Positions 1 to 64,000 of a stretch of DNA of 64,000 nt are shown piece by piece. The DNA lies in assembly GCA_001310415.1 (NCBI GenBank), contig BAXE01000017.1, positions 1 to 64,000 of the forward strand, written 5' to 3'. The first letter of the stretch is position 1, and every line of letters begins with the position of its first letter. This stretch comes from Enterovibrio sp. JCM 19048. Lineage in GTDB: Bacteria > Pseudomonadota > Gammaproteobacteria > Enterobacterales > Vibrionaceae. Position numbers and translations under genes: made by a program. The notes beneath the pieces are model-generated. The model ran no database searches. It had not been told where the DNA came from and was given only the letters and a program-made list of their open reading frames with translations.

Positions 1-60
1 GAGATGTTCGGCTTCACCACTGAAAATGTGGTTGAGACTGCGAAAGAACTGCTGGCGTAA
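1..60 (+). CDS. tkt: transketolase, C-terminal end (partial)
   Basis: Only the last 19 codons are in the window (EMFGFTTENVVETAKELLA, then TAA). This tail is typical of transketolase, the thiamine-diphosphate enzyme of the non-oxidative pentose phosphate pathway. Its position directly before epd-pgk-fbaA matches the usual gamma-proteobacterial order tktA-epd-pgk-fbaA. The rest of the gene lies upstream of the window. Confidence 0.8.
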   Translation, partial: EMFGFTTENVVETAKELLA

Positions 61-78
61 GCAAACAGCCTCAAATAC

Positions 79-108
79 AAAACCCGCCATCCGGCGGGTT
101 TTCTTTTT
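79..108 (+). terminator. Rho-independent terminator after tkt
   Basis: An 8-bp GC-rich stem (AACCCGCC / GGCGGGTT, 81-88 and 93-100) is followed by a T-rich tract, 20 bases after the tkt stop codon. Confidence 0.85.
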
Positions 109-236
109 GGTACGGCATTTGTCTCGTTCACAAATTCGTGCGGGAGCGGGGTCACATTCCACGTGCGAAATTTACGTGCTTGAGATAGACTGTTCGCCGC
201 ATTTCTTCACAACGTTCAAGGTTTGACGGCAGGGAT

Positions 237-1262
237 ATGCACTACGCGTCGCAATCAACGGATTTGGCCGCATCGGCCGCAGTGTGCTCCGTGCGCTGTA
301 TGAAAGTGACAAGCGTGACAGATAGAAGTGGTTGCGGTCAATGAGTTAGCAGAACCTGATGCCATGGCGCATCTGCTGCAATACGATTCCAGCCACGGGC
401 GCTTTTTCAAGAAAGTCACCAACAGTCAGGAAAACCTGTTTGTTGGCGACGACAAGATCCGCATCCTTCATCTCAGTGATATCAACCTGTTGCCGTGGCG
501 CGATTTGGACGTTGATATCGTACTGGATTGCACGGGGGTGTTTGGTAACCGTGAACACGGTCAGGCACATCTTGATGCCGGTGCCAAAAAAGTACTCTTT
601 TCCCACCCGGGAAGTAATGACCTCGACAACACCATCATTTTTGGTGTGAACGAAGAGACCCTCAGACCTTCCGACCGCATTGTGTCCAATGGTTCCTGTA
701 CCACCAACTGTATCGTACCTGTGATTAAGGTGCTGGATGAGCAGTTCGGGATTGAGTCCGGTACCATCACAACCATTCACTCTTCCATGAATGACCAACA
801 GGTGATTGACGCCTATCACTCAGATTTGAGACGTACACGCGCAGCGAGTCAGTCAATTATTCCTGTCGACACCAAATTACATTTGGGAATTGGAAGAATC
901 TTTCCGAAATTTTCTGACAAATTTGAGGCAATTTCGGTTAGAGTGCCAACAATTAACGTCACTGCAATGGACTTGAGTGTCACAGTTAACACAAAAGTGA
1001 AAGTTAATGACGTAAATCAATCACTCGAGGAGGCAGCTCGGTGTACATTGAGCGGCATTGTCGACTATACCGAGGCACCGCTTGTCTCGATTGACTTTAA
1101 CCATGATCCTCACAGTGCCATTGTCGATGGCTCACAGACCCGGTCAGTAACCACAATCTGGTGAAAATGCTGGTGTGGTGTGACAACGAGTGGGGATTTG
1201 CCAACCGCATGCTGGATACAGCGTTGGCCATGGCAACTGTTTCTGGTGACTCGAAGGCTTGA
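237..1262 (+). CDS. epd: D-erythrose-4-phosphate dehydrogenase (frameshifted in this sequence)
   Basis: This GAPDH-family enzyme oxidises erythrose 4-phosphate to 4-phosphoerythronate, the first step of pyridoxal-phosphate synthesis. The Rossmann start ([12 protein letters not shown], 245-280), the catalytic-cysteine motif NGSCTTNC and the C-terminal [14 protein letters not shown] are all present, but in different frames. Apparent one-base deletions lie near 239 (just after the ATG), near 320 and near 1142 (CCCGG where CCCGGG would restore the frame). The start at 237 is inferred from the usual M-T-L-R-V-A-I beginning. It precedes pgk, as in related genomes. The deletions are probably sequence errors. 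Confidence 0.85.
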
Positions 1263-1332
1263 GTCACGGGCTTTGAAGTAATTAAAGCCAAAGCAAATTT
1301 TTTGATTTTTGCAACTTAGAGAGAGGACGAAA

Positions 1333-2496
1333 ATGTCTGTAATCAAAATGACCGATCTGGATCTGGCTGGCAAACGCGTATTTATCCGTGCCGATCTGAA
1401 CGTACCAGTAAAAGACGGTAAAGTGACTTCTGACGCGCGTATTCTGGCGTCTCTGCCAACCATCAAACACTGCCTGGAAGCTGGCGCGAAAGTGATGGTT
1501 ACTTCTCACCTGGGTCGTCCGACTGAAGGCGAGTACGCTGAAGAATTCTCTCTGCAGCCTGTTGTTAACTACCTGAACGACGCACTGGATTGTGACGTTA
1601 AACTGGCAAAAGACTACCTGGACGGCCTGGAGCTGAACGCAGGTGAGCTGGTTGTTCTGGAAAACGTTCGTTTCAACAAAGGCGAAAAGAAAAACGAAGA
1701 CGAGCTGTCTAAGAAATACGCTGCACTGTGTGACGTGTTTGTTATGGACGCATTCGGTACTGCGCACCGCGCACAAGCATCTACCTACGGTGTAGGTGTG
1801 TTTGCACCAATCGCATGTGCAGGTCCTCTGCTGGCGAACGAACTGGAAGCACTGGGCAAAGCAATGGACAATCCAGCGCGCCCAATGGTTGCAATCGTTG
1901 GTGGTTCTAAAGTTTCTACCAAACTGACTGTTCTTGAGTCTCTGTCAAAAATCGCTGACCAACTGGTTGTTGGCGGTGGTATCGCAAACACCTTCATCGC
2001 GGCTGCAGGCCACAACGTTGGTAAGTCTCTGTACGAAGCTGACCTGGTTGATACTGCGAAGAAACTGATGGAAGAGTGTGCGATTCCAGTAGCGACTGAC
2101 GTTGCATGTGCGAAAGCATTCGACGAAAACGCAGAAGCGGAAATCAAACACGTTTCTGAAGTTCAGGACGACGACATGATCTTCGATCTGGGTCCTGACT
2201 CTACTGCTGCGCTGGCAGAAATCCTGAAGGGTGCGAAAACCATCCTGTGGAACGGCCCAGTTGGCGTATTCGAATTCAAGAACTTCGAAGCGGGTACTAA
2301 AGGTATCTCTGAAGCGATTGCAGCTTCTGAAGGCTTCTCTGTTGCAGGTGGTGGTGACACGCTGGCAGCTATCGACAAGTTCGGTATCAAAGCTGATGTT
2401 TCTTACATCTCTACCGGTGGCGGCGCATTCCTTGAGTTCGTTGAAGGTAAAGTACTGCCTGCAGTAGAAATGCTGGAAACTCGCGCTAAAGCGTAA
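1333..2496 (+). CDS. pgk: phosphoglycerate kinase
   Basis: Cytosolic glycolytic kinase converting 1,3-bisphosphoglycerate plus ADP to 3-phosphoglycerate plus ATP. The product has 387 residues, the normal length. The N-terminal substrate-binding motif ([16 protein letters not shown]) and the C-terminal nucleotide-binding region ([19 protein letters not shown]) are intact. The start at 1333 follows AGAGAGGACGAAA, a good ribosome-binding site. Codon use is strongly biased to CTG, GGT and AAA, as expected for high expression. The gene is undamaged, unlike epd just upstream. Confidence 0.97.
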
Positions 2497-2503
2497 TTGT
2501 TAG

Positions 2504-2528
2504 ACGGGGGTTTTTGCCCCCGTTTTTT
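2504..2528 (+). terminator. terminator after pgk
   Basis: Stem ACGGGGG / CCCCCGT with a TTTTTG loop and a run of T, 8 bases after the pgk stop. It separates pgk from fbaA, which therefore probably has its own promoter in the 225-bp gap. Confidence 0.85.
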
Positions 2529-2721
2529 ATGGCTACTGCCTGAGAATATTCAGGAGTGAGCCGAAAAAACCAGATACAAAAATAATGTGTTTGGTTTCAC
2601 GTTTGGGTACAATGCGCAGCACTGTTCGCAAACGTTTGCCGAATTGCTTTGAGTTGGCCGGTTATGCAGCCAGCTTGAATAGGATTTCACTCAAGACAAC
2701 AGAGTAAATAGGACTATTGTT

Positions 2722-3798
2722 ATGTCTAAAGTTTTTGATTTCGTAAAACCTGGCGTTATCTCTGGTGACGACGTTCAGAAAGTGTTTGAAATTGCTAAAG
2801 AGCACAACTTCGCTCTGCCAGCGGTAAACGTGGTAAACACTGACTCTATCAACGCTGTTCTGGAAGCTGCTGCAAAAGTTAAAGCTCCAGTAGTGGTTCA
2901 GTTCTCTAACGGCGGTGCAGCTTTCTTCGCTGGTAAAGGTCTGAAACTGGAAGGTCAGGAAGCACAAATCAAAGGCGCAATCGCGGGTGCGAAATACGTT
3001 CACGCTATCGCTGAAGCTTACGGTGTGCCAGTAATCCTGCACACTGACCACGCTGCAATGAAACTGCTGCCATGGATCGACGGTCTGCTGGACGCGGGTG
3101 AAGAGTACTTCGCGCAAACTGGTAAGCCGCTGTTCTCTTCTCACATGATCGACCTGTCTGAAGAGTCTCTGGAAGAAAACATCGAAATCTGTGCGAAGTA
3201 CCTGGCGCGCATGGAAAAGATGGGCATGACTCTGGAATTCGAACTGGGCTGTACTGGCGGTGAAGAAGACGGCGTTGACAACTCTGACATGGACTCTTCT
3301 GAGCTGTACACTTCTCCAGAAGACGTTGCATACGCTTACGAGAAACTGAGCCCAATCAGCCACCGTTTCACTATCGCAGCATCTTTCGGTAACGTACACG
3401 GTGTTTACCAAGCAGGTAACGTTGTACTGACTCCAACCATTCTGCGTGACTCTCAAGCATACTGTGCAGAGAAATTCGGTATCGCGTCTAACGCACTGAA
3501 CTTCGTATTCCACGGCGGTTCTGGTTCAAGCGAAGCAGAAATCAAAGAGTCTATCTCTTACGGCGTAATCAAGATGAACATCGACACTGACACTCAGTGG
3601 GCGACTTGGGACGGTATCCGTCAGTACGAAGCAAAGAACCACGACTTCCTGCAAGGCCAAATCGGTAACCCTACCGGTGAAGCAGCGCCTAACAAGAAAT
3701 ACTACGATCCACGCGTATGGCTGCGTGCTGGTCAAGAGTCTATGGTTGCGCGTCTTGAGCAAGCGTTCAAAGATCTTAACGCGATCGACGTACTGTAA
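2722..3798 (+). CDS. fbaA: class II fructose-bisphosphate aldolase
   Basis: Zinc-dependent aldolase that splits fructose 1,6-bisphosphate into dihydroxyacetone phosphate and glyceraldehyde 3-phosphate. The 358-residue product has the expected length. The HTDHAA motif near residue 110, the ELGCTGGEEDGVD stretch near residue 178 and the HGGSGSS phosphate/K+ loop near residue 265 are characteristic of class II-A enzymes. The ATG follows a weak AATAGGACT site. Codon bias matches pgk. No frameshift is present. Confidence 0.97.
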   Translation: MSKVFDFVKPGVISGDDVQKVFEIAKEHNFALPAVNVVNTDSINAVLEAAAKVKAPVVVQFSNGGAAFFAGKGLKLEGQEAQIKGAIAGAKYVHAIAEAYGVPVILHTDHAAMKLLPWIDGLLDAGEEYFAQTGKPLFSSHMIDLSEESLEENIEICAKYLARMEKMGMTLEFELGCTGGEEDGVDNSDMDSSELYTSPEDVAYAYEKLSPISHRFTIAASFGNVHGVYQAGNVVLTPTILRDSQAYCAEKFGIASNALNFVFHGGSGSSEAEIKESISYGVIKMNIDTDTQWATWDGIRQYEAKNHDFLQGQIGNPTGEAAPNKKYYDPRVWLRAGQESMVARLEQAFKDLNAIDVL

Positions 3799-3837
3799 TT
3801 TCAGCTTCTGCTGAAAAATCAGTTAAAAAACGTGACG

Positions 3838-3866
3838 AAACCCGCTAAATTTAGCGGGTTTTTTTA
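3838..3866 (+). terminator. terminator after fbaA
   Basis: Perfect hairpin CCCGCTAAA / TTTAGCGGG (3841-3858) followed by eight T. Confidence 0.9.
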
Positions 3867-3970
3867 TGGCCGCGATTTGGCCATTTCATGTCTGAGCCAC
3901 TTCAAGAAAAGTTGCCTGTGGGTGATTGAGTCTCTTGAGGTGGTTCGGTGTTTTTGAAAGAGAGAAGTAG

Positions 3971-4876
3971 ATGATCGAACAAAATGCTGTCGAGGCTGTA
4001 GCAGCGGTTGAAAGCACTGCCAGCAAAGCAATGACCTGGCTTTCCTCAAACCAGGAACTGATGATCCAATATTCAGTCAACATTGTGACTGCCCTTGTGA
4101 TCCTGCTGGTGGGTAACTGGCTGGTGAAGAAAGTGGCGGGCTCTGTGGCGGTTGTACTGAAAAAGCGCAACCTGGATCAGACCGTGGTCGATTTTATCGA
4201 GAACATGGTTCGCTATGTGATGTTTGCCATTGTGCTGATTGCAGCACTGGGTCGTGTGGGCGTTGAAACGGCATCTATTGTTGCGGTGATTGGTGCGGCG
4301 GGTCTGGCGATTGGTCTGGCACTGCAAGGCTCACTGTCTAACTTTGCCGCGGGCGTGCTGATCGTGACCTTCCGTCCGTTCAAATCCGGTGACTATGTAG
4401 AAGTGGCAGGCGTGGCAGGTCTGGTTGAATCTATCCAGATCTTCTCAACCGTCCTGAAAACCACAGACAACAAGATGGTTGTCGTACCAAACGGCACGGT
4501 TATTTCTAGCCCAATCACCAACTTTTCACGTCACGACACCCGTCGTATCGACTTTGTGATTGGCGTGTCTTATAAGTCTGATCTGCAAAAGACGAAAGAA
4601 GTACTGACCCGCATCGTAAAAGCCGATGCGCGCGTGCTGCCTGATCCAGAGCCGACAGTAGGTGTGCTGGCACTGGCAGACTCATCGGTCAACTTTGTGG
4701 TTCGTCCTTGGGTGAAAACTGAAGACTACTGGTCAGCCTATTTCGACTTGATGCAAGCGATCAAAGAAGGTCTGGATCAGGAAGGAATTGAGATCCCATT
4801 CCCACAAATGGATGTTCACTACCATAGTGCTGTTGCCAAAGCAGTGGTTGCTGAAGAGAACAAGCAGGTAGCGTAA
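3971..4876 (+). CDS. mscS: small-conductance mechanosensitive channel MscS, copy 1
   Basis: Inner-membrane channel that opens under membrane tension and releases solutes on osmotic downshock. The protein has 301 residues. Three hydrophobic segments precede the Gly/Ala-rich TM3 pore helix (GAAGLAIGLALQGSLSNFAAG), then come the FRPFKSGDYVEV beta-domain and the C-terminal cage (IPFPQMDVHY). mscS follows fbaA in E. coli as well. It has its own ATG with AGAGAGAAGTAG upstream and ends in a terminator. The long N-terminal helix (MIEQNAVEAVAAVEST) and the extra C-terminal tail distinguish it from copy 2. Confidence 0.95.
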   Translation: MIEQNAVEAVAAVESTASKAMTWLSSNQELMIQYSVNIVTALVILLVGNWLVKKVAGSVAVVLKKRNLDQTVVDFIENMVRYVMFAIVLIAALGRVGVETASIVAVIGAAGLAIGLALQGSLSNFAAGVLIVTFRPFKSGDYVEVAGVAGLVESIQIFSTVLKTTDNKMVVVPNGTVISSPITNFSRHDTRRIDFVIGVSYKSDLQKTKEVLTRIVKADARVLPDPEPTVGVLALADSSVNFVVRPWVKTEDYWSAYFDLMQAIKEGLDQEGIEIPFPQMDVHYHSAVAKAVVAEENKQVA

Positions 4877-4903
4877 ACGCCAGACTTCTCACGATTAAGC
4901 GTG

Positions 4904-4932
4904 AAACCCTGTCGAAAGGCAGGGTTTTTTTA
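4904..4932 (+). terminator. terminator after mscS copy 1
   Basis: Stem ACCCTG / CAGGGT followed by seven T, about 30 bases after the stop. Confidence 0.8.
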
Positions 4933-5118
4933 TGTCTGCGCGCGACCTACTGAAAGTGAGAAGAGTATTTGCGTTTTATATTTGAGACACTTTTTTTGCC
5001 GCTTAAACTGTAAACTCTGCTCTGATTTTTCTCTGAGTGGATAAGCCCAACCAAAGAGATGTAAGCTGTCAAATCTCAGGAAGATTAATTCTAAGTCTCA
5101 ACTCCAAGGACATCGCAA

Positions 5119-5952
5119 ATGGAAAATGCAACCAATGAAGCCTTGAACTGGTTTAATGGAAACCAGGATTTGCTGCTTCAATACGCAGTTAATGTCATCT
5201 CCGCGCTTCTTATTCTGATCATCGGTAACTGGGTGGTCAAAGCTATCGCCAATGGTGTAGCGAAAGTGCTGCGCAAGAAGCAACTCGACAACGCCGTTGT
5301 TGATTTTATTCATACTTTTGTTCGCTATCTTTTGTTCATTATCGTGCTCATTGCAGCGTTGGGACGCCTTGGCGTACAAACCGCTTCTGTGGTTGCGGTT
5401 ATCGGTGCGGCTGGTTTGGCAGTTGGTCTTGCGTTGCAAGGTTCGCTTTCTAACTTCGCAGCCGGCGTGTTGATTGTTGCCTTCCGTCCGTTTAAATCGG
5501 GTGACTATGTAGAGGTGGCAGGTGTGGCAGGATCAGTGGATTCCATCCAAATCTTCTCTACCGTCCTGAAAACGCCTGACAATAAAATGGTTGTAGTACC
5601 AAACGGTGCGATCATCTCAAGCCCAATCACCAACTACTCCCGTCACGATACCCGCCGTATTGATTTTGTTATCGGTGTTTCCTACAAAGCCGATCTGAAA
5701 AAAACCAAGGAAGTGCTGGCAGGTGTTCTGGAAAAAGAAACGCGTCTACTCACTACTCCGGCACCAACCATTGGTGTGGTAGCGTTGGCGGATTCGTCAG
5801 TCAATCTGGTGGTTCGCCCTTGGGTGCGTACTGCGGATTACTGGGCGGTTTACTTTGACTTGCTGCAGGCGATTAAAGAGGCGCTGGACAGCGAAGGCAT
5901 CGAGATCCCATTCCCACAGATGGATGTGCATCTGAACAAAGTAGACGGTTAA
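5119..5952 (+). CDS. small-conductance mechanosensitive channel MscS, copy 2
   Basis: This 277-residue protein is a clear paralogue of the upstream channel. The pore helix and beta-domain (FRPFKSGDYVEVAGVAG, NKMVVVPNG, SRHDTRRIDFVIGVSYK) are almost identical, while the N- and C-terminal ends differ. A 242-bp spacer that holds a terminator means it is transcribed separately. The pair looks like an ancient tandem duplication, because third-codon positions differ widely. The ATG follows CCAAGGACATCGCAA. Confidence 0.94.
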   Translation: MENATNEALNWFNGNQDLLLQYAVNVISALLILIIGNWVVKAIANGVAKVLRKKQLDNAVVDFIHTFVRYLLFIIVLIAALGRLGVQTASVVAVIGAAGLAVGLALQGSLSNFAAGVLIVAFRPFKSGDYVEVAGVAGSVDSIQIFSTVLKTPDNKMVVVPNGAIISSPITNYSRHDTRRIDFVIGVSYKADLKKTKEVLAGVLEKETRLLTTPAPTIGVVALADSSVNLVVRPWVRTADYWAVYFDLLQAIKEALDSEGIEIPFPQMDVHLNKVDG

Positions 5953-5970
5953 CTCACCGTCTTATCCAAG

Positions 5971-6003
5971 CGCCAACGATGCTGAAAGTGTCGTTGCGTT
6001 TTT
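5971..6003 (+). terminator. terminator after mscS copy 2
   Basis: Imperfect stem CGCCAACGA / TCGTTGCG (5971-5979, 5991-5998) followed by TTTTTG. The remaining 200 bp to gcvH shows no recognisable riboswitch or gene. Confidence 0.65.
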
Positions 6004-6207
6004 GTTTGTATGGAAAAAAACCGGCCATAAATTCGCTGAAATATTGGGCTTAACGGAAAGGCATGATCAAGTTAAAACAATTGCTTCTTGTGGGGTGATT
6101 TTACTTGCGAAGTCGCAAAGGCTTTCCTAATTTGCCTTACGGATGTAATGCGCACCCCTAAATGTTCTTTGTGCGTCGGCTGCATGTATTGAGAAGGAAC
6201 CTGATTT

Positions 6208-6603
6208 ATGAGCAATATCCCATCTGAGCTGAAATTCACCACCTCCCATGAATGGGTGAGGCCTGAAGGTGACAATGTGTATACCGTCGGTATTTCTGAC
6301 CACGCTCAGGCTATGCTGGGCGACATGGTGTTTGTTGACCTGCCGGAGGTGGGTGACACAGTTGACGCCGGTGATGACTGCGCTGTGGCGGAATCTGTAA
6401 AAGCAGCTTCAGATATTTATACCCCGCTGACGGGAGAAATTGTCGCAATCAATGAAGATCTGGAAGGTTCACCAGAGCTGGTCAACAGTGACCCTTACGG
6501 TGATGGCTGGCTGTTCCAGATCCGTATCAAGGATGCAGATGAGCTGGACGAGCTGCTGGATGCGGAAGCTTATCAGGACACGCTCGACGAAGAAGAAGAG
6601 TAA
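6208..6603 (+). CDS. gcvH: glycine cleavage system H protein
   Basis: Lipoyl carrier of the glycine cleavage complex; it shuttles the aminomethyl group between GcvP, GcvT and the dihydrolipoamide dehydrogenase. The 131-residue product has the family length. The lipoylated lysine lies in [11 protein letters not shown] (about residue 65). The C-terminus ends in an acidic DEEEE tail. The ATG has AGAAGGAACC upstream. No gcvT or gcvP lies nearby and a terminator follows, so here it is a single-gene unit. Confidence 0.95.
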
Positions 6604-6610
6604 CCGGCAT

Positions 6611-6640
6611 AAAAAACACCGCGGTCTACGCGGTGTTTTT
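6611..6640 (+). terminator. terminator after gcvH
   Basis: Hairpin AACACCGCG / CGCGGTGTT with A- and T-runs on either side, so it could work in both directions (gcvH on plus, the small gene at 6678-6881 on minus). Confidence 0.85.
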
Positions 6641-6677
6641 GCCAAGCGAAGTATTAGGGTCAACCGACCCCGAATCA

Positions 6678-6881
6678 TCAGTGCATATCTTTAAGCTTGC
6701 GGATCTCGGAGTTAATCTCTTTGACCGTGCGGTAATGTTCGATATCTGCATCTGATTGCGCCTGCACCATTCCCTGATGAAATTCGAAATCCCCCTTACC
6801 GTCAATGTGAAGGCGTCCACTGAAGAGTCGGTAAACGTGCTTCGCAATGAGTGTCGGGACATAACGATTAAACATCCGCAT
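6678..6881 (-). CDS. small conserved-looking protein of unknown function
   Basis: A 67-residue protein (starts MRMFNRYVPTLIAK). I do not recognise the family. It is hydrophilic, with a basic N-terminal half and a charged helical C-terminus (VKEINSEIRKLKDMH), and has no signal peptide or membrane segment. The start at 6881 is favoured because AAGGA sits six bases upstream; ORF extension to a TTG at 6887 is possible. It converges on gcvH and has clear coding character, but its job is unknown. Confidence 0.6.
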   Translation of the reverse strand: MRMFNRYVPTLIAKHVYRLFSGRLHIDGKGDFEFHQGMVQAQSDADIEHYRTVKEINSEIRKLKDMH

Positions 6882-7076
6882 TCGCAATTCCTTTTTTAAT
6901 TTTGTTATCTAGCCAACTCCGTAAACCGGAAACCTGTTCCGGTTTTGGCGGGCGCGATTATAGCGATGCGGGTATGACTGCAGTGTGACATGCAAGACAC
7001 TTAACCGAATTTTCTGCGATGCAAGGGCATGACTTTGGCGTTTGTCACAATCCAGAAAATAAGGCAGTTATGGCCA

Positions 7077-8012
7077 TTATCTGGCACGTAAATCTTGCAC
7101 TTGCTGGCGCACAGTCCGGTCAATGGTCTGTCGGATCCAGAGGTTTTTTGCGCTGGTGGCATTTTTCTTGTGCCAGATCTGGCGGATAACGAAATTGCTC
7201 ACCGCTATCGGGGTTGGGCTGATGGCGAGATGGTCATTAAACATATCCAGTTTGGCCATCAGTTCCGCAACGGTACACAGTAGGTTGCGGCCGGATAAAA
7301 GGTGACGGACGGTGAGAAAGCGTTGCGAACCCATCACCACCTGACGGTCGCAGTCCAGCGCTTTAAGCGTGGCATCCACCGGGCTGCTCAGCTGACCGTC
7401 CACGGTGACCAGTGCATGAGGGGTGTGCGTGTAGTCGTCGAGTGTCAGGGGCGCTTTCAGTCCAGTGGAGGCAGGGTCAAACAGGCAGACGTGACGTTCA
7501 GTGTAGAGATCTTCCATCAGAAACAGCGGGTCTTCGGTCTCCACCGCGCCCAACACGACATCGACATGATCGTTCTTCAGTGCTTCACGATAGTTGATCC
7601 TGTCGACCGGACGGCAGCTTAACTGGCACTGCGGCGCCTGCTCGCGAAATACGTCAAACAGCACAGGAGCGAAAACCAGCTCGGCATAATCGGTCAAACC
7701 AATACGCACCGGGCCGTCATACTGTTGCGGGTCGAAGGTAACCGGCGTCAGTACCTCCATGGCAATCGTTTCCAGTAACTGGCCTATCACGGGCTCCAGT
7801 TCAAAGGCACGTGCAGTAGGCTGCATTTCATTGCCCTGGCGGTGAAACAGGGGATCGTCAAGAAGGGTACGGAGGCGCGACAGGTTGTGGCTCATGGCCG
7901 ACTGGCCAATAGAGAGCTTTTCTGCCGCTCGGGTGACGCTGCGGGTCTCCATCAGAGCGTCAAAGGCCACCAGAAGGTTAAGATCTACGCCGCGCCAGTT
8001 AACCGGCTTCAC
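7077..8012 (-). CDS. LysR-family transcriptional regulator
   Basis: A 311-residue regulator with an N-terminal winged helix-turn-helix (DLNLLVAFDALMETRSVTRAA, then LSIGQSAMSHNLSRLR) and a C-terminal effector-binding domain. The spacing resembles the NodD/LeuO-like branch ([14 protein letters not shown]...). Its start overlaps the stop of the ybaK-like gene (ATGA at 8009-8012), so it is the last gene of a ygfZ-ybaK-lysR unit read on the minus strand. The effector and target genes cannot be told from the sequence. Confidence 0.9.
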   Translation of the reverse strand: MKPVNWRGVDLNLLVAFDALMETRSVTRAAEKLSIGQSAMSHNLSRLRTLLDDPLFHRQGNEMQPTARAFELEPVIGQLLETIAMEVLTPVTFDPQQYDGPVRIGLTDYAELVFAPVLFDVFREQAPQCQLSCRPVDRINYREALKNDHVDVVLGAVETEDPLFLMEDLYTERHVCLFDPASTGLKAPLTLDDYTHTPHALVTVDGQLSSPVDATLKALDCDRQVVMGSQRFLTVRHLLSGRNLLCTVAELMAKLDMFNDHLAISPTPIAVSNFVIRQIWHKKNATSAKNLWIRQTIDRTVRQQVQDLRAR

Positions 8013-8497
8013 GCCTTTAACTCTCCATCGCGCCGAATATCCACCACGGTCGGCTGGCAGAAAGCCACCAAATCCTGATAGCGAAGCTCGACGCCCGCCA
8101 TCGGTGAACCGCTGCTGATGTTGATAAAGTCAAAATCACCGAGGCTGGGGTCAAACAGGATGGGGACCATCCCCATGACTGACAGTGGCGTTACCATGCC
8201 GGGTGAGTATCCGGTAATGCTCTGTACATGCTGACTGTCGACACAGGTCATCCGACGACAGCCCAGTGCTGCGCGTACCTTTTTTGGGTCGACCGATTCA
8301 GTGCCCGGTACACACGCCAGCGCCAGTTGACCGCCCATGTCGCGCAGCAACATGGATTTGACCAGTTGGTCTGGCTCTACACCACGCTCTGCTGCCGCCT
8401 CGATGACCGTCGTGACGGCATTTTGGTGCGGCAGTATACGGTAGGCGATGCCCGCGTCACGGAGCATCGCAATGATCGGGGTGTTTAACTCAGGCAT
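8009..8497 (-). CDS. YbaK/EbsC-family aminoacyl-tRNA deacylase
   Basis: A 162-residue YbaK-domain protein ([16 protein letters not shown]...). Members hydrolyse misacylated tRNAs such as Cys-tRNA(Pro) or Ala-tRNA(Pro) in trans. The core pattern is visible: a lysine in LVKSMLLRD near the middle, the [18 protein letters not shown] segment and the [10 protein letters not shown] loop. The ATG at 8497 is chosen over upstream codons because it begins the homologous region; it overlaps the ygfZ stop by six bases. A second, divergent family member lies at 51054-51545. Confidence 0.85.
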
Positions 8498-9467
8498 CGT
8501 CTTCCAGACTGTATGGCAGGTCAACTTTGTGCCAAAGCGCTTCGGTATCGGCCAGACGGAACTGGCTATCTTCTTCCAGGTTGTTTGGCAGTACCACCAG
8601 CGCCAGCGCCTGGCCGTCATCAAAACGGTAGCCACTCAGCACTGTGCCGCCCATGCGCCAGTTATCACCGACGCTGCGGTCAAACACATCGCCTGCTTTT
8701 GGTGCCTGTTCCGCTTCACCTTGCAGCAGATAGGTCGCACGTTTGTTGATGCCACGGTATTTGGCGCGAGCACGGTTTCCTGGCCGGTATAGCAGCCTTT
8801 TTTAAAGCTGATACCATCAAGCGCCTGCAGGTTCAGGGCCTGTGGGATAAATTCGTTGGTGTTCACCAGCTCAACCGCCGGGATGGCAGCGCGAAGTTCA
8901 AGCATCTGCCAGACACTGTTATCGCAAAGGGTCGCACGCTCGCCAAGATCAGCAATAAGGCGTCAGCCTCTGTCGCATCCATTGCCAGCAACCAGCGGTT
9001 GGCTTCAATACGCACGGCGGTGCCAGTTTGTGTCGCACGGACATCGCCATCACCGATGTAGCGAGACTGCACGGCGTTGTCGGCTTTCTCACCGGCAACA
9101 CCCAGTAAAACCTGCTCTGACTGGGTAAAGGTGATTTTGGAGAACACCGCGTATTTTTTTATCTCGGTCAGTTGTTTTTCCGCCACGGAAGCAGGCTGTA
9201 CATAGGCAACGCCATCATTATGGTGAAACAGGCGGATAGCGGACCATACTTTACCTTTGGCGTCACAATGGGCTGCAGGGTAGAGCGGGTTTTCTCAAGC
9301 GATACCAGATCGCAGGTGAGTTGGCCTTGCAGGTATGGCACCGTGTCCTGACCGACGGCAGTCACCAGCGCAAGGTTATCCAGTGCGATCACGGACAGGG
9401 CTGGCAGCGTGCTGTCCGAAGACAAAGAAAGGCGATTAAAATCGTGTGTTTGGTACCAGTTTGTCAT
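8490..9467 (-). CDS. ygfZ: tRNA-modifying / Fe-S cluster assembly protein YgfZ (frameshifted)
   Basis: Folate-binding protein that supports repair or assembly of certain Fe-S enzymes. The diagnostic motif KGCYTGQE is present (about 8790-8815). Reading three frames together gives a protein of about 325 residues, from [13 protein letters not shown] to LPYSLEDDA. Apparent one-base deletions lie near 9260, 8945 and 8770. The gene is divergent from sdhE, as in related genomes, and heads the ygfZ-ybaK-lysR unit. Confidence 0.85.
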
Positions 9468-9650
9468 GGTGTCTCTCGCTTAGAAATCAGGGTTCTTATG
9501 GTAATGTGAAGGCGGCACAAAGTCAGCAATATGCTGTTGATATGGGGTCAGATCACAGGGTTGCAAGATTCAATCGGTGAGCGATAGCAAGGCTTTCACC
9601 CCACTGATACTATTTGTGCCAGTTATTTATGGCGTAATTTAGAGGTAAAC

Positions 9651-9912
9651 ATGCTGGGCGCAGAAGACAAAGCGCGGATCAGATGGGCGTGCCGTCGCGG
9701 TATGCTGGAACTGGACGTTATTATCATGCCGTTTTTTGAAGAGTGCTTCGATTCACTGTCGGAGCAGGAAAAACATGACTTCGTCGCGCTGCTTGAGTGT
9801 GATGATCCGGATCTGTTTACCTGGGATGATGGGGCATGGCCGCAGTGAAAACCCTGCACTGGCGGCAATGACGGATAAAATTGTCGCGCACAACCGCAGC
9901 AAACTCCGCTAA
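9651..9912 (+). CDS. sdhE: succinate dehydrogenase assembly factor SdhE (frameshifted)
   Basis: Small flavinylation factor that promotes covalent FAD attachment to SdhA. The family signature [12 protein letters not shown] followed by FFEECFDSL is intact, as is [12 protein letters not shown]. After that tryptophan (about 9826) the frame is lost; the other frame continues [19 protein letters not shown] to the stop at 9912. That gives about 87 residues, the family length. It overlaps ygfX by 32 bases. Confidence 0.88.
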
Positions 9913-10291
9913 TTCTTTCCTTCAGCGCTCACGTTTACTGGGCGCTGTTTTAACCCTCCTGTATGCGGCTGTCGCAGTAATGCTGTTTGTCGCCACCCAT
10001 CTCCCCCTAGAGTTTCGTTTTTTCCTGATTTGCCTTCTTTGCCGTGAGTGGCAACAGCGCTTTTCAATACTCACGCAATTCTGTGGTGAGTTCTTTATCC
10101 ATATAAATGGGGAATGCCGGATTGATGGGGAGCCTTATAAGGTGTCCAGAGTCCTGTTTTTCAGCCGTTACCTCATCATCCTTGAACTCAAAGCACCGTC
10201 CGGTGTGAGAAGGCTTCCACTGGTTTGTGATGCGGTTCCGGACAGGGCATTCCGTCACTTCAGCCGTGTTTGTCTCGCTATTGAACGATGA
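9881..10291 (+). CDS. ygfX: YgfX/CptA-like inner-membrane protein
   Basis: A 136-residue protein with two predicted membrane helices near the N-terminus (LLGAVLTLLYAAVAVMLFV, then LEFRFFLICLL) and a soluble C-terminal part. YgfX is the standard partner of SdhE and has been described as the toxin-like half of a pair affecting MreB/FtsZ, but similarity here is weak and rests mostly on topology and position. The start is uncertain: TTG at 9881 overlaps the end of sdhE. Confidence 0.7.
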   Translation: MSRTTAANSANSFLQRSRLLGAVLTLLYAAVAVMLFVATHLPLEFRFFLICLLCREWQQRFSILTQFCGEFFIHINGECRIDGEPYKVSRVLFFSRYLIILELKAPSGVRRLPLVCDAVPDRAFRHFSRVCLAIER

Positions 10292-10469
10292 ATTAAAAAT
10301 ATATATATCTGCTATTTTTAGTTTTAATAAATTTATTTTCTATGTAAGTAATTTAATTTAGTGGATAACTGATCTAAATAAATGATTCATCCGGCCGATA
10401 ATGATTAAATACGTTATCCGCTGTACTTTGGCCTTGCCCGAACCCGCGCTGTTTAATGGGACCTACAAA

Positions 10470-12277
10470 TTGAAGATCAGAACCAAACTCTACGCCCTGA
10501 CTGCCTTTTCGGCCGTCTCTCTTATTCTTTTTGCATCCATCAGCTGGCAAGCATCAGATCGTTTGGTTGATTTGAAAACCAAACAGGCTTTGATTGCTGA
10601 GCTGGAAGTACGGTTGCTGAACCTGCGCCGCAATGAAAAAGATTTTCTGGCCCGTCTCAGTGATAAATATGTCACCAGCTTTGGTAAAAACGTCGCAGCA
10701 TTCGAATCGGAATTGAAAATACTGAATCATGACGCAAAACGCCTGGACATCGAGTTGCCTCAGGTAAGTGCAGTGTCCCGCGCCATGATGGAATACCGCG
10801 ACGGTTTTAACAGATTGGCAAAGGGCTACGAAACCCTGGGGTTGGATCGCCACTCAGGTATCCGTGGTGAGTTAAGCGCTGCCAATCAACAGCTGCTGGA
10901 TAACAATCCGTTGGACAAAGAGATTGCCCATCTGGTGACCTTGAGCCGCTTGTTGATGGTGGACACCAGCGAAACCCGTCTTGTTGAATTCAACAGAGAC
11001 TGGGGCGAAGTAAGGGCGCAGACCAATTTGGCTGAGCTGGATAGACAAAAATCACTGGTTGATCGTTACATGCGCCTTAGCCGTGAAGTGGGGCTGGATC
11101 ACCAGTCGGGCTTGCTGGGACAAATCCGCGCCCAGACCCACCAGGTGGAAGCTGACTTTGATGAAATGCGCGCGCAACTGGCCACTGAATTGGAGCGTGC
11201 AGAGCGCAATCTTGTCGTGGGTGCAGTGGTGATCCTTATGGTGATTTCCTGCTTGCTCATCGTGGCGAGCATCTGGATTAACCGCTTTATCCAACGCCGA
11301 CTCAGCACCTTGACGGCAACCATGGCCCAGGTCGCCAATGAGCGTGACCTGACCCTGCGGGCTGACGCAGAAGGAAATGATGAGCTGACCTTGGTGGCGC
11401 AGGATTTCAATGCGGTGTTGGAGCATTGCCAAACATTGATTGCTGGCGTGAAGACATCAATCACTGCTTTGAACTCCACGGCGTCTGATGTACAGATGCG
11501 CAGTAAAGACGCGGAGTCCGCGCTGAACCGACAGCACGAAGAAGCCGAGCTGGCTGCCAACTCCGTCAGCCAGATGGAACTGACTATCCGCGAGATTGCC
11601 GTGAACACGGAAACCGCGGCAGCGAATGCGGGCCAGAGCTTGAGCCGTGCGCAGAAAGGTAACCACACCGTGCAGGAAACCCGCGAGGCAATCGTTGCGC
11701 TGTCTGACGGCCTGGGCAGTGCGGTTTCTGACATTCACAGTCTGGTGTCGCTGTCACAGCAAATCGGCTCTGTGGTGGATGTGATTAAAGACATTTCTGA
11801 GCAGACCAACCTACTGGCACTGAACGCAGCGATTGAAGCGGCGCGTGCCGGGGAGCAGGGTCGAGGTTTTGCGGTTGTCGCCGACGAGGTCCGTTCACTG
11901 GCAACCCGCACCCATAAGTCGACCGATGAAATTGCTCCATGATTGCCTCGCTGCAGTCCCAGACCAACAACGCAGTAGAGCGTATTAACCTTTGCCAGCA
12001 CGACAGCGAGCAGTCGGTGAATTACGTGGGTGAAGCAGCGTCCGAGCTCGATAACATCATGATCGATATGCAGCAAATCATGGACATGAGCAACCAGATT
12101 GCGGCGGCGGTTGAAGAGCAGAGCATGATGGCGCGTGAAGTGAGCCAGAATGTGCATTCGATTCAGCAGATCACAGCAGTGAATACCGCATCGACCAGCG
12201 AGAACGCCAAGGCGGCTGCTCGGGTGACTGAGCAAAGCCGGGAACTGGAAGTGGCGATTGCCGATTTCCGCGCCTGA
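10470..12277 (+). CDS. methyl-accepting chemotaxis protein (frameshifted near the end)
   Basis: A transducer of about 600 residues that signals to CheA/CheW. An N-terminal membrane anchor ([19 protein letters not shown]) is followed by a roughly 230-residue helical periplasmic domain ([22 protein letters not shown]-like). A second membrane helix ([20 protein letters not shown]), a HAMP domain, and the signalling hairpin tip ([20 protein letters not shown]) come next. A one-base deletion near 11935 (GCTCC where GCCTCC restores the frame) splits the last 110 residues off. The start is TTG 10470, with GGGA upstream; ATG 10401 lacks a ribosome-binding site. The ligand is unknown. Confidence 0.88.
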
Positions 12278-12287
12278 CGATCAGGCA

Positions 12288-12315
12288 GCAAAAAGCCTCG
12301 CAAGAGGCTTTTTTG
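12288..12315 (+). terminator. terminator after the chemoreceptor gene
   Basis: Stem AAAAGCCTC / GAGGCTTTT followed by T residues. The A-run on the other side could also serve nadB, which ends at 12344 on the minus strand. Confidence 0.85.
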
Positions 12316-12343
12316 TACCGGTAGGTTTTCCCTGACGCAGGGT

Positions 12344-13960
12344 CTAGCAAGGGAAGTCGGGCACCAAAACAGTCGGGCCGCTGTCCTGTGCTTTTTCCGG
12401 GTAGTCGAGTGTATAGTGCAGGCCCCGGCTTTCTTTGCGCGCCATGGCGCAGCGCACCATGAGTTCGGCGACTTGCAACAGGTTACGCAGTTCCAGCAGG
12501 TTGTTGGACACGCGGAAATTGCTGTAATACTCGTGAGTTTCCTGCTTGAGCAATTCGATGCGGCGCAGGGCGCGCTCAAGGCGTTTGGTCGAGCGCACAA
12601 TACCGACATAGTCCCACATAAACAGGCGCAACTCGTGCCAGTTGTGCTGGATAACCACCTCCTCATCAGAATGACTCACCTGGCTCTCATCCCAATGGGG
12701 AAGGCTTGGCGGTACTTCTGCCAGCGAGGCTTTCTCGCCGATATGCATGGCGGCTGCCCAGGCATACACCACGCACTCCAACAGGGAGTTTGATGCCATG
12801 CGGTTTGCGCCGTGAAGACCGGTGTAACTCACTTCACCAATGGCATACAGCCCTTCCAGATCCGTTTGCCCGTTCTTGTCGACCATTACGCCACCACAGG
12901 TGTAATGGGCTGCTGGCACGATAGGCACGGGCTGCTTGGTCAGGTCGAAACCGAATTCCAGCAGTTTTTCATAAATGGTCGGGAAATGCTTGGTAACGAA
13001 TTCCGGATCTTTATGGCTGATGTCGATGTACATGCAGTCGGCGCCAAGGCGCTTCATTTCATAGTCGATCGCGCGGGCGACCACATCACGTGGGGCAAGC
13101 TCTGCCCGCTCGTCAAAGTCCGGCATAAAGCGGCTGCCGTCCGGACGGCGCAGGAAAGCGCCTTCACCGCGAAGGGCTTCGGTTAGCAGGAAGTTACGTG
13201 CCTCAGGATGGAACAGGCAGGTCGGGTGGAACTGATTGAACTCGAGGTTGGCAACACGGCAACCTGCACGCCACGCCATGGCGATGCCATCTCCGGAGGA
13301 AACATCCGGGTTGGAGGTGTACTGGTAAACCTTCGATGCACCGCCGGTGGCCAGTACCACGAATTTGGCGCGCACGGTTTCCACGGCCTCAAGGTTGCGG
13401 TTCCAGATATAGGCGCCCAACACCCGGTTAGCGCCAGAAATGCCAATTTTCTTGCGAGTGATAAGGTCAAGGGCGTTGTGGCGCTCGAGTACCGTGATGT
13501 TCGGGTGCTGCATCACGTTATCCTGAAGCGATGTCTGCACAGCCGCGCCAGTTGCATCGGCAGCATGCAGGATTCGGCGATGGCTATGGCCACCTTCGCG
13601 GGTCAGGTGGAATTTCGGTTCGGCATCACCGCTGTCTTCTTCGCGGTCAAACGGGACGCCGCCGTCAATCAGCCACTGCACACACTCTTTGGCGTTTTCT
13701 GCGATAAAGCTCACGACGTCTTCATCACAAATGCCGTCACCGGCGATCAGGGTATCTTCCACGTGGGACTCAATAGAGTCACTTTCGTCGAAAACGGCGG
13801 CAATACCGCCCTGTGCGTAGTAGGTTGCTCCTTCGCTGCTCGGTCCTTTGCTCAGCACCATGACTTTCTGGGTCGGGGCAAGATGCAACGCCAGTGACAG
13901 GCCAGCAGCGCCGCTGCCGATCACCAGTACATCACACACGTGTTCTTGATGATTGCTCAT
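12344..13960 (-). CDS. nadB: L-aspartate oxidase
   Basis: FAD enzyme that oxidises L-aspartate to iminoaspartate, the first step of de novo NAD synthesis with NadA. The 538-residue product has the normal length. The dinucleotide-binding start [16 protein letters not shown], the [14 protein letters not shown] region and the [10 protein letters not shown] helix are all intact, with no frameshift. The ATG at 13960 is preferred over the upstream extension because it starts the family homology. It is divergent from rpoE, a common arrangement in Vibrio and E. coli. Confidence 0.96.
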
Positions 13961-14201
13961 TGGTTGCGTATTCCTTTCTCTCACATGACGGCTCGGTAAC
14001 GGTTTCCCTGTCATCTGAAACAACGAGTTCGATTGATGTCAGTGAGTTTACACTAATGTGGCAGGTCGGAGAACGTTGCTGATAGCAATCAGTACCACTA
14101 GGTTGCGACGCAACGCAGTGATTGCTTGATGGGGTGTGGTCATGCATTCTGTTAGACTTTGCGAGCGGGATCGGAACTATTGACGATTCCGTACCGTTAG
14201 G

Positions 14202-14229
14202 GGAACTTTCTTTTCACAATCTACTCATA
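14202..14229 (+). promoter_or_regulatory. predicted sigma-E promoter of the rpoE operon
   Basis: GGAACTT at 14202-14208 and TCATA at 14225-14229 are separated by 16 bases. This matches the sigma-E pattern (GGAACTT, about 16 bp, TCnnA) and lies 166 bp before rpoE, where autoregulated sigma-E promoters are found. The whole 434-bp nadB-rpoE gap holds no gene; the rest probably carries the nadB promoter and an rpoE leader. Confidence 0.6.
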
Positions 14230-14394
14230 CACTTTGCTCACTCAATCAGTGCTTGCAAGCGTGTGGCAAGCCCGGCATCAACAGTGGCGACGAGCGAAAA
14301 GAAATACCGACTGCTGACAAGACGCTGACCTTGCACCGAATATGGCAGGGCAGACTCAGCAGGAAGGTATCAATAATAAGGAGAAGGCGCTCGA

Positions 14395-14971
14395 ATGAGC
14401 GAGCAGTTAACTGATCAAGCTTAATAGAACGCGTACAAAATGGCGACAAGCAGGCTTTTAACCTGCTGGTAGTGAAGTATCAAAATAAGGTTTGCAACCT
14501 GATTTCCCGCTACGTCAGCAACAGTGGTGACGTGCCGGATGTGGCCCAGGAAGCGTTTATCAAAGCGTACCGTGCTTTGCCCGGTTTTCGTGGCGAGAGT
14601 GCGTTTTACACCTGGTTGTACCGCATTGCCGTGAATACGGCGAAGAACTATCTGGTTGCACAGGGACGCCGCCCGCCTTCCAGTGATATTGACGCAGAAG
14701 AAGCGGAAAATTACGAAAATGGCGGTGCGCTGAAAGAAATATCGAACCCTGAGAACCTAATGTTGTCAGAACAGTTGAAAGAGGTCGTTTTCAACACTAT
14801 CGAGGCATTGCCTGATGATTTGAAAAGGCGATCACCCTGCGTGAGATCGATGGCTTGAGTTATGAAGAGATCGCAGAAGTGATGGACTGCCCGGTTGGAA
14901 CGGTGCGTTCGCGTATCTTTCGTGCCAGGGAAGCGGTAGACAAGCGTGTTCGTCCTTTGATGAACCCTTAA
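14395..14971 (+). CDS. rpoE: RNA polymerase sigma-E factor (frameshifted)
   Basis: ECF sigma factor that controls the envelope stress response. Reading across two one-base deletions (near 14421, GCTTAA for GCTTTAA; near 14823) gives a full protein of about 192 residues. Region 2 is seen in DVAQEAFIKAYRALPGFRG and FYTWLYRIAVNTAKN, and region 4 in LREIDGLSYEEIAEVMDCP and VGTVRSRIFRARE. The ATG at 14395 follows AATAAGGAGAAGGC. It heads the rpoE-rseA-rseB-rseC operon. The deletions are likely errors because rpoE is usually indispensable in vibrios. Confidence 0.92.
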
Positions 14972-15001
14972 CAGTGTTACCTGTTTATAACGGTGAAATA
15001 A

Positions 15002-15627
15002 ATGGCTGAAAAAGAAAACCTTTCTGCATTATTTGATGGTGATGAGATAGATCCACGGCTACTTGATGAGCTGGAAAACGATCTGTCCGCACAGCAAGCA
15101 TGGAAGAGCTTTGCTGTCACCCGTGATGTAATGCGAGGCGATGCGCCCCAAAATCCAAGCTGGGATATTGCGGCAAGTGTCGCAGCCGCGCTGGAGAATG
15201 AACCGGCGCACAGCGTGACGCCTGCGCCAAACGTGGTACCTATGCACGAGGCTCAGCCTACGCCGCAAACGGCGAGAAGGAGCATGCCAGTCTGGTTGCA
15301 GCAACTGACACAGGTTGGTATGGCGGCAGCGGTTTCACTGGCAGTGATTGTTGGCGTTCAGCAATATAACGGCGGCGAGCAGAGCGATCCTGCATTGGCA
15401 GCTTCCCAGCTCCAGTGCTGCAGACTATTCCGCTGTCGGGCTCAGCAGAGCCGGTAAGCCTCAGCCGTGAATCGCTGAAAACAAACACCCCGAATGAAGC
15501 TGAGTTGATGGAGCAACGCCGTCGCGTGAACGCGATGTTCCAGGACTACGAGTTGCAGTTACGACTCAATGCTGATGAAATGAATCACAACAATGAGTTA
15601 CCTGCAGAAACGAGCGTAAAAGATTGA
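15002..15627 (+). CDS. rseA: anti-sigma-E factor RseA (frameshifted)
   Basis: Single-pass inner-membrane protein that holds sigma-E inactive until cut by DegS and RseP. The N-terminal cytoplasmic domain (ENLSALFDGDEIDPRLL..., AWKSFAVTRDVMRGD) and the membrane helix (LTQVGMAAAVSLAVIVGVQQY, residues about 102-122) are in one frame. After a deletion near 15405 the periplasmic part continues in another frame (VLQTIPLSGSAEPVSL to the stop). The stop overlaps the rseB start (TGATG). Confidence 0.88.
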
Positions 15628-16598
15628 TGAAACATCTTCTGATCGGTGCTTTGTCACTGGTCAGTCTGCTTGCCAATGCCTCGGTGGAGGAAAATCCCGC
15701 CGAGGCATTGCTGCATCAGATGGACCAGGCAACCGAACAACTGAACTACGAGCTTTCCTACATTCTGGTCCGCAAAAACAGCATTGAGCCGTTGCGCTAT
15801 CGTCATGCAACGGTGGATGGCGAGTCCTTTGGCCATTTTGCCTACCTCAGTGGTCCGCTGCGTGAAGCCATTCGCCGCGGGGATGAGGTGAGCTACTTCG
15901 AGCCAGGTATCGATCCTTTCACTATCCAAAGCACCCAGATGGTTGCACCGCTGCCAACTATCATGCAGGCGGATATTGACCACCTTGCCACCATGTACGA
16001 CTTTGTTTCACTCGGACGTGCCCGCGAAGCCGGGTTGCCTTGTGAAGTGGTGCGCGTGTCACCCAAAGACGGTGCACGATACGCCTATGTATTGTGGATT
16101 GATCAGAAAACCAAGCTGCTGGTCCGTGCCGATCTGTTAGACCGCGATGGCGATCCGATTGAGCAATACCGCGCACTGTCGCTGGTGGAGTCGCCACAGG
16201 TAGAAGAATTGATGCGTCAGCTGGCGACGGTTGAATTGCCGCCCGTGGTGCAGTTGCCGAAACAAGAAGACTCCGGCCTTGGCTGGAAGGTAACCTCCAT
16301 GCCGGAAGGCTTCACTCCCATTTATAGCAACCGCCACCGCCTGATGATCACTGAGCGCCCGGTCGAAAGCCAGATGTTCAGCGATGGCCTGTTCAGTTTC
16401 TCCGTGTACCTGTCGCAAGCCGACGACCTTTCAGTGCGTGAACAGGTCGTGCGTAAAGGGCGCCGGACGCTGCACAGCCATGTTTCCGGCAATGCAGAAA
16501 TCACAGTGGTAGGTGATATTCCACCTGATACCGCGAAGAAAGTGGCTGAATCCGTGCGTATTACCGCACCGGTTAAAACCGGTGATGCTGCGCCATGA
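15627..16598 (+). CDS. rseB: sigma-E regulatory protein RseB
   Basis: Periplasmic protein that binds the RseA periplasmic domain and mislocalised lipopolysaccharide or outer-membrane protein signals, shielding RseA from DegS. It has 323 residues, beginning with a signal peptide (MKHLLIGALSLVSLLANAS). The MucB/RseB fold segment (LNYELSYILVRKNSIEPLRY) and the C-terminal MucB_RseB domain are intact. The ATG overlaps the rseA stop, and its own end overlaps the rseC start by four bases, indicating translational coupling. Confidence 0.93.
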   Translation: MKHLLIGALSLVSLLANASVEENPAEALLHQMDQATEQLNYELSYILVRKNSIEPLRYRHATVDGESFGHFAYLSGPLREAIRRGDEVSYFEPGIDPFTIQSTQMVAPLPTIMQADIDHLATMYDFVSLGRAREAGLPCEVVRVSPKDGARYAYVLWIDQKTKLLVRADLLDRDGDPIEQYRALSLVESPQVEELMRQLATVELPPVVQLPKQEDSGLGWKVTSMPEGFTPIYSNRHRLMITERPVESQMFSDGLFSFSVYLSQADDLSVREQVVRKGRRTLHSHVSGNAEITVVGDIPPDTAKKVAESVRITAPVKTGDAAP

Positions 16599-17088
16599 TC
16601 ACTGCATTGGCTGAAGTGACTGGCAGTGGAAAGGGGTTTCTGACCGTTCGCTGCCAGCAGAAAACCAGTTGTGGCAACTGTGCCTCCAAAAACCACTGTG
16701 GTACCGGCGTAGTCAGCAATGCCCTTCCCGGTAAAGTGCTCGACATCCGTGTCCCGACGGACAAAAACGTTGCCGCCGGCACCTTGATAGAAATAGGTCT
16801 GGAAGAGCGCACTATCGTGAAATCTGCGGTGGTTGTTTATATCTTGCCACTGCTGTTTGCCATGGGTGGCGCGCTGCTGGGACAGTTTTTGGCATCTCTG
16901 ATGTCAGCCGGTGAGGGCGTTATCATTTTAACTGCGCTGCTGGCCGGGGTAGTTGGCGGCCTTGTAGCACGCCGGATCTCGCAAAAAATGGAGCAGGATG
17001 CAGCATTGCCCCTAAACTTCTTCGCATACTTGGCGCGCCGGCCAGCGATATTGCGGTGATAAATGCCGCAACTGAGGATAGCGACTAG
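16595..17088 (+). CDS. rseC: SoxR-reducing system / RseC protein (frameshifted at the end)
   Basis: Inner-membrane protein with a cysteine-rich N-terminus (CQQKTSCGNCASKNHCG) and two membrane helices (VVVYILPLLFAMGGALLGQ, then VIILTALLAGVVGGLVA). Family members modulate sigma-E and take part in reduction of SoxR. Near 17013 a missing C in a C-run shifts the last 25 residues; restoring it gives a tail ending NAATEDSD and a stop at 17088. It is the last gene of the rpoE operon, 75 bp before lepA. Confidence 0.87.
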
Positions 17089-17163
17089 CCATTAATTTCG
17101 GTAGAATCCCGCCACTTGATCGTACGATCTCTAATTTTCACTAACGAGTTAGTCACACCATTT

Positions 17164-18959
17164 ATGAAGCACATTCGTAACTTTTCGATTATTGCCCACA
17201 TTGACCACGGTAAGTCGACCCTGTCAGACCGTCTGATCCAGGTGTGTGGCGGCCTTACTGACCGTGAAATGGCAGCACAGGTTCTGGACTCCATGGATCT
17301 GGAACGCGAACGTGGTATCACCATCAAAGCACAGAGTGTGACGCTGAATTACAAAGCGAACGATGGGGAAACCTATCAACTGAACTTCATCGACACCCCG
17401 GGACACGTTGACTTCTCTTACGAAGTATCACGTTCTCTGGCAGCGTGTGAGGGTGCTTTGCTGGTGGTGGATGCAGGTCAGGGCGTAGAAGCGCAAACAC
17501 TGGCAAACTGCTACACCGCGATTGAAATGGACCTGGAAGTGGTGCCAATTTTGAACAAGATCGACCTGCCAGCGGCAGATCCAGATCGCGTTGCAGAAGA
17601 AATTGAAGACATCGTCGGTATTGATGCGACTGAAGCAACCCGCTGTTCGGCGAAAACCGGTGTGGGCGTAGACTTGGTTCTGGAAGATATCGTTAAGAAC
17701 ATCCCGGCACCGGAAGGCGATCCAGAAGCGCCGCTTCAAGCGCTGATTATTGACTCCTGGTTCGATAACTACCTGGGCGTTGTTTCTCTGGTTCGCATTA
17801 AAAACGGTGAACTGAAGAAGGGCGACAAGATCAAGGTCATGAGCACCGGTCAGGTGTGGGGCGTTGACCGCATCGGTATCTTCACGCCAAAACAAACCGA
17901 CACCCAAGGTCTGCGTACCGGCGAGGTGGGCTGGGTTGTTTGTGGTATTAAAGACATCCTGGGCGCGCCAGTGGGCGATACCCTGACGCTGGCAAAACAC
18001 GGCGCAGAGAAACCACTGCCAGGCTTTAAGAAAGTGAAGCCTCAGGTATACGCGGGTCTGTTCCCTGTATCGTCTGACGACTACGAAAACTTCCGTGATG
18101 CGTTGGGCAAACTGAGCCTGAACGATGCGTCTCTGTTCTATGAACCAGAGAACTCTGCGGCACTGGGCTTTGGTTTCCGTTGTGGCTTCCTTGGCATGCT
18201 GCACATGGAGATCATCCAGGAGCGTCTGGAGCGTGAATACGATCTGGATCTGATCACCACGGCACCAACCGTAGTGTACGAAGTGAAGAAAACCAATGGC
18301 GACACCCTGTACGTGGACAGCCCAGCGAAACTGCCGGCCGTTAACGACATCGACATCATGGGTGAGCCGATCGCACGCTGTAATATCCTGGTACCGGCAG
18401 AGTACCTGGGTAACGTAATTACCTGTGTGTAGAAAAACGCGGTATGCAGGTAGACATGGTTTACCACGGCAACCAGGTTGCGCTGACTTACGACATTCCT
18501 ATGGCAGAAGTGGTTCTGGACTTCTTCGACCGCCTGAAGTCAACGTCACGCGGTTATGCATCACTGGATTACAACTTCCAGCGCTACGAAGCGTCGAACA
18601 TGGTGCGTGTAGACGTTCTGCTGAACGGTGACAATGTGGATGCACTGGCTATCATCACCCACAAAGATCAGGCGCAATCACGCGGCCGTGATCTGGTTGA
18701 GAAGATGAAAGAGTTTATTCCTCGTCAGCAATTCGACATCGCTATTCAGGCAGCTATCGGTACACATATTATTGCGCGCTCAACCGTGAAGCAGTTGCGT
18801 AAGAACGTAACGGCGAAATGTTACGGTGGTGACGTGAGCCGTAAGAAGAAACTGCTGCAGAAACAGAAAGAAGGTAAGAAACGTATGAAGCAGATCGGTA
18901 ACGTCGAACTGCCTCAGGAAGCGTTCCTGGCGATTCTGCACGTAGGTAAAGATAAATAA
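17164..18959 (+). CDS. lepA: elongation factor 4, LepA (frameshifted)
   Basis: Ribosome-associated GTPase (EF4) with a role in translation and 30S biogenesis. The GTP-binding motifs are clear: AHIDHGKST (G1), DTPGH (G3) and NKIDLP (G4). The C-terminal LepA-specific domain ([20 protein letters not shown]) closes a protein of about 598 residues. A one-base deletion near 18422 (ACCTGTGTG where ACCCTGTGTG or similar is needed) breaks the frame. It precedes lepB, the usual lepA-lepB operon. Confidence 0.94.
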
Positions 18960-19018
18960 TCTAAGCGTGTTGACGCTGGGTTAAGTAATAAAAAGGGATA
19001 GAGGTTTAGGGGAACACA

Positions 19019-19918
19019 ATGGCTAATACTTTCTCGCTGATTCTGGTGCTCGTCACCCTGTTTACCGGGATTATCTGGGCACTGGATAAGTTCAAGTGGG
19101 CGCCGCGTCGCCAGCAAAAGGCGGCAGAAGTGCTCAATTTGGACAGCGGCGAGCTGAGTGCTGAGCAGGTGGCGCAAGTCGCCCCGCAGCCAAGCTGGGT
19201 AGAAACTTCAGCGTCTGTGTTCCCTGTGATTGGCCTTGTACTGGTGCTGCGCTCGTTTATTTACGAGCCGTTCCAGATCCCGTCTGGTTCCATGATGCCG
19301 ACCCTGCTGGTGGGCGACTTTATCCTGGTAGAGAAGTTTGCCTACGGGTTGAAGGATCCTGTTTTCCGCACTCAATTGGTGGAAACCGGTGAACCTGAGC
19401 GCGGTGATGTGGTGGTGTTTAAATACCCACCACAACCGAGCGTCGACTTTATCAAGCGTGTGATTGGCCTGCCGGGTGACACGGTTCGCTACAGCGAAGA
19501 CAAGCGTCTGTGCATCCAGAAAAAAGGCGAAGAAACCTGTGAGCTGGTGCCGGTGGATGACGTTCACAAGAGCGATTTCTATCAGCGCGGCGTGGAATTG
19601 ATTCAGGCGCAGGAAGAGTTGGGTCAGCACCCACACCAGATCCTGGTGAACCCTTACCTGCCGAATCAGACCAGCCAGTACTACCCAACCCCGGGTCTGG
19701 GTGAGTGGGTGGTGCCGGAAGGCCAGTACTTTGTGATGGGCGACAACCGTGACAACAGTAAAGACAGCCGCTTCTGGGGCTTTGTCCCAGAAGCCAATCT
19801 GGTAGGTAAAGCAGTCGGTATCTGGATCAGTTTTGAATTTGATGAACAAGGCGACAGCTTCCTGCCGTCTTGGGTACCTGTCGGCGTGCGGTTCAACCGC
19901 ATCGGCGGCATTGATTAA
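19019..19918 (+). CDS. lepB: signal peptidase I
   Basis: Membrane-bound serine protease that removes signal peptides from Sec and Tat substrates. It has 299 residues, with an N-terminal membrane helix ([16 protein letters not shown]) and a second one before the catalytic domain. The catalytic serine is in [10 protein letters not shown] (S91) and the general-base lysine in [12 protein letters not shown] (K146), followed by the box [12 protein letters not shown]. It is intact and has a GGGGAACACA site before the ATG. Confidence 0.96.
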
Positions 19919-19929
19919 CTTGGAACGAC

Positions 19930-20603
19930 ATGACAACACCTATAAATAAACTACAACGTCGTATCGGCTATGAATTTAGCGATACGGCGTTTCTCAGTCT
20001 CGCCCTGACACACCGAAGCGCCAGTGGAAACCACAATGAGCGTTTGGAGTTTCTGGGCGATTCTATTTTGAGTTTCGTTGTTGCTGACGACCTCTACCAT
20101 CGTTTCCCGAGCGTTGATGAAGGGGATATGAGCCGCATGCGTGCAACGCTGGTTCGTGGTAACACGCTGGCCGAACTGGGCCGCGAGTTCGAACTGGGCG
20201 ACGTACTGCAACTGGGGCCGGGTGAGCTGAAAAGTGGCGGTTTCCGCCGTGATTCGATCCTGGCTGACGCCGTAGAGGCGATCATCGGCGCTATCTACCT
20301 CGACAGCGATCTGGAAACGGTCCGTGGAATCATCTTGGCTGGTACAAAGAGCGTCTGGAAACTATCCAGCCGGGTGCCAACCAAAAAGATCCAAAGACAC
20401 GGTTGCAGGAATTCCTGCAAGGACGCCGTAAGCCGCTGCCTGCCTATAATGTAACTAAGGTACAGGGTGAAGCGCACAACCAGCAATTTACCGTGGAATG
20501 TGAAGTAGCAGGTCTGGAACGACCTGTTGTAGGTAAGGGCAGCAGTCGTCGCAAGGCTGAGCAAGCGGCTGCAGAACTGGCATTGCAAAAGCTGGACTCA
20601 TGA
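19930..20603 (+). CDS. rnc: ribonuclease III (frameshifted)
   Basis: Double-strand RNA endonuclease for rRNA and mRNA processing. The signature [12 protein letters not shown] and the second acidic cluster ([13 protein letters not shown]) mark the nuclease domain. After a deletion near 20330 the other frame carries [12 protein letters not shown] and the double-stranded RNA-binding domain ([20 protein letters not shown]). The full protein would be about 225 residues. The stop overlaps the era ATG (ATGA), the classic rnc-era coupling. Confidence 0.93.
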
Positions 20604-21513
20604 CAGACACGCATCAAACACACCACTGTGGCTTTATTGCATCGTAGGTCGCCCGAACGTGGGTAAATCGACCCTGCTGAACCGTCTGGTTGGGCAGAAA
20701 CTGTCTATTACCTCGCGTAAACCACAAACCACGCGCCACCGTATTATGGGTGTGGATACCCGCGACGGTTACCAAGCGGTATATGTGGACACGCCGGGAC
20801 TTCACATTGAAGAAAAGCGCACCATCAACCGTTTGATGAACCGCGCGGCAGCAAGCTCTCTGACCGATGTTGAACTGGTACTGTTTCTGGTCGATGGTAC
20901 CGTCTGGACTCCCGACGATGAAATGGTGCTGAACAAGCTCAAAAAGTCTGGACTGCCGGTAGTGCTGCTGATCAACAAAGTGGACAACGTCAAAGAGAAA
21001 AGTGAGCTGTTCCCGCATCTTCAAGCGCTGAGCGATAAGATGGACTTCGTGGACGTGGTGCCGGTTTCTGCCAAGAACGGCAAAAACATCGACGTGGTCG
21101 AAAAGCTGGTTCGTGAACACCTGCCGGAAGGCCAATGGTATTTCCCGGAAGAGTACGTGACTGACCGCTCACAGCGCTTTATGGCGTCTGAAATCATCCG
21201 TGAAAAGCTGATGCGTTTCACCGGTGATGAACTGCCATACTCTGTCACCGTAGAAATCGAGCGCTTTGACTACAACCCGGAAACCGACGGTTTTGAAATC
21301 AACGGTCTGATCCTGGTTGAACGTAGCGGCCAGAAGAAAATGGTGATCGGTAAAGGTGGCGAGAAAATCAAAACCATCGGCCGTGAAGCCCGCCTGGACA
21401 TGCAAGAGCTGTTCGAGCGCAAGGTTTACCTTGAGCTGTGGGTGAAAGTGAAATCAGGTTGGGCAGATGACGAGCGCGCCCTGCGCAGCCTCGGTTACAT
21501 CGACGACCTGTAA
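20600..21513 (+). CDS. era: GTPase Era (frameshifted near the start)
   Basis: Essential 30S-assembly GTPase. The N-terminal [14 protein letters not shown] is followed by a one-base loss near 20640, after which the G1 motif [14 protein letters not shown] continues in frame. G3 is DTPGLH, G4 is NKVD, and the C-terminal KH domain ([19 protein letters not shown]) is intact. The full length is about 304 residues. It overlaps rnc and precedes recO. Confidence 0.94.
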
Positions 21514-21545
21514 CCGTTCCACTGCAAAATACATTCAGGAGCAAT

Positions 21546-22258
21546 ATGGAAGGCTTGCAGCGCTGCTTTGTCCTGCACTCACGACCCTACAGTGAGACCA
21601 GCCTGATTCTGGATGTATTCAGCGAAAATCACGGGCGCGTCAGCCTGATGGCAAAAGGCGCCCGTGGTAAACGCTCTCCCTTGAAAGGGGCGCTCCAGCC
21701 TTTACTCCGCTTTTGATGAAATGGTCCGGCCGTGGTGAGATGCATACCCTGCGTCATGCTGAAGCCATGGGACTGGCTATTCCACTTTCCGGCAATGCAC
21801 TTTTCTCCGGTTTTTACCTCAATGAAATCCTAAGCCGCGTTGTCGAGCCTGAAACCGCGTATCACCAGCTTTTCTTTGATTACGTCAGCGCCCTGACCGA
21901 ACTTGCCCAGCACAGTAACCCAGAACCTGCCCTGCGCCGCTTTGAGCTTGCGCTGTTGGACTCGCTCGGTTACGGGGTGGACTTTCTCCACTGTGCGGGC
22001 AGCGGTGAGCCGGTCTCAGACGGCATGAGCTATATCTTCCGTGAACAGCAGGGTTTTGTGGCGTCGCTGATGAAGAGCAATAACCTCGCGTTTACCGGCA
22101 ATGAGCTACAAGCCTTGGCGGCGAGACAATTTACCACCGCCGATCAGCTAAAAGCGGCGAAGCGCTTTACACGTATGGCCCTCAAGCCTTATCTTGGCTC
22201 CAAACCGCTCAAAAGCCGTGAGCTATTTTTGTTAAGAACAAGGAAATCAACGCAATGA
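21546..22258 (+). CDS. recO: DNA repair protein RecO (frameshifted)
   Basis: Mediator that loads RecA on gaps with RecR. The N-terminal OB fold ([34 protein letters not shown]) is joined across a deletion near 21706 to the helical and zinc-like C-terminal domain. The total is about 238 residues. The stop overlaps the pdxJ ATG. Position between era and pdxJ is the standard order. Confidence 0.9.
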
Positions 22259-22965
22259 ATACCATTTATCTGGGCGTCAATATTGATCACGTCGCAACTG
22301 TTCGTAACGCACGTGGCACCCAATACCCTGATCCGGTTCACGCAGCAGATATCGCTGAACGTGCCGGTGCGGATGGTATTACCGTTCACTTGCGTGAAGA
22401 TCGCCGCCACATCAAAGACCGCGATGTTTACATCCTGAAAGATACCCTGCAAACCCGTATGAACCTGGAAATGGCAGTGACCGATGAAATGGTCAACATC
22501 GCGCTGGATGTCAAACCTGCCTATGTGTGTCTGGTGCCAGAAAAGCGCGAAGAGCTGACCACAGAAGGTGGTTTGGATGTGGCGGGCCAGCTTGAGAAAG
22601 TCAAAGCCGCGACCGAAAAATTGACCGCGGCAGGCATCAAGGTATCCCTGTTTATTGACGCTGACCGCACTCAAATTGATGCGGCAAAAGCGTGTGGCGC
22701 ACCGTTCATTGAGCTGCACACCGGTCATTATGCTGATGCCGAGACAGAAGAAGAAATGCTGGCAGAGCAGAAGAAAATTGCTGCCGGTGCATCGTACGCG
22801 CACGATCTGGGTATCAAGGTTAACGCAGGCCATGGCTTGACCTATCACAACGTGAAAGCGATTGCGGCGATTCCGGAGATTTATGAGCTGAATATTGGCC
22901 ATGCAATCATTGGCCGCGCAGTCTTTGAAGGCTTGCCGAAAGCGGTAGCGGATATGAAAGCCTGA
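22255..22965 (+). CDS. pdxJ: pyridoxine 5'-phosphate synthase
   Basis: Condenses 1-deoxyxylulose 5-phosphate with 3-amino-2-oxopropyl phosphate to pyridoxine 5'-phosphate. The protein is a 236-residue TIM barrel. The substrate-binding start [20 protein letters not shown], the [16 protein letters not shown] segment and the GHGLTYHN phosphate loop are present. It is intact and overlaps recO by four bases. It belongs to the same vitamin B6 route as epd at the other end of the window. Confidence 0.97.
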
Positions 22966-22984
22966 TGCTGGAAGCTCGCCGTTA

Positions 22985-23371
22985 ATGGCAGTTGTTGGCC
23001 TAGGAACCGACATTGTAGAAATCGCGCGCCTTGAGAAAGTCATCGCGCGCACCGGGGATGCGTTCGCACGACGTGTCCTTACTGACAGGGAGCTGGAAAG
23101 TTATTCCGGCTCCAAGTTTCCTGCCCGTTTCCTCGCCAAACGCTTTGCGGTAAAAGAAGCTGCGTCCAAAGCGCTGGGTACCGGCATCGCCTGTGGTGTC
23201 ACCCTACACGACTTCGACGTTTCAAACGATGAGTTGGGCAAGCCTATGGTGACCTTCTCCGGTGTCGCCAGAAAGCTGGCTGACGAGCGGGGGGTGACCA
23301 ATATTCTGCTCACCATCGCAGATGAAAAACAATATGCAGTCGCAACCGTATTGCTGGAGTCCGGGCACTAG
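22985..23371 (+). CDS. acpS: holo-[acyl-carrier-protein] synthase
   Basis: Transfers 4'-phosphopantetheine from CoA to a serine of acyl carrier proteins. The 128-residue protein has the two family motifs: [13 protein letters not shown] near the start, and [20 protein letters not shown] with the catalytic Glu/Lys. It is intact. The pdxJ-acpS pair is conserved. The gene is next door to an ACP-dependent biosynthetic cluster on the opposite strand, whose carrier it could prime. Confidence 0.96.
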
Positions 23372-23385
23372 TCCCGGACTTTTTC
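23359..23385 (+). terminator. terminator overlapping the end of acpS
   Basis: Stem GTCCGGG / CCCGGAC with CACTAGT between, then TTTTTC. The left arm is inside the last acpS codons. Confidence 0.8.
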
Positions 23386-23405
23386 TTTCTCCCGCGTGAA
23401 CCTTT

Positions 23406-23673
23406 CTAGGGTCTGTTGACCTTTGGTGGTTAAATTTTGTTCTAGCCATAAGCGTTTTAGGCGCGGCGAGGTGTGTGCCGCCTAGTTATTCTAAGCAAAT
23501 ACACCTCAACAAAGCATAAAACGCTTAGGGCAGAACTTCGGGCAGTGTTTGTGGGGAATTTCTGCTGTGTTATCGGCTTCTCATGTAGGCTAGCTACACA
23601 TCGAAGCCTCTGCCTTGCATAAAATCCCCACAAACTGCTGCAAAAATCATCATCAAAGGTCAACAGACCCTAG
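23406..23673. mobile_element. MITE-like non-coding element with perfect terminal inverted repeats
   Basis: A 268-bp stretch begins CTAGGGTCTGTTGACCTTTG and ends with its exact reverse complement. CTAG at each tip fits a YTAR-type target duplication, as in the IS5 subgroup, though CTAG is self-complementary and could be part of the repeat. Inside are further inverted pairs: TAAGCGTTTTA/TAAAACGCTTA (23449-23459, 23517-23527), TTTGTGGGGA/TCCCCACAAA (23548-23557, 23625-23634) and a central GGCTTC...GAAGCC hairpin (23575-23608). There is no credible transposase, so it would need one supplied in trans. Its right tip provides the stop codon of the ketoreductase gene. Confidence 0.85.
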
Positions 23674-24406
23674 ATAATCCCACCATTAACCGAAATCACC
23701 TGGCGGGTAATGTAGCCCGCATTGTCTGACATCAGATAGGCGACCAATCCAGCCACTTCTTCCGGCTTGCCGAGGCGGGACATCGGCACCTGGGGCATGA
23801 CATGGGCTTTGGTCTGTTCGTCCACCATGCCGGTATCAATCAGCCTGGCGCAACACAGTTGACCGTGATCTTGCGAGAGGCTAACTCCAGTGCCAGCGCT
23901 TTGGTTGCCCCGATAATCCCCGCTTTCGCTGCGCTGTAATTGGTCTGGCCGCGGTTTCCCATCATGCCGGATACCGACGCCATGGTGACAATGCGCCCGC
24001 CCTGACGGCGTTTGATCATCGGCAGGATGCACGGATGCAGGACGTTGTAAAAACTGTCGAGGTTGGTGTGTACCACGCCATCCCAGGCGTCGCTGCTCAT
24101 GGCAGGAAAGGCGGTATCAGCGGTGACACCTGCGTTATTGACCACGCCGTAGTAAGCGCCATGTTCGGCGATATCGTTTTCGATGACGGTTTGGCATTGC
24201 GCTCTGTCTGCAATATCAAAGGTGATGAGTCGGGCGTGGCTGCCATGTTCAGCAATCAGCGTCTGGGTTTCTTCTGCGCCTTTCCTGTCCCGGCCATAGT
24301 GCACCACAAGGGGGAAACCTGCTTTGGCCAGCTCCAGCGCAATGGCGCGGCCAATGCCTTTACTGGCACCTGTCACCAGAATATCTCGTTGTGAGTTGTC
24401 ATCCAT
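23670..24406 (-). CDS. 3-oxoacyl-ACP reductase (FabG/ApeQ-like, frameshifted)
   Basis: Short-chain dehydrogenase that would reduce the 3-oxoacyl-ACP intermediate. It has the NAD(P) motif TGASKGIGRA, the NNAG motif, catalytic Ser in MASVSGMMG, and the Tyr/Lys pair in YSAAKAG. A deletion near 23846 shifts the last 60 residues (LIDTGMVDE... to NGGII). The total is about 245 residues. It is the last gene of the minus-strand cluster. Its TAG stop is formed by the CTAG tip of the MITE, so the natural end may have been altered. It overlaps the upstream dehydratase by eight bases. Confidence 0.85.
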
Positions 24407-24870
24407 TTTCAGTCACCTCCTGTTTTGCCATCTCGGCGAGTTTTTCCTGGGTCGGCACATAGGTATTGAGTTGCGCTCTAGCAACCTCTTCATCGTCGAT
24501 AAATATGGTGCAATCAAACACCGCCATACCTGCGTTTTCGAGCACTTTTGCCGCTTTGATATCCAGCGTTTGTCCACTAAGGAAACTTGCCCGCTGCGCC
24601 TGATAGCGGCGGCTGCCAAGTAGAAAGCCAACCTGTGGTGGAAGGTGAGCTTTTTGGGCGTGATAACCCGCCCAGGCTGCGACGGATTGCGCATGATCTC
24701 TAAACCCACCCACCCAGGCACAGCATTGATTGCCGGGTCGAAAAACAGATTTTCACGCTCGATAGTGGCGCGGCAATGCACTGAGTCATCACCGACACTC
24801 ACGAGGCTGTCAATCAGCACCATAGGCGCTTTGTGGGCAGGATGTCCTGCACTGAAGGTAACGGATTCAT
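24399..24870 (-). CDS. 3-hydroxyacyl-ACP dehydratase-like hot-dog protein (ApeP-like, frameshifted)
   Basis: A hot-dog protein of about 156 residues, related to FabZ/FabA-type dehydratases of aryl-polyene clusters. After restoring a C near 24838 the start reads MNPLPSVQDILPHKAPMVLID, with the catalytic-type histidine after L-P. A second deletion near 24694 separates GWVGLEIM from AQSVAAWAGYHAQ. The C-terminus ends EMAKQEVTENG. The ATG overlaps the ketosynthase stop (ATGA at 24867-24870). It would dehydrate the 3-hydroxy intermediate to a trans-2-enoyl chain, leaving the double bonds in place because no enoyl reductase is encoded here. Confidence 0.8.
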
Positions 24871-26070
24871 AGTTTTCCCAAAATCAGCGAGACATTGTTG
24901 CCGCCAAAGGCAAATGAGTTACTCAAAATGGCGTGTCCTTTCAGTGACTCCCCGCGTGTTGCCAGGCGGATTGGGGCAATCTCAGGATCCCGTGACTGCT
25001 GGTGGATGGAGACTGGCAGTGGAAGGCCGTGGCTGAGGAGGTGCCAGCAAATGGCGGCTTCAATGGCGCTTGCGGCGCCAGTGTGTGGCCGGTTAAGGGT
25101 TTGGTGGAACTGACCGGCACGTTTTCACCCAGAACGCGGAATATAGCCTTGGACTCCATGGCATCGTTCAGTGGTGTCGAGGTGCCGTGAGCATTGACAT
25201 AAGCGATGTCTGCGGCAGCCAGGCCGGCATCTGCCAGTGCGTTGCGCATGGCAACCTCGGCGCCCAGACCTTCAGGGTGGGGGGCGGAAATGTGGTGCGC
25301 ATCGGAACTGTCTCCCGCCCCTAACAAGGCAATGGCCTCCGGTGCATCAGGCCGTTCAAGGGAGAGCAACATAAAAGCGGCAGCTTCCCCGATATTGATG
25401 CCATCACGCTCATCGCTGAACGGTTTACACAATCCGCTGGAAACCGAATCGAGCCCGAAAAAGCCATTCAAGGTCAGGTTGCACAGGGTGTCTGCACCGC
25501 CCACAATCACAGCGTCCGCCAGCCCTGAACGTAGAAGACGTTTGGCACTGAGAAATACCCGCCCGCTTGATGAGCAGGCTGTGGACACCACATAAGCTGG
25601 GCCGGTTACGTCAAAGTAGTCCGCAATGAAGTCAGACAAGTTGTTCAGTTGCTGCTGGTAATAGTTGTATTCACTGGGTAGTTCACCCTCTGCTTGATAG
25701 CTTTTCAGCGCATCTTCACCATCGGCAATGCCGGATGTGCTTGAGCCAACAATGACAGCGACGCGATCGGCACCATAGGCGGTCTTGGCTTGCTCAACGG
25801 CATCAGAAATTTGCAGCAGTGCCGAGAGAGCCAGCCGGTTGTTGCGGGTTTGCTGGTGGCTGAATGAATCGGCAATGTCTGGCAGTTCATCTGTTACCCG
25901 CCAACGTTGACAGTCAGTCCATTGCTGAGGGTAAAGGGCGCACCTGACATCCCTTTGCCAATGCCTGAAATCAGACTGTGGTGGATGTCGTCATGGGTCA
26001 AGCCCAAAGCCGAGTGCGAACCACAGGCTTGGATATAAACAGGCTGTGGGTGATGGGTTGAATCCTTCAT
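24867..26070 (-). CDS. 3-oxoacyl-ACP synthase II-like ketosynthase (ApeO-like, frameshifted)
   Basis: A condensing enzyme of about 400 residues with the full Cys-His-His triad: STACSSSG, NAHGTSTPLND and KPLTGHTLA. Reading starts MKDSTHHPQPVYIQACG and ends SFAFGGNNVSLILGKL. Deletions near 25920 and 25070 split it into three pieces. It would elongate the chain from malonyl-ACP. It lies between the ammonia-lyase and the dehydratase and is translationally coupled to the latter. Confidence 0.85.
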
Positions 26071-26154
26071 AGGCGAAATTCCCTGTACGTCGAGAACAAA
26101 TCACCACCCTCAGCACGGTAATTGCGTACCGAGGGGGTATTGCTAAACCTGTAA

Positions 26155-27717
26155 TCAGACTTCGCGATTGTCTGGATACAGCGGCCAGTGCTGGGTCTGG
26201 ATGCTGGCGACGAAACGGCGCAGATCCTGCTCCAGTGGACGGTCCTCAATCACCACATCAAACTCACGGGTCACTTGCTTAGTCATTTCTTTTAGCGCCG
26301 GACTGAAGTGGTTGAAGTCCAGCTCACCACTGCGAAGGCGAAGCTGCAGCGCCTGAGTGGAGGCCAGCAGGCTCGCTGCTGTCACCTGTTCGGTCAGTTG
26401 CAATACGCGCAGGCAATCGCGGGCGGCAATGGTGCCCATGCTGACCTTGTCCTGGTTGTGACATTCGGTGGAGCGGGAGAAAACGCTCGCAGGCATGGTG
26501 TGTTTCAGCGCTTCTGCTGTCCACGCAGAGATACCGATTTGTACCGCCTTAAAGCCGTGGTTGATCGGTTTACGGCTGCCTTCAGCGCCGGTCAGGTTAA
26601 ACGGCAGGCCATTGTTGAACTTGTAATCCATCAGCTGCGCCATCTGGCGGTCGAGCAGGTCGGCGATATTGGCAATGGCGGTTTTAAGGCTGTCCATCAC
26701 CATCGCGATGTGTCCGCCGTAAAAATGCCCACCGTGCAGCACGCGCTCATTTTCACCGTCGATGATTGGGTTGTCGTTAGCACTGTTGAGTTCGTTCTCG
26801 ATCATCTGGCGCGCCCACGGCAAGGTATCCTGCAAGACACCAATCACGTGTGGGGCACAGCGCAGCGAGTAGCGATCCTGCAGGCGGTCACTGTTGCGCG
26901 GTGGCTTGTCTGCCTGCAAATCGTCACGCAGCCATTGGGCAATTTGTTGTTGGCCAAGGTGAGGTTTTACTGCAAACAAAGCCTCGTCAAAGTGGAAGTC
27001 ATTGCCATGCATGGCGAGCGATACCATGGCCGTGATGCGGGTGGAAAGCTGGGCCAGATACTCAGCGCGTTTGAATGCCAGACAGGCCAGCGCCGTCATT
27101 ACTGAGGTTCCGTTCATCAGCGCTAGCCCTTCTTTCGGCTTCAGGCGGATAGGTTTGATGCCCAGCTCTCTGAATACGTCAGCAGTCTGGCGGATTTCAC
27201 CTTTGTAAATCACTTCACGTTCGCCAATCAGTGCCGCAGCAACGTATGACAGTGGAGTAAGGTCGCCGCTTGCGCCCACCGAGCCTTCCTGGGGAATGCG
27301 CGGAGAAATATCGTGGTTGATCAGAGTCACCAACTGGTTGAGCAATTCCATGCTGACACCGGATACGCCCTGGGTGAGGGAGTTCAGGCGGGTTGCCAGT
27401 ACGGCGCGACTTTGCATAGCGTCCAGGTTCTCACCCAGACCACAGCCGTGGAAACGTGTCAGGTGAAGGGGAAGGTCGTGCACAAGAGAAGGGGGGATAC
27501 TCACTGTGCAGGAGTCACCATAGCCTGTGGTCACCCCATAGATGACGCCTTCTTCCTGAAGCAAGCGCTCAAGGAATCGTGAGCCTTTGGTAATGCGCGC
27601 CGAAAATTCGTCTGAAGGATTGAGCTGTGCGCGGCTGCCGCCGGCTATGGCAGCAACGGATTCTATGGTGAGTCGTTCGCTACCGAAAACGATGGTGCTA
27701 TCTGAGTGGGGATTCAT
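26155..27717 (-). CDS. MIO-dependent aromatic amino acid ammonia-lyase (HAL/TAL/PAL family)
   Basis: An intact 520-residue lyase. The Ala-Ser-Gly triad that cyclises to the MIO cofactor is at residues 149-151 (GSVGASGDLTPLSY), preceded by the Tyr-containing loop GVIYGVTTGYGDS (about 57-69). The substrate-selectivity pair is Phe89-His90 (LTRFHGCGLG), unlike the Ser-His I recall for HutH or the His-Leu of bacterial TAL. Seated among ketosynthase, ACP and ligase genes and far from hut genes, it probably deaminates tyrosine or phenylalanine to coumarate or cinnamate as the aryl starter. Histidine cannot be ruled out. Confidence 0.88.
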   Translation of the reverse strand: MNPHSDSTIVFGSERLTIESVAAIAGGSRAQLNPSDEFSARITKGSRFLERLLQEEGVIYGVTTGYGDSCTVSIPPSLVHDLPLHLTRFHGCGLGENLDAMQSRAVLATRLNSLTQGVSGVSMELLNQLVTLINHDISPRIPQEGSVGASGDLTPLSYVAAALIGEREVIYKGEIRQTADVFRELGIKPIRLKPKEGLALMNGTSVMTALACLAFKRAEYLAQLSTRITAMVSLAMHGNDFHFDEALFAVKPHLGQQQIAQWLRDDLQADKPPRNSDRLQDRYSLRCAPHVIGVLQDTLPWARQMIENELNSANDNPIIDGENERVLHGGHFYGGHIAMVMDSLKTAIANIADLLDRQMAQLMDYKFNNGLPFNLTGAEGSRKPINHGFKAVQIGISAWTAEALKHTMPASVFSRSTECHNQDKVSMGTIAARDCLRVLQLTEQVTAASLLASTQALQLRLRSGELDFNHFSPALKEMTKQVTREFDVVIEDRPLEQDLRRFVASIQTQHWPLYPDNREV

Positions 27718-27773
27718 ATTTTCTACTCGTTAACTGACGTAAATAAAACAAGAAATGGTTTTTTCTTAATGAG

Positions 27774-28120
27774 TTAAGCGCTTTGTTTTAGCAGGATGCG
27801 CCCGGATGAATGCGCTCGGTTCCCTGAGCGGAAGCTGAACCCGAGTTTTTCTTTCTCCGGCGCCCATTCCAGGGTCAGCGTCACTGTGCTGCCCGGCAGA
27901 ATGGGATCCTGGAATTTGATGGCGTCCATACCGGCAAACTCACCGTCAACGGCCAGATACTGGCGGGCATAGCGCACAGCAAAATCAATTTGTGCCACCC
28001 GGGCAGAAGGGGGAAATCAGGGAAGTGGCCTTTAAACACATCTAACTGGGCATCCATTCTCACGGTCAGTGTTGTGCCGCTTGGTGACGCTTCTTCCTGA
28101 AGCAAAGTGGGAGTTCGCAT
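27774..28120 (-). CDS. hot-dog thioester dehydratase (ApeI-like, frameshifted)
   Basis: A protein of about 115 residues (MRTPTLLQEEASPSGTTL...) with FKGHFPDFPLLPG, the FabZ-type active-site strand including H-F-P, then VAQIDFAVRYARQYL in the next frame. One G is missing near 28003 (CCCGGGTGG for CCCGGGGTGG). It is shorter than FabZ. In aryl-polyene clusters a similar small hot-dog protein (ApeI) is a second dehydratase. It follows the AMP ligase by 22 bp. Confidence 0.78.
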
Positions 28121-28142
28121 CGTTATCCTTCTCGATGTTGGG

Positions 28143-29497
28143 TTAGTGCTGGGTAAACAACGCTTCAATCGCCGGTACTTGACGCTTCCCCTGCGTGTTT
28201 TGTGGGATAGCATCAACAAAGCGCCATTGCCTTGGGATGGCTACGGGCTCCAGCCAGTCACGGAGATGTTGCCGCAAAGCCAGTTTGAACCTGGCCGCGC
28301 CGTTGTCGGTGAGCGCTTGCTGACCTTTGGCTGAGAGAACGACTGCTGCGGCGATGGTCTGGCGTTCGTTTTCCTGTCGAAGCAGTGAAAAAGCGTCGGT
28401 TACCCAAGGGCTTTGGCAAAGTCGCTGTTCCACTTCAGCCAGTGATACCCGCTTCTCTTCGATTTTGACGATACGGTCAGCACGCCTTTCAGGGTGAAGG
28501 TGTGCCCGTCGCCAAATTCGCAGATGTCGGCAGTCTGATACCAGGTTTCCGGGTCGATGTAAGGGGACAGGATCGCCAGGCAGCTTTCCTTGTCGAGTTG
28601 TGCATCAATGCCCTGGAAGAATTGCCATGACGTGTTCTCGTGAGTTTGCTGGCGAAATCCGATCCCGCCGGTTTCCGTACTGCCATATACCTCTAGGGGC
28701 AATATCCCTAAAAGCTGTCTATTTTGCTGCGCCGCGGCAAAAGGCAGGGGGCCACCGGACGAAAAGATAGTGCGGTATTGCCCGCCGCCTTGCTCGGTGA
28801 TCCGCTTAAGCAGGGCAGGGCTGCTTACCAATACCTGATTTTTGTCAGCGCGGTTGCAGACCTGTTCAGGGTAAACAAGATCGCGGCTGTGAAATGGCCT
28901 GCCCGCGGACAATGGCCATAACACGCGAAACAGCAGGCCATAGATATGCTGGTGGGAAACCGTACTTTGAATTTGAGTGCCCGCCAACAATGTTCCCCAT
29001 TGGCATTCAAGCTCACACAGCTCTGCCTGCAACTGCGCCAGAGTTTTGCTGACCGCTTTGGGGGAGCCGCTGGAGCCTGAGGTGAAAAGGGTCAAATCCA
29101 GCGAGGTAATCTCTTCCAGTAGCGCTTCGCCATAATCGGGTACCTTCTCCAATGGCAGGGAAAGACACGGTAAATGTGTCAGATCATCACTTCTTTCATC
29201 GTGCAGCAGCGCATCGAAGTGCGGCGAGAGTTCATTGAGCGCACCTTGCTGGAGGTTGCCGGGTAAGACGATTGCCTTGCCTGCATGGGCACAGGCGAAA
29301 AATGCTGTGGCAAACAGGTAACTGTCTTCAAACGCCAACGCCCAGCGCTGAGATGGCGAGGCTGATAGCGCTTGCGCCAACTGGGTGACGTGTTGGATAA
29401 ACGTCTCCCGGGTAATTTCCTGTCTGTCGCGGATAGCAACGCATTGTTGTGCCTGCCCTGACAGGCAGAGCGAGGCAAGTGGGGCAAAGTGTTTCAA
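28143..29497 (-). CDS. AMP-dependent acyl/aryl ligase (ApeH-like, frameshifted)
   Basis: An ANL-superfamily enzyme of about 451 residues that would activate the aryl acid as an adenylate and load it onto CoA or the carrier protein. The ATP loop TSGSSGSPKAV and the YGSTETGGI motif are clear. A deletion near 28485 separates FTLKG from RADRIVKIEEKRVSLAEVE, the hinge and C-terminal domain. The start is TTG 29497 with GGGAAG upstream, in frame and 28 bp after the ACP stop; no better ATG precedes it. Confidence 0.83.
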
Positions 29498-29524
29498 TTT
29501 GCGGCTTCCCTGGATTGCTGGACG

Positions 29525-29785
29525 TTATTGCAGTCTGCTGGCAGAGATAAAGTCCGCCAGGCTGGCGACGGATGCAAAGTGGGTACGGGTGTTGCTGTCA
29601 TCTGCATCGAGAACAACGCCATACGCTTTGCGAAGCGCCAGACCCAGCTCTAGGGCATCAATCGAGTCCAGGCCGAGACCGTCATTAAAAAGTGGGTCCT
29701 GCGTTTCGATATCTTCCGGTGTCATATCTTCGAGGTTTAACGTTTCGATGATGAGCTTTTTAATTTCAAGGTGAAGTTCAGACAT
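29525..29785 (-). CDS. acyl carrier protein of the cluster
   Basis: An acidic 86-residue carrier with the phosphopantetheine site GLGLDSIDALELG (Ser about residue 42). The ATG at 29785 has GGAGAAAACC directly upstream. It is intact and single; full aryl-polyene clusters usually carry two ACPs. Primer and chain would be held here, after activation by AcpS (22985-23371) or another transferase. Confidence 0.9.
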   Translation of the reverse strand: MSELHLEIKKLIIETLNLEDMTPEDIETQDPLFNDGLGLDSIDALELGLALRKAYGVVLDADDSNTRTHFASVASLADFISASRLQ

Positions 29786-29918
29786 GGTTTTCTCCATTAC
29801 CTAGCCAAAGAATATGTTTGTGAATAACAAGTCGGTGCGTTTTTGGAACTGATTAAATAATTTTTCAGCGCCTTGTTTGTTTTTTATGAGGCTTTTTATG
29901 TGCTGCTGATTTTTATTT

Positions 29919-30645
29919 TTACCTGCGATGTATTTTCCAGTCCCATTGCGTTCTTCCGGCAATGGAAAATGCGCGACTTTCCGTTAACCAGGAGGAATAA
30001 AAAACAGGGATTGAGGCAGCTTCGGATATGTTGGTGTGATTTTTTGCGCCTGCCGGGTTATTTCGATATCACGCCCTGCACTCAGTACCATGCCAATCGC
30101 GTAGGGCGCATCAGGGATGGCACATGGTGGCGGTAGATATCCGGCAATGACTCATCAAAGTCGATCACCAATACCCTGTGTTCTGGATGATCGTGTAAGT
30201 AGAGAAAGGCATCGAGCAGGGCGCAGTGAAATGAGTCTTCTCCGGCGGCGATTGAGTTGGCTGGAATGGCCTTTTTGGTTGCGATGGTGAAAAGCCCAGC
30301 AGCGGTATTGTGGACTGACTGGGAGAATGCAATCGGTGAGGCATCATCACCGGAAAGTACACTCAACAATAACGACAGGGTTCTTTGTATTTCACCGTGT
30401 TTACTGGAGAAAACGGTGTAATGAATCTCTTCTTTTTCTGAAAGCTCTGCGGCAACCTGAACCGCCAATTTGCTCAGGTTGCTCATTCTGCGGCGCATCG
30501 CAGGAGGAACTAAAGCGACTGCCGGAAAGTCAGGCTTTTGAAGTGACGGGCTTTTTTGCAATGCCCACACCATCCAGTCGGATTTATTTTCCAGCCCCGG
30601 TGAAAGTGCGTGAATCTTTGTGATGTTAAAGTGAATACTGCTCAT
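29919..30645 (-). CDS. ketosynthase-like chain-length factor (ApeC-like, Ketoacyl-synt_2; frameshifted)
   Basis: A protein of about 240 residues (MSSIHFNITKIHALSPGLENK...) resembling the short N-terminal-ketosynthase proteins of aryl-polyene and xanthomonadin clusters. The motif SVHNTAAGLFTIAT occupies the active-site loop but has Asn where the ketosynthase Cys would be, so it is probably a non-catalytic partner. Two shifts near 30100 and 29990 break it; the third frame supplies the family-like ending SWLTESRAFSIAGRTQWDW. It is the first gene of the minus-strand unit. Confidence 0.72.
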
Positions 30646-30969
30646 TGACTTATTCTTTAATCGCAAGCGTCATTTCATTCACAAAGTATTTAGTTGTTAA
30701 TTTTTGTCCATAAATAAGTATTGAGTTAAGAGTGAATTGGCGTAAATGCTACTGTTAAGTCTAATAATTACATCTTGTGATGTGTGGTGAGTCGGTTTTT
30801 TTTAAAATGAGCCGTGAGGGGGATTACTTTTTTGAAAGTAAATACGCGGGTGATGGAGAAAATAGACTACGCCACAGTGAAAATGTGTGATGGTGGTTCA
30901 GTAGGGCGTCTTTGTGACGAAACCAGAAGCGGTGACTGAGTTTGTCACCGCGTTTAGGATAGAGTCAGA
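30646..30969. other. gene-free AT-rich region upstream of the biosynthetic cluster
   Basis: About 324 bp with no credible ORF. It should carry the promoter of the cluster (minus strand). Visible features are a TTACTTT-TTTG-AAAGTAA palindrome at 30824-30841, possibly an operator, and a GCGGTGAC/GTCACCGC hairpin at 30929-30951 that may end barA transcription. Confidence 0.5.
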
Positions 30970-33710
30970 TCAGTCGTTTTCGTCGAGGTAGTGTGGCGCC
31001 TGATCGCGGATGTTCTGCATTTCATCCATCAGCTCAAAAAGCTCGGGTTCGATATCTTCGATGAACGCGCCCTGTTTGAGTTGGGTTTCCAGTTCATAAC
31101 AAAGTTTTTTCAGCCGCGGCACGCCGCTGTAGGCGCAGCTGCCATGCAGTTTATGAACCACAGGCCACAAATCCTCGGCTTCGCATCATCTATTGCGCGG
31201 TTCACCTTGTCTGTGACTTCATCAAAAGAGCGTACCAACATCTGCAGCATATCTTTAGCCAGATCGCTTTTGCCCGCCGCCTGCTTCATCGCAAGTGACC
31301 AGTCAATGCTAAGCGATTCGCCCACTTTGTTCGGTTTGATAAGCGGTGTCGTCGGCTGCACATCGCTGGCGTGGGGGTGGGTCCAATGATGTAACACCTG
31401 CTCCAGGATATGCTCTTCGATCGGCTTGGTCAGGTAGTCATCCATTCCCTCTCCCAGCAGGCGTTCCCGCTCGCCGGACATCGCATGTGCTGTTACCGCA
31501 ACCACCGGGGTATGCTGGTTAAGCGGCGTTTTGCGGATTTCCTTACAGGCGGTGACGCCGTCCATCTCCGGCATCTGGATATCCATCAAGATGAGATCGA
31601 ATTTCTGCGTCAGGGCACAGTTAACCGCATGTCGGCCATCAGAGGCAGCTACTACATTATCAACCCGCTCGGCAAGCAAGGCGGTAATCAGTTTGAGGTT
31701 GGCTGGGTTGTCATCCACGGCCATGACGGTGATAGGCACTTTGGTTGTTTGCGTCTCAACGACAGGTGGTAACAATGCAGGAGTCGCTTGGGCACCTTGG
31801 ATCAGCTCCACCAGTTTTCTCGTTGCAAGCGGTTTAGCCAGGCAGGCAGTTACCCCGGAAGCCAGCAGCGCTTCAGACAAAGCAAGCTCTGTGGTTGGCA
31901 GGCAGAAAATCACCTTATTACTGAACGCTTCTGCCGTTTAGCCAGTGTGATGAGCGCATTGTTATCCGGCACATCCGCGCATCCACACAAATCAGTACTG
32001 AGGAAACGGGGTCTGAGCTTTCAGGGAGCGCCGCAAAGCTATGGATGTCCAAAGGCAGGTTGCCAAGCGCTCGCCCATCATCTGACGGCTTTCTGTGTCC
32101 GGCTCGACAATCATCAGGGACTGGCCTTTGAGTGCCGCGCAGTCAACTGGCTGTACCAGAGGCAAGTCGGTCTGGATAAGCGTCAGGGTAAACCAGAAGG
32201 TCGAGCCTGGTGCAGTCGGCTGCTGAAACCGATGTCTCCGCCCATTTGCTGTACCAGTTTTGGGTGATCACCAGACCAAGACCGGTACCGCCATAGCGGC
32301 GGCTGATACTGGCATCGGCCTGACGGAATGCCTGGAACAACTGGGATTGCTGGCGCTCGGAAATACCGATACCGGTGTCGCGGATAATGAACTGCAGTTC
32401 CAGCCTTTCATCGCGCTGTTGCTTGAGATCGACGCTGACACTGATATTGCCACGTTCGGTAAATTTGGCTGCGTTACCAATCAGGTTAGTGAGTACTTGC
32501 TGGATACGCAGCGGGTCGCCGATCACACCAGCAGGGATACGTGGGTCGATACGGAGGTTGAGCTCCAGCCCCTTCTCGTGCGCCATCGGTGCCAACAGTC
32601 GCATCACTTCGTCCAGCGAGTCTTCAAAATCAAATGGGATATTTTCCAGCAGCAGTTTGCCGGCTTCCAGTTTCGAGAAATCCAGGATGTCGTTGATGAT
32701 GGTCAGCAGGTTATTGGCCGATTTTTCGATGGTCTGCAGATAGTCATGCTGGCTGCTGGAAAGCTGGGTTTTCAGCATCTGGCGGGTAAAGCCGATGACA
32801 CCGTTCAGCGGTGTACGCAGTTCGTGAGACATGTTGGCCAGAAATTCGGATTTCACCCGCGCTGCTTCCTGGGCATTTTTCTTGGCGATGTCGAGTTCCA
32901 CGTTCTGGATCTCTAGCTGCTCTAACGTTTCACGCAAATCGGAGGTCGCCTGATCGATGCTTTGTTGCATTTCCAGGTGGTATTCCGACAGGGAGATCGC
33001 CATGGCGTTGATCCCGTTTTTCAGCGTATCCAGTTCGCCCAGCAACTTGCCTTCAATCCGAACATCGAGATGCCCGCGTCGGATTCTGTCGATCATGCTT
33101 ATCATCTGCTTGATAGGAATTTCGACATCCTGCAACAGGCGGTAAGCAAAAAAGCCGGAGAGAATAATACCGAGGATAAGCACCACACCGGCGGAGATGA
33201 TCTCCTGATATTGCTTGAGTTTTACCGTGGAGAGATCCATCTCATGGTGATGTAGCCAATCGGCTGCTCAACGGCCAGCGTGTCGTGAATACCGGCAATC
33301 GCCCGGATCGGCGTGCGCAGCAGCAGGGTGTCCTTGGTGCGGCTTATCTCCAGACTGTCCGGCAACGGCTGACCTGCGGGGATGGCCAACAGGTCGAGAT
33401 TGCGGTGGTAATTAGAGGTAACAAACAGCTCATTGTGGTCGTTAAACACCGCAATACTGCGGATATACTGACTTTGCTGCCGGTGGGTGTGGCCAATCAG
33501 GCGGCGCACACTTTCCCGGCTCTCGTTGGTGAGCCCGATTTCACTGGCGATGGCGAGCGGTTCAATGATGGCCTGACCGGCAACGGAAAGCTGTTGCTCC
33601 AGCTCCTGATAGCGGTTGGTGATGAAATACGCGCTCAGCAAAATGCCGATAATGAGCGTCGGGGCAAGGGTGAGGGTGATTACTCTGGCGCGAAGTCCGT
33701 ATTTGGTCAT
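30970..33710 (-). CDS. barA: hybrid sensor histidine kinase BarA/VarS (frameshifted)
   Basis: Tripartite membrane kinase of about 910 residues that phosphorylates UvrY/VarA and so controls the Csr small RNAs. Order: TM1 ([19 protein letters not shown]), sensor region, TM2 ([20 protein letters not shown]), HAMP, H-box [12 protein letters not shown] and G boxes ([24 protein letters not shown]), a degenerate receiver, a receiver with [13 protein letters not shown] and an Hpt domain ([10 protein letters not shown]). Frameshifts lie near 33240, 32250, 31930 and 31185. It is divergent from rlmD, as in other gamma-proteobacteria. Confidence 0.9.
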
Positions 33711-33901
33711 GCTGTCTATTCTGTGGGAGAATTGCCGCCAATTTTGCGGCGTACCTAGTCAACATTCTAAACAAGGTATGCGATGACACCAACGCTGACG
33801 GCGAGAATTCAGCAGGTTATCACACCTGATCTCCCGCCGGGCGACCGATTAATGCGGCGGCAGACTCTACGTCCTTCCGCTGCGCAAGCTGGAACACGAG
33901 C

Positions 33902-35216
33902 ATGGCGCGCTTTTTTAAGCCTCAGAAAAAAAGAGTATTGATACCAAACACAAGGCGATGACGGTTGAACGTCTTGATCACCAGGGCGATGGCGTGGCCT
34001 TTGAAGGCAAGAAACCGGTGTTTATCGCGGGTGCTTTGCCGGGTGAAGATGTATTGGTGCAACTGACAGAAGACAAGCGCCAGTTTGCCCGAGCGCGCCT
34101 GATGAAAGTGGTCTCGCCAAGTGCAGAGCGCATCAAGCCGTTTTGTCAGCACTACCGCACCTGTGGTGGTTGTAACCTGCAGCATTTGGGGCATGAAGCG
34201 CAAATTGCAGCCAAGCAGCAAACCTTGTCCCAGCTGATGAAAAAATTCGCATCAGCCGATCTGGCGCAGGATGCCCCTGTGGTCTCGGCAGAAACCGGTT
34301 ACCGCCGCCGTGCGCGACTGAGTGTCAAAATCAGCAAAACCGGTGAGCTGGAAATGGCTTCCGCCAGCGCAGCAGCAATGACATTGTCACCGTCACTGAT
34401 TGTCCGGTGCTGAGCACCGAACTCAATGCTCTGCTGCCTGACCTCTACACTCTGCTTGATGGCTTGCGTGGCCGCCGTATTGTCGGCCATGTTGAGCTGG
34501 TGGCGTCTGATGCCGGTCGCGTGCTTTTGGTACGCACCACCAAGAAACTGCACGAAGACGATGTGCAACGCCTGACCGCGTTTGCTGAGCAAAACAGCCT
34601 GATTTTCTATCTTCAGCAGGAAGACGATGCAGCAAGCCGCGTTTGTGGTGAGCAGCCTTTCTACTCGCTCGGCAACCAAGCGCTGGCCTTTGAGCCGCAG
34701 GATTTTATCCAGGTCAATGCAGACATCAATGAAAAGATGATTGCCCAGGCGCTGGATTGGCTGGCACTGGATGACAACGACACTGTGCTCGACCTTTTCT
34801 GTGGCCTTGGCAACTTCAGCCTGCCTCTTGCCGCTCAGGTGAAAAGTGTGGTTGGCATTGAAGGTGTGGAAGAGATGGTGTCGCGTGCAACGGATAACGC
34901 TGCGCGCAATGCGTTATCGAACGCGCGTTTCTATCACGCCAACCTGGAACTTGATCCGGCGGAGACGGTCTGGGGTAAAGAATCACACAATAAAATTTTG
35001 CTCGATCCTGCGCGCGCAGGTGCTTTAGGGGTTATGCCTTATGTGGCACAATCTGGCGCAGAGCGGGTCGTTTATGTGTCCTGCAACCCGGCGACACTGG
35101 CACGTGACAGTCAGGTGCTTTTGGAAAACGGGTACAAGCTGGCTAGGTTGGGCATGTTGGACATGTTCCCTCACACCGGACACTTGGAGTCGATGGCGCT
35201 GTTTGTCAAAGATTGA
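33902..35216 (+). CDS. rlmD: 23S rRNA (uracil-1939-C5)-methyltransferase (frameshifted)
   Basis: SAM- and Fe-S-dependent RNA methyltransferase. The start [11 protein letters not shown] is separated by a deletion near 33947 from the TRAM domain ([17 protein letters not shown]). The Fe-S cysteines are in [16 protein letters not shown], the SAM motif in [14 protein letters not shown], and the catalytic cysteine in [12 protein letters not shown] second deletion near 34362 (ATGGCT for ATGGGCT) shifts the frame until 34407. The total is about 438 residues. It precedes relA by 59 bp. Confidence 0.92.
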
Positions 35217-35275
35217 GTGTTCAGCGGGCAGCTTCAGGGCTGCCCGGTTAAGGATAAGAAAAACAGGATAGTGAA

Positions 35276-37482
35276 ATGGTCGCAATTCGTGGCGCGCACC
35301 TCAATGACAACAAAGAATTTGTACTTGAACGCTGGGTAGAAGGATTGGCTCAGGATGCCGCCATCTCCAAAGCGTTGATTGACGCTTACCACCATTGCCA
35401 GACGCTGGGCGATGAGCAGACACTGGCGCAGCCGCTGTGGTCTGGCCGTGAGATGATTGAAATCCTCGTCACCCTGAGTATGGACAAGGATACCCTGCTG
35501 GCAGCCTTGCTGTTCCCGGTCGCCGAGGACGGTCTGCTGTCTGCTGAAGACCTCAAAGAGCATTACGGCAACACCATCGCCAAGCTGGTGGACGGTGTGC
35601 AGGAAATGGCGGCTATTCGCCATCTTAACGCCCACAACGAAGAAGCTACCGCGGCACAGGTGGACAATGTCCGCCGTATGCTGCTTTCCATGGTGGATGA
35701 TTTTCGCTGCGTGGTGATCAAGCTTGCCGAGCGCATCAGTTACCTGCGTGAAGTAAAAAACGAGCCGGATGCCGTGCGTCAGTCTGTCGCCAAAGAGTGC
35801 GCCAACATCTACGCGCCGCTGGCAAACCGACTGGGTATCGGCCAGCTCAAGTGGGAGATCGAGGACTACGCCTTCCGCTACCAGCACTCGGTCACCTATA
35901 AGCAAATCGCCAAACAGCTGGCTGAGCGTCGTATCGACCGCGAGCAGTACATCGAAACCTTTGTGTCTGATTTGCAGGAGGCGATGGAAGCTTCCGCCAT
36001 TAATGCACAGGTCTACGGCCGCCCGAAACATATCTACAGCATCTGGCGCAAAATGCAGAAGAAAGGCCTCGCCTTTGACGAGCTTTTCGACGTGCGTGCC
36101 GTGCGTATCATTGCTGACCAATTACAAGACTGCTACGCCGCCCTTGGCGTGGTGCACACCAAATACCGCCATCTTCCTAAAGAGTTTGACGACTACGTCG
36201 CTAACCCTAAACCCAATGGTTACCAGTCTATCCACACTGTGGTGTTGGGCCCGGAAGGGAAAACGGTAGAAATCCAAATCCGCACCAAGCAGATGCACGA
36301 CGATGCTGAACTGGGTGTTGCCGCGCACTGGAAATACAAAGAAGGTTCATCAGCAGGCCGCAGCGGCTATGACGAGAAAATTACCTGGCTGCGTAAACTG
36401 CTGGCCTGGCAGGAAGAGATGTCAGACTCCGGCGAAATGCTTGATGAGCTTCGCAGTCAGGTGTTTGATGATCGCGTTTACGCCTTTACCCCAAAAGGGG
36501 ACGTTGTTGACCTGCCAATTGGCGCGACACCTCTGGATTTTGCCTACCACATTCACTCTGAAGTAGGGCACCGCTGTATTGGTGCAAGGTGGAAGGCCGC
36601 ATTGTGCCGTTCACCTATCAGCTTCACATGGGCGATCAGGTTGAAATCATCACCCAGAAAGAGCCTAACCCGTCCCGCGACTGCTGAACCCAAGCCTGGG
36701 TTTTGTGACCTCCGGCCGAGCCCGCGCCAAGATCAATGCCTGGTTCCGTAAACAAGCGCGTGAGAAAAACGTCGAGGCCGGCAAAGAGATCCTTGATGCG
36801 GAGCTGGCCAAGATTGGCGCAGCAGCAAAGATGCCGCACTGGCCATGAAGCGCTTCAACGTTAACAGTCTGGATGAAGTCTACGCGGGTGTGGGCAGTGG
36901 CGACCTGCGTATTAACCAGGTGGTGAACTACATCAACTCCGTGGTCAACAAACTGACCAAGGAAGAAGAAGATCAACAGCTGCGTGAAAAGCTGGAACAC
37001 GGCGACAGCAGCTCTGCACCCAAGAAGCCGCGCCGCGACGCTGTGGTGGTGGAAGGGGTAGATAACCTGATGACTCACCTGGCCCGTTGTTGTCAGCCCA
37101 TTCCGGGCGACGATATCGAAGGCTATGTGACGCAAGGGCGCGGGATCTCCGTGCATCGCGCGGACTGTGAGCAGCTTGCCGAGCTTCGCCACCATGCGCC
37201 GGAACGTATCATTGATACGGTGTGGGGCGGCGGTTATATCGGCAGCTATCAAATCACTGTGCGGGTATCTGCTTCGGAACGCAGCGGTCTTATCAAGGAT
37301 CTCAACAGCGTCCTGACAAACGAGAAGGTGAAAGTCTCCGGCATGCAGTCACGGGTCGACTATAAGCAGCAAATGTCCATCATGGATTTTGATCTGGAGC
37401 TGAGCGATCTCGAAGTGCTGGGGCGGGTGATTGCCCGTCTTGAACAGGTCAAGGACGTGCACCAGCCAAGCGGCTGCACTAA
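35276..37482 (+). CDS. relA: (p)ppGpp synthetase I, RelA (frameshifted)
   Basis: Ribosome-associated stringent-response synthetase. The degenerate hydrolase domain is followed by the synthetase motif DDYVANPKPNGYQSIHT, the TGS domain (VYAFTPKGDVVDLPIGATPLD), a zinc-finger region (ARCCQPIPGDDIEGYV) and the ACT domain. Four one-base losses near 36585, 36684, 36827 and 37463 interrupt the C-terminal half. The restored end reads PAKRLH with the stop at 37482, giving about 735 residues. As written, the last shift fuses RelA to MazG in one open frame; that fusion is not real. Confidence 0.92.
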
Positions 37483-37491
37483 ACAACACGG

Positions 37492-37524
37492 TCAAAAGGG
37501 AAAGCTGGTCTTTCCCTTTTTTCT
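37492..37524 (+). terminator. terminator after relA
   Basis: Perfect 11-bp stem AAAAGGGAAAG / CTTTCCCTTTT (37494-37504, 37510-37520) running into T. It lies between the restored relA stop and mazG, which supports the stop at 37482. Confidence 0.85.
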
Positions 37525-37546
37525 TTACGGACACCAAAGGTTACAG

Positions 37547-38361
37547 ATGAAAAATATGTCGCGAATGCAAGAATTGCTCGAAATTATGGCCACCTTACGG
37601 GACCCGGAAAACGGCTGCTCCTGGGACAAAAAACAGACATTCGATTCCATAATTCCTTACACCATCGAAGAAACTTTTGAGACGGTGGATGCCATTGAGC
37701 GCCAGAACTGGGCAGATGTGCGGGATGAACTGGGGGATCTGCTGTTTCAGATCGTGTTCTATAGTCAACTCGGTAAAGAGCAGGGGCTGTTTGACTTCGA
37801 AGACATCGCCGGGGCAATGTGCGACAAACTGGTACGCCGTCACCCCCATGTCTTCGGTGACAAAGACGAGCAGGGTAATCCTCTGGTGGAAGCCGACTGG
37901 GAAGGCATCAAAGCCGCTGAGCGTGCTGCCAAAGCCAAACCGGAAGAGCCGCTCAGCATTCTCGATGATGTCCCGACAGCGCTGCCTGCGTTGGGGCGCG
38001 CCAGCAAGCTGCAAAAGCGTTGTGCCGTTTTGGGTTTGACTGGGGAACGCTTGGGCCTGTGGCTGAAAAAGTGCAGGAGGAGCTCGAAGAAGTGATGGAA
38101 GAAGCCGTGATGGCGGATATCGATCAGGAGCGTGTCGACGAAGAGGTCGGCGACTTATTGTTTGCGGTAGTCAATCTTGCCCGCCACCTTGGCACAAACC
38201 CGGAAAAAGCACTTCGCAAGGCCAACCTGAAATTTGAAAAACGTTTTCGTAAAGTTGAAATGAAATTACGCGATAATGGTAAAAACTTGCAGGAAAGTCA
38301 GCTGGATGAGCTCGAAATGCTGTGGCAAGAAGTGAAACGTGAAGAGGCGCAAAAAATCTAG
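37547..38361 (+). CDS. mazG: nucleoside triphosphate pyrophosphohydrolase MazG (frameshifted)
   Basis: Hydrolyses (d)NTPs to monophosphates, and in E. coli lowers ppGpp and limits MazEF toxicity. Two MazG domains are seen, each with an acidic metal cluster: ELGDLLFQIVFYS (N-terminal) and EVGDLLFAVVNLAR (C-terminal). A deletion near 38030 separates KRCAV from GFDWGTLGPVAEKV. The total is about 272 residues. The ATG at 37547 has AAAGG upstream. It lies between relA and pyrG, as in other vibrios. Confidence 0.9.
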
Positions 38362-38392
38362 GTAAATCACTCCATTGATTTACGACAAAAAA
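38362..38392 (+). terminator. possible terminator after mazG
   Basis: Eight-bp inverted repeat GTAAATCA / TGATTTAC followed by GACAAAAAAA rather than T. It is AT-rich and weak. It could equally be a regulatory hairpin in the 144-bp pyrG leader. Confidence 0.4.
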
Positions 38393-38504
38393 ATTCGGCA
38401 TTCTGTGTGATAGTTTTCACGTTGTGGGAAGTTTCGGGCTCTGGTATCATGTCGTCCCGTCCAGATTTCCAATAATTTCCCCTAAATCCAACTCTCAGGT
38501 TTAG

Positions 38505-40137
<1,633 letters not shown>

Positions 40138-40148
40138 CTGAAACAAAG

Positions 40149-40180
40149 AAGCGGTTGCGTATGACGTGCAGCCGCTTTTT
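40149..40180 (+). terminator. terminator between pyrG and eno
   Basis: Stem AAGCGGTTGC / GCAGCCGCTT (one G-U pair) followed by TTTTT. Confidence 0.7.
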
Positions 40181-40199
40181 CGCATTTCTAAGCTATTGA

Positions 40200-41519
<1,320 letters not shown>

Positions 41520-41546
41520 TCGCTTACCTGAAACTGTTTTAGATTG

Positions 41547-41576
41547 AAAAACGGCACCGAAAGGTGCTGTTTTTTT
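41547..41576 (+). terminator. terminator after eno
   Basis: Stem ACGGCACC / GGTGCTGT with flanking A and T runs. Confidence 0.85.
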
Positions 41577-41691
41577 ATGTATGGAAGAATGCGAGAAAGA
41601 GCAGATTCGAGTTGGGAGATAAAAGATCAAACATCATCCTAGATTAAGGTTGATAGTTATTAACCACCTTACCTCATATCATGTTGATGAA

Positions 41692-41764
41692 TCTCAAATC
41701 TCAAATCTCAAATCTCAAATCTCAAATCTCAAATCTCAAATCTCAAATCTCAAATCTCAAATCT
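41692..41764 (+). repeat. tandem heptamer repeat, (TCTCAAA)10
   Basis: Ten perfect copies of TCTCAAA (41692-41761) plus a partial TCT. The array lies between the eno terminator and the ubiI stop codon (41763-41765), which its last bases touch. On the plus strand three units encode I-S-N-L-K-S-Q repeats, but no ribosome-binding site supports translation. Confidence 0.95.
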
Positions 41765-42977
41765 ATTTCTTCTTCGCCAACTCCGGCAAATCACCCGTTA
41801 AACCTAAGGCTCGTTTAATAAATTGCGTTTTGATGCCCGGAAGTGTGGCAGCTGCCATCAGACCGATTCCGCGGAACAGTTTTTTTGCCGGGTTCTCGCC
41901 AGCAAACAAATCCCTGAAACCTTGCATCGCAGCAATCATCTGCGCTGCTTCTGCTTTGCGCCAACGTTCAAAGGTGCGCAGGTTGGTTCTCTCGCCAATG
42001 TCTTTGCCTTCATCACTCAAACGCACCACCTCCTGCGCCAGTGTAGCGGCATCTAGCAGGCCCAGATTAACGCCCTGACCTGCCAGCGGGTGAATGGTGT
42101 GGGCTGCATCGCCAATTAAGGCGACGCGCTCAACCGCAAAGTCCCGCGCATAACGCATTTTAAGAGGGAATGCGGCGCGTTCGCCTTCCACGGTGCAAAG
42201 TCCAAGACGAAGGTCAAACGCCGCGCTCAGCGCTTTGTTGAACTCTTCTGTTGGCATTGAGCAACGTACATCGGCATTTTCCGGAGATTGAGACCACACG
42301 ATGGAGCTGAGATATGGGTCTGACAATGGCAGGAAGGCCAGTGGGCCGTCCGGCGTAAAGATCTGTCGTGCAACACCACCGTGCGGCTCTTCAGTGCGGA
42401 TATTGGCTACCAGTGCGCTATGGCCGTAATCCCAATGCGTGAGTGGGATAGAAAGCTGGTTGCGCACCCAAGAGTTTGCACCATCAGCACCGACCACCAG
42501 TTTGGCGGTAATGGCGTTGCCGGATTCGAGCGTCAGCCAGGCTTCGGTTTCACCGAACATCAATGTCTGGCAGCGTTCTGGGCAGAAAAGGGTGATATTG
42601 TGCTGTTGTTTGACGCGATCAAGCAGTGCCAGCTGGATAACGCGGTTCTCGACGATATAACCGAGGTTTGGTTGTCCCAAATCCATCGCATCGAAATCAA
42701 TCGCCGCGAAACTGTCTTGTTCCCACACCGACATTTTCTGGTAGGGCGCAGCGCGACGGGACAGGATACCTTCCCATGCGCCGACGTTTTTCAGGATACG
42801 CTCACTGGCACGGCTCAGTGCAGAAACACGCAGATCAGGCAGTGCATTCAATGATGGTTCAGGCTCTTTGCCTTCGATGATGGCGATACGCAAATCGCTG
42901 TCAGCCAGCGCTGCTGCAAGGGTCAGCCCAACCATGCCACCGCCGATAATGGCGATGTCTACATTTGTCATTTTCAT
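41763..42977 (-). CDS. ubiI: 2-octaprenylphenol hydroxylase UbiI (VisC)
   Basis: FAD monooxygenase that adds the C5 hydroxyl in ubiquinone synthesis. It has an intact 404 residues. The FAD-binding fold IIGGGMVGLTLAAAL, the mid-domain ADGANSWVR (DG motif) and the GDAAHTIHPLAGQGVNLGLLD motif are all clear. Its ATG overlaps the ubiH stop (TAATG). The stop abuts the heptamer array. It is similar in sequence to ubiH, its upstream operon partner. Confidence 0.93.
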   Translation of the reverse strand: MKMTNVDIAIIGGGMVGLTLAAALADSDLRIAIIEGKEPEPSLNALPDLRVSALSRASERILKNVGAWEGILSRRAAPYQKMSVWEQDSFAAIDFDAMDLGQPNLGYIVENRVIQLALLDRVKQQHNITLFCPERCQTLMFGETEAWLTLESGNAITAKLVVGADGANSWVRNQLSIPLTHWDYGHSALVANIRTEEPHGGVARQIFTPDGPLAFLPLSDPYLSSIVWSQSPENADVRCSMPTEEFNKALSAAFDLRLGLCTVEGERAAFPLKMRYARDFAVERVALIGDAAHTIHPLAGQGVNLGLLDAATLAQEVVRLSDEGKDIGERTNLRTFERWRKAEAAQMIAAMQGFRDLFAGENPAKKLFRGIGLMAAATLPGIKTQFIKRALGLTGDLPELAKKK

Positions 42978-44178
42978 TATCGTTCTACCAAGCCCATGGC
43001 GCGTTTAAGCAATGGCGCTTTTAATTCGCTACAGACTGACATCGCAGCCAGCCCGAAGTTTCGTCCCAGAATAAGTGGTGCTGTGGTGTTGGAAAAACCG
43101 TGTACCAAGCCGGATGTCATGGCGACAGTGGCATCGCGATCAGGTTCGCGGCGCGTGAGATACGCTTGCAGCATTGGCATCTCGCCGATGTCCTGTTCTT
43201 CGTGAAACGCATTGGCTAATTCTTCTGCCAGCGTCACCACATCACGAAGTCCAAGGTTAAAGCCTTGACCCGCAATCGGGTGCAGGGTTTGGGCTGCATT
43301 ACCTACCACGCAAAGCGGTGACTGATAAGGCGCGTTGCCTGGCGCAAGATCAGTGGATAGCTCGCGCGCTCGCCAACATGCAACAACCTGCCTAAACGCC
43401 AACCAAATGCGCGTTGCAGCGCATCGGCAAACTGGTCGTCAGACATCGCCAGCATTGCCGGTGCCTCGTGGGGTTTGACGCACCACACCAGCGAACTGCG
43501 GCCTTCGGACATTGGCAGCAGGGCAACAGGACCAGTTTGGGTAAAACGCTCGAATGCACGGCCTTGGTGCGCCATGTCGGTGGTGACGTTGGCAATCAGA
43601 GCTACTTGCTGGAAGTCATGTTCAAATCGCTCAATACCCACCATGTCACAGCAAGATGACACCGCACCATCCGCGGCCACCATGAGTTTGGTGGTGAGCG
43701 TCTGCCCATCGTTCAATGTCAGGGTAACTTGGTTGATACTGCGTTCTATGTCGGTCACAAAGGCCGGGCAGTAAAGGGTAATGTTTTTTGCCTTGCTGAG
43801 GGTCTGGTGAAAAACGCGACCAGCATCAGCAAGTTCAACCACACTGCCGAGATACTCGACGCCTTCGTGACTGGCATGCATCTCGGTCAGGCCAAAATGG
43901 CCGCGGTCAGACACATGAATGCTGCTGATTGACGTCGCAAAAGGGGATAAACCTGACCAAATTCCGATATCTTCCAGCAGTCGGCAACTGCCGTAAGAGA
44001 GGGCGATGCTGCGGGCATCATAACCTGGATGGCGATTATCGGGGATCGCGGCTTCAACCACCGCGACCTTCAATCCAGCGTTTGTCAGGCGTTCAATGGC
44101 GAGCGCCAGGGTTGCCCCCGCCATCGCCCCGCCGGCGATGACAACATCAAAATCATGTTCAGATGGCGCTGCGTCCAT
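42977..44178 (-). CDS. ubiH: 2-octaprenyl-6-methoxyphenol hydroxylase UbiH (frameshifted)
   Basis: FAD monooxygenase for the C1 hydroxylation step of ubiquinone synthesis. FAD motif VVIAGGAMAGATLALA, DG motif AADGAVSS, and GNAAQTLHPIAGQGFNLGLRD are present. A deletion near 43343 separates SYPLILRQ from the last 130 residues. The restored length is about 400 residues. The ATG at 44178 lies 27 bp after ygfB; the pepP gene usually found between them is missing. Confidence 0.92.
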
Positions 44179-44205
44179 TCTTTTAATTCTCCGGCGCGTT
44201 TGCTG

Positions 44206-44774
44206 TTAGTGCAGGGTCGGTTTTTCTTCAGGCTGTGCTTTGATGCCAAGCTCGGCATGCAGTGTCATGGCGCACACGCGAACGTGTTCAATGACCTGCT
44301 CAAGCAGCAGAGCCTGCTCTTCCATGTCATCATCTTCATCGATGCCAAGCTGGGCAATTTCCGTTAAATCGGTCAGTACCTCTTTGGCATCGTCAGACAG
44401 TTTGCCAGCAGTGACGCCCACAAGGCCGATACCGGCGATAAATGCACCTACCACTCAGACAGCGCATCGCCACGATCCAGCAGCGACTCATCCTCATCAG
44501 GCATTAAGAGTTCAAAGTCCATTTGGCCTGCTGCCAGCTGGCTGTTTGCCAAACTCACTGCAGTTGCTGCCAGTGCTTTCGATTCGTGTGGCCAGCCAGC
44601 ACCGTCGTTGGTGTAGTCATAAAGTATCGGCATCCAGGTTCCCAACTCAGGATCAAGACCGCCGCAGAGCATGCCGGCCAGCAGGCCATGCATTTCAGCT
44701 GGCGTAACGGCCAGTGAATCAGAGCGGAGGGTCGATGCCATTTTGCTGTATTCAGGAAGTGTTACTTGGTTCAC
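44206..44774 (-). CDS. ygfB: UPF0149 family protein YgfB (frameshifted)
   Basis: A protein of about 189 residues whose family has an all-helical fold and no settled function in most species. The core TPAEMHGLLAGMLCGG near the start and ALSEWVGAFIAGIGLVG in the middle are typical; the latter is split by a missing G near 44450. The C-terminus ends AQPEEKPTLH. It is first in the ygfB-ubiH-ubiI unit and divergent from zapA, the normal arrangement. Confidence 0.88.
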
Positions 44775-45046
44775 GGGATCACCTTGGGTACCGATTGTGT
44801 ATTGGGTTATCCTACCATTTCACGCCAACTGTTCGAACTACTCTGTGTGACTTGGTGGCGGCAATTGCGTTACGGTCACCCCAAATAGCGCTGATTTTCA
44901 TCACATTGATTGCTTTTCGTCTGCTTAGTTCGTCGGAAGACGTTCCACGTTAGGATAGACTTGCAGTTTAATCTGCCATTTTCTATAGTTTGCGCCCGTT
45001 ACGTCAGGGTGCGACATCGCGCTTTGAAGGGAGCTCAGAAAAAGAT

Positions 45047-45358
45047 ATGACTACGCAGGCTGTTGAAATTCAGATCCTTGGCAAATTGATGCGTGTTAAC
45101 TGTCCGGTAGGTCAGGAGCAGGCGTTGAAAGATGCAGCAGATGACTTTGATCAACGGTTGCACGAATTGTCCGAGCGCACTAAAGTAACGAATACAGAGC
45201 AGTTGCTCACTATCGCGGCACTGAACGTCTGCTATGAATTGCGGGCGGAAAAGCAAAAGAATGTCGACGATAAAACGGACATGGAACAGCGAATTCTGCT
45301 GTTACAACAAACGATTGAAGAGGCGTTGTTAAAACACAGCGCGTCCAAGGAAGCGTAA
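45047..45358 (+). CDS. zapA: cell division protein ZapA
   Basis: Promotes FtsZ filament bundling at the division ring. It has 103 residues. The N-terminal domain ([22 protein letters not shown]) is followed by a coiled coil ([24 protein letters not shown]). The ATG at 45047 is chosen because homology begins there. The order zapA-6S RNA-fau is conserved in gamma-proteobacteria and supports the call. Confidence 0.94.
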
Positions 45359-45373
45359 GACGTTTCCAACCTG

Positions 45374-45556
45374 TTTGACCCTGGAGTGTGCGTCAGCGGA
45401 TCCGCGTCCCTGAGCCGATAAGCACATCTAAGGGTGGGATGTTACATGCTATTGAGCAGGCTCGGCTCGTACCGAGAAGCCTACGGTGTGTTCTTCTCAT
45501 CCGCCTTGAACCGCAGGGTTCAAGGGCAAAAGATCCCAACGGCACTCCGGGGCCTT
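45374..45556 (+). ncRNA. ssrS: 6S RNA
   Basis: This RNA binds and inhibits sigma-70 RNA polymerase in stationary phase. The conserved blocks TCCCTGAGCCGATA, GAGCAGGCTCGG, CGAGAAGCC and CCTTGAACCGCAGGGTTCAAGGG match the E. coli molecule. The ends pair as a closing stem (CCCTGGAGTG with CACTCCGGGG). It lies between zapA and fau, its standard site. The ends are estimated to within a few bases. Confidence 0.93.
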
Positions 45557-45590
45557 CTTTCCAAAAAAGCTTTAACGGCAAGGACAGCCG

Positions 45591-46195
45591 ATGCGAGCGA
45601 CAACCCCATCTACCTCCCGCAGTGACCTGCGGAAAATTATCCGGGCCAGACGACAATCCCTGACTGCATGTGAGCAGCAACAGGCGGCCAGCGATTTGCT
45701 TCACCATTTCCAACGCGCCGAGTCCATCCAGCAAGCCAAACGTATTGCGCTCTACCTTTCTGTCGATGGTGAACTGGATACCCAACCTTTGATTGCGCAT
45801 TGTTGGCGCGAAGGCAAAGACGTCTATCTGCCAGTTATCCATCCTTTCAGCAAAGGCCATCTTCTTTTCCTGCATTACCGGCCAGATTCAATGCTGGTGC
45901 CAAACCGCTACGGTATTTTAGAGCCAAGGCTTAACGTGCTGGACGTGTTACCTGCCAATCAGCTCGATGTGATCTGTACGCCTTTGGTCGCTTTTGATGG
46001 GAGTGGTCAGCGGCTGGGTATGGGCGGGGGTTACTATGACAGAACCTGGCACCTTGGTATCAAAGTGGTAATGGGGCGAAACCTGTTGGTATTGCCCATG
46101 ATTGCCAGCGGGTGGAAACGCTGCCTGTGGAAGCCTGGGATGTGCCGTTACCGGAGATCTTAACGCCATCTAGGCACTGGCAATGGTCGATCTGA
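45591..46195 (+). CDS. fau: 5-formyltetrahydrofolate cyclo-ligase (frameshifted)
   Basis: Converts 5-formyl-THF to 5,10-methenyl-THF with ATP; it is often cotranscribed with 6S RNA. The substrate motif QRLGMGGGYYDRT is present. A deletion near 46044 hides the ending; the restored frame reads APWYQSGNGAKPVGIAHDCQ and stops at 46195. The total is about 201 residues. The N-terminal K/R-rich start (SDLRKIIRARRQSLT) matches the family. Confidence 0.9.
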
Positions 46196-46310
46196 TGTGA
46201 TCTGCATCGATCCCGAATAACGGGATCTGCGTTCGCAAAAATCTGCCCGCTCTAAAATGAGATCTGTATAATCGGCGTCGCAAATTACCCCTTTTTAGCA
46301 GGAGATCCTC

Positions 46311-46964
46311 ATGACTCAGGATGAAATGAAAAAAGCGGCTGGCTGGGCTGCGTTGGAATACGTGACCAAAGGCAGCATTGTCGGTGTCGGCACTGGTTCA
46401 ACCGTTAATCACTTCATCGACGCGCTCGAAACCATGAAGGAGCAAATCAAAGGTGCGGTATCAAGCTCCGTTGCTTCTACTGAGCGTCTGGAAAAAATTG
46501 GCATTCCAGTTTTTGACGCCAACGAAGTGGCGAGTCTGGATATCTATGTAGATGGCGCTGACGAGATCAACGCAAACAACGAAATGATCAAAGGCGGCGG
46601 CGCAGCCCTGACCCGTGAAAAGATCGTTGCAGCTATCGCTGAGAAATTTATCTGCATCATCGATGACAGCAAGAAAGTAGATGTGCTGGGCCAATTCCCA
46701 CTGCCGGTTGAAGTGATCCCGATGGCGCGCTCTTACGTGGCACGCGAGCTGGTCAAGCTGGGCGGCGATCCTTGCTACCGTGAAGGTTGCATCACAGACA
46801 ACGGCAACGTGATCCTGGATGTACACAATCTGCAAATCACCAATGCCAAAGAGCTGGAAGACAAAATCAACGGCATCGCGGGTGTGGTGACTGTTGGCCT
46901 GTTTGCAAACCGTGGTGCGGACGTGGTGCTGGAAGGTACTGCCAACGGTGTAGTAAAAAGCTAA
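46311..46964 (+). CDS. rpiA: ribose-5-phosphate isomerase A
   Basis: Interconverts ribose 5-phosphate and ribulose 5-phosphate. It has an intact 217 residues. The phosphate loop [15 protein letters not shown], the [20 protein letters not shown] active-site region and the end [13 protein letters not shown] are typical. The ATG has AGCAGGAGATCCTC upstream. It neighbours serA, as in E. coli, but here in the same direction. Confidence 0.97.
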
Positions 46965-47047
46965 AAACAGAACGAAGAGAACAAGTTAACGCTGTCGTTT
47001 TTTTGAAGCAAAAGCCAAACGTTTGCGTATAAGTTTCTCAATAAGTT

Positions 47048-47077
47048 AGCGGCGCTATTTTGGCGCCGCTTTTTTTC
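47048..47077 (+). terminator. terminator after rpiA
   Basis: Stem AGCGGCGC / GCGCCGCT with an ATTTTG-type loop, then seven T. Confidence 0.9.
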
Positions 47078-47135
47078 GTCTATATGACGTAATATTCTTA
47101 CCCATTCAAAAAAATTTTTGTTACCTTAGTCACTA

Positions 47136-47201
47136 AATATACCCAAGCGACCTCACCGTTGCAGGATAAGCAACCTCAAAAAGAGGCCGGTTGGGTATAT
47201 T
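47136..47201. repeat. short dispersed palindromic repeat, copy 1
   Basis: A 66-bp unit bounded by AATATACCCAA and its exact complement TTGGGTATATT, with CCTC-rich inner sequence. It lies in the 331-bp rpiA-serA gap, which holds no gene. A shorter relative is at 51655-51702. Similar TATACCC...GGGTATA units are common in vibrio genomes as far as I recall. Confidence 0.75.
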
Positions 47202-47295
47202 ACGGGACCTCATGCAAACACGCGTAATAGCTCCCACGTCTGGATGACGGAAACCGATTTTAATCGTAGGTTTGTTTTTTAAGGATGAGAATTGA

Positions 47296-48524
47296 ATGGC
47301 TAAAGTGTCGCTTGAAAAAGACAAAATAAAGATCCTTCTTCTTGAAGGTGTCCATCCATCTGCATTAGAAGTGCTGCAAAGCGCCGGCTACAGCAACATC
47401 GAATACCACAAAGGTTCACTGGCGGGCGAAGAACTGGAAACGGCTATCGCTGATGCGCACTTCGTTGGCATTCGTTCCCGTACCCAACTCACAGAAGCGG
47501 TATTTGAAAAAGCACAGAAACTGGTTGCTGTCGGTTGTTTCTGTATCGGTACCAATCAGGTTGATCTGAATGCGGCCGCCAAACGCGGTATTCCTGTTTT
47601 CAACGCACCTTTTTCTAACACCCGCAGCGTGGCTGAACTGGTGTTAGGTGAAATCCTGTTGCTGCTTCGCGGCATTCCAGCGAAAAACGCCATGGCGCAC
47701 CGCGGCGAGTGGATGAAATCTGCAGACCGTTCATTTGAAGCGCGCGGTAAAAACCTCGGTATTATTGGTTACGGCCACATCGGCACCCAGCTCAGCATTC
47801 TGGCTGAAAACCTGGGGATGCGCGTTTACTTCTACGATATCGAGAACAAACTAACTCTGGGTAATGCACAGCAAGTGGCATCAATGTCTGAGCTGCTCAA
47901 CAAGTGTGATGTGATTTCCCTGCACGTACCGGAAACCGATTCCACCCAAAACATGATGGGCAGCGAAGAGTTTGCCCGTATGAAGCCTGGCGCAGTATTT
48001 ATCAACGCGGCGCGTGGCACCGTGGTGGATATTGATGCGCTGTGTGGCGCACTGGAAAGCGGCCATATTGGCGGTGCAGCTGTCGATGTATTCCCGACTG
48101 AACCAAAAACCAACAGCGATCCGTTCAGTTCACCGCTCATGGCGTTTGATAACGTTATCCTGACGCCACACATCGGCGGTTCAACGCAGGAAGCACAGGA
48201 AAATATCGGCATCGAGGTTGCTGGCAAAATGGTGAAGTACTCAGACAACGGTTCAACCTGTCTTCAGTGAACTTCCCGGAAGTGTCGCTGCCTGAGCACC
48301 GCGGTACTTCGCGTCTGCTGCACATTCACCAGAACAAGCCGGGCATCCTGACCAAAATCAACACCATCTTCGCTGAAGAAGGGATCAACATTGCCGGCCA
48401 GTATCTGCAAACCAATGCAGAATACGGTTATGTGGTAATTGATGTGGAAACCGAACACTCAGAAAAAGCGCTGGAGAAGCTGAAAGCGATCGACGGCACA
48501 CTGCGTGCGCGTATTCTTCACTGA
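47296..48524 (+). CDS. serA: D-3-phosphoglycerate dehydrogenase (frameshifted)
   Basis: First enzyme of serine synthesis, allosterically inhibited by serine. NAD motif GIIGYGHIGTQLSILAE, catalytic His region ILTPHIGGSTQEAQENIG and a C-terminal ACT domain (SRLLHIHQNKPGILTKIN) are present. A deletion near 48260 (ACCTGTC) breaks the link between the catalytic and ACT domains. The restored length is about 409 residues. The ATG follows AAGGATGAGAATTGA. Confidence 0.94.
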
Positions 48525-48580
48525 TTGTTTTTGACAGATTGACGAGTTTGTTTCCCCCGACAGACTCTTTCTCAATTAAG

Positions 48581-48612
48581 CAAAATGGCCGCATACAGCG
48601 GCCATTTTTTTG
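48581..48612. terminator. bidirectional terminator between serA and yggE
   Basis: Stem AATGGCCGC / GCGGCCATT with A and T runs on opposite sides; it suits both convergent genes. Confidence 0.85.
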
Positions 48613-48613
48613 T

Positions 48614-49315
48614 TTATTCGCCAAGGGCGTATATCACTTCCACCTGATCGCGGATGGTAATTTCTGCGTCCTGATAGCTGGCATTGGTGTTGGAAACAGC
48701 TTCTGCCGCCATGCGCATCATGATCGGGCGAACTGGTGATTCTGTCATGTAGCTGATCTGCCACACGCCGCCAAGCGGTTCTCCAAAACCTTTTGCCAAA
48801 GACGCGGCTTTGGCTTTTGCATCTGCAATCGCTGCCATCCGCGCCTGCTCTTTGTATTCATCTTCCTTGCTGGAAGAGAAGGAGATGGTGTTGACGCGGT
48901 TCAGGCCATCGGCAAGTGCGCCATCGAGAATATCGTTGAGGTTGGCAAGTTCGCGGACAGTCACGGAGACATTTCGCGTAGCCCTGTAGCCGGTGAGCTT
49001 GGGCTCGCCGTTTTTCGGGTAGCTGTATTGGGGTTGCAGGGAAAGGTTGGCGCTTTCGATATCTTTCCGGGCGATACCCATGCCTTCCAATCTGCCAGCA
49101 GTGCGGCAATAGCATCATCAGAGGCTATCTTTGCTGCCTGGGCGGTGGTGCGATCTAAGGACACGGCGACATTGATTGTTGCCATATCCGGTTGAACGGT
49201 CACTTCGCCGACGCCGACTGTTTCCAGGTGGGGAAAGCTAGGCGTGTCGGGCTAAGGCAAAGGGGGACAGTGCTGCCGTTGCACTGACGATAGAAGCAAG
49301 AAGAAGTTTTCGCAT
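48614..49315 (-). CDS. yggE: periplasmic SIMPL-domain (DUF541) protein, YggE-like (frameshifted)
   Basis: A secreted protein of about 233 residues linked to oxidative-stress tolerance in E. coli. A signal peptide (MRKLLLASIVSATAALSPFALA) is followed, after shifts near 49243 and 49093, by FPHLETVGVGEVTVQPDMA and the SIMPL core (YRATRNVSVTVRELANLNDIL). The gene lies between serA and argP, as does yggE in E. coli. The biochemical role is not established. Confidence 0.82.
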
Positions 49316-49414
49316 GGTGATATTTCCATCCTGATGATGTTTGGTTGTATGACCACACTGGATATCAAATGATTCACAGCAAAGGAAAAATTTTCAGCCG
49401 CTGGCCGTTTCAAC

Positions 49415-50317
49415 CTAGTCTGTATTTGAGCGAAGCACCTGACGGGCATGGTTCAGACACGCCTTTGTCATCTCAGCCAGAATGCCGCTTTCAGTTGTAA
49501 AGTGATGCCAGTATAGATGACGGGTGATCCCATCGCCCGGACACAAATCGATAAGCGCGCCGGATTGCAGTTCATCCTCAATCATCAAGCGGGGGATCAG
49601 GCAGTAGGCAACCCCAAGCTTGGCCATTTTTACGAACGCCTCGGATGAGCGAACCATATGGCTGCGCCAGCCTGCCGCGGGCAAGCGGAAGCGCTCGTAA
49701 ACAAATTGAGTGTGCATATCATCGAAGCGATCAAAAACCACCGCGGGGCACGGCTGACAGCATCGGCATTAAGACCTTCGGGAAAGTAACGCGCTTTAAA
49801 TGCCGGTGTGCAGACACACAGATAATCCATTGCACCGAGAAACTGGGCGCTGCAGCATGAAGGGGCGTCGGCTCAGCGCTGATGGCAACCACTGCTTCAC
49901 CGGAGCGAAGGCGGTTCAGGCTGCGGCTTTCATCATCAACAAGCAGGCTGATTTCCAACGCCTGTGCTTTCATTAGCGGGGTCAGGGCAGGAAGCAACCA
50001 GGTCGCCAGGCTGTCAGCGTTGGTGGCAATCGACACCGGCACCGCATGGGAAAGCCCTTCAGTAGCGAGCTCCGGCAGCAGCTCCTTTTCCAGCAGTTGT
50101 ACCCGGCGATGGAGCCCCAACAGTTTTTTGCCAATGGCGGTAGGTTGAGGCGGGGATCACGCACTAACGCAGGTTGTGCCAGCCATTTTTCCAGTTGTTT
50201 GATTCGCTGTGACACGGCGGACTGGGTGATAAACAGCGCCTCAGCCCCTTTATCAAACCCGCCGTGGGCAATCACGGCATCCAGTGCTTCCAGCCAGCGG
50301 TAATCGAGTCCTTTCAT
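49415..50317 (-). CDS. argP: LysR-type regulator ArgP (frameshifted)
   Basis: Activates argO transcription with arginine and responds to lysine. The N-terminal DNA-binding domain ([34 protein letters not shown]) is nearly the ArgP consensus. At least three shifts, near 50160, 49860 and 49745, break the effector domain; the end reads [15 protein letters not shown]. The total is about 300 residues. It is divergent from argO, which supports the assignment. The 108-bp gap should contain the ArgP-controlled argO promoter. Confidence 0.88.
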
Positions 50318-50425
50318 GATTCACATTAGCCAATCTTATTTGTAATTAAAATTATTAGATTTACTTACTTTTGTCATCCTCCTACCTTGAAGCTGTTTAG
50401 AGATGACGGGAATCAGGGAATAGTC

Positions 50426-51053
50426 ATGAGCAGTTCAATCGTATTACAGGGATTTGGTTTAGGGTTGAGTATGATCATTCCTATCGGCGCGCAAAATGCC
50501 TTTGTGCTGAATCAGGCATTCGGCGTCATCATCATATCGCCACGGCAACGCTTTGTTTTATTTGCGATGTGGCGTTTGATTTTTCTGGGGGTGTTCGGTG
50601 GTGGGGCGCTGCTTGCCAGCAATGAAATGTTGCTCAGTGTGGTGACTGTTGGGGGATAGCCTTCCTGCTGACCTATGCATTTCAGTCGTTGAAACGCGCC
50701 TGGCAGGGGGAGGATGAGGCGGCGGAGGTTACAAGCGGACAGGCGAAAAAGGCATGTTTGCGGTGCTTGCCGGTGCCGTGGCGGTGACGTTGCTCAACCC
50801 GCATGTGTATCTCGATACTGTGGTGGTGTTGGGTTCTATCGGCGGACAGTTTGATGCTTCACAACGGGTGGCGTTTGCCCTCGGTACCATGCTGGCCTCT
50901 TGTGTCTGGTTTTACGGTATCTCAATCGGTGCGGCATCGCTTTCTCCCTGGTTGTCAAAACCAAGGGTGCGACAGGTGATTGATGTGCTGGTGGCGGCGA
51001 TGATGATATATGTGGCTTTTCTGCTGGCTCAAAAATGGATGTTGGGGGGATAA
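50426..51053 (+). CDS. argO: arginine exporter ArgO, LysE family (frameshifted)
   Basis: Inner-membrane exporter of about 209 residues with five to six helices. The LysE start GFGLGLSMIIPIGAQNAFVLNQ and the AVTLLNPHVYLDTVVVLG segment (conserved N-P-x-x-x-x-D) are clear. Two opposite indels near 50517 and 50575 turn about 20 residues out of frame without a stop; the right reading there is IRRHHHIATATLCFICDVA. Another deletion near 50655 splits the middle. Confidence 0.87.
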
Positions 51054-51545
51054 ATGGCAATGACCTTGGCGCAGATTTTACAGCGCAATATCGACCTGCT
51101 TGAAAGTTGTGGAGTGGCATACCAACAATGGACGCATGAGCCGATCCTGGACTTTGAGATGGATGGGAAAATCGGCGTCGAGTTAGGTTGGACGGCAACG
51201 CCGACCAAAAGCCTCTTCCTTCGGTTGAAAAATGGCGGAAACGCGCTGCTGCTGACACACCGTGATGCCCGACTGGACAGTAAACAAATCAAAACCTTGT
51301 TGGGTAAACGTCCGTCAATTGCCTCGGATGAAGAAATGATCACACAACTGGGGTGCAGGCCAGGTGCAGTGTGCCCATTTGCTCTGCCTGAAGATATTCC
51401 ACTGGTTGTTGATGAGGTTTTGTTTACTTTTGACGAATTGATGTACACACCGGGGCCACCAGAGCTGACCTTTGCGTTTCCCGCCAAAGCCCTTCCAGAT
51501 ATCCTGGGGGCATTACCTAATCCTGTCTATTATCTCAATGCGTGA
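51054..51545 (+). CDS. YbaK/ProX-type deacylase-domain protein
   Basis: An intact 163-residue protein (MAMTLAQILQRNIDLLESCG...) with the YbaK fold: TPTKSLFLRLKNGGNALLLTHRD with the central lysine, and GCRPGAVCPFALPEDIPLVVDE. It resembles trans-editing domains that clear mischarged tRNA(Pro), and is only distantly like the one at 8009-8497. It begins directly after the argO stop (TAAATG), so it is probably cotranscribed. Specificity cannot be read from the sequence. Confidence 0.8.
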   Translation: MAMTLAQILQRNIDLLESCGVAYQQWTHEPILDFEMDGKIGVELGWTATPTKSLFLRLKNGGNALLLTHRDARLDSKQIKTLLGKRPSIASDEEMITQLGCRPGAVCPFALPEDIPLVVDEVLFTFDELMYTPGPPELTFAFPAKALPDILGALPNPVYYLNA

Positions 51546-51654
51546 CAATTGCTGTCACAGCGCTGCGCATATTGCACCTTTTCCACTTCCAATTGCATGA
51601 TCTGCCACTGCCATTGCTGGTGTGGCAGTAGCGAATATGGGATTATTAGCCTTC

Positions 51655-51702
51655 TATACCCAAGCGGCCTCAAAACCAACAAGATCAGGATGTTTGGGTA
51701 TA
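51655..51702. repeat. short dispersed palindromic repeat, copy 2
   Basis: A 48-bp unit from TATACCCAAGCGGCCTC to TTTGGGTATA, sharing both ends and the AAGCG(G/A)CCTC block with the copy at 47136-47201. It sits 42 bp before ftsB and may influence its leader. Confidence 0.7.
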
Positions 51703-51744
51703 ATCTATCTTGTTAATTGGCGTTGTGGCGGAGGGCAAAACACG

Positions 51745-52017
51745 ATGCGAATGCTGACACTGATGTTGCTCGTGTTGTTTGGATGGCTCCAGTACCACTT
51801 ATGGTGGGGAAAGAACGGGGTCACCGACTACCTGGAGGTGAGTGCCGTTGCTGAATCTGTTGCGTTGGCCAATGAAAACCTTCATCAGCGTAACCAGCAG
51901 ATGTACGCAGAAATTGCCGATCTGAAACGCGGGCAGGAAGCCATTGAAGAGCGTGCGCGCAATGAGCTTGGGCTGATCAAGCCGGGAGAAACCTTCTTCC
52001 GCATCGTTAGCGAATAA
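51745..52017 (+). CDS. ftsB: cell division protein FtsB
   Basis: Bitopic divisome protein that links FtsQ and FtsL. It has 90 residues: one membrane helix (MLTLMLLVLFGWLQYHLWW) followed by a leucine-zipper coiled coil (VALANENLHQRNQQMYAEI) and the conserved end ARNELGLIKPGETFFRIV. The ATG at 51745 is chosen over upstream codons on this basis. It precedes ispD, the usual order. Confidence 0.94.
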   Translation: MRMLTLMLLVLFGWLQYHLWWGKNGVTDYLEVSAVAESVALANENLHQRNQQMYAEIADLKRGQEAIEERARNELGLIKPGETFFRIVSE

Positions 52018-52044
52018 CCCGCTCACCTATCAAAGAAGAGAAAG

Positions 52045-52794
52045 ATGACCACCCCGTCCAGTGAAGAAACACTGCACCAAACGCAGAACACCATTTCTGG
52101 CATTGTTGCCATTGTTCCTGCGGCTGGTGTGGGCAAGCGGATGCAATCTGCCGTGCCCAAACAATATCTGACCATCGAAAATAAAACCCTGTTGGAGCAC
52201 ACGGTGCACTACCTGCTGGAGCATCCGGCAATTTCAAAGGTCGTGATAGCGATAAGTGCCGAAGACGCCTATTTTCATTCCACGTCACTGAGCGGCAATA
52301 CACGAGTGGTGATTGCGACCGGTGGTGGCGAGCGGCAGACTCAGTGTTGGCCGGGCTCGAAGCCACGGATGCAGAATGGGTGATGGTGCATGATGCTGCC
52401 CGCCCATGTGTCCGCCATGACGATATTGACGCTTTGATTGCTACCGCTGTGAGCCACAATGATGGCGCTATTCTGCTGCGCCGGTGCGTGACACCATGAA
52501 ACGTGGAAATGCTGAAAGCGGTATTGAGACCACCGTGTGCCGGGAGCAGCTTTGGCATGCCCTGACGCCGCAGATGTTTCGCCGTACCCAACTGCTTGAG
52601 GCGCTGAAAAGTGCGCTGGAAAAATCGTTGAATGTGACCGATGAAGCATCGGCCATTGAACTGGCAGGCGGAGCCCAAAGCTGGTTGCAGGACGCGCAGA
52701 CAATATCAAAGTGACACAGCCGGAAGATCTGGCTCTGGCCTCTTTTTTCCTGGCACAGCGCCGTCAGGATAACGGATTGGAAGAAAGCAAATGA
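52045..52794 (+). CDS. ispD: 2-C-methyl-D-erythritol 4-phosphate cytidylyltransferase (frameshifted)
   Basis: Third step of the MEP isoprenoid pathway. The CTP-binding loop [19 protein letters not shown] is intact. The middle and end lie in other frames: [40 protein letters not shown] and [11 protein letters not shown]. Shifts near 52334, 52477 and 52684 are needed to join them; the first fits a lost G in GCGGGCAG. The stop overlaps the ispF ATG (ATGA). Confidence 0.9.
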
Positions 52795-53276
52795 TAAGAA
52801 TTGGACACGGCTTTGACGTTCACAAGTTTGGCGGCGAAGGCCCGGTAATTATTGGTGGCGTCAGCATTCCCTACGAGCAGGGGCTGGTTGCCCACTCTGA
52901 TGGCGACGTTGCATTACACGCAGTCTGTGACGCCCTGTTGGGGGCAATTGCAGCTGGCGATATCGGCCGTCATTTCCCGGACACTGACGCAGAATGGGAA
53001 GGGGCAGACAGCCGCTTTTTATTGCGCGATGTGTTCGCCAAAGTGAAAGCGAAAGGCTATGTGATAGGTAACCTGGACGTCACTATCATGGCACAGGCGC
53101 CGAAAATGGCACCGCATATCGACGCTATGTGCTCGGCGATTGCCGAAGATTTGGAAACGGATGTCACAAACATTAATGTGAAAGCAACCACCACGGAGCG
53201 ACTGGGCTTTACCGGCCGCAAAGAAGGCATCGCCTGCGAAGCCGTGGTTATCATCCGTAAGGACTCCAATGACTGA
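52791..53276 (+). CDS. ispF: 2-C-methyl-D-erythritol 2,4-cyclodiphosphate synthase
   Basis: Fifth MEP-pathway enzyme. It has an intact 161 residues. The zinc ligands lie in [13 protein letters not shown] and [29 protein letters not shown] and [20 protein letters not shown] are also standard. It is coupled to ispD at the start and overlaps truD by eight bases at the end. Confidence 0.97.
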
Positions 53277-54324
53277 TTTAATGAACTCGCTGGCCTATCT
53301 GCATGGCCAGCCGACGGCCACTGGCCGTCTGAAAGCAAAACCTGAAGATTTCTTTGTCAGCGAAACTCTCGACTTCACTCCTGCAGGACACGGCGAGCAT
53401 TTCCTGGTTCGCATCCGTAAAATTGGTGAAAACACCAAATATGTTGCCAATGAACTGGCAAAAGCATGTGGTGTGACTTCCCGTGATGTCAGCTGGGCTG
53501 GTCTGAAAGATCGCCATGCGGTAACCGAGCAGTGGTTCAGTGTGCATCTTCCTGGCCAGCCGGATCCGGATCTGAGCGAATTTGTGGCGACCCATGAAGG
53601 GTGGATGCGATTCTCGAAACCGCCCGCCATGATAAGAAATTGCGTCCGGGTGCCTTATCGGTAACCACTTCAAGTTGGTGATCACAGATTTTGATGGTGA
53701 TGATGCGATTGAAACCCGTCTGGCCAACATTCGCGACCAAGGTGTACCAAACTATTTTGGCAGCCAGCGTTTTGGCCGTAACGGCAATAACGTGACGTCA
53801 GCCCGTGACTGGGGACAGGACAAGTTCCGTGTCCGCGACAAGAGCAAGCGCAGTTCTATCTTTCAGCCGCACGCTCTTACCTGTTCAACCAGGTGTTATC
53901 TGCACGTATTGAAAAGCAACTCTGCCATACACCAATATTGGGTGACTTGCTCATTGATGATCAGGAAAACACAAAGCTGGTGGACGACATTGCAGCCGCG
54001 CAAGAAAAGCTCACCAAGCGTCACTGGCAGATCTCTGGCCCAATGACCGGCGACAATGCGTTGCCAACCCAAGGTGAAGCGCAGCAATTTGAGCAGGACA
54101 TTGTGGATACCGAACCACATTTGCTGGCTGTGATCCGTTCCAACCGTATGCGTCACGAGCGCCGTCCATTGCTGCTCTACCCACAGGATATGCAGTGGCA
54201 ACGTGACGGAAACACCCTGGAGGTGGAGTTCGCTTTGCCAGCAGGCTGTTTTGCAACGGCAGTGATGCGGGAAGTCATCGAAGATTTATCAGACGGAGAT
54301 GCTGATGCACATATTGATCAGTAA
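53269..54324 (+). CDS. truD: tRNA pseudouridine(13) synthase TruD (frameshifted)
   Basis: Makes pseudouridine 13 in tRNA(Glu). The catalytic aspartate is in [32 protein letters not shown] is the other family signature. Shifts near 53605 and 53855 join three reading frames into about 351 residues. The end overlaps surE by 20 bases. Position between ispF and surE is the conserved order. Confidence 0.92.
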
Positions 54325-55059
54325 TGATGATGGTGTGTTTGCAGAAGGGATCAATGTACTGGCAGAGGTGCTGTCAGACATTGCCACAGTGACCGTGGTA
54401 GCGCCGGACCGGAATCGTTCTGGCGCATCTAACTCACTGACACTGGAAAATCCCCTGCGTGTCCGTGCGGTGGGTGAAAACCGTTATGCCGTGCAGGGAA
54501 CGCCGACGGACAGTGTACATGTGGCTTTAAATGCATTGCTGACCGAGAAAGTGGATTTCGTTATTGCCGGAATCAACATGGTGCCAACCTGGGTGACGAT
54601 GTGCTGTATTCGGGCACGGTTGCGGCAGCAACAGAAGGCTTTTTCATGGGAGCCCCTGCGATAGCGGTCTCCCTTTGTGGTGACACGCATTTCCATACTG
54701 CGGCGCAGGTGGTAAAAGAGGTGGTGCTCAGTGATAAAGAGCACCCGTTGCCCCGTAACCGGTTGTTGAATATCAATGTACCGGATTGCCCTCTGGAAGC
54801 ACTCGAAGGGTGGGAAATCACCCGTCTTGGTGCACGTCACCGTGCTGAAGACATGATAAAAGACACGGATCCCCGTGGACATGCGATTTACTGGATTGGC
54901 CCTCCAGGCGCCAAACAGGATGCCGGTCCAGGGACTGACTTTTATGCCATTGAAAACAATTGCGTCTCACTGACACCATTGCAGGTTGATTTAACCGCGC
55001 ATGATTCTATTGCGACCTTAACGCATTGGTTGTCACAAACTACGGAACAAAAAGGGTGA
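54305..55059 (+). CDS. surE: 5'/3'-nucleotidase SurE (frameshifted)
   Basis: Divalent-metal nucleotidase linked to stationary-phase survival. The metal site [14 protein letters not shown] and the [14 protein letters not shown] loop are intact. A lost C near 54580 breaks [21 protein letters not shown], the second active-site motif. The restored length is about 251 residues. ATG 54305 is preferred over 54299 because GGAG lies seven to eight bases upstream. The surE-pcm-nlpD-rpoS order is standard. Confidence 0.92.
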
Positions 55060-55061
55060 TA

Positions 55062-55683
55062 TTGGTGAATTACTCGCATTCACTTATACAACTATTACGT
55101 CAGCAGGGAATCACCGATCAGCGTGTGCTGGAGGCAATCGGTCGTTTACCACGCCATCTGTTTGTCTCTGAAGCCATGGCTCATCAGGCTTACGACAACA
55201 ATGCACTGCCGATAGGCTTCGGCCAGACCATTTCTCAGCCTACATTGTGGCTAAAATGACCGAGTTGTTAGGTCTTAAACACAATAGCCGTGTATTAGAG
55301 GTGGGAACCGGTTCCGGGTTTCAGACATGCGTACTTGCGCAACTGGTTGAGCATGTTTATTCCGTAGAGCGAATTAAGCAACTGCAAATGGTCGCAAAGC
55401 GCCGTTTCAAGCAGTTTGAGCTCTATAATATTTCGACAAAACATGGGGATGGCTGGCAAGGATGGGCCAGTAAAGGGCCGTTTGACGCATTATAGTAACA
55501 GCCGCTGCTGCCAGCATGCCGCATGCATTGTTAACACAGCTTGCGGACGGTGGAACCCTTATTGTTCCTGTCGGAGAAGCCGATCAGACCCTCTACAAAG
55601 TGACACGTCGCGGTGATGAGTTTGATACTTCACCGATTGAAGCCGTGCGCTTTGTCCCACTTGTTGCGGGTGATTTGGCATAG
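55062..55683 (+). CDS. pcm: protein-L-isoaspartate O-methyltransferase (frameshifted)
   Basis: SAM-dependent repair of isoaspartyl residues. The motif [23 protein letters not shown] is split by a shift near 55245, and [19 protein letters not shown] carries the SAM site. A second shift near 55493 (GACGCATTAT) leads into [20 protein letters not shown] and a stop at 55683. The total is about 208 residues. There is no ATG at the start; TTG 55062 or GTG 55065 after AAAAAGGGTGATA are the best choices. Confidence 0.88.
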
Positions 55684-55693
55684 GTAACGAGCG

Positions 55694-56645
55694 GTGACAG
55701 CCCTTTCAATTCAGTTGAAAATATTAGTAATCATCTCAGTACTGGGATTATTGTCTGCGTGTTCGGTATCAAGCCTGCACCTGTGTCCAGTGTCGGGCCG
55801 GATTACAATCAAGTTGAACGGGGGAGTTACCGCGGAAGCTTCTATGAGGTGCAAAAAGGCGACACACTGTACTATATCGCTTACATCACTGACCGTGATG
55901 TGAATGACATTATTGATGCAAATAAGCTGTCTAAACCTTACACCATTTATCCCGGGCAAAAGCTGAACCTGTGGCGGGAAAAATATGTCCCGCCAAGTTA
56001 CGGGAAGAAAGGCAAGCCAGAAGCGGCGGTGGTGGTGGCTGCAGCATCGACAGCACCGGTTGTTGTGGCGGCTTCTAAACCGGTAGCGGTTTCAGGATCT
56101 TCTGCTAAGACCGCGAAGGATAATCAAAAATACGTGTCGCAAAATAAGTCGGGATCAACATCTCAAATTAAGAAAAATGTTGAACAGCAAAAAGTGAAGG
56201 AGTACAGTCGAGCTGTAACAAAAAGTAAACCACCTGTTGATAAACCTATAAATAAATCGTCTGATACCCCTGCCAAAATAAATTGGCAATGGCCGTCAAG
56301 CGGTCGGGTGATATCAGGGTTTTCAAGCTCAGAGCTTGGTAACAAAGGCATTGATATTGCCGGTAAACGTGGGCAGCAAATCAATGCATCAGCAGATGGT
56401 AAAGTGGTGTATGCAGGTAACGCGCTTCGTGGATACGGTAATTTAATCATTATTAAACACAACGATGATTACCTGAGCGCATACGCACACAATGATCGTA
56501 TATTTGTTTCAGAGCGCCAGAGTGTTAAAAAAGGGCAGAAAATAGCTCAATGGGAAGTTCTGGTACTAACAGTGTTCGGTTGCATTTTGAGATTCGCTAT
56601 AAAGGAAAATCGGTAAACCCTTTGAGGTATCTACCCAAACGGTAA
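55694..56645 (+). CDS. nlpD: lipoprotein NlpD, LysM and degenerate M23 domains (frameshifted)
   Basis: Outer-membrane lipoprotein that activates the amidase AmiC at septation. A signal peptide ends in lipobox LLSAC (near residue 23), then a LysM domain ([19 protein letters not shown]), a low-complexity Lys/Ser linker, and a LytM domain with GNKGIDIAG, where Asn replaces the metal-ligand His, in keeping with a non-catalytic activator. Shifts near 55783 and 56552 interrupt it; the end is YLPKR at 56645. The start is GTG 55694. The rpoS promoter is normally inside nlpD. Confidence 0.88.
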
Positions 56646-56699
56646 ACCGGGACAGATTTTGTTGTACTGTCTTGCTGCTACGCCAAATCGGGAGGCGCT

Positions 56700-57080
56700 A
56701 TGAGTCAGAATAATACTGCAAAAAAAGTCGACGACATGATGGTTGAAGACGTCGAAATGGAGCAAATCGAGCTTGAGAATGAAGAAGAGACGATTGAAGA
56801 GGCTGAAGAGTCCATATCGTTTGCTGCTTCTTCTAAAGCCCTTGATGCAACCCAGCTTTACCTAAGCGAAATAGGCTATTCGCCTTTGCTTACGGCTGAA
56901 GAAGAAGTGCTGTATGCGCGCCGTGCCCTGCGTGGTGATGAAGCTGCCCGCAAGCGAATGATCGAGAGTAACCTTCGATTAGTGGTGAAGATTTCCCGCC
57001 GTTATTCAAACCGTGGTCTGGCTTTGAGTTTTTCTGCCAGCCACTCAGCGCTTGCCCATGCTAAAGACAGGCCGTCATAA
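56700..57080 (+). pseudogene. rpoS: RNA polymerase sigma factor RpoS, N-terminal third only, joined to antisense mutS
   Basis: The start [20 protein letters not shown], region 1.2 ([21 protein letters not shown]) and the start of region 2 ([20 protein letters not shown]) are authentic RpoS up to LAL (about residue 109). From 57020-57026 the sequence switches to the reverse strand of mutS and the frame runs 18 foreign residues to a stop at 57080. Regions 2.3-4.2, needed for promoter melting and -35 binding, are absent from this window. Either a deletion removed the 3' ends of both convergent genes or the assembly is wrong. Confidence 0.9.
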
Positions 57081-59181
57081 GTGCTGGTGCCCCGGCCAAT
57101 CTCATCCATCAATACCAGACTGTTCTCTGTCGCGTTGTGAAGGATGTTCGCAGTTTCTGTCATCTCTACCATAAAGGTTGAGCGGCCAGACGCTAAATCA
57201 TCCGATGCGCCGATACGGGTGAAGATACGGTCGACCGGGCCCAGTGTGACAGACTCTGCTGGCACATAAGAACCAATGTGGGCCATCAGGGTGATCAGCG
57301 CAGTCTGGCGCATGTAGGTCGATTTACCGCCCATGTTTGGCCCTGTGATGATCAGCATACGGCGATCCGGGCTCAACGAAGTTGGGTTGGCGATAAAGGG
57401 TGCATCCAGCACCTGTTCAACCACAGGGTGACGACCACCGGCAATGGCGATGCCACGCTCTGATGTCAATGTTGGACGGCAATAACCCAGTGACTCTGCA
57501 CGCTCGGCAAGGTTTGCCAGTACATCCAGTGTCGAGAGTGCTTCTGCCGCTTTTTGCAGTTGTTCCAGATGGGGCAGTAGCTTATCAAACAGCTCTTCCC
57601 ACAGTTTTTTCTCCAACGCCAATGCCTTGGATTTGGAGTTCAGCACTTTGTCTTCGTGCTCTTTTAATTCAGGAATGATGTAGCGTTCAGCATTTTTCAG
57701 CGTTTGGCGTCGCACATAGTAAGGTGGCACCAGGTGCTCTGACCACGGCTGACCTGAATATAAAAACCATGGACGGAGTTGAAACCGACTTTCAGGGTAT
57801 CGATGTCATGGCGCTCACGCTCACGGATTTCCAACTCTTCGAGGAAGCGGGTAGCGCCGTCAGCCAGATCGCGCCACTCATCCAGTTCGGCGTTGTAGCG
57901 GGGGCAATCACACCACCGTCACGAATAACCACTGGTGGCGTTTCTACAATGGCATGCTCAAGCAGCGCGGTCAGCTCAGGCATTGGCATGCTGGCCGTTT
58001 TTAGCGGTGCGATGGACTCGTCCTGCACTTCCTCCAACAGGCATTCAATCTCCGGCAGTTGTTGCAGCGCGCCGCGTAGTCTCGCCATGTCACGCGGGCG
58101 TGCTGAACGCAGTGCCAGACGTGCAGGATTCGCTCCATATCGCCCACAGGTCGCAATGCTGATGCCAATTCCACGTACAGGCCGGTATCTTTCAGCGCAG
58201 TAATGGCATCCAGGCGGCGGTTAACAATGGTGAAATCACGCATTGGTTGGTGCAGCCAGCGTTTTAGCATGCGGCTACCCATTGCTGTGGCAGTTTTATC
58301 CAGCACTGAGGCAACGGTATTTTCAAAGCCGCCGGAAAGGTTTTGAGTAAGCTCCAGATTACGGCGGGTGGCTGCATCCAGAATCACTGACTGGTCTTTA
58401 TTTTCTTTTACCAGCGAACGGATATGGGGCAGGGCGGTGCGCTGGGTATCTTTGACGTACTGCATCAGGCAACCAGCAGCGGCTAGTCCCAAAGAGCAGT
58501 TTTCTACGCCAAAGCCCACCAAATCACGGGTACCGAATTGTTGGTTTAACTGCTGTTTGGCGGTTTCCAGATCGAATTCCCAGATAGGACGGCGGCGGCT
58601 GCCTTTACACATTTCTGTTAACGCCGGGAAAGCAAAATCTTCCGGATAAAGCAACTCGGCCGGACGGGTGCGCTGAAGCTCTGCCTGCATTTCTTCTTCG
58701 CTGCCAGGTTCGCTCAGCAAAAAGCGGCCAGAGGTAATATCTAGGGTGGCATAGCCAAAGCGGTCGCCATTCGCGAAGATTGCGGCAATCAGGTTATCAA
58801 CACGTTCGTTAAGCAGGGCTTCATCCGAGACCGTGCCCGGTGTCACGATACGGACAACCTGACGTTCTACCGGCCTTTGCTGGTGGCCGGATCGCCAATT
58901 TGCTCACAAATCGCCACCGATTCTCCCAGCTGAACCAGACGGGCAAGGTAGCCTTCGACAGAATGGTAGGGAACGCCTGCCATCGGAATAGGTTCACCGG
59001 CCGAGGCGCCGCGTTTGGTCAGAGAGATATCAAGCAACTGTGATGCACGTTTGGCATCGTCGTAGAACAGCTCGTAAAAATCACCCATACGGTAGAAAAG
59101 CAGTTCTTCAGGATGCTGCGCTTTGATTTTCAGGTATTGCTGCATCATGGGCGTATGATTGGCTGTCGCTTGTACTGTCAC
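57002..59181 (-). pseudogene. mutS: DNA mismatch repair protein MutS, 3'-truncated and frameshifted
   Basis: Mismatch-recognition ATPase. The mismatch-binding motif [14 protein letters not shown], connector and clamp domains, Walker A ([13 protein letters not shown]) and Walker B ([12 protein letters not shown]) are present. Four one-base losses near 58862, 58125, 57905 and 57738 interrupt it. After [15 protein letters not shown] the sequence becomes antisense rpoS at 57020-57026, so the FATHYFEL histidine motif and C-terminal helix-turn-helix needed for ATPase dimerisation are gone, about 160 residues in all. The start is probably GTG 59181 (ATANHTPMM...), alternatively ATG 59148. Confidence 0.9.
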
Positions 59182-59293
59182 TATCTGGCCTGCAAAATTA
59201 CGATATAAGAAGAGGGAACAAGGATACGTGAATCGCGGTAAATGGGTAAAGTATCGATATCGCGATGGTGTGAATGAAATAACAGGGGATGAG

Positions 59294-59791
59294 ATGGAAC
59301 AACTGGTAAAGCTGGCCACGCAGGTTGGCGAAAAACTCAAAGAGAACGGGCAAACAGTGACGACCGCAGAGTCCTGCACTGGCGGTGGCATTGCTTATAT
59401 CCTGACAGAGGTTGCAGGAAGCTCGGCATGGTTTGAACGCGGTTTTGTGACATACAGTAATGAGGCGAAGCACGATCTGGTCGGTGTGTCGACAGCCACG
59501 CTGGAAGCCTATGGTGCGGTCAGCCAGCAGGTGGTTGCTGAAATGGCGACCGGTGCGCTGGAAGCTGCCAAGGCAGATTTTGCCCTTGCGGTGAGCGGCA
59601 TTGCGGGCCCAACCGGAGGGACGGAAGAAAAGCCGGTGGGGTTGGTCTGTTTTGGTTGGGCGACCCGTAATGGTGTGGTAACAGAAAAGTGTCTGTTTGA
59701 TGGAGACAGGCATGATATCCGCCGCAATACCATTGCCCACAGCCTTTGTCGTTTGCTCAGTTACTTGGAAAGCGAAAAACCGGAGCAGTAA
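59294..59791 (+). CDS. pncC: nicotinamide-nucleotide amidohydrolase PncC (CinA C-terminal family)
   Basis: Deamidates NMN to nicotinate mononucleotide for NAD recycling. It has an intact 165 residues. The motif [22 protein letters not shown] with the serine nucleophile, and [18 protein letters not shown], are family hallmarks. The ATG at 59294 begins the homology; upstream in-frame codons are not conserved. The mutS-pncC-recA-recX order is standard in vibrios and E. coli. Confidence 0.94.
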
Positions 59792-59827
59792 CACGAAAGC
59801 GGAGAAAAAGTTTTATACAGGGCTAGA

Positions 59828-59847
59828 CACTGTATAAATGGACAGTA
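59828..59847 (+). promoter_or_regulatory. LexA (SOS) box of recA
   Basis: ACTGTATAAATGGACAGT fits CTG-N10-CAG, the LexA consensus, 56 bp before recA. A TATACT -10-like element follows at 59845-59851. Confidence 0.85.
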
Positions 59848-59902
59848 TACTTAACAGCAATTCACAGCTATCGAACGATTATTGCTTCCGTTGGAGAATC
59901 AA

Positions 59903-60952
59903 ATGGACGACAACAAACAGAAGGCGTTAGCCGCAGCCCTGGGTCAGATCGAAAAACAATTCGGTAAAGGTTCGATCATGCGTTTGGGTGACGACCGCAC
60001 GATGGACATTGAAACCGTATCAACCGGTTCGTTGTCTCTGGATATCGCGCTGGGCGCTGGTGGTCTGCCATACGGCCGTATTGTTGAAATCTATGGTCCT
60101 GAATCATCAGGTAAAACCACACTGACTCTGCAAGTCATTGCGGAAGCACAAAAGCAAGGCAAAACCTGTGCGTTTATCGATGCTGAGCACGCGCTGGACC
60201 CAGTCTATGCACGTAAACTGCATGTTGATATCGACAACCTGCTGGTATCTCAGCCAGACACCGGTGAGCAGGCGCTGGAAATCGCAGATGCCCTGACCCG
60301 CTCTGGTGCGGTTGACGTTATCATTATCGACTCCGTAGCGGCTTTGACGCCAAAAGCGGAAATCGAAGGTGAAATGGGCGACTCTCACATGGGTCTGCAG
60401 GCACGTATGCTGTCTCAGGCAATGCGTAAGCTGACTGCGAACATCAAAAACAGTAACACCCTGATGATCTTCATCAACCAGATCCGTATGAAGATCGGTG
60501 TGATGTTCGGTAACCCAGAAACCACTACCGGTGGTAACGCACTGAAATTCTACGCTTCTGTCCGTCTTGATATCCGCCGTATCGGCTCTATCAAAGAGGG
60601 TGATGAAGTGGTGGGTAACGATACCCGCGTGAAAGTGGTGAAAAACAAGATTGCGGCACCATTTAAACAAGCTGAATTCCAAATTATGTACGGTGAAGGT
60701 ATCAACCTTTACGGTGAGCTGATTGACCTGGGCGTGAAACACAAACTGGTTGAGAAAGCGGGTGCGTGGTACAGCTACAACGGCGACAAAATCGGCCAGG
60801 GTAAAGCGAACGCTTGTAAGTTCCTGAAAGAAAACCCTGAGATTGCGAAGGAGCTGGATAAGACCCTGCGTGATATGTTGCTGCAAAACAATGACACCCA
60901 AGACAAAGCGCAAGTTGAAGATGCAGAGCTACCTGAAGAGGAAGCATTCTGA
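59903..60952 (+). CDS. recA: recombinase RecA
   Basis: Strand-exchange ATPase and LexA co-protease. It has an intact 349 residues. Walker [17 protein letters not shown], Walker [20 protein letters not shown], loop L1 and the L2 region [20 protein letters not shown] are present, ending in an acidic tail (ELPEEEAF). The ATG at 59903 begins [21 protein letters not shown]. It is controlled by the SOS box upstream. Codon bias indicates high expression. Confidence 0.98.
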
Positions 60953-60975
60953 GTCTGACTGCCCGAGAATTAGCG

Positions 60976-61401
60976 GTGGGCATGCTGTCCCGCCGCGACC
61001 ATTCTGAGCTGGAGCTGCGTCAAAAACTGGCGCAGCGACAGTGCACTCCTGACGAAATTGACGCTGCCATTGAACATTGTCTTTACCACAACTGGCTGGA
61101 TGACAAACGGTTTGCGGAAATGCTCCTGCGCCACGGCGTTGGCAAAGGCCACGGTTGGCAACGTATCTGCTTTGATGCCAAACGCAAAGGCATCAGTACC
61201 GCACTGCTTGAAACTGCGCAGGACAACCAGCAGCATGACTGGTATGAACTGGCAAAAGAGTTAGCCTGTCGCCGTTTTGGCGATATCGATGGGAACCTGC
61301 CAGAGGTCGATTTCAAGCAACGTGCCAAATGGACGCGATACCTGCAAAGTCGCGGTTTCAGCTTCGATCAAATCAACTACGCACTGTCAAAAGAGCATTA
61401 A
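60976..61401 (+). CDS. recX: RecA regulatory protein RecX
   Basis: Caps and inhibits RecA filaments. The family core (LSRRDHSELELRQKLAQRQC, WLDDKRFAEMLLRHGVGKG, YLQSRGFSFDQINYAL) is intact. The given start is GTG 60976, but the in-frame segment before it ([10 protein letters not shown], from 60952) also looks native and a CTG at 60949 has AGAGGAAG seven bases upstream; that start would overlap the recA stop. Length is 141 to 150 residues. It is cotranscribed with recA. Confidence 0.9.
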   Translation: MGMLSRRDHSELELRQKLAQRQCTPDEIDAAIEHCLYHNWLDDKRFAEMLLRHGVGKGHGWQRICFDAKRKGISTALLETAQDNQQHDWYELAKELACRRFGDIDGNLPEVDFKQRAKWTRYLQSRGFSFDQINYALSKEH

Positions 61402-61542
61402 ATCCCTGCTCGGTCTGCTTCTATCTTGTTTCTGCCTCTTTTCGCAATTGGTCAGGTTGTTTACAATGACCGCCAATTGACTCTGATCACGTCGCCTGTT
61501 ATGCGACGCAGTGATAACTACCACTCCAATTTTCAGGATTAG

Positions 61543-64000
<2,458 letters not shown>

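Follow-up and report, generated by a model that had tools for sequence, protein, structure and literature searches.

Probable loss of both the rpoS and mutS 3′ ends through a single short-homology deletion in the draft genome of Enterovibrio sp. JCM 19048

Deletions affecting mutS, one of which reaches rpoS, have been described in Escherichia coli mutators from patients. In one of them (patient 11), a 17,491-bp deletion removes mutS and extends to rpoS, and in another (patient 17), a 1,478-bp deletion takes the last 399 nucleotides of mutS (PMC7845604). According to the same source, mutS truncations of such type are known to increase the mutation rate by more than two orders of magnitude, and the mutator may profit from coincidental selection with rpoS, since the latter was independently mutated in another isolate (PMC7845604). 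Furthermore, rpoS can become inactivated in storage such as stabs, and a mutator has been described in an archived strain (PMC5793043). A marine member of the genus Vibrio, Vibrio splendidus 12B01, carries a mobile element in mutS that leaves a scar in the gene on excision (PMC5296598). Among the papers listed in our searches on rpoS with mutS deletions, none mentions a joint rpoS-mutS deletion in Vibrionaceae in its title or abstract opening.

The locus described here lies in a window of 64,000 nucleotides, by which we mean the whole stretch of DNA analyzed, and consists of two convergent gene remnants between their usual neighbors:

55759..56642, plus strand: nlpD, the upstream neighbor of rpoS in its usual place, with one frame break near 56547.
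56700..57080, plus strand: rpoS remnant, residues 1-109 authentic, followed by 17 codons from antisense mutS and a stop.
57019..57026, no strand assigned: junction word TGGCTTTG, 7 bp as first noted and 8 bp with the T of the mutS side, which both parents could share.
57002..59181, minus strand: mutS remnant, with a GTG start at 59181, ending in five antisense-rpoS codons and a stop.
59294..59791, plus strand: neighbor on the far side of mutS, one open frame, which we take to be pncC (cinA C-terminal type).
59882..60952, plus strand: recA, a single open frame that served as the selection control.

The locus resembles that of patient 11 in that one deletion takes mutS and reaches rpoS. However, the deletion in patient 11 is far larger, mutS is wholly gone, and the case was built on compared isolates and a mutation-rate assay, whereas JCM 19048 is represented by one draft sequence (PMC7845604). 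With patient 17, it shares the extent of the mutS loss, since 399 nucleotides are close to the 131 codons missing in JCM 19048; the difference is that the 1,478-bp deletion is described for mutS, and the passages of PMC7845604 that deal with it do not state that it reaches rpoS. Loss in storage, finally, hits rpoS (PMC5793043), whereas in JCM 19048 the loss is coupled to mutS in one event.

It had been predicted that the rpoS frame is authentic to about residue 109, and the alignment with RpoS of a relative (G016) bears this out: residues 1-109 match at 92%, after which the frame runs through the 17 foreign codons to a stop codon at 57078-57080. The authentic part thus amounts to about 109 of 325 residues, and the last 216 are gone. 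Sigma70_r1_2 is the sole Pfam domain detected in the remnant; sigma regions 2, 3, and 4 are absent from it in the Pfam search, which found regions 1.2, 2, 3, and 4 in the G016 homolog. With the core-binding and promoter-binding regions missing and no other RpoS detected in the assembly, rpoS as assembled has the features of a loss-of-function variant, and from its domain content, the remaining RpoS head should be devoid of sigma factor function.

On the opposite strand, mutS had been expected to be authentic to just past Walker B. This agrees with the alignment, in which the authentic sequence extends to ...WLAEKLKA and continues with RPRFE to the stop at 57002. The loss begins with the MTLFATHYFEL motif and covers the last 131 codons. 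The motifs that we take to be Walker A, the signature, and Walker B are all retained. Nevertheless, the MutS_V domain is matched over only about 113 to 116 of its 188 positions (1-116), compared to 188/188 in the G016 homolog, and the match to the mutS1 model stops at position 710 of 840. As essential parts are missing and no second copy was detected in the assembly, the gene as assembled fits a mutS deletion. Upstream of the junction, mutS contains four additional one-base frame breaks, near 57736, 57900, 58122, and 58873. Its partner gene mutL is located on contig C11, in pieces spanning more than one frame.

The joint between the two genes is clean, collinear, and without foreign sequence; the flanking gene order is kept, and one junction trims both genes. 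We searched the region 56600-59400 against the JCM 19048 assembly and 30 relatives. JCM 19048 itself gave one unbroken match, and all 17 other genomes of the genus, the closest of which is 80-83% identical over this region, gave two matches each, the rpoS head and mutS, both of which stop no more than about 20 bases from the junction. A match crossing the rpoS/mutS junction was found in none of the 30 relatives. Base-by-base inspection of 14 of these 17 genomes placed the breakpoints 1138-1230 bp apart (1149-1154 bp in 8/14). The original prediction had put the loss at roughly 1.2 kb or more, and the relatives correct this to the spacing just given. It had also placed the switch within GGCTTTG (57020-57026). 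There is a word at this site, but it may be 8 bp long (57019-57026), since all 14 relatives have a T immediately before this word on the side of mutS. The exact 8-mer TGGCTTTG occurs in 1/14 relatives on the rpoS side and in 3/14 on the mutS side, so that the parental overlap is inferred from the relatives, and a shared word of up to 8 bp is plausible. If equal base frequencies are assumed, the chance of a shared word of at least 7 bp at random breakpoints is 3.8e-4, and that of at least 8 bp is 1e-4.

A junction of this kind may have more than one origin. In marine Vibrio, an excising mobile element in mutS leaves a scar (PMC5296598), and a regulated or programmed rearrangement, such as the element excision at mutS in Vibrio splendidus 12B01, could be envisaged for JCM 19048 as well. 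Such an origin is extremely improbable, as coding sequence of both rpoS and mutS is lost, no element is present at the junction, the break affects the 3′ end rather than the start of mutS, and a search of the assembly did not recover the missing DNA. The joint could also be an artefact, either a chimeric molecule or read, produced by a template switch at a short word during MDA or PCR, or a local misassembly where coverage was thin, with both genes intact in the organism. We consider this unlikely, although it is the explanation to be taken most seriously besides a deletion. More than 70% of the junctions of MDA chimeras have a complementarity of 2-21 nt, as the junction in JCM 19048 would; on the other hand, more than 85% of these chimeras are inversions with deletion, whereas the join in JCM 19048 is direct (PMC1855051). 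Moreover, the single event would have struck a gene pair whose joint loss has been documented in nature (PMC7845604).

If the locus were intact in the organism, reads from the intact locus should have been assembled, too. The original prediction had proposed to look for the missing halves of rpoS and mutS elsewhere in the genome; this search was run on the assembly and recovered neither, so the deletion was not refuted. The G016 counterpart of the deleted segment was not found elsewhere in the JCM 19048 assembly. Its best match there is 185 bp long with 69% identity and corresponds to rpoD on contig C27, followed by the two flanks, and the remaining matches are weak and short (E of 0.036 or more). 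MutS_V has one match in the assembly, the truncated one. The RpoS model has one match at an E-value of 1e-60 or better, at 2.1e-62, which is far under the cut-off and, judged by its score, presumably represents the frame-broken rpoD. Sigma70_r4 has 11 matches in the assembly, and among the five inspected, one is rpoD (C27), one is rpoE by its position (C17), those at C8:88104 and on C10 are 27% and 34-41% identical to RpoS, respectively, and the one at C1:191899 has no match to RpoS. A second copy of rpoS was rejected, since the top match to the deleted segment is rpoD, itself in two frames.

The quality of the assembly bears on all readings of the locus. Over the 77.7 kb of coding sequence that could be aligned on contig C17, which carries the locus, 83 one-base deletions stand against 5 one-base insertions, and 76 of the 83 deletions sit in runs of 1-3 bases. 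Frame changes or stops were flagged in 51 of 79 conserved genes of the contig compared to G016 (a few of the 51 being paralog matches), versus 5/79 in the control genome G008. Frame-broken genes include pyrG, rpoE, rnc, lepA, ispD, alaS, and ffh, as well as rpoD on another contig. Because essential genes cannot all be broken, the small frameshifts must be mostly sequencing errors, and the four breaks in the mutS remnant look like part of this assembly-wide error load. For rpoD (C27 4976-6819, L129), an essential gene that is in two frames, a sequencing error is most likely. On contig C17, about one base is missing per kb of conserved coding sequence, and any pseudogene called in the window is doubtful. 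The window also contains a variable region, 23400-31000, where about 7.6 kb face about 0.1 kb in G016 and where G008 matches in pieces only.

Loss of mismatch repair raises small indels, and the strong excess of one-base deletions over insertions could be taken as a sign that the lineage has long been an rpoS mutS double mutant in which the frameshifts are true mutator decay. This is very improbable, however. The breaks affect alaS, ispD, pyrG, rpoE, ffh, and rpoD; they sit in short runs of 1-3 bases, not in long runs; and protein identity is high on both sides of most of them. Mutator decay as the source of the frame breaks was rejected on the first two of these grounds. Selection on the remnants argues against a long-standing loss as well. 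The rpoS remnant has a pN/pS of 0.067-0.088 (107 codons, five relatives) compared to 0.079-0.097 in intact pairs, and the mutS remnant has a pN/pS of 0.041-0.068 (237 codons, five relatives) compared to 0.047-0.060, with four intact pairs per gene that all share one partner. The ranges of the remnants overlap those of the intact pairs, and the recA control behaves like the remnants. The test is blunt because dS is near saturation for both remnants. In the absence of relaxed selection, the loss is either recent or not real, since full constraint on both fragments is also what an artefact predicts.

The pervasive one-base deletions, which extend to essential genes, speak for a weak consensus and thereby for an artefact at the junction, too. 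Indeed, errors are denser around the rpoS/mutS locus: the interval of 49.0-59.3 kb, which was picked post hoc, makes up 9.3 of 76.0 kb and holds 22 of the 83 one-base deletions, about double the mean of the contig (p = 3e-4). This hints at thin read support around the junction and is our main ground for caution about the deletion.

If the assembly were prone to false joins, other genes should be cut in a similar way, and overlaps of 7-8 bp are too short for the joins that ordinary assemblers make. We surveyed 482 kb for truncations (all of C17, 200 kb of C1, and all of C8), which is 9% of the 5.27-Mb assembly, counting genes matched over a quarter or more of the protein of the relative in syntenic G016 DNA, so that wholly lost genes are invisible to the survey. 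Among the 283 genes surveyed, 144 match in more than one frame, and rpoS and mutS represent the only clean internal double truncation. Five further genes miss at least 40 residues; four are poor orthologs with an identity of 51-58%, and the fifth, on C8, has 92% identity and lacks the first 50 residues, which may reflect an overlong start in the relative. A general tendency of the assembly to false joins was therefore rejected for the 482 kb surveyed, and the uniqueness of the double truncation speaks against an artefact at this locus. Another sharp join is present on C1 at offset 109805, where 790 bp are missing compared to G016, one whole small ORF between two neighbors; it did not surface as a truncation in the survey.

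To place the locus in its family, we scanned 296 Vibrionaceae genomes, drawn evenly and including JCM 19048, with the RpoS model, which was over the cut-off in 284 of them. The 13 lowest by E-value were JCM 19048, G006, G041, G053, G061, G065, G125, G151, G185, G188, G244, G257, and G279; one of these counts as over the cut-off and was taken to be G244, whose score is nearest to it. MutS was scanned first in these 13 plus G253 and G016 and then in all 296 genomes, with loss counts that are lower bounds, since a truncated MutS may still score E = 0, as in G188, and since the counts draw on the match rows listed, which are a part of the total. A physical double loss that affects rpoS together with the mutS 3′ end is present in 4/296 genomes including JCM 19048, with four different endpoint pairs. 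What is new here is that three further genomes of the family, G185, G188, and G065, have lost rpoS and mutS sequence jointly: none has an RpoS match over the cut-off in its genome, and in each, the mutS of this locus lacks its 3′ part. In G185 (L208 10101-10110), nlpD is joined directly to mutS at about residue 522 of 865, without any rpoS. Compared to G211, its nearest relative in the comparison, in which nlpD, rpoS, and mutS are each in a single frame, this is a 2647-bp deletion at a common 4-bp word, ACTT. In G188 (L207 6074-7653), nlpD is cut at about residue 133 and mutS at about residue 753, with an IS66-family transposase between the two. In G065 (L209 8760-8800), mutS breaks off at about residue 786, where it meets pcm, which is also cut; mutS has an additional frame break, and nlpD or rpoS was not matched within the 18 kb of the locus examined. 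The three thus differ from JCM 19048 in the length of the word and of the deletion (G185), in the transposase (G188), and in reaching pcm (G065). G185 and G188 are three-contig genomes with a completeness score of 100%.

A broken, truncated, or unfound MutS was recorded in 5/12 low-RpoS genomes versus 4/284 others (p = 5e-6), a comparison that mixes the physical deletions with G041 and with G157, in which MutS had no match and which is 85% complete. In G041, nlpD, rpoS, mutS, and recA all contain frame breaks that resemble sequencing errors. Frame changes affect rpoS alone in G053, G061, G279, and G006 and both rpoS and mutS in G244, and the rpoS of G125 is cut by a contig end. Two genomes show other lesions of rpoS next to a mutS in one frame: in G257 (L214 4428-6808), a 2.4-kb insertion splits rpoS, and in the two-contig genome G151 (L213 6690-6696), rpoS has an internal gap of about 70 codons. 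In E. coli GN05064 and GN04979, IS1 is annotated beneath the nlpD-rpoS-mutS match.

The original prediction had left the choice between a real deletion and a false join at a short word. We favor the deletion because the missing halves were not recovered from the assembly, a short overlap is unusual for assemblers, and the pair is co-deleted in other genomes; it is not proven, because one-base errors pervade the assembly and are denser around the junction. A real and recent short-homology deletion of about 1.15 kb in the convergent rpoS and mutS genes is, in our judgment, the probable explanation. Its endpoints would be a pair of short direct repeats, up to TGGCTTTG, within the two genes, and alternative end joining or slippage during replication at the 7-8 bp word would account for it. 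In one step, both genes would have lost their 3′ ends, with RpoS shortened by its last 216 residues and MutS by its last 131. It would then exist in the organism and not just in one molecule or in the assembly. With a single genome, a state of the population and a single culture mutant are indistinguishable.

If the deletion is real, one small event has produced a mutator without the stationary-phase sigma factor. Such a cell would be deficient in mismatch repair as well as in the general stress response, and by analogy to published mutS truncations, a mutator phenotype is to be expected. The loss of rpoS may have been the selected part, and the mutator status would then have come along because the genes are neighbors. 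For the family, we tentatively suggest that the rpoS-mutS pair is a recurrent target of co-deletion, in which selection for rpoS loss, in culture or in a host, takes the 3′ end of mutS with it; this possibility we hold with some reserve. If it is true, gene order itself would make mutators by first-order selection. The double losses in three other genomes make it testable whether the adjacency of rpoS and mutS drags the mutation rate along under selection on the stress response.
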